A stretch of DNA of 20,838 bases. Origin: a virus. The translations under genes were made by a program, and so were the position numbers. The stretch is taken from the IMG/VR virus record IMGVR_UViG_3300023179_000604, positions 1 to 20,838 of that record. One strand, written 5' to 3'. The notes below the pieces were generated by a model that searched no databases, had not been told where the DNA came from, and saw nothing but the letters and a program-made list of their open reading frames with translations. Positions 1-20,838 of this stretch are shown one piece after another; the first letter of the stretch is position 1; the number at the start of each line of letters is the position of its first letter.

Positions 1-353
1 CTGCCTGGGTAGTGCCCCTCGATCTCGAGGCCCAGTGTGAAGGCGTTGAGCTCGTTGCCGTGATACATGTACCACTCGAGTGGGAATGCTGTGGCGAACA
101 CACCGTCCCTGAACGAGAGGGCGTGGCTGGGGACGTTGAGGGCGCGGCGGTACCTCTTCTCAGGATCCGCCATGGGACCAAACACGCACGCTGTCTGGTG
201 GATGCCAATGCCCTTGATTGTGGCCGGGTTCCTCACGACGACCTTTCCTGCTCTAACGAGAGCGATATTGACCTTGCCCTTTGGACCGGTCTTGGGTGGG
301 GGTGGGTTCTTCTGCTCTCCGCAGAGGTCCAGATGCCTGATAGCCTGTGTCAT
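1..353 (-). CDS. N-acetylmuramoyl-L-alanine amidase endolysin (Amidase_2-like), 3' end cut by window edge
   Basis: The first 117 residues of a minus-strand gene that runs off the left edge. The ATG at 353 is preceded by GAGGAG with good spacing. The fold reads as a zinc amidase (Amidase_2/PGRP, T7 lysozyme family), which cuts the bond between N-acetylmuramic acid and L-alanine in peptidoglycan to release progeny. Visible marks are the first zinc-ligand segment IHQTA (His52), a strand block VPSHALSFRDGVFATAF, and the family's N-x-x-x-[IL]-G-[IL]-E-[IL]-x-G block, here NAFTLGLEIEG near residue 104. The second and third zinc ligands would lie beyond the edge. There is no signal peptide, so a separate holin would be expected. 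The Pro-rich stretch at residues 17-20 probably precedes the domain. It is the last gene of the left-hand minus-strand cluster. The family call is from motif reading; I am fairly confident. Confidence 0.72.
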   Translation of the reverse strand, partial: MTQAIRHLDLCGEQKNPPPPKTGPKGKVNIALVRAGKVVVRNPATIKGIGIHQTACVFGPMADPEKRYRRALNVPSHALSFRDGVFATAFPLEWYMYHGNELNAFTLGLEIEGHYPG

Positions 354-385
354 CTTTTTCTCCTCGTAGTCGTTATGTGTATATA

Positions 386-405
386 TTAAGTTATTTTATA
401 CTTAA
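386..405 (-). promoter_or_regulatory. Candidate phage promoter TATAAAATAA inside a 6-bp inverted repeat
   Basis: On the minus strand the spacer before the endolysin holds TATAAAATAA (plus-strand 391-400), about 38 bases upstream of the start codon. It is framed by the inverted repeat TTAAGT / ACTTAA at 386-391 and 400-405. The exact decamer recurs at 9581-9590 and 12541-12550, always in spacers upstream of minus-strand genes. It resembles the T4 late promoter TATAAATA with one extra A. Its function as a promoter is inferred. Confidence 0.4.
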
Positions 406-406
406 G

Positions 407-970
407 TCAAAGAATTACAGTGAGCCTCCTGCGGAGAGACTCGCTCACAACCTCAGCGCTTCCGGCCTTTGAGCTCCATGAGATAGACACATCGTCATCT
501 GTTATGGGACCACCCGCTGCCCACGTGTAACAGCTTCGTGCGCTGTGGCACTTGAAATGGTGCATCCAGCAGTAACCGAGGCGACCATCCTCGTCCTCAA
601 CCTCGCCCGGCATGCACCTCAACATCCTGGGTGACACATCGAAGGCGACACAGTTTCCGCATCGTGACTGCTTGGCGACATCAGCTGTCGTTCCCCAGTG
701 CTCTGCCAAGTGCTCCCAGTAATCCTCGTCAGAGAGGTTTAGTGGTCCGTACTCAATGTAATCAGACTCAATTGCAGAGTTCCTATTTTTTGTATTGAGC
801 TCTAGGTCCTGTGTGGGCAGAGGACAGCTGTCACCGGTGCCCTCTTCGCGAGATTTGGAATCTGATCCCTCCGGAGAACTGCTGTAGAAGTTTATGGTGA
901 CAGGCTTCCTGAAAGTGATATCGTCTATCTCACTGAGGGCCTCTCTGACTATCTGACGTAAACTTTTCAT
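407..970 (-). CDS. Cys-rich phage protein with shared N-terminal leader
   Basis: 187 residues. The ATG at 970 follows AAGAGG with 7-base spacing. Residues 1-15 (MKSLRQIVREALSEI) form the amphipathic leader shared with five other proteins in this cluster. Residues about 25-70 are low-complexity and polar. The C-terminal domain carries six cysteines in the order C104-x2-C107, C119, C134, C141, C147, ending in SCYTWAAGGPI. This pattern resembles short Cys-rich domains of large marine phages that are sometimes annotated as HiPIP-like; four of the cysteines could bind a metal or an iron-sulfur cluster, but this is not shown. The C-terminus SLRRRLTVIL is amphipathic. It is the last leader-bearing gene before the endolysin. 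Function unknown. Confidence 0.7.
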   Translation of the reverse strand: MKSLRQIVREALSEIDDITFRKPVTINFYSSSPEGSDSKSREEGTGDSCPLPTQDLELNTKNRNSAIESDYIEYGPLNLSDEDYWEHLAEHWGTTADVAKQSRCGNCVAFDVSPRMLRCMPGEVEDEDGRLGYCWMHHFKCHSARSCYTWAAGGPITDDDVSISWSSKAGSAEVVSESLRRRLTVIL

Positions 971-994
971 TGCATGCCTCTTGGACTCATGACA

Positions 995-1339
995 CTACAT
1001 ATATTTTACAGCGAGTCCCTCTGAGAGCATCCAGTCATTTATGCACTGGCCCTCAACCCACACCTCACCGAGCCAGCGACCGTACTTCTCACGGGAGTCC
1101 TTGATAGTCTTGAGGATCACGGATTTTCCTAGGACCCTTTCTCGAAGTGCATCACGAGCTGCAAGTCCCCTCTCCTGTGTGCTGCCTCGAAGCTCAGGTG
1201 TATTGATGCGGACTAACCGAACAGTCTGCTTCCTCAGGACGACTGAGAAGCCGAGGTCGATGTCGACCGTCAGTGTGTCTCCGTCGTACACAGAGGTGAC
1301 ATTGGCTCGGTAGGTGTACAGACTGGACTCATCTGCCAC
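995..1339 (-). CDS. Staphylococcal nuclease (SNase)-like thermonuclease
   Basis: 114 residues, essentially one SNase (OB-fold) domain. SNases are calcium-dependent phosphodiesterases that cut DNA and RNA. The catalytic pattern is visible: DGDT at residues 19-22 (Asp21), Arg41 and N-T-P-E at 46-49 (Thr47, Glu49), and KYGR at 85-88 (Arg88). These match Asp21, Arg35, Glu43 and Arg87 of the S. aureus enzyme; Asn46 replaces its Asp40. There is no signal peptide and no shared leader. The GTG start at 1339 is preceded by GAGGAG at good spacing and overlaps the end of the upstream gene by 11 bases, so the two are probably translationally coupled. A role in degrading host nucleic acid or in packaging is possible. 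Family assignment is strong. Confidence 0.85.
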   Translation of the reverse strand: MADESSLYTYRANVTSVYDGDTLTVDIDLGFSVVLRKQTVRLVRINTPELRGSTQERGLAARDALRERVLGKSVILKTIKDSREKYGRWLGEVWVEGQCINDWMLSEGLAVKYM

Positions 1340-1898
1340 GCTTCATCTCCTCTGGGCGAGGCGCAAAGAAGCTCGGGGCCTTTGCAGCAGGCTTTGGCTT
1401 CTTGACAGGAGCAGGTGCAGGCTCTGTCGCCGGAGTAGGAGTCGGACTCCTCACACTCTTGGTCTTTGGAAGAGGTGACGGCTCGAAGTCTGTGTCCTCA
1501 TCTTCCTCTTCGGGCGCTGACTCACTTCCCACGGGAACATCATCGTACGCCTTGATGGAGATCATGTCAACCTCGGGAATCTCCAGCATGTTCTCCTGCA
1601 GCTCATCACGAGTGATAACTCCGTCATCGTTGAACTTCAGCCTGATGAAGACTTTGGACATTGAGTCCTCGGCGCTCTTCACTGTGTCGAGCTGAGTCAC
1701 AGTGACGACGCCGGGGAGCCCTCGAATATCGGTGAGGACATCTGGAATATTCCGTGCATCGGCGCTAGCTCTGGACCGGTCCTTCATCTTGAGCCTGACT
1801 GTCATGTCAATGGCGACGATATCCTTGACAGACTCACGCAGAAGCCCTGCCATCTTCAGCAGGCGGTACCTCTCGAGGTGGCGTATCGAGTCACTCAA
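1329..1898 (-). CDS. Unknown protein: alpha/beta domain plus acidic and Pro/Ala/Lys-rich tail
   Basis: 189 residues. The TTG start at 1898 is supported by an AGGGGG purine run about 7 bases upstream. Residues about 25-118 read as a beta-alpha-beta-beta-alpha-beta domain of ferredoxin/ACT type (strands DMTVRLKMK, VVTVTQLDTV, SKVFIRLKF, VDMISIKAY), but no ligand-binding motif is evident. Residues about 125-140 are strongly acidic (EEEDEDTDFE), followed by a Pro/Ala/Lys low-complexity tail, as in flexible linkers or DNA-contacting tails. The N-terminus (KMAGLLRESVKDIV) is amphipathic but matches the cluster's leader only weakly. It sits between the Dps-like gene and the SNase gene and overlaps the latter. 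Function unknown. Confidence 0.65.
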   Translation of the reverse strand: MSDSIRHLERYRLLKMAGLLRESVKDIVAIDMTVRLKMKDRSRASADARNIPDVLTDIRGLPGVVTVTQLDTVKSAEDSMSKVFIRLKFNDDGVITRDELQENMLEIPEVDMISIKAYDDVPVGSESAPEEEDEDTDFEPSPLPKTKSVRSPTPTPATEPAPAPVKKPKPAAKAPSFFAPRPEEMKRGR

Positions 1899-1902
1899 GA
1901 GA

Positions 1903-2469
1903 TCACCCCCTCGTGCGCTGCTGGAGCAGGTAGATGTACTTCGTGTAGTCGTTCGCCACAGCGGCTAGGAAGTCGTTGAGACCGAGAGCCAGCTGCCCGG
2001 ATGCCTCGAGGCGTGAGAACACTTCCTCTACGTGAGCATTGAGGTCCCGCATGATCTCGAGGCCCGTGGAAGCGATCGAGGCGGCCGAGGCCCCGGAGGG
2101 AGAGGGATACTTCTCCATCTTCTCCAGCGCGCGCGCCATCACTGCGTGCGGACAGACCACATCCTCGCTGCCTGTTAAGCCGACAGCCTTCTCAGCGGCG
2201 CCGTCGTAGTCTTCGATGAGAGCCTCATAGATCATGCCGTAGAGGTCCTTGTGATCTCCAATGAATCCGGTGCCCTTGGTCACGTGGTGAGCAGCGTGGA
2301 ACCAGACGCTCGCACTCCGGAGGCAAGCGAGAAGGCCCATCATCTCCTCCTCGAGAACAGCATCACCTCCCACCTCTGCTCCAAGAGACACCGGGAGCGA
2401 GTCAACTGAGAGGACTGCAGCTAGCTCCTCTTTGATAACCCTCTGCAGCTGCTTACTGCTCATTCTCAT
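1903..2469 (-). CDS. Ferritin/Dps-like helical protein with shared N-terminal leader
   Basis: 188 residues. The ATG at 2469 has GGAG 7 bases upstream and overlaps the upstream stop (ATGA), so it is translationally coupled. The leader is residues 1-20 (MRMSSKQLQRVIKEELAAVL). The body reads as a four-helix bundle. WFHAAHHVTKGTGFIGDH (about 56-73), followed by LYGMIYEALIEDYDGAAEKA, has the spacing of the Dps/ferritin helix A-B region, with His61/His62, Asp72, Glu82 and Asp87 as possible metal ligands. Dps proteins store iron and protect DNA by ferroxidase activity. Those ligands are inferred from spacing alone. A Dps-like protein carrying the cluster leader could be virion-associated, but this is speculative. 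An alternative is a helical structural protein unrelated to ferritin. Confidence 0.65.
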   Translation of the reverse strand: MRMSSKQLQRVIKEELAAVLSVDSLPVSLGAEVGGDAVLEEEMMGLLACLRSASVWFHAAHHVTKGTGFIGDHKDLYGMIYEALIEDYDGAAEKAVGLTGSEDVVCPHAVMARALEKMEKYPSPSGASAASIASTGLEIMRDLNAHVEEVFSRLEASGQLALGLNDFLAAVANDYTKYIYLLQQRTRG

Positions 2470-3962
2470 AGATCACTCCTCACGGGGTCTCCCATGTCAA
2501 ACTTAGACATCTTGTAGTCCATGTAATCGCTCACTGTCGCAATGGTCTGGTAGGCCATGGCGACCTTCGACTGGAGCCACTCAGGCAGCGTGTCGTCGTC
2601 AGTGAGGCGGTCCGACATCGACTGCGCCTTCTTTGCGATCTGGAAGAGCTGACCACGGGCCATTGAGGCCGATCCACCGTCCCCGAAGTAGCGTCCGTGG
2701 ACGAGTGGCTCGTGCATCATGTCGCCCGCCATCGTGTCTCCGCTGAGCACGCCTCCCGCCATCTCACCGCACTCGTACATCATTTCCTCGTGCTCCATTG
2801 GGTCGAAGTCCTGGTCGAGGACGCTGTACATGATGTAGTCGTGCACCGCGTCGAGGTGCTCGGCGGCGGAGTTCACCTTGCTCTCGATCCAGGGCTCGGC
2901 ATCGTCCCACGGGGAGGCGAGTCCCGCGAGCTCCTCAGCCTTGGCGGCCAGCCGCTTCAGGTTTCCCAGGAGCATGTAGCCCGGGTGCTCCTCGTCGGGG
3001 GCGTCGAAGGGGCCTGTCTCAGAGGGGCCCATCTTTTCAGCGCTGTGGTCCATATCGTGCGCATGATCAGGGTAGGGCATCATCTCCTCTTCACCGCACT
3101 CGATGAGACGAGACTGCAGGGCATCACGGGCCTCTGAAATCACATGAGATGAAGCTCGTGATGATCCTGTAATGGATCGTGAAACATATGCGTGAAGCGG
3201 GTGTGAGCAGTCCGAGAGCGCCTCGAGGATGACAGTGGACTGAGTTGAGCGAAGAGCTAACGAGAATCTACTCATGAAGTTCCTGCTTTCATTTTGCGGT
3301 CCCTTTTCAGATGCAAATTTCCGACGAAGATCTTTAAGTTGTTGTTCCTCATCTGAAGTAAGCTCACCCTGAGCTCCAGTATATGATTTTTTTCCTACAT
3401 TTTTTTCTATCTTTTTCGGTGCAGATGGAGCGCCAGAAGTAGCTTGCTTCATCATGACTTCAGGACTACTTTTTCTTAAGTTTAGATCTTTAATTCTAGA
3501 GTATTCATCCGTTGGAAAATTCTTGCTTTTAACAAGTTCATTTAATTTTTCAGAAGAAAGATTTTCTATCTTATCTACCATTTTATACCATAAATTAGCT
3601 AAATTATCGTTATATAGAATAGAAATATCTTCAAGATTACCTGGATTCTTTCTTGAATTTTGAATAAACTCTCTTAAATTGTTGCTAACAGCTGTCGCAT
3701 TAAGTTCATTATTTGCAAATTGATCAATATTGTCTAATAACTTTTTTAGACTTTCAACATGATTTCTAAGCAATGATTTAACTTTAAAATCTATAGCTGA
3801 GGATCCAAGAACTCCTGATAATTCTTCAGCAGCGGCGCGGTCGCGCTCAGATTTTGCTTTAGCAGCTTTTGATCTAAGATCAGCTAATTTTTCTTTATAA
3901 TTTAATCCCTCTAATAGGGTCTCAGCTATAATGTTTCTCAACTCTTCTCTGCTAGCTCTCAT
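2466..3962 (-). CDS. Chimeric structural-type protein: leader, AT-rich helical half, duplicated C-terminal module
   Basis: 498 residues from the ATG at 3962, which has AGGA 7 bases upstream; an in-frame GTG at 3968 is less likely. Residues 1-20 (MRASREELRNIIAETLLEGL) are the cluster leader. Residues about 20-225 are charged and helical and are encoded by strikingly AT-rich DNA (about 3290-3962). The rest is GC-rich. The C-terminal part contains two copies of one roughly 55-residue helical module at about 326-382 and 431-488, both of the form L-x(n)-A-x-K-A ... W-[IL]-[EQ]-S-K-V ... DY[IM]xY. This kind of module is familiar in T4-like cyanophage virion proteins. Acidic Met/His-rich linkers separate the modules. 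It is probably a virion or scaffold-associated protein; the exact role is unknown. Confidence 0.72.
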   Translation of the reverse strand: MRASREELRNIIAETLLEGLNYKEKLADLRSKAAKAKSERDRAAAEELSGVLGSSAIDFKVKSLLRNHVESLKKLLDNIDQFANNELNATAVSNNLREFIQNSRKNPGNLEDISILYNDNLANLWYKMVDKIENLSSEKLNELVKSKNFPTDEYSRIKDLNLRKSSPEVMMKQATSGAPSAPKKIEKNVGKKSYTGAQGELTSDEEQQLKDLRRKFASEKGPQNESRNFMSRFSLALRSTQSTVILEALSDCSHPLHAYVSRSITGSSRASSHVISEARDALQSRLIECGEEEMMPYPDHAHDMDHSAEKMGPSETGPFDAPDEEHPGYMLLGNLKRLAAKAEELAGLASPWDDAEPWIESKVNSAAEHLDAVHDYIMYSVLDQDFDPMEHEEMMYECGEMAGGVLSGDTMAGDMMHEPLVHGRYFGDGGSASMARGQLFQIAKKAQSMSDRLTDDDTLPEWLQSKVAMAYQTIATVSDYMDYKMSKFDMGDPVRSDL

Positions 3963-4052
3963 GATCACATCCTGAGTTAATTACTATACTGGAGGCGCCG
4001 AATCAATAAATATTCGAGACGTACAGGGTATTCTGAGAAATTGGGGCTGACA

Positions 4053-4472
4053 TCATTTATTTACATCATCATTGATGACAGAAACAGTGATTCCTTGCCT
4101 AAGCAGAGCTTGGTAAATGAATTTATCTAGAGGCTTGGGCTCACGATTAAAACTAGAAATAGTGTCAGCAACAGCTTTTATAGCGTCACCTTTAAATTTA
4201 CTGGTTGTTGTAATTTGTATCGCAGGATTAGAGTCTTTTTTAAGCTTATTAATTAATTCTGTCTCTCCGAGGCCTTTAATAGACTGGAGATAGGCTTCTG
4301 ACTTATCTGATCGCGCCAGAGCTCTTTGTTCATCCGAAGAGAGTTCTGTGGGCTTCTCACCAGGTTCCGGCATGCGGGGATTTTTATCCCAATCCCTTAT
4401 CTCTTCGATCTTTTCTGAATGTGTGATTGCCTCTCTGATGACCCTACGAAGCTGCCCTACTGTGATTCTCAT
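4053..4472 (-). CDS. Small unknown protein with shared N-terminal leader
   Basis: 139 residues from the ATG at 4472, chosen over an in-frame GTG at 4502 because AAGGA lies 8 bases upstream of the ATG and because this start places the leader (MRITVGQLRRVIREAITHSE) at the N-terminus, as in its neighbours. The body is charged and mostly helical. A segment ELSSDEQRALARSDKSE near residue 40 echoes ELTSDEEQQLKDLRRKFASE in the neighbouring 498-residue protein. Its coding DNA is AT-rich like the first half of that neighbour, so both may share an origin. There are no recognised catalytic motifs. Function unknown. Confidence 0.65.
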   Translation of the reverse strand: MRITVGQLRRVIREAITHSEKIEEIRDWDKNPRMPEPGEKPTELSSDEQRALARSDKSEAYLQSIKGLGETELINKLKKDSNPAIQITTTSKFKGDAIKAVADTISSFNREPKPLDKFIYQALLRQGITVSVINDDVNK

Positions 4473-4533
4473 ATTTGTGTTCCTTGAAGATTGTAAATTC
4501 ACAGTCTAATTATCTCTTTTCAACCGGTAAATA

Positions 4534-4845
4534 TTAGATTCGAAGCAGGAAGTGGGGCGGTATCATCTTGAAAGGGCCGCTGATGAGTCCTCGGAGACCC
4601 GCGTCGTCGATTCCAGCCTCATCCAGCGCGTCCTCGATGAGCCGCAGGTGATCCGGTGATCCTGGGCACATCTGTCCGAGCATGTTGGGGCTCATCTCAG
4701 AGGCTTTCCGCTTCAAAACGGCCTCAAATGCCCTCTTCGGAGCTTCCTTTGCTCGATCGTACTCAGCACCAGCTCCTATTTTTGTCTCGATGAGTCTCTG
4801 ATGCTTGAGCTCTTCTCTGATAAGATGTCTGAGATGTCTGCTCAT
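4534..4845 (-). CDS. Small unknown protein with shared N-terminal leader
   Basis: 103 residues. The ATG at 4845 is preceded by AGGAAG within the end of the upstream gene, whose stop is one base away. A longer reading frame starting at 4890 would overlap the upstream gene and bury the leader, so it is rejected. The leader is MSRHLRHLIREELKHQRLIE. The body is helical, with a segment SEMSPNMLGQMCPGSPDHLR in the middle and a hydrophobic C-terminus (PFKMIPPHFLLRI). It is probably coupled to the cupin-fusion gene upstream. Not recognised; function unknown. Confidence 0.62.
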   Translation of the reverse strand: MSRHLRHLIREELKHQRLIETKIGAGAEYDRAKEAPKRAFEAVLKRKASEMSPNMLGQMCPGSPDHLRLIEDALDEAGIDDAGLRGLISGPFKMIPPHFLLRI

Positions 4846-4846
4846 G

Positions 4847-5668
4847 TCACTTCTTCCTGTGCTTCTGAACTTTTTTCCACTCGGCAGCATCCACTTTTCG
4901 TGCTTTGCCGCCCCTTATAAAACTATTCACTCTTCCCATTGCCCAACCATGCTGGGGAACACCCTGCCTGTGTCCTGTGAGCCAGGCAGCTAGGCCCTTC
5001 CTGTACACTCCGGTGAGTGCGCCGAGCGGCATGTTCGCCTTCTCAGCCTTCTTTTTAAGAGTCTCACGTGTCTTCTTGCTAAGCTTCTCCTCGAGAATGT
5101 CCTCTACGATGAGATCAAGTGCTTCATCGATGATGGAGTCGAGGTGGGACTCGGCAGACTCGCTCTTTTGACCCATTTTCTTTTTGTACGTCTTATCAGC
5201 AGTCCACTCGTCGTAGCAGCTTTTTGGACGAGGATCCTTTGAGCACTTTTCAATCTCGTAGGCCATTTGCCTATTGCTCTTCGTCTGTCTAGTCTTTTTA
5301 CCGACGTAGTAGTCTGACTTACCGGGAAGCTTCTTCTTCCTCCTCTTTCTCTCTGTGAGAGTTTTTTCGTCGATATTCTCTATCATGACGCTAAGTGAGC
5401 CGGCGCCCTTCTCCATTATCACTCGATGCCACGACTCTGCAGGTATCAGATACTCCTCGCCCTCGAGCAGCCGCACAGGGAGCTCTCCATCGAGCTGCAG
5501 CAGCCAGCCGCGGCCCTCGAGGACGCTGACCGATCGGTGCTCACGGTCCCTGTGCCACACAAGCTCCTCAGAGGATGTGTCACGTGAGAACTCCCTGAGG
5601 ACAGATGAACTGGAGATCCGTGTCTCTGTGAAGGGATACTGTGAATCGGGCCTTTTTGTTGGTATCAT
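4847..5668 (-). CDS. Cupin domain fused to a DUF5824-like phage domain
   Basis: 273 residues. The N-terminal domain (about 25-97) is a cupin beta-barrel. Motif 1 is around W38-H39 ... H44 with EGRG at 51-54. Motif 2 is G70-x5-P76-x4-H81. Cupins bind metals or sugars and act as isomerases, dioxygenases or structural proteins; with few ligands visible, catalysis is uncertain. A linker (about 105-195) contains a Cys pair (C142, C151) and a helical stretch (HLDSIIDEALDLIVEDILEE) that resembles the leader motif but is internal. The C-terminal domain (about 196-262), with LSKKTRETLKKKAEKA and VYRKGLAAWLTGHR, matches the phage domain known as DUF5824, whose function is unknown. The fusion suggests an adaptor or virion-associated role. 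The start lacks a strong ribosome binding site. Confidence 0.72.
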   Translation of the reverse strand: MIPTKRPDSQYPFTETRISSSSVLREFSRDTSSEELVWHRDREHRSVSVLEGRGWLLQLDGELPVRLLEGEEYLIPAESWHRVIMEKGAGSLSVMIENIDEKTLTERKRRKKKLPGKSDYYVGKKTRQTKSNRQMAYEIEKCSKDPRPKSCYDEWTADKTYKKKMGQKSESAESHLDSIIDEALDLIVEDILEEKLSKKTRETLKKKAEKANMPLGALTGVYRKGLAAWLTGHRQGVPQHGWAMGRVNSFIRGGKARKVDAAEWKKVQKHRKK

Positions 5669-5702
5669 GATATTACGAATCTCTCATCAGTGTGCAATGT
5701 CT

Positions 5703-6098
5703 TCACTTCTTCCGCTTTTTGGTCTTCCTACGCCTCTTGAGGCCTGGGATGCCGGGATCCCTTGTGGGTCGGCCGCTGCTGTCCAGGTTGTAGAGGGCAG
5801 GATTCTTAATTGATCCGCCCATCTGGTAGTAGTTGACTCCGCCCTTGTTACCAATAAGCTCCTCAGTGATGTGCTTGTGAATGACTCGTCTAAGAATCTC
5901 TTCTACCCTCTCGCTCTCTACGACGTCATCTTCATCATCTGTCTCTGTAAAGAGAGGGTCAGGATCATTTACACCTGGAGGAGCACCGTCTGGAACTGCA
6001 TCTCCTGGGCTGATAAATTCTACGCCGAAACGTTCAACGCCACGCTCCTGTAGAATCTCACGTATCACTGCCTCAAGTGTTGTGTTATTTTTTCTCAT
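5703..6098 (-). CDS. Unknown protein with N-terminal leader, internal leader-like helix and basic tail
   Basis: 131 residues from the ATG at 6098, whose first base overlaps the upstream stop (TGATG), typical of translational coupling; an in-frame GTG lies at 6107. The leader is MRKNNTTLEAVIREILQERG. A second, similar helix (VEEILRRVIHKHITEEL) follows at about residues 64-80 after an acidic spacer. The C-terminus is strongly basic (KRRRKTKKRKK), as in DNA-binding or packaged proteins. Between them is GSIKNPALYNLDSSGRPTRD, which looks unstructured. Not recognised. The two leader-like helices suggest either a duplicated targeting signal or a dimerisation helix. Confidence 0.62.
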   Translation of the reverse strand: MRKNNTTLEAVIREILQERGVERFGVEFISPGDAVPDGAPPGVNDPDPLFTETDDEDDVVESERVEEILRRVIHKHITEELIGNKGGVNYYQMGGSIKNPALYNLDSSGRPTRDPGIPGLKRRRKTKKRKK

Positions 6099-6928
6099 CA
6101 CCACCACCCAGGAATATTGCGTCCGAAGAACTTGGTGGCTCGACAGGCCCAGTAACCTGCTTTCGTCCTGTCCTTCTTGTCTGAGCAGTTGTGACGATCA
6201 CCAAAGGACTTACGCCTCTTTCTCGCAGTCTCAGAGCTTCCCATTGCGTCCGGCATGGAGGATCCGAATGACACCTTCTTCACGTTGCCGGTCTTGGGGT
6301 CGCGGACGTAGACGTAGGCCTTTCCGCCGGATCCCCGCTTGGGCTTACCGAGCTCAACCTCCTTGCCCTTATACTTCGCCTCAGAGATTCCAATGTGATC
6401 CGCACATGTCTCACAGGGTCCGGACCAGTCACCCTGTTTCTCAAGGTAGGGAAAGTCAAGGGGAACACGCTTTCCATTGTACTCTCCCCACATCCCAAGG
6501 TCTGACTCCAGCAGCTCTTGCTCCCACTCTGACCCCGGAATGTGCACGCCAGCCCGTGAGAGAAGACGCATCTCATTCACGGCCTCAAAGAAGAGCTCAG
6601 TTCCAGGTCTGTATATGGGCCTATCAATTCCCAAGCGCTTTCCGAGGTGGTATGCAGTACCCTCAGTGACTGCTCCCATGTAAGGGGAGAGCTGATCCAT
6701 CGTCTTAGTGAGGAGATCTCCCTTGTACCAATTGTCTCCGGAGTTCGTGCAGCAGTAGGTGACAGTCTTGCCTGCGTCAGCATCAAGGGAATCGATGCCT
6801 ACCACAATTCCCACAGAGCCCTTGTGCTTGCAGTTTTGATTCGTGTTAATAACGGAGTCGCCCATCACGGGCTCCCACGTGTGAGACTGGAATGTATTTG
6901 CTGTGCGTCCTGGTGCGATATTGTGCAT
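6098..6928 (-). CDS. Phage protein with N-terminal KOW/SH3-like region and C-terminal DUF5872-like domain
   Basis: 276 residues from the ATG at 6928. An in-frame ATG at 6961 gives 287 residues but lies inside the upstream terminator hairpin, so it is unlikely to be used. Residues about 21-83 (MGDSVINTNQNCKHKGSVG ... TKTMDQLSPY) have the repeated-turn pattern of KOW/SH3-like domains. A CETC pair lies near residue 172. Residues about 203-269 (VYVRDPKTGNVKKVSFG ... RKRRKSFGDRHNC ... YWACRATKFF) match the basic Cys/Trp-rich domain found in many phages and known as DUF5872, function unknown. It is the first gene after the terminator and heads the leader cluster, though it has no leader itself. Confidence 0.7.
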   Translation of the reverse strand: MHNIAPGRTANTFQSHTWEPVMGDSVINTNQNCKHKGSVGIVVGIDSLDADAGKTVTYCCTNSGDNWYKGDLLTKTMDQLSPYMGAVTEGTAYHLGKRLGIDRPIYRPGTELFFEAVNEMRLLSRAGVHIPGSEWEQELLESDLGMWGEYNGKRVPLDFPYLEKQGDWSGPCETCADHIGISEAKYKGKEVELGKPKRGSGGKAYVYVRDPKTGNVKKVSFGSSMPDAMGSSETARKRRKSFGDRHNCSDKKDRTKAGYWACRATKFFGRNIPGWW

Positions 6929-6940
6929 GCTTACACCGTT

Positions 6941-6977
6941 AAATAAAAAATCCTGCCTCATAAGTATGCGGCAGGAT
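6941..6977 (-). terminator. Intrinsic (rho-independent) terminator
   Basis: On the minus strand, ATCCTGCC at 6977-6970 pairs with GGCAGGAT at 6957-6950. An inner CATA/TATG pair extends the stem, and TTTTTTATTT follows. It lies about 30 bases after the stop of the gene ending at 7008 and before the start at 6928, so it separates two transcription units. The loop contains ATACTTAT, a sequence that recurs in other spacers. Confidence 0.75.
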
Positions 6978-7007
6978 CTCTCACATCAATCACATTTTAG
7001 ATTCTGT

Positions 7008-7319
7008 CTAGGGATCACCTGTCTCCCTGCCCTCAGATGACCTCGCATCGTTCGCGATTCCTAAGATGGCGTATCCGCAGATGTCCCTCCACGGTGACTC
7101 TCCAAAAGCGTCCTTGTTCGTCGCGAGTCTGAAGAGTTTGTCAATCAGGCGAGTGATGGCCAGCGCATCCCTGTACTGGCTCGGCTTGATGCCCTCGGGA
7201 TAGAGGACCTCAAGGATCCTGCACGCCTGGCCAAAAGAGTCGCCATACGCCTCATTCTTCTCCTGGACTAGGCGACCGATCTCCTTGCCAATCTCCTCGT
7301 ACCTCTTAGTGCTTGTCAC
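7008..7319 (-). CDS. DUF1599-like (nucleotide modification associated) small protein
   Basis: 103 residues, GTG start at 7319 overlapping the upstream stop (GTGA), so translationally coupled. The sequence pattern EKNEAYGDSF, then LYPEGI, RLIDKLFRLAT, and DAFGESPWRDICGYAILG matches a widespread small phage family that resembles DUF1599 (Nmad1), named for its association with modified-nucleotide genes. An Asp/Glu-rich helical arrangement (E17, D24, D61, D76 or nearby) could bind a metal and a nucleotide, but this is inferred. It ends the minus-strand operon before the terminator at 6941-6977. I am fairly sure it is a real gene and less sure about the exact family. Confidence 0.6.
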   Translation of the reverse strand: MTSTKRYEEIGKEIGRLVQEKNEAYGDSFGQACRILEVLYPEGIKPSQYRDALAITRLIDKLFRLATNKDAFGESPWRDICGYAILGIANDARSSEGRETGDP

Positions 7320-8005
7320 ATCTGCACCATCATGTTCTTCTTGTACCAGTCAATAATCTTCATGTAGATGTCCTCCTTCTCATGATCGAAGTTTGTGAGA
7401 TGCTTGCTGACCCATGATCTGATCGGCATCATGTAGTAGTAGCTTGGACTGACGAAGTGATCCTGGATGATCTTAAAAGAGTAGAGGTTTGTATCCCACC
7501 CGCAGAGCTTCGCGATGGAGAGATTTGTTTTATAACCACGGATCTCAAGCCAGGCCCTGCCGGGAGCGGGAATGGGAGTGAGGAATAGCAGGAAGAACAG
7601 GCAAAGAAGCCACGCGGGATTAACAGCAGCTAGCACAGAGAGGAGAGACAGGGAAGCGAGAATCTGAGGAAAGAGGTACGCTAGCGTGAACGAGAGCGTC
7701 CCTAGCCGCTTCCTATCGAACTCGTGAATGGTCTCATGGGCCAAGACAGGAATCACTCCTGCAGCTCTCTCAGGATCAAAACTTCCATCTGACAGAAAAT
7801 AGTCCTTTGGGAACCAGCACTGTCCGTTGATAACTGTTATGTATCCTGTGTCAATATCCTTGTTGAACAGCATGACAAAAGGCCTGATCACCCTGTATAG
7901 GCCGTCAGGATTTGCCTTGTTCCTGACTGTGAAATGGGGGTTGACCTTCCAGGTGATGTCCTCCAGAAATCTTTGGACGAGATCAGGAAGCTTAATTTTT
8001 TCCAT
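7316..8005 (-). CDS. Membrane-anchored HExxH metalloprotease-like protein
   Basis: 229 residues from the ATG at 8005, preceded by AAGGAG at good spacing; an in-frame TTG at 8026 is rejected. HETIH at 90-94 is a zinc metalloprotease signature. Two hydrophobic stretches follow directly (about 103-127 and 129-148), so the active site faces one side of a membrane hairpin. Glu154 in LEIRGYKTN is a candidate third ligand, as in gluzincins. The N-terminal part contains WFPKDYF, and the remainder is cytosolic-looking and aromatic (YYYMMPIR). Similar small phage proteins exist without known substrates. Possible roles are cleavage of a host membrane protein or assistance in lysis; neither is shown. Confidence 0.7.
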   Translation of the reverse strand: MEKIKLPDLVQRFLEDITWKVNPHFTVRNKANPDGLYRVIRPFVMLFNKDIDTGYITVINGQCWFPKDYFLSDGSFDPERAAGVIPVLAHETIHEFDRKRLGTLSFTLAYLFPQILASLSLLSVLAAVNPAWLLCLFFLLFLTPIPAPGRAWLEIRGYKTNLSIAKLCGWDTNLYSFKIIQDHFVSPSYYYMMPIRSWVSKHLTNFDHEKEDIYMKIIDWYKKNMMVQM

Positions 8006-8042
8006 GTGATTGCTCCTTATACACAAAATAACTTTACAGAAT

Positions 8043-8345
8043 CTATGTATCAGATCTCTTAATCTTTTTCAGGAACTGCGTAGGACACTCACTAATAATT
8101 CCCTCGGGCCAAGACACTTCTGCAGTCTTCACAGTAGAAACATGAGTGACACCTCGAGCAGCAGTTGGAATGCTCCGCTCTCTAGTTGCGACACTCAGAA
8201 CAATTCCCACTGAAGATGGTAGGCGACTCACAATACGCCAATCTGACTCATGAGTGAACCAGCGACGAAGCTTCCAGATCTCACCGGCGAGAATATCTGG
8301 GTCTAAAGTGACTGCGTCTCCCTTTCTAATCGAACAGAGTATCAA
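8043..8345 (-). CDS. Small SH3/KOW-like protein
   Basis: 100 residues. The reading frame opens with TTG at 8345, overlapping the stop of the preceding gene (TTGA). The start is supported mainly by this coupling, since only a weak AGG lies upstream. The sequence SIRKGDAVTLDP, then SSVGIVLSV and VKTAEVSWPEGI resembles small beta-barrel phage proteins of SH3/KOW type, in which a Gly-Asp turn starts the first strand. Partners are unknown. It lies between the next SH3-like gene and the metalloprotease gene in the same operon. Confidence 0.55.
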   Translation of the reverse strand: MILCSIRKGDAVTLDPDILAGEIWKLRRWFTHESDWRIVSRLPSSVGIVLSVATRERSIPTAARGVTHVSTVKTAEVSWPEGIISECPTQFLKKIKRSDT

Positions 8346-8542
8346 GAGGTGGTTCGCCTAATAAGCCTCAACTGAGACAGTCTCACAGAGAAAGGCTCAC
8401 CTGACAGCTGTGATGGGATATTTGGGTTCTTAATCTTTATGACCTCAGCCCAATCAGACTCAGGTCCAATCCTATGCACAATCACTGTCTTGTTCCAGTA
8501 GCCGCAAATGTCTCCTGCACAAAAAGATAAGATATTATTCAA
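8342..8542 (-). CDS. Small SH3/KOW-like protein with TTG start
   Basis: 66 residues. The TTG start at 8542 directly follows the stop of the deaminase gene and has AGGAG 7-8 bases upstream, which supports the unusual start codon. The sequence FCAGDICGYWNKTVIVHRIG ... FSVRLSQLRLIR has the turn and strand pattern of a short SH3/KOW-like barrel, similar in layout to the 100-residue protein next to it. It ends by overlapping that gene. Function unknown. Confidence 0.55.
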   Translation of the reverse strand: MNNILSFCAGDICGYWNKTVIVHRIGPESDWAEVIKIKNPNIPSQLSGEPFSVRLSQLRLIRRTTS

Positions 8543-8929
8543 CTATTCTTCTCCTGTTTCTTTCAATTTCATTCTCTTCCAGACACCATCGTCATCTGTG
8601 TACGATACGCTGGTAATTCCTGCCTCTCTAATGTGCTTCATGCAGAACCTGCAAGGCTTTGCCATGGCTAGCATATTGTCTGAGCGCCTAAACCTCATAA
8701 CCTCTAGCTCATCCCCGGAGCGGGCAAACCTGATGACATCCATCTCCGCGTGCATGTGAGCACCGGTACTTCCATCCGGGTAGGTCCTCTTGAACTTCGG
8801 ATGTGTCTTATCAGAGTTTGTTCCAATGCGCACGATATTTCCGCTTCGCCTCAAGATGGCGGCAACGTGAAACCTGTGCCCATTTCTAAGGGCCCGCTCA
8901 CGGGCTCGGTAGTACACTCGGCATATCAA
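8543..8929 (-). CDS. Cytidine/deoxycytidylate deaminase-superfamily protein
   Basis: 128 residues. The zinc-binding pattern of the cytidine deaminase superfamily is complete: HAE at 60-62 (His60 ligand, Glu62 proton shuttle) and PCRFC at 92-96 (Cys93 and Cys96 ligands). The sequence continues with AGITSVSYTDDDG, the strand after the zinc site. Deoxycytidylate deaminases in phages make dUMP for thymidylate synthesis; cytidine or tRNA deaminases share the fold, so the substrate is not settled. The reading frame opens with TTG at 8929, only 2-3 bases after AAGGAGG; the ATG two codons away is out of frame, so the true start is uncertain by a few codons. Confidence 0.78.
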   Translation of the reverse strand: MICRVYYRARERALRNGHRFHVAAILRRSGNIVRIGTNSDKTHPKFKRTYPDGSTGAHMHAEMDVIRFARSGDELEVMRFRRSDNMLAMAKPCRFCMKHIREAGITSVSYTDDDGVWKRMKLKETGEE

Positions 8930-8982
8930 AGCCTCCTTGAGCCTATCATAACACCCGGATCAAAGAATTACACACAGGGCTA

Positions 8983-9558
8983 TTAAGCGGTCACAGCCCT
9001 GATGCAAGAAGCGAGGAGTCCGGATCCGTACACACTGGCACAGAAGTCAGGATCTGTGACTGTGACTGCGCACGAGGCCTCACGAAACTGCTGACTCTTC
9101 TTGAGCTGCGATGCGTGAACAGCTGCTGTGCCTCCTCTGAGGATCCATGCTGTCTTTCTTGTCTCAGGTCCTGGGTCGTCGGAGTCGAGGTCGACCTCAC
9201 ACTCATCAAATTGAGCGGGAGAAGACCTTCTAAAGACTCCCTCAGGATCTACAAAGACTGTAGGACCGGTCCAGTCCCGAGAGTCAATCAGGGCCTGTGC
9301 TACATGCACTCCAATTCCAATAGCAACAACAACTGTTAGAGTCTGGTCCCTGACATCATTTAAGAATCTTGACGCAGACCTCGATAGAAAGCGAGAGGTC
9401 TCTGCAGCAGAGACGCTCCTGATGTCTCCGTACTTATTGATAATAGCGTTCAGCTCTTCGTCCGCCACAGACACTGTCCTCTCCTGCCATTCACGCGGAA
9501 GGTTGTATGTCAGTGGCCTAGAATTTGAGATCTCTCCAGAAAAAATCAGGACTTTCAT
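8983..9558 (-). CDS. Unknown alpha/beta phage protein
   Basis: 191 residues. The ATG at 9558 has AAGGAGG 7 bases upstream, the strongest ribosome binding site of this operon, and TATAAAATAA lies about 23 bases upstream. The sequence alternates strands and helices: MKVLIFSGEIS at the N-terminus, then TVVVAIGIGVHVAQALID near residues 74-91, then PTVFVDPEG. This looks like a nucleotide- or ester-binding alpha/beta core, but no family signature (P-loop, Ser-nucleophile elbow) is clear. The C-terminus includes a small Cys-containing segment. It lies upstream of the deaminase. Function unknown. Confidence 0.6.
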   Translation of the reverse strand: MKVLIFSGEISNSRPLTYNLPREWQERTVSVADEELNAIINKYGDIRSVSAAETSRFLSRSASRFLNDVRDQTLTVVVAIGIGVHVAQALIDSRDWTGPTVFVDPEGVFRRSSPAQFDECEVDLDSDDPGPETRKTAWILRGGTAAVHASQLKKSQQFREASCAVTVTDPDFCASVYGSGLLASCIRAVTA

Positions 9559-9580
9559 CGAGCGACCTCCTTGCAGTGAT

Positions 9581-9594
9581 TTATTTTATAAGTA
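9581..9594 (-). promoter_or_regulatory. Candidate phage promoter (ATACTTATAAAATAA)
   Basis: In the 37-base spacer between the genes at 9558 and 9596, the minus strand carries ATACTTATAAAATAA. It combines two motifs that recur in other spacers (ATACTTA and TATAAAATAA), about 23 bases before the start codon at 9558. The position and repetition suggest a promoter of a phage-directed RNA polymerase; this is inference. Confidence 0.42.
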
Positions 9595-9595
9595 T

Positions 9596-9865
9596 CTACA
9601 AGAGATCTTGATGTGTCTTTGAGACAACCTCTAACTTTTTGGCCCGAGAGAGGCGCTTGAATCTAGCCTCAGCAGACTGTGCTGTTGATCGTGTGGAGTG
9701 AGGCTCCTGATAGACGAGGGTGACCGGTCTTCTGGACCTAGTGTACTTTGCGCCACGCGAGGATGAATTGTGCTCGTGAAGACGCCGCATCAAGTCAGTT
9801 GTCACACCGCAGTAAAGAGAGCCATCAGCACACAGCACTACGTACATAATCCAGGGTGATATCAC
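9596..9865 (-). CDS. GIY-YIG nuclease-family protein (YhbQ/UPF0213-like)
   Basis: 89 residues, a single GIY-YIG domain. The two signature strands read MYVV (7-10) and LYCG (17-20) in place of GIY and YIG. Arg27 in DLMRRLHEH is the catalytic arginine and Glu66 in AEARFK the metal-binding glutamate of the family. The size and the following KRLSRAKKLEVV helix fit the stand-alone UPF0213/YhbQ group of structure-specific nucleases rather than homing endonucleases or UvrC. There is no DNA-binding tail. The GTG start at 9865 overlaps the upstream stop (GTGA). Its biological role in this phage is unknown; repair of branched DNA is a reasonable guess. Confidence 0.8.
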   Translation of the reverse strand: MISPWIMYVVLCADGSLYCGVTTDLMRRLHEHNSSSRGAKYTRSRRPVTLVYQEPHSTRSTAQSAEARFKRLSRAKKLEVVSKTHQDLL

Positions 9866-10083
9866 CGAGAATCGTCAAGCATCAGGTCACCAACTCTACA
9901 CTCGATCACTGGAGGAGTTCCTGGTGGAGCCTTAGTGACCTGAATTTTGGCATAGTGAGCATTGCTTAGGGGGCCATCAACCATCGCCGTCTTATGACTC
10001 CTCTCTGAAACAGAGAGAACGACACCCTTGATGTTCATAGACATGATCATGCAGACCTTGTCGCCCGGTCGAATCAATGGCAT
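9862..10083 (-). CDS. Small SH3/KOW-like protein
   Basis: 73 residues. The ATG at 10083 is preceded by AGGAAGG at good spacing and lies one base after the stop of the upstream gene. The N-terminus IRPGDKVCMIMSMNIKGVVL has the Gly-Asp turn and two strands of a KOW/SH3-like barrel, and the C-terminal VIECRVGDLMLDD closes it. It is similar in layout to the two small proteins at 8043-8345 and 8342-8542. It overlaps the GIY-YIG gene. Function unknown. Confidence 0.58.
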   Translation of the reverse strand: MPLIRPGDKVCMIMSMNIKGVVLSVSERSHKTAMVDGPLSNAHYAKIQVTKAPPGTPPVIECRVGDLMLDDSR

Positions 10084-10084
10084 A

Positions 10085-10315
10085 TTAGTCCTTCCTCACA
10101 AAAAGAGACTGAAGAGTGCGTAACTGCTCCTCGGCATCTGAAACCTGCCTGATCAGAGATACACACTCTTTAATGACACCAGAGTGATCAGCAATACCGA
10201 CAGAATTGTTGATATAGATGCTAAGTCCAGCAACTGCCTCATCCCGCTGCGCCTTGAAGTGACTCTGAAGTGCTGCAATAATAAGACCCTGAGTGTTTGT
10301 CGTTTGATTTTCCAT
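10085..10315 (-). CDS. Small conserved-looking helical phage protein
   Basis: 76 residues from the ATG at 10315; a longer frame from 10354 would overlap the tRNA gene and is rejected. The ribosome binding site is weak. The protein is predicted to be two or three helices: LIIAALQSHFKAQRDEAVAG, then a turn IYINNSVGIADHSG, then a charged helix VSLIRQVSDAEEQLRTLQSL that could form a coiled coil. The pattern ALQSHFKAQRDEA followed by VGIADH is familiar from other large-phage small proteins of unknown function. It directly follows the tRNA genes on the same strand. Confidence 0.55.
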   Translation of the reverse strand: MENQTTNTQGLIIAALQSHFKAQRDEAVAGLSIYINNSVGIADHSGVIKECVSLIRQVSDAEEQLRTLQSLFVRKD

Positions 10316-10327
10316 ATTGTCTCTTAG

Positions 10328-10410
10328 TAGGCCGGGTGGGACTCGAACCCACAAACCCGAAGGCGGTCGCTTATGAGGCGACTGCGTTTAACCAATTCCG
10401 CCACCAGCCC
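10328..10410 (-). tRNA. Class II tRNA with leucine-type body and CAT anticodon
   Basis: An 83-nt cloverleaf on the minus strand. The acceptor is GGGCTGG / CCGGCCT with A73. The D arm matches bacterial tRNA-Leu almost base for base (GGTGGCGGAATTGGT). The anticodon stem is GTCGC/GCGAC with loop CTCATAA, giving anticodon CAT. The 13-nt variable arm forms a short stem with a TTCG loop. The T arm is GTGGG / CCCAC with TTCGAGT. CCA is not encoded. The class II arm, A73 and D arm are leucine features, yet CAU is normally Met or, after lysidine modification, Ile(AUA). A TilS homologue is encoded about 3.2 kb upstream. What amino acid it carries is unresolved. Confidence 0.85.
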
Positions 10411-10543
10411 GTATCTCACCAACATCTGAATCATATCAACTAGGGGCGTTAGTTTATAAGCCTTGATGATCTTTTTATGAGGATTTTGAAGTACTGTGAC
10501 CATCAATGCAGAAATGACATGAGGCATCATGTGTGCCACTTTG

Positions 10544-10630
10544 AGGAGCAGAGAGGATTCGAACCTCCGGTACCTTTTACAGTACAAACGCGTTCCAGGC
10601 GTTCCGTTTAAACCACTCACGCACTGCTCC
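10544..10630 (-). tRNA. tRNA-Ser(GGA)
   Basis: An 87-nt class II cloverleaf on the minus strand. The acceptor is GGAGCAG/CTGCTCC, the anticodon stem AACGC/GCGTT with loop CTGGAAC, giving anticodon GGA (reads UCC and UCU). The long variable arm pairs GTAC with GTAC, as expected for serine. The T loop is TTCGAAT. CCA is not encoded, and the discriminator base is U rather than the usual G73. It lies upstream of the CAT tRNA, probably on the same transcript; the 133 bases between them (10411-10543) show no convincing gene. Confidence 0.9.
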
Positions 10631-10717
10631 AGATGTATTATTTAAGTGATTCTCTTTATGATCTTTCTCTATAATTATGATTCTTCAGTAGCATGTAAAA
10701 GTATATGATATAGAATG

Positions 10718-10726
10718 ATTTTATAA
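10718..10726 (-). promoter_or_regulatory. Possible promoter element TTATAAAAT upstream of the tRNA genes
   Basis: Minus-strand TTATAAAAT lies about 88 bases upstream of tRNA-Ser in the divergent spacer 10631-10750. It shares eight bases with the candidate promoter decamer seen at 391, 9581 and 12541. The same spacer must also hold the plus-strand promoter of the glycosyltransferase gene; TATAAT on the plus strand near 10671 is one candidate, without a convincing -35 box. Confidence 0.25.
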
Positions 10727-10750
10727 GCCCCTGTGATTATTTATGGGCAT

Positions 10751-11878
10751 ATGACTTTTAAAATTGGAATCACGTTCGATCCACCTGATACTCCTATGGG
10801 CATGTTCAATAACGGGGTCAGGCAAAATGCCCTCTACCTCGCAGAGCTCCTCATGAACATGGAGTATGATGTGCACCTCATTGTGCAGAAAGACAAGATG
10901 GTAAAGGTCAAGGGCCTAGTGGGCTTTGACGAGAGGCTCAGCTGCTCAAACCACGAAAGCATGCACGAGGACAACTACGATATCATCATTCAGGTTGGAT
11001 TCCAGCTTCTCAGGTCTGACTTCGAGAACCTGAAGCAGACGAAGTCAAAGCTCGTATATTACAACTGCGGGTCGAACTACGTCATAGACATGGAGCACTT
11101 TCTATTTGGCACCACAGTGGTCGAGCCACTTTATTCTCAGCTGGTGGACATGCACCCGGTGTTTGACCAGGTCTGGTCTATTCCACAGATGGAAATGAAC
11201 AGGTCGTACTATGAGACGCTGTACAGGACAGAGGTGAAAATTGTTCCTTTTATCTGGTCGCATGCAGCCACAGACCACCTCCAGAAGATCAGTCCTGATA
11301 GTCTCTTGTATAGAGTGAAGAACACTCCCATGAAGGCTGCGATATTCGAGCCGAATCTAAACGTCGTCAAGTGGTCATTCCCTGCGCTGCTGGTGTGCGA
11401 GAACGCCTACAGGAAAGACAAGTGTCTGGGCCACGTGTACATCACCAACATGCCGAAGTCAAAGGAAGATGAGACGCGCCACGCGAGGCAGTTCACAAAG
11501 CTGGTGAAATCTATCGACCTCTTCAACGATAAGAAGATCAGTGTTGAGAGCAGGTACAGTACCCTCATATTCATGATGAAATATGCAGATATCGCTGTAT
11601 CCCACCAGTGGGGCAATCCCCTGAACTACCTCTATCTCGACCTCGCCTGGATGGGCTGGCCAATCGTTCACAATGCACACCTGTGCAAGGATATTGGCTA
11701 CTACTACGAGGATTTCGATTACAAGATGGGCGGAGAGGTGCTATCAGAGGCTGTTAGGAACCACGCTGGAGATAAGGGATACCTCGAGAGGCAGCGTGCT
11801 CTGATCGATCGGTACTTGCCAACGAACAGGGCGCTCCAGGATGCCTACAGGAAGCTGATCGAAGATCTGTTGGGTTGA
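10751..11878 (+). CDS. DUF2827-type (GT-B fold) glycosyltransferase-like protein
   Basis: 375 residues from the ATG at 10751; a GTG at 10733 would add six residues. It is the only supported gene on the plus strand. Two Rossmann-like halves can be seen. The N-terminal half begins KIGITFDPPD, then MFNNGVRQNALYLAELL, a sequence typical of DUF2827. A turn at IFEPNLNVVKW begins the second half, which contains YADIAVSHQWGNPLNYLYLD and WMGWPIVHN, equivalent to the acceptor/donor cleft of GT-B enzymes. DUF2827 proteins occur in bacteria and viruses and are thought to transfer sugars; the substrate is unknown. Phage glycosylation of DNA, capsid or host surface are possibilities. The isolated, opposite orientation suggests a moron-like acquisition. 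Confidence 0.78.
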   Translation: MTFKIGITFDPPDTPMGMFNNGVRQNALYLAELLMNMEYDVHLIVQKDKMVKVKGLVGFDERLSCSNHESMHEDNYDIIIQVGFQLLRSDFENLKQTKSKLVYYNCGSNYVIDMEHFLFGTTVVEPLYSQLVDMHPVFDQVWSIPQMEMNRSYYETLYRTEVKIVPFIWSHAATDHLQKISPDSLLYRVKNTPMKAAIFEPNLNVVKWSFPALLVCENAYRKDKCLGHVYITNMPKSKEDETRHARQFTKLVKSIDLFNDKKISVESRYSTLIFMMKYADIAVSHQWGNPLNYLYLDLAWMGWPIVHNAHLCKDIGYYYEDFDYKMGGEVLSEAVRNHAGDKGYLERQRALIDRYLPTNRALQDAYRKLIEDLLG

Positions 11879-11906
11879 TGTACTAGCCGGCGAAGACGTA
11901 CTCAAC
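11874..11906. repeat. Hairpin at the end of the glycosyltransferase gene
   Basis: GTTGATGTAC (11874-11883) pairs with GTACTCAAC (11898-11906) with one bulged base and a 14-base loop. It covers the stop codon of the plus-strand gene and lies between convergent genes. There is no T run after it on either strand, so it is at best a factor-dependent or bidirectional stop. Confidence 0.35.
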
Positions 11907-11921
11907 ACATGAACAAGTAAA

Positions 11922-12131
11922 TTATTCGTGCGTCGAAGAAGCCTTGGAAATGGGCTCGACAGATCTTTCAGCTTCTTGAGAAATTGTAACTCTATCAAAT
12001 CTATCACGAGCAGAGATCAAGGATGTCTGTGAGACAACTGTAGGATCAGAGGCTCTCACATCGCACCACAGTCCACGTGAGAACCACTGACTGATAATCG
12101 CCCTCGCCGATGTAGCTGTATTAATACTCAT
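11922..12131 (-). CDS. Small unknown protein
   Basis: 69 residues. The ATG at 12131 overlaps the stop of the upstream frame (ATGA), which supports coupling. The N-terminal half (SARAIISQWFSRGLWCDVRA) looks like an amphipathic helix with an aromatic face; the rest is polar and Ser-rich. There are no motifs. The DNA is close in composition to its neighbours. It may be a real small phage protein, but the evidence is limited to frame, overlap and composition. Confidence 0.45.
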   Translation of the reverse strand: MSINTATSARAIISQWFSRGLWCDVRASDPTVVSQTSLISARDRFDRVTISQEAERSVEPISKASSTHE

Positions 12132-12319
12132 TCTGCGTACTGAGTGATTCCAGGAGTCAACGTGGACAGCTCTGAATCATCCCAAGCGAAGTCATAGGAT
12201 GCCTCACTTGACTCGTAGATGTATGTCTCATCATGTGAGCTAATTGCTCGAGCTCCTGCTGCGAGCGGGTTTCCACGATCATCGAAGAGAATTCTATACA
12301 AGAGAGAGCCAGATTTCAT
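12128..12319 (-). CDS. Small acidic unknown protein
   Basis: 63 residues from the ATG at 12319, with GAAGG about 8 bases upstream; an in-frame GTG at 12328 is possible. The sequence starts MKSGSLLYRILFDDRGNPLAAG, then an acidic, Ser/Tyr-rich half (YIYESSEASYDFAWDDSE). It looks like a short beta-rich domain with a Gly-Asn turn. Function unknown. It is coupled to the downstream frame ending at 11922. Confidence 0.48.
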   Translation of the reverse strand: MKSGSLLYRILFDDRGNPLAAGARAISSHDETYIYESSEASYDFAWDDSELSTLTPGITQYAE

Positions 12320-12332
12320 AGAGTGCACACCT

Positions 12333-12449
12333 TCATCTTTTTTCGCAGAGCATGATGTAGAAAATTGAGAAAGTAGAAATGAGAATTAGCGCCCAGTTGA
12401 TGTGGGTGATACGGATTTTCCCTAGGTTCTCTCGAAGAGACGCCCACAC
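12333..12449 (-). CDS. Possible 38-residue single-pass membrane protein
   Basis: A GTG-initiated frame, too short for usual gene callers, ends with TGA 13 bases before the next start, so that its stop lies at that gene's ribosome binding site. The product MWASLRENLGKIRITHINW leads into a hydrophobic segment WALILISTFSIFYIMLC (about 19-35), followed by EKR, a plausible transmembrane helix. There is no ribosome binding site before the GTG, and ATACTTATA lies directly upstream. A different frame gives a shorter polar peptide. Plausible but weak. Confidence 0.3.
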   Translation of the reverse strand: MWASLRENLGKIRITHINWALILISTFSIFYIMLCEKR

Positions 12450-12519
12450 TCATATAAGTATTTTCTTGCAATCTATAAGTAAAGAATTAATCAAGCTAGA
12501 ACAGCTGATAAACTTCTGC

Positions 12520-12550
12520 ATTTGCTCAAATTACAGCAAATTATTTTATA
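12520..12550. promoter_or_regulatory. Inverted repeat next to candidate promoter TATAAAATAA
   Basis: ATTTGCT (12520-12526) and AGCAAAT (12535-12541) form a 7-bp stem with an 8-base loop. On the plus strand it is followed by TATTTTATAT, which could act as a weak terminator for the plus-strand gene. On the minus strand TATAAAATAA (12550-12541) precedes the hairpin, matching the candidate promoter motif. The surrounding spacer 12450-12573 contains no other supported gene; a plus-strand frame of 63 codons there looks spurious. Confidence 0.35.
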
Positions 12551-12573
12551 TCTCTCAGAGGAGCTTTTAAAGT

Positions 12574-12768
12574 CTAGGGAATTCTACGACCGTAGTCCCT
12601 CTCAATAATTGCAGCTGAGCAGTAGCAGAGAAAGAGGAGATCTGATGGAATTCTGTCGTTGAGCAAATTTACAATTTGATCTCTCGTCATTCCTGACCTC
12701 ATTCTTTTCCTGATCTCAAGCACAATATTGTCTATATGCTTTCGATCATCGTGTGTCACACCCCTCAC
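12574..12768 (-). CDS. Small helical unknown protein
   Basis: 64 residues. The GTG start at 12768 has GAGG 7 bases upstream. The predicted fold is helical: VLEIRKRMRSGMTRDQIVNL could be a helix-turn-helix-like pair (GMTRDQIVNLLNDRIP), followed by FLCYCSAAIIERDYG. The helix pair might bind nucleic acid or protein, but no family is recognised. It is next to the Cys-rich 66-residue gene upstream. Confidence 0.5.
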   Translation of the reverse strand: MRGVTHDDRKHIDNIVLEIRKRMRSGMTRDQIVNLLNDRIPSDLLFLCYCSAAIIERDYGRRIP

Positions 12769-12802
12769 TCAGCGACCTCTTTCCAGTAAATAAGTTAGAT
12801 CG

Positions 12803-13003
12803 CTAGTGAACGGCTGGACTTGACGGAAACAGAGCCGTCTCAATTGACCAACCTGGGTGAGTCTCCGAGTTCTCCTTGAGCCACCGACGGCCGTGAGTCT
12901 CACACATCTTTCTCTGGGTGCACCCATATGTCTTGGTCCAGATCCTGCAGTTACAAGTTGCTGCCTCATTGCAGGCTTCCCACTCACAATTTTTATTAAT
13001 CAT
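12803..13003 (-). CDS. Small Cys-rich putative zinc-binding protein
   Basis: 66 residues. The ATG at 13003 has AAAGGA about 10 bases upstream. Cysteines occur as CEWEAC (6-11), CNC (17-19), C27 and C34 with H37 nearby (MCETHGRRWLKEN), a layout that could bind one zinc in a treble-clef-like knuckle. Trp and basic residues between them suggest nucleic-acid contact. A second minus-strand frame (12769-12987) overlaps it but has no cysteine pattern and is treated as a shadow. Small zinc-finger-like proteins are common in large phages; the role is unknown. Confidence 0.58.
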   Translation of the reverse strand: MINKNCEWEACNEAATCNCRIWTKTYGCTQRKMCETHGRRWLKENSETHPGWSIETALFPSSPAVH

Positions 13004-13023
13004 TGCAAATATTTCCTTTATTT

Positions 13024-13281
13024 CTACTCTGGGTCGATGCAGGTAAAGGCCTCGCGAGGAACGCAGACGGAGAAAGTTGCGATGTCAACCGATGTCTTAT
13101 TTGCTCCCCTGATGAGGATCCCGTGTGAATTGGAGCACTGCTTGATCATTTTTCTCACCTCGCGCTCCTGTGCTTTTCTACCTGGGTTAATGATGAGGTG
13201 AGCAGAGATGCCTAGACAGCAAAGAATGAAGACAATCATTGATGTGAGCTGTAAAAATCTCAGGGGGAATTTGGACTCCAT
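13024..13281 (-). CDS. Small single-pass membrane or secreted protein
   Basis: 85 residues. MESKFPLRFL is followed by a hydrophobic stretch (about 11-30: LTSMIVFILCCLGISAHLII) that reads as a signal anchor. The rest is soluble, with three cysteines (CSNSHG, VCVPREAFTCIDPE) that could form a disulfide if exported. The C-terminal part would face the periplasm or exterior if the N-terminus stays inside. No family recognised. The ribosome binding site is weak (AAGAAGAG, 9 or more bases upstream). Confidence 0.52.
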   Translation of the reverse strand: MESKFPLRFLQLTSMIVFILCCLGISAHLIINPGRKAQEREVRKMIKQCSNSHGILIRGANKTSVDIATFSVCVPREAFTCIDPE

Positions 13282-13282
13282 C

Positions 13283-13576
13283 TTACTGGCTCTTCTTTAA
13301 AAGCTGTAGAATATTTCTCACTCTAAGCGCATCTAGATCGGGTCGCAGGCTGCTTTGTGTCTCATACATCAAAGAGCTCGACCAGTCTGTGTCGACCTCA
13401 CTGTTCATCTCACACTGCAGCACCTGACAGGTGTACTTACCACCCCTGTATCCTGAATGATCATCTGCACACTTCTTGGCGGCATCGAGGGAATCATACA
13501 GGCCTACGACGTAGCTGTGGTTCTCTCTGTCTCCCCACATGAGTGCCTCAACGATATAGTGGATCTTACTTTGCAT
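13283..13576 (-). CDS. Small conserved-looking phage protein (WGDRENHSYVVG motif)
   Basis: 97 residues. The ATG at 13576 has AAGGAG 5 bases upstream and overlaps the end of the tilS-like gene by 11 bases. The N-terminal half reads YIVEALMWGDRENHSYVVGL, then YDSLDAAKKCADDH, then a Gly-rich turn and TCQVLQCEM. This alternating strand-helix pattern and the WGDRExHSYVVG segment are familiar from small phage proteins of unknown function. The C-terminal half (about 58-97) is helical and less distinctive. Because of the overlap, it is probably co-translated with the TilS-like protein. Confidence 0.62.
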   Translation of the reverse strand: MQSKIHYIVEALMWGDRENHSYVVGLYDSLDAAKKCADDHSGYRGGKYTCQVLQCEMNSEVDTDWSSSLMYETQSSLRPDLDALRVRNILQLLKKSQ

Positions 13577-14186
13577 TTTTCTCCTTTTGTATCATGCTCC
13601 TAACCGTCGTTCTCAGGCCGGGATTGACTGCGAGAGCGTGGGGCATGATATCGTGACGAATGATATTTCTTGCGTGATTTCGAGACTCATTGCTGGGATC
13701 CTGGACGAAGGGAATTCCCTTCTTCTGACACCACTCTAGCAGCTCGGTCTTGGGAGTCGCGAGGAAGGGCCTCACAACGTTCGTGTCAGGGTTCCTAATG
13801 CTCATCGTTCTCGGTCGACCGTGGAGTGATGTGAAGAGCCACCACTCGACCGCGTCGTCGAGGTGATGACCTGTGACAACAGGTGCGTCTGACATCTCCT
13901 TAAAGAACCTTATCCTCTCGTTCCTCCAGAACTCCTCGAGTGACTCCTCATCAGACCTATCTCTAGATAGAGTTGAGACAGTGAGGGGCACTCCTTCTTT
14001 GCTACAGTAGTCCTCGACAAACTTCCTGGCGTCCCTGCCGTGGGCAGTCATGTGATCAAAGTGGAGAGCGTGAACCTTCCTCTTGCCGCGGCGCATAAAG
14101 TCCAGAGCCGCCATAGAGTCAACTCCACCAGAAAGAGCCACATAAACTTTTCCTGGGACTTTATCCAGAAGTCGGATCACGCTCAC
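13566..14186 (-). CDS. tilS: tRNA(Ile)-lysidine synthase-like protein (TilS, compact)
   Basis: 206 residues. TilS adds lysine to C34 of tRNA-Ile(CAU), so that it reads AUA instead of AUG. The PP-loop SGGVDS is at 19-24. GHHLDD at 106-111 (typical of TilS), RPF at 139-141 and DPSNESRNHARNIIRH at 163-178 (the TilS signature that follows) are all in order. Only the catalytic N-terminal domain is present; the E. coli enzyme (about 430 residues) has further C-terminal domains. The GTG start at 14186 or 14180 follows an AGGTGAGC region. A tRNA gene with CAT anticodon lies about 3.2 kb away in the same orientation, a possible substrate. TtcA and other PP-loop enzymes lack this motif series. Confident on family, less so on activity. 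Confidence 0.82.
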   Translation of the reverse strand: MSVIRLLDKVPGKVYVALSGGVDSMAALDFMRRGKRKVHALHFDHMTAHGRDARKFVEDYCSKEGVPLTVSTLSRDRSDEESLEEFWRNERIRFFKEMSDAPVVTGHHLDDAVEWWLFTSLHGRPRTMSIRNPDTNVVRPFLATPKTELLEWCQKKGIPFVQDPSNESRNHARNIIRHDIMPHALAVNPGLRTTVRSMIQKEKNAK

Positions 14187-14214
14187 CTACACTGTTGTGG
14201 TTTATGAGTATAAA

Positions 14215-14538
14215 TCAGTCAGATTCATCTTCTGACTCTGACCGCCTCTCCTTGGCACGACGATCCTTGGCCTTGAGCTTGGACTTCTTGGAGACAGGCT
14301 CTTCGAATGTGGGTCTCTCCTCACTGGTGACAGGAGCGGAAGACTGCACAAGTTTCACATCGAGCTGTCGAGTTCTCACAGTGAACCCAGCGGCGATTCG
14401 CTTGATCTTCACCTGAGTGCCGCTGCTCGAGCGAAACTTTCCAGCGTGCATATCAGCGTCACTGAACTCTGGAAATGTGCCTACAACTGTCCAGGGACGT
14501 CCCTGAGTTTGTGACTTCGATTTTTCAGTAAGTGTCAT
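14215..14538 (-). CDS. Unknown protein: small N-terminal domain plus basic Ser/Lys tail
   Basis: 107 residues from the ATG at 14538, which has AAGGAGAGA at good spacing; a frame opening at 14559 is less likely. Residues about 13-58 (RPWTVVGTFPEFSDADMHAG, then VKIKRIAAGFTVRTRQ) look like a compact beta-rich domain. From about residue 66, the sequence is charged and low-complexity (SKKSKLKAKDRRAKERRSES), like a DNA-contacting or unstructured tail. Function unknown. Confidence 0.58.
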   Translation of the reverse strand: MTLTEKSKSQTQGRPWTVVGTFPEFSDADMHAGKFRSSSGTQVKIKRIAAGFTVRTRQLDVKLVQSSAPVTSEERPTFEEPVSKKSKLKAKDRRAKERRSESEDESD

Positions 14539-14563
14539 GTGTTCTCTCCTTGGGAACACATCA

Positions 14564-14591
14564 ATTATAACCTACAGGATCAGGTGTACAA
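14564..14591 (-). promoter_or_regulatory. Possible sigma70-type promoter
   Basis: On the minus strand TTGTAC (14591-14586) and TATAAT (14569-14564) are separated by 16 bases, about 26 bases before the start at 14538. The -10 box is perfect; the -35 box matches the consensus TTGACA at only three positions. It would fire the unit that includes the tilS-like gene, independently of phage-specific elements. Not confirmed. Confidence 0.35.
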
Positions 14592-14594
14592 GGT

Positions 14595-14852
14595 CTAGAA
14601 GAGTCTCTCTAGGAATTCCCGAACATCATCCGAGCGATTTCCGCTCAAGTGCTGCATCTTGTAGCGCCTCACCTCAGACATGAGCCAGGACTTCATCATG
14701 CTTCCCTGACAGAAATCAAGCTCATGCTCCACGATAAGCTGTCCAAAATCCTTCTTAAGAAGCAAGGCCATCTCATCAAGTTGCATGGGAAGGCGACAGA
14801 TCGCCTTGTAGACTGCCAGCTCCTCTTTTGTCTTCATTACCCTTTGGTCCAT
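14595..14852 (-). CDS. Small helical unknown protein
   Basis: 85 residues from the ATG at 14852, which has AGGAG about 8 bases upstream; an in-frame TTG at 14855 and ATG at 14837 are alternatives. The sequence is helical throughout (KTKEELAVYKAICRLPMQ, DEMALLLKKDFGQL, MKSWLMSEVRRYKMQHL). There are no catalytic motifs or membrane segments. ATACTTA lies about 15-20 bases upstream. Function unknown. Confidence 0.55.
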   Translation of the reverse strand: MDQRVMKTKEELAVYKAICRLPMQLDEMALLLKKDFGQLIVEHELDFCQGSMMKSWLMSEVRRYKMQHLSGNRSDDVREFLERLF

Positions 14853-14882
14853 CAATCAGCTCCTGGCACTAAGTATGCTCCC

Positions 14883-15236
14883 TCAGAGCTTTCCTGTCGC
14901 TGCGAGCTGCATGAAGTGCTGCCACACCTCTCGGTTTCTGACATTGTGGCACCTGGGTGTTGGTCTGAATGGCTTCTCTGATGTGAGTTCTTTCATTCCT
15001 TGGGCCCGGGCACTCTCCGAGCGACCGGCATTCCTCATGAGCTCCTTCGCAGTCTTGCGGTGAAGCTTACGGAACTTTCGAGTCGCCTTGCGGCGCTCTT
15101 CTTGTGACAGCGTGGAGAGCTGAACACGCACCTGCTTGATAGGGGACACAAGAAAGCTGCTGTTGACTGGAACGACTCCAGACTCGAGAAGCTTAAGCTG
15201 AACGATCATCCTGTTTCTCTCAAGCAATGATCCCAT
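14883..15236 (-). CDS. Small basic unknown protein
   Basis: 117 residues from the ATG at 15236. This start has AGGAGG five bases upstream; a longer frame from 15362 would overlap the tail fibre gene and is rejected. The protein is strongly basic in the middle (EERRKATRKFRKLHRKTAKE), helical, with one cysteine (PTPRCHNVRN) and an aromatic C-terminus (VWQHFMQLAATGKL). The basic helix could contact nucleic acid. The spacer 15237-15300 contains two small hairpins (CACGCTTCGTG and ATCACCGATGTGAT) but no T run. Function unknown. Confidence 0.58.
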   Translation of the reverse strand: MGSLLERNRMIVQLKLLESGVVPVNSSFLVSPIKQVRVQLSTLSQEERRKATRKFRKLHRKTAKELMRNAGRSESARAQGMKELTSEKPFRPTPRCHNVRNREVWQHFMQLAATGKL

Positions 15237-15300
15237 ATGTACCTCCTGCGTACACATTATCACATCGGTGATCGGATTGCACGAAGCGTGTAACAATAAA

Positions 15301-18300
15301 TCACACGTTACTGATACAGTACCAGGTCGTGCCAGTATTTCGCCAAACCCATGTCTGTCCACCGCCTGTGGTCATTGATCGAGCCACACCGGTCGAAGGA
15401 GTCACAGTAGATCCTGCGCCCGAGATATTCACCAGTGAGATCGTGAGACCATCGTCTCCTGCTGCCATAGCAGGAAGTGCCACTGCAGCCACGTTCACTG
15501 TGTATGTCGCGTTCGTGCGGAGGTTGGCGGCAGTCGGTGTTGCGCCGACTGACCCGAGCGTTCTCAAATTTCCGTTCGTCCATGTCAGGGTGCCCGAGCC
15601 ATTGTTCGTGAGAACCTGATTCGAAGATCCCTGTGCTGATGGGAACGACGTAGTGACGTTGTTGAGTTTAGTGATATTGCCAGTGGAGTTGACGACGAAT
15701 GTTGTCGCAGCCAGAGAACCCACCGACATTCCGTAGGAGAAGAGGCCGCCGGATTGTGGGGTCGCAGTCGATGTGACAGTCGACACTGTTGATGTGAAAG
15801 AGAAGCTTACGTTCGCATAGATAAACAATCCGCCGGCGACGCCAGATACAGCAACCGCTGAAGTGGGAAGCGTAGAGCCGGCTGCGAGTGTGGCATCACC
15901 AGCGCCGAAACGAGCACCAGAGGTTCCAATAAAGGCACAGCAAGCACCTGCAGTGTCTGAACTATTAAGCACTGTGCTGTATCCCACTGACACGAATGTC
16001 GATGCTCCCGTGACATTTATTGTAGGCACGGCACGTGAGATCGAAATGTAGCTATCATAGATCTCCATTGTGCCGGCGGAGACGTTGATGGCGTTACCTG
16101 TTGCACCACCCGCCAAAGATCCACCTACATCAGTGCGGTTTCGGATGAGTGTGTATCCAGCAGTCTGGACTATAGCAGAGCCTGCTGCACTGTTTGAAAG
16201 GGATACTACACATGCATCGAGATACAGGCTGGAGTTTGCTCCCTGGTTGCTGTTGGTTACAGCAGCTGCACCAGTCGCGTTAGTGTTGAGGATGTAACAC
16301 CCGTAGAGCCGAAGGCGTCCTGGACGGCCGACGCCGCCTGTCAAGGTTACTGCAGAACCTGCAAAAGACCCTTGAATGTAGAGGCCGTAGATATAGGTCT
16401 CATTCAAGTTGACGTTCAGCGCAGCGCCAGTGCCCAGATCATATGTAATCGATCCTACCGCAACAACCTTATTCGAGCCAGCGCCTCCGGCTGCTGCGAT
16501 GACAAGCGGCTTGTTGACGACGTTCAGAGTAACATTGCCCCAGTCACCTGTGGCTTTGGGCCCTACAAGGATTACGTCATTAGCGCTGGCAGCATCGACC
16601 GCGGCCTGAAGTGTTGCGTATGAGCCTCCCTCAACGACGAGCAGGACCTTGCTGCCAAAGCCTGTGCCGCTACCTGCCTGCCACGTGGGAGCCGAGCCTG
16701 GTCCGTTCGAAGTGAGCACATCTCCAGCAGTACCTGGACTGCCGTTCACCTGGAGCTCATTTAAAACAAGATCAAGCGATCCACTGCCAGCGCTAGCAAT
16801 AATTTTAGGAGTGCCGCTGACAGTCTCCAGTAGCAGTGTGGGGTTTCCACCCCCTGCGCTCGAGTCGACAGTTACACCAACCGGTGAAACTCTGACGGAG
16901 TCGACGTTTCCTCCGACAGAATCGTGAACCCATATGCTCAGTGTGTTTCCGTCGACCTCGAAGAACTCAGTGCCACCACCAGGCTGAGATGTCACTTTCA
17001 GAGAAGTGCCATCAAACATTAGATCTCCCGATCCGCTTATTGTGTTGAGAGCAGTGCCAAAGGCCACCTCGTTCGCTGCGATCGTGCCGCTAATATTTGC
17101 GAAAGGCTGTGAGTGCGTCCATGTGCTGCCGTTCCACATGAGCACATCGTTAGAGGCCGGCGCAGATGCGGTGACTGGGTAGCCCTGGATGGCCACGACT
17201 GTTGGATCTGGGTAGGTTCCATCGAGGTCTCCTCCAGCAGCTGAGGGGATTGTCGTTGAAACGTGGGATGGTGTGGAGTCGCCAAAGTGGAGTGAAACTG
17301 TGCGATTGTTCTGTGTAGCCTTCGCGTAAATAGCAATATAGAGGCGCTCAGTGGATAGAAGGGTCGTTCCAGCGGGAATCACCACCTGAATGGCATACTG
17401 TGCGACAACTGTCGGATCGTAGACAGAGACGTCATCCGATGTTGCAAGGATCGTCAGTGTGGAGGTGGCGCTATTATACTTGCCAACCCTCAGCTGAAGT
17501 ATCGTCTGGTTCGCCTGGTTCGCATTACTTGCCGCCCACAGGTGGATATCCCAGAGGCCGGCTGGGATAGAGGTGATGCCGGGCACACCCACATCGGTCA
17601 CAAAGTTGGCGACGAGGTCGTAGCTCACCTGTGACAGCACATTAGATGTGACAGTCGAGCCTGCAACAACAGCAGCAGGGCCCATCTGGCGCACTGGCAC
17701 TGTGGCAGGAACTGGTATGCCTGTGATGGGTGCTTGTGGGGCTGTTCCCCTGTTCAGGTAGTAGAGTATACCCCCGCCACTTCCGCCTGAGGGTGGATCT
17801 CCCGGTACCCACTGCGATAAAGCAGCGTTCCACGTTAGCACCTGACCGCCGTTGGGAGATGTGGTTGCCACGTCGTAGCCCTGGATTCGAGCAACAGTTG
17901 CCGGTACTGATCCAGTTCCGGGCCCGGCTGTGACGTCACCAGTCAGCTCGGTGATGCCTGCTCCGCCACCTCCACCTCCAGCTTCTGCGCCAAGCTCAGT
18001 CACTGTTATGACGGGGCCATCGCCCTCGCCGAACTGAGTATTGGTGGTTACAGTCGTGACTTTTAGAGAGTAAGTCCAGGTTCCAGCTGGAGGCTCATCG
18101 ACAACCTGAAGGCAGTACGGAACGTTCTCATTTGCGGCGCTCGATTCGAACTGAACGAGCTGGCCGACTGCGGTTCCATCACGATAGATGTTCAGCCGGC
18201 CCCAACCGGCGGCAGAGGGATTTGCATCGCCAGAGACGATGATCTGGACAGGATTTCCCTGCGTTGTGATTGTCGTGGAGACTACGGTGGCTGGCTTCGC

Positions 18301-18420
18301 CGCCGCTGCAGTTATAGTGACCTGTGAACCCTTTGTCTGAGAGAAGTTGAGTGGAACACCTCCACCACCACTTCCTGAAGCGATCGTTGATCCGCTGAAG
18401 CCAAATCCGCCGTTATACAT
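15301..18420 (-). CDS. Tail fibre or tailspike with predicted beta-helix
   Basis: 1039 residues, Gly/Ser/Thr/Ala-rich and low in Lys, typical of phage adhesins. The N-terminal third has a Gly-rich linker. Short shaft modules recur: IQGYDV ... GGQVLTWN (about 178), IQGYPV ... NDVLMWNG (about 410), AGDVLTSNG (about 567) and SNQVLTNNGSG (about 937), the type used in trimeric phage fibres. Between them, from about 600 to 865, ATLQAAVDAASANDVILVGP begins a right-handed beta-helix-like run with many short strands and Asn ladders, as in pectate-lyase-fold spikes. The C-terminal 90 residues (ending TWVWRNTGTTWYCISNV) resemble a fibre tip. It likely binds host surface polysaccharide; enzyme activity is not evident. 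It sits four bases after the stop of the small structural gene at 18424. Confidence 0.78.
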   Translation of the reverse strand: MYNGGFGFSGSTIASGSGGGGVPLNFSQTKGSQVTITAAAAKPATVVSTTITTQGNPVQIIVSGDANPSAAGWGRLNIYRDGTAVGQLVQFESSAANENVPYCLQVVDEPPAGTWTYSLKVTTVTTNTQFGEGDGPVITVTELGAEAGGGGGGAGITELTGDVTAGPGTGSVPATVARIQGYDVATTSPNGGQVLTWNAALSQWVPGDPPSGGSGGGILYYLNRGTAPQAPITGIPVPATVPVRQMGPAAVVAGSTVTSNVLSQVSYDLVANFVTDVGVPGITSIPAGLWDIHLWAASNANQANQTILQLRVGKYNSATSTLTILATSDDVSVYDPTVVAQYAIQVVIPAGTTLLSTERLYIAIYAKATQNNRTVSLHFGDSTPSHVSTTIPSAAGGDLDGTYPDPTVVAIQGYPVTASAPASNDVLMWNGSTWTHSQPFANISGTIAANEVAFGTALNTISGSGDLMFDGTSLKVTSQPGGGTEFFEVDGNTLSIWVHDSVGGNVDSVRVSPVGVTVDSSAGGGNPTLLLETVSGTPKIIASAGSGSLDLVLNELQVNGSPGTAGDVLTSNGPGSAPTWQAGSGTGFGSKVLLVVEGGSYATLQAAVDAASANDVILVGPKATGDWGNVTLNVVNKPLVIAAAGGAGSNKVVAVGSITYDLGTGAALNVNLNETYIYGLYIQGSFAGSAVTLTGGVGRPGRLRLYGCYILNTNATGAAAVTNSNQGANSSLYLDACVVSLSNSAAGSAIVQTAGYTLIRNRTDVGGSLAGGATGNAINVSAGTMEIYDSYISISRAVPTINVTGASTFVSVGYSTVLNSSDTAGACCAFIGTSGARFGAGDATLAAGSTLPTSAVAVSGVAGGLFIYANVSFSFTSTVSTVTSTATPQSGGLFSYGMSVGSLAATTFVVNSTGNITKLNNVTTSFPSAQGSSNQVLTNNGSGTLTWTNGNLRTLGSVGATPTAANLRTNATYTVNVAAVALPAMAAGDDGLTISLVNISGAGSTVTPSTGVARSMTTGGGQTWVWRNTGTTWYCISNV

Positions 18421-18423
18421 AGA

Positions 18424-18819
18424 TCACCCCACCCCGTTGAATCCGTTGGATGCGGTGACAAGCAGGAACCTACTCGGTTCCACGCCCGTGAGGCCGGCGA
18501 TGAGAGTGAACGTGGGAGATCCGCCGCTGCCGGAGACGAACACTCGATCGACTCGAAACTCAGCAGCGAACGACTCGGATCCGCTGAGGAAGAAGTAGTT
18601 CGAGGGACCGGGATTGAGGCCGTTCTCAGTGAATGCCACAGCGAGGACTGAGCTAGCTGCGCCGGTGTTCCTGATTACGAGGAACCTCGTCACATTTCCG
18701 AAGGTGATCTCCTTCGTCTGACCTAGGTTGACATTTGAAGACGTGACAAAGGGCGTCGCCGACAGTTGGTATGCCGGCACGTAGTTCTCGCCCATGTAGA
18801 ACTGGTTGTTTGCTGTCAT
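18424..18819 (-). CDS. Small virion-like structural protein
   Basis: 131 residues. The ATG at 18819 has GGAG 7-8 bases upstream, and that site is in the 3' arm of a hairpin (18827-18857). The sequence MGENYVPAYQLSATPFVTSS followed by strands (FLVIRNTG, LAVAFTENG, NYFFLSGSESF, FRVDRVFVSG) is beta-rich and resembles small virion proteins encoded next to phage tail fibre genes, which may cap or decorate tails. It ends three bases before the fibre start, so both are probably co-expressed. Structural role is inferred. Confidence 0.62.
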   Translation of the reverse strand: MTANNQFYMGENYVPAYQLSATPFVTSSNVNLGQTKEITFGNVTRFLVIRNTGAASSVLAVAFTENGLNPGPSNYFFLSGSESFAAEFRVDRVFVSGSGGSPTFTLIAGLTGVEPSRFLLVTASNGFNGVG

Positions 18820-18826
18820 TACTTTA

Positions 18827-18857
18827 CTCCGCCCACATAAGTATTACGCAGGCGGAG
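18827..18857 (-). promoter_or_regulatory. Hairpin that can sequester a ribosome binding site
   Basis: In the leader of the gene starting at 18819, CTCCGCC (18857-18851 on the minus strand) pairs with GGCGGAG (18833-18827), a 7-bp G+C-rich stem. The 3' arm contains the GGAG that serves as ribosome binding site. The 17-base loop contains ATACTTAT. The structure could block translation until it opens, or a factor could act on it. There is no T run, so it is not an intrinsic terminator. Confidence 0.5.
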
Positions 18858-18880
18858 AGAAGACAGCTACTAACGAGGTG

Positions 18881-20107
18881 TCAGCGATCGTTCCGGAAGC
18901 ACTTAAAGGTGGGAAATCGGAGGGAGCCGTCAGGCGTAATTTCTTGATAGCGGACCTCGATCACCCTGCCGAGGAATGCGTCCTGATCGGCCCAGATCTT
19001 CTCCCGAAGCTCATCATTGAACCCGGAGCCCACCTGCACCTCCACACCCTCGAAGCGCACCAGGACGGATCCCAGCTTGCCCTCGTGCTTGCCGGTGCCC
19101 TCGATGAAGCCCTCGATCCGGAGGTCAGCGTCGTGGAAGGCCTTGAGCTTCATCACCTCATAGCCACGGCCGAACAGGTAGGGCGCATCGACGTCCTTCA
19201 CCATGGCACCCTCGTAGCCCTGAGAGACGTACGTGTCGTGCAGGGACTTGATTGGCCCGTAGCTCGGCTCCGTGAGGGTGCGGGGCACGAGGCGAAGGTA
19301 CTTCAGCCCGGGCTTCAGTCGGGTGCTCAGGGCGGCGTACCTCTCGGAGCACCCCAGGACAGTCTCCTTGCTATCCCACTCCTCGATGGGTAGATAATCA
19401 AAAAGGGCGAGGTAAGTGTCCCGGAGGTCAACGTCGTCCTTCCGGTAGGCCTGCTGCATGAGGGCCGTGAAGTCCCGGCCCATGATCTCGCCGTCGTAGC
19501 ACCCGTCACCCAGATCCGCCAGCTCAGCGCCGATCGTGTCGTCGAAGTTGGTGATCTGCTTGCCGCTGCGGGCGAACAGTGTGGCGTTGCCGTCTCGGAC
19601 CACGGCGAAGCACCTGATCCCGTCAAGCTTGGGCTCCACCGCCACCTGCTTGCGGCCGACGAGGCGCTTCTCCTCGAACTTCTGTGCGAGCTGGACCTCG
19701 AAGGTGGGCACGGTGCCGGGCATAACTTTATTGATGGTCTTCTCGGACGCTCCGATCGCCATGTGCTTCTTGAGGATCTTGCGCATCCACTTCTCCTCAG
19801 CCTCCGTGGCGCCGCAGAGTGCGGTGTGGATCAGGTCGATGGCAGCGTTGCCAGTAACCTTGCGCGCGGCGCAGCTCTCTGCTGCAGAGAAGAAGCCTGA
19901 CCACCGGTCCGCCTCCTGCGGACTCTCGTTACGCTGCTTCTTGGTGACAGCGGGCACCTTCACCACGTGGAAGGGCGTGAACGGGTCGTGCCCCATTCGA
20001 AGCGCCCTCACGAGGATCGGGTTATTGCTGTGCTCACGCAGGATCTCCATCTTGGCGTTGGAGCCTGACTCGCTCTGCACCCTCTCGAGGATATCACTGA
20101 CAAGCAT
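18881..20107 (-). CDS. lig: ATP-dependent DNA ligase, T4 gp30 type
   Basis: 408 residues from the ATG at 20107, with GAGG six bases upstream; a GTG at 20119 is also in frame. DNA ligases seal nicks by adenylating an active-site lysine. Motif I is EPKLDGIR with Lys160; motif III is around FARSGK; motif IV is EGAMVKD; motif V is around MKLKAF. The N-terminal helical domain (EILREHSNNPILVRAL, KVTGNAAIDL, GASEKTINKVMPG) parallels the same region of T4 ligase, indicating the T4 type rather than the shorter T7 type. The C-terminus is an OB-fold with the strand KLGSVLVRFEG. It is preceded by a coupled small gene, whose stop at 20116 lies close by. Strong call. Confidence 0.9.
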   Translation of the reverse strand: MLVSDILERVQSESGSNAKMEILREHSNNPILVRALRMGHDPFTPFHVVKVPAVTKKQRNESPQEADRWSGFFSAAESCAARKVTGNAAIDLIHTALCGATEAEEKWMRKILKKHMAIGASEKTINKVMPGTVPTFEVQLAQKFEEKRLVGRKQVAVEPKLDGIRCFAVVRDGNATLFARSGKQITNFDDTIGAELADLGDGCYDGEIMGRDFTALMQQAYRKDDVDLRDTYLALFDYLPIEEWDSKETVLGCSERYAALSTRLKPGLKYLRLVPRTLTEPSYGPIKSLHDTYVSQGYEGAMVKDVDAPYLFGRGYEVMKLKAFHDADLRIEGFIEGTGKHEGKLGSVLVRFEGVEVQVGSGFNDELREKIWADQDAFLGRVIEVRYQEITPDGSLRFPTFKCFRNDR

Positions 20108-20115
20108 GATCTGCC

Positions 20116-20385
20116 TCACGCCTTTCCGCAGTACTCATCGTACGCCTGCTGTGACAGCTCGTGGGAGGTGCGCCCCTCTGTGAGGCCCGAGTGGGTGTCG
20201 CACCAGTAGTGCATGTCCACCTCTCGGATCCCGCAAGTGCGCCACCAGTGGCCCCACACGTAGGCGACCTTGTGTGTGGCGGCGTGCTCATCGGGAGCCG
20301 CGACGAATCGGACGTGGCCTCCGTGCCCAGATTTTGCTTCCTGATCCTTGTACAGGTAGATCTCGAACATCTTCATATCACTCAT
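20116..20385 (-). CDS. Small unknown protein
   Basis: 89 residues. The ATG at 20385 has AGGAG 8 bases upstream. Its sequence mixes strands and His/Trp/Tyr-rich segments (FEIYLYKDQE, HVRFVAAPDEHAATH, AYVWGHWWRTCG, VDMHYWCDTH). It is rich in His (HGGH, HAATH) and has three cysteines, so metal binding is possible, but no family is recognised. The 66-base spacer upstream, before the deformylase end at 20452, contains an inverted TTGAC/GTCAA repeat but no clear promoter. Confidence 0.58.
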   Translation of the reverse strand: MSDMKMFEIYLYKDQEAKSGHGGHVRFVAAPDEHAATHKVAYVWGHWWRTCGIREVDMHYWCDTHSGLTEGRTSHELSQQAYDEYCGKA

Positions 20386-20451
20386 GGATGGAGCTCCTAG
20401 TGTGCTGTTGACCTAATCATACAAGGATCGGTCGTCAATTGCACTGGGCGA

Positions 20452-20838
20452 TCACTTGCCCTTCTTCTGCTGACCGAACTTCTTTCGAGGCTTCTCCCGA
20501 CGCTTATCGGGAGCCACCTTGCCGGACTTCTCAGCCCTGTACTTGAGGAGCGCCTTCGTGCCGCGGAGGTCCAGGATCTCCTGCTGCTTCTTCTCCTCAG
20601 CTCGGCGGTCGCTCTCCCTCCTCGCCTTCTCAATCTTTCGAATGATCATGGATCGCTCAATGGCGCCCACACGATCCAGGTAGAGGACGCCGTTCAGGTG
20701 GTCAGCCTCGTGCTGGATGCAGCCTGAGAGGGGCCACTTGACCGTCACCGTGTGCTCAGAGCCGTCGAGGCGCTGGTACTTCACCTCGCACTCCTCGTGG
20801 CGGTCGACGAGCCCAGTTCCCATTGGTACTGACAGGCA
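20452..20838 (-). CDS. def: Peptide deformylase, N-terminus cut by the right window edge
   Basis: The C-terminal 128 residues of a gene that runs off the right edge. Peptide deformylase removes the formyl group from new proteins using a metal ion. The fragment begins in motif 2, CLSVP, whose Cys is a metal ligand, and contains motif 3 QHEADHLNG with two His ligands and the catalytic Glu. Motif 1 lies beyond the edge. After the enzyme domain, a charged tail of about 75 residues (KIEKARRESDRRAEEKKQQ ... PRKKFGQQKKGK) is longer than in typical phage deformylases, which usually lack an extended C-terminus. Phage deformylases are known in marine viruses. The apparent ATG at 20823 is an internal Met, not the start. 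Confidence 0.88.
   Translation of the reverse strand, partial: CLSVPMGTGLVDRHEECEVKYQRLDGSEHTVTVKWPLSGCIQHEADHLNGVLYLDRVGAIERSMIIRKIEKARRESDRRAEEKKQQEILDLRGTKALLKYRAEKSGKVAPDKRREKPRKKFGQQKKGK

Follow-up and report, generated by a model that had tools for sequence, protein, structure and literature searches.

An N-terminal leader common to unrelated phage proteins as a probable capsid-targeting propeptide of T4-related phages

The phage T4 internal proteins IPII and IPIII begin with MKTYQEFIAEA. Mutagenesis of the IPIII tag has assigned residues 4 and 7 mainly to targeting and residues 8 and 10 to processing, and T4 gp21 cuts after L/I-X-E (PMC9026906). In systems of the SPN3US/phiKZ type, cleavage occurs after A-x-E or S-x-E, and the propeptides are mostly longer than 100 residues (PMC5694885). 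In phage P1, the N-terminal 30 residues of DarB are sufficient to bring a reporter into the head (PMC9024508). Here, we analyze a viral locus in which six neighboring genes begin with variants of one short leader, and compare this leader with the described systems.

Leaders in the window and the proteins that carry them

The window is the whole stretch of 20,838 nucleotides analyzed here, from the virus record IMGVR_UViG_3300023179_000604. The pattern L-x-x-[IVL]-[IVL]-x-E is found within the first 20 residues of 6 of the 34 window genes (starts 970, 2469, 3962, 4472, 4845, and 6098), all of them on the minus strand. Given two internal matches in 5610 positions, only 0.17 N-terminal matches would be expected for the 34 genes (Poisson P = 2.8e-8), and in 20,000 trials with shuffled N-termini, the pattern never appeared in more than three window genes. 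The initial annotation, which had proposed a single amphipathic leader common to six neighboring proteins, is thus confirmed at each of the six starts. Its further claim that the bodies bear no resemblance to each other also holds: protein A is iron-sulfur-like, protein B is Dps-like, protein C contains a domain shared with cyanophages, and no annotated homologue of proteins D, E, and F was found in the searches made. The near-invariant leader positions L8, I11, I12, and E14 (Phi-x-x-Phi-Phi-x-E; consensus numbering) have the same spacing as residues 4, 7, 8, and 10 of IPIII, and in protein A they are residues 4, 7, 8, and 10. The features of the window are as follows, with homologues taken from a 147 kb relative, contig G001 (IMGVR_UViG_3300035670_000028).

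929..970, minus strand: leader of protein A, MKSLRQIVREALSE; probable cut after E10; gene 407-970, with a body like high-potential iron-sulfur proteins
2422..2469, minus strand: leader of protein B, MRMSSKQLQRVIKEEL; probable cut after E14; gene 1903-2469, with a Dps-like body; leader conserved in two relatives
3909..3962, minus strand: leader of protein C, MRASREELRNIIAETLLE; Phi-x-E after E14 and E18; gene 2466-3962
4428..4472, minus strand: leader of protein D, MRITVGQLRRVIREA; gene 4053-4472
4786..4845, minus strand: leader of protein E, MSRHLRHLIREELKHQRLIE; Phi-x-E after E11 and E20; gene 4534-4845
6045..6098, minus strand: leader of protein F, MRKNNTTLEAVIREILQE; gene 5703-6098
5859..5894, minus strand: apparent decayed former leader inside protein F, LRRVIHKHITEE; aligned in the G001 homologue with LRLIIREILLEE, the N-terminal leader there
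1830..1898, minus strand: different N-terminal tag on gene 1329-1898, LSDSIRHLERYRLLKMAGLLRES; ends LLRE-S; the G001 relative has KHAGLLSES
4847..5668, minus strand: cupin and DUF5824 protein; internal leader-like stretch LDSIIDEALDLIVEDILEE directly before DUF5824, no N-terminal leader

The Cys-rich body of protein A matches phage proteins annotated as 'high potential iron-sulfur protein', and A is an unusual predicted head cargo; its predicted structure was too poor to be used and was discarded (mean pLDDT 40). Protein B is distantly Dps-like, with a PHROG match to 'DNA binding protein' and with PDB profile and Foldseek matches to Dps/ferritin, the underlying model being weak (low confidence, mean pLDDT 52); its G001 counterpart is 81% identical. 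The G001 homologue of protein E is 86% identical and retains the leader. The last domain of protein C is shared with cyanophages and follows leaders in the loci L088, L063, L108, L055, and L100. Compared to its surroundings, the N-terminal half of protein C (about 3001-3962) is much more AT-rich (G+C content of 39.7% in 3001-4000); the G001 homologue lacks it, suggestive of a recent acquisition of the leader plus insert. In the former-leader stretch inside protein F, the P1 glutamate is replaced by lysine, as judged from one homologue only, that of G001.

By analogy with T4, the initial annotation had inferred that this region would be a capsid-cargo cluster. The cluster is mixed, since it includes the SNase gene (995-1339), the cupin gene, and the 6961 gene, none of which begins with a leader. 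The different tag of gene 1329-1898, with its AGLLRE-S end, resembles the gp23 maturation site of related phages; as a general feature, however, AG-[LI]-[LI]-x-E-[SNATE] is represented by only 3 N-terminal cases among the 2008 genes of leader loci. Two further N-terminal occurrences of Phi-x-x-Phi-Phi-x-E, in window genes 7319 and 12768, were judged incidental, that of 7319 because the stretch belongs to the conserved body of the protein. The window also contains two tRNA genes near its middle (10327-10630, minus strand), Met (CAT) and Ser (GGA), and a single long plus-strand gene in the gene set used (10733-11878, 381 amino acids), with no PHROG match.

Spread of the leader and its link to a T4-type head

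A degenerate DNA pattern of the leader yielded at least 120 stretches on viral contigs, often 2-5 per few kb. In 84,980 bacterial and archaeal genomes, the same pattern produced only 8 stretches, from 4 metagenome bins, in one of which the leader contig itself encodes the S77 (gp21-family) protease. From loci among the matches listed, 338 distinct leader proteins were gathered, with the consensus M-K-I-T-x-x-Q-L-[RK]-x-I-I-[KR]-E-E and with E14 in 310 of them. This set is biased towards the canonical form because the DNA scan, which supplied most of the loci, fixed much of the pattern and allowed only E or Q at position 14; the later protein filter left position 14 free. The bodies are highly diverse, with 262 clusters among 328 bodies and, for the 115 leader proteins compared with Pfam, only 12 families of one member each. 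With a relaxed leader pattern, up to 21 matches per leader contig were obtained, compared with one match in 21 random contigs and none for the reversed pattern.

The leader genes occur in tandem clusters made up of small and varied genes; they are scattered over the genome rather than confined to the vicinity of the head genes; in G001, about 15 leader-like genes are distributed along the contig. Two or three leaders in tandem within one reading frame, nearly all of which keep the glutamate, were found in L084, L018, L057, L072, L104, L109, L047, and L099, and some of these frames may reflect the recent loss of a stop codon between neighboring leader genes. Separately, L099:7142-7825 encodes a protein with one leader near the start and a second as its C-terminal tail. 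A tblastn search of phage records with the consensus leader produced no match (the query is too short), and no paper describing the leader was found in the literature searched, which did not cover most subscription journals. Flavobacterium phage immuto, an isolate with S77, carries MKKSQLRQIIKEAL and related N-termini. Other N-termini common to different immuto proteins (L365/L369) are [DN]L[KR]-x-FL-x-EN, in three genes, and RMQ-x-LAGIITES, in two.

We compared leader contigs of at least 48 kb with random contigs of at least 48 kb for the presence of S77. The protease was detected in 17 of 27 of the former and in 3 of 22 of the latter (Fisher P = 5e-4), with the caveat that leader contigs are on average larger than the controls. 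A gp23 gene occurs in exactly the same 17 leader contigs, and the T4-type terminase, portal, S77, and gp23 are encoded in one module. In at least 15 of the 17 modules, a small conserved protein that begins with a leader-like sequence (e.g. MKKSELKNIIKECVKEVIFEEG) is encoded no more than a few kb from S77; by inference, it may be a prohead core protein. The S77-positive random contigs lack this leader sequence; therefore, not every T4-like phage has the leader. Conversely, S77 is absent from 11 of 28 leader contigs, of which three (G001, G007, and G008) end near the expected head module, while in the other eight neither gp19 nor gp23 was detected.

Neither S77 nor gp23 was found on the window or on the incomplete 147 kb relative; for S77, this was attributed to the ends of the fragments and was not counted as absence. 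G001 and leader contig G006, the latter with both S77 and gp23, share a head adaptor at 63% identity, which in G006 is encoded downstream of gp23; this ties the phage of the window to the S77/gp23 leader group. At about 73.8 kb in G001 (L007:15256-15339), a small protein ends in a gp23-like stretch, LIANEIVSVQPM (63% over 30 residues); the contig itself yielded no gp23 gene.

Related bodies occur both with and without a leader. The A-type body follows LRQIVRE in the window, WRNFLQE in L018 (contig G002, which has S77), and a related leader in L027, and is leaderless in four phages without a detected S77, namely DSL-LC01 and three Manatee Spring phages. Likewise, the Dps-like body is preceded by the leader in three leader phages but not in the S77-negative LR745208. 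The C-type domain, in addition to its position after leaders in five leader loci, follows a T4-like MKTFKQLREE in two S77-positive cyanophages. The initial annotation had named leaderless homologues as an observation that would refute capsid targeting. Such homologues have indeed been encountered, so far exclusively in phages lacking the protease; this favors the capsid-targeting idea instead.

Putative cleavage sites and alternative explanations

Among the 338 leaders, 332 contain [LIVM]-x-E with the glutamate at residues 10-30. The cleavage sites suggested originally were the LxE triplets downstream of the leaders (LLEG, LIET). The best candidate is instead the leader's own [IVL]-x-E, although the original suggestion is partly upheld by the wider family, in which a second Phi-x-E is overrepresented at residues 19-22 (16% and 28% at the two most frequent offsets, against ~2% elsewhere). 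The cut, itself an inference, probably lies within the leader. In about 8% of the leaders, E14 is replaced by Q, S, D, or a different residue, and no compensation by more second sites was found for this loss in the 338 leaders. In the leader-phage gp23 proteins listed, the maturation site, which is homologous to FLTE-A of T4 gp23, reads [LVFM]-L-[RK]-E and is close to I-I-[RK]-E of the leader. The agreement in R/K at P2 between these predicted sites is suggestive only, as P2 varies in the isolate immuto.

We consider it highly probable that the leader is a T4-type capsid-targeting propeptide and that a large group of T4-related phages employs it in this variant sequence; each step from docking through packaging and cleavage to ejection into the host is inferred. 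The T4 analogy drawn in the initial annotation gains support from the spacing of the conserved residues, the association with S77 and gp23, the similar gp23 site, the leader-like N-terminus encoded near the protease in the head module, and the leaderless bodies of S77-negative phages. Under this hypothesis, the amphipathic helix L-x-x-I-I-[KR]-E would attach the individual cargo proteins to the core of the prohead, and S77 would cut after the leader glutamate and often again at the second Phi-x-E about eight residues further on. The mature cargo would thereby be left in the head alongside the DNA and would be delivered to the next host. We also favor, with distinctly less assurance, the extension that one tag loads tens of different, fast-changing proteins per head, including tandem leader-cargo polyproteins that the prohead protease would split in the capsid. 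No virion proteomics bearing on the leader proteins was found.

Since many partners could be bound by an amphipathic helix whose hydrophobic positions are conserved, the leader might instead serve to dock proteins to a different assembly of the phage, be it the tail, the baseplate, or a replication or transcription complex, with a glutamate that is structural and not cut. The leaders that lack E14 and the genome-wide distribution of leader genes, not only near head genes, are compatible with this possibility, which nevertheless appears improbable to us as it leaves unexplained the link to S77 and gp23, the likeness to the gp23 maturation site, the second Phi-x-E, and the absence of the leader from matching bodies in S77-negative phages. 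Removal of the leader by a protease unrelated to T4 gp21 is less plausible still. A ClpP-like protein of the 147 kb relative (L006:3549-4151) matches head maturation protease families and is the best protease candidate actually present on the contig of the nearest relative; however, this contig stops before the major capsid protein region, relatives with a complete module have S77 between portal and gp23, and the P1 glutamate of the leader fits the gp21 motif.

The arrangement of leader genes in tandem clusters would also be expected if the conserved unit were a DNA-level cassette (a promoter, translation start, or recombination hotspot) copied before many genes, with the peptide itself idle. 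This explanation hardly merits consideration given the pattern of codon differences. Within one locus, 50% of pairs differ synonymously at L8 and 7% non-synonymously, and the corresponding values at I12 are 45% and 14%, whereas at leader positions 17-20 non-synonymous differences are found in 85-90% of the pairs. Upstream of the leader genes, only the Shine-Dalgarno signal is conserved. Selection thus acts on the leader as a peptide and not as DNA, and the synonymous codon changes, together with the lack of any other upstream signal, are evidence against a promoter or recombination cassette.

If the capsid-targeting interpretation is correct, the leader identifies head cargo from sequence alone among hundreds of uncharacterized phage genes, including Dps-like and iron-sulfur-like proteins, so that the injected protein set of a virion becomes readable without other data. 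The small set of T4 internal proteins would then be enlarged into an extensive cargo system, and the question of which proteins large T4-related phages deliver to their hosts would become directly testable.

Comparison with known capsid-targeting systems

The P1 DarB tag differs from the leader in that the Dar proteins share no consensus and there is no separate T4-like scaffold (PMC9024508). In the propeptides of the SPN3US/phiKZ type, inner head proteins likewise have shared N-termini (e.g. the first 15 residues in gp53 and gp54), which are removed by the prohead protease. The leader nonetheless departs from this type, as its [ILV]-x-E sites lie within the first 25 residues and it shows neither the A-x-E or S-x-E motif nor a long propeptide.

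In the sequence features tested, the leader conforms to the capsid-targeting sequence of T4 IPI, IPII, IPIII, and Alt, the substrates of gp21: both are short N-terminal tags of 10-20 residues on unrelated bodies, with an L/I-x-E motif and small variable cargo. Phages related to that of the window also encode a T4-type protease and portal as well as gp23, although the protease was not found on the window itself. The residues differ, L..II[KR]E in the leader versus Y..FIAE in T4, and the leader often has a second Phi-x-E. The phages that carry it are mostly metagenomic, with unknown hosts, in contrast to T4. Finally, whereas T4 has a handful of such proteins, leader contigs have up to 21 candidate cargo matches each, as well as tandem leader-cargo fusions.
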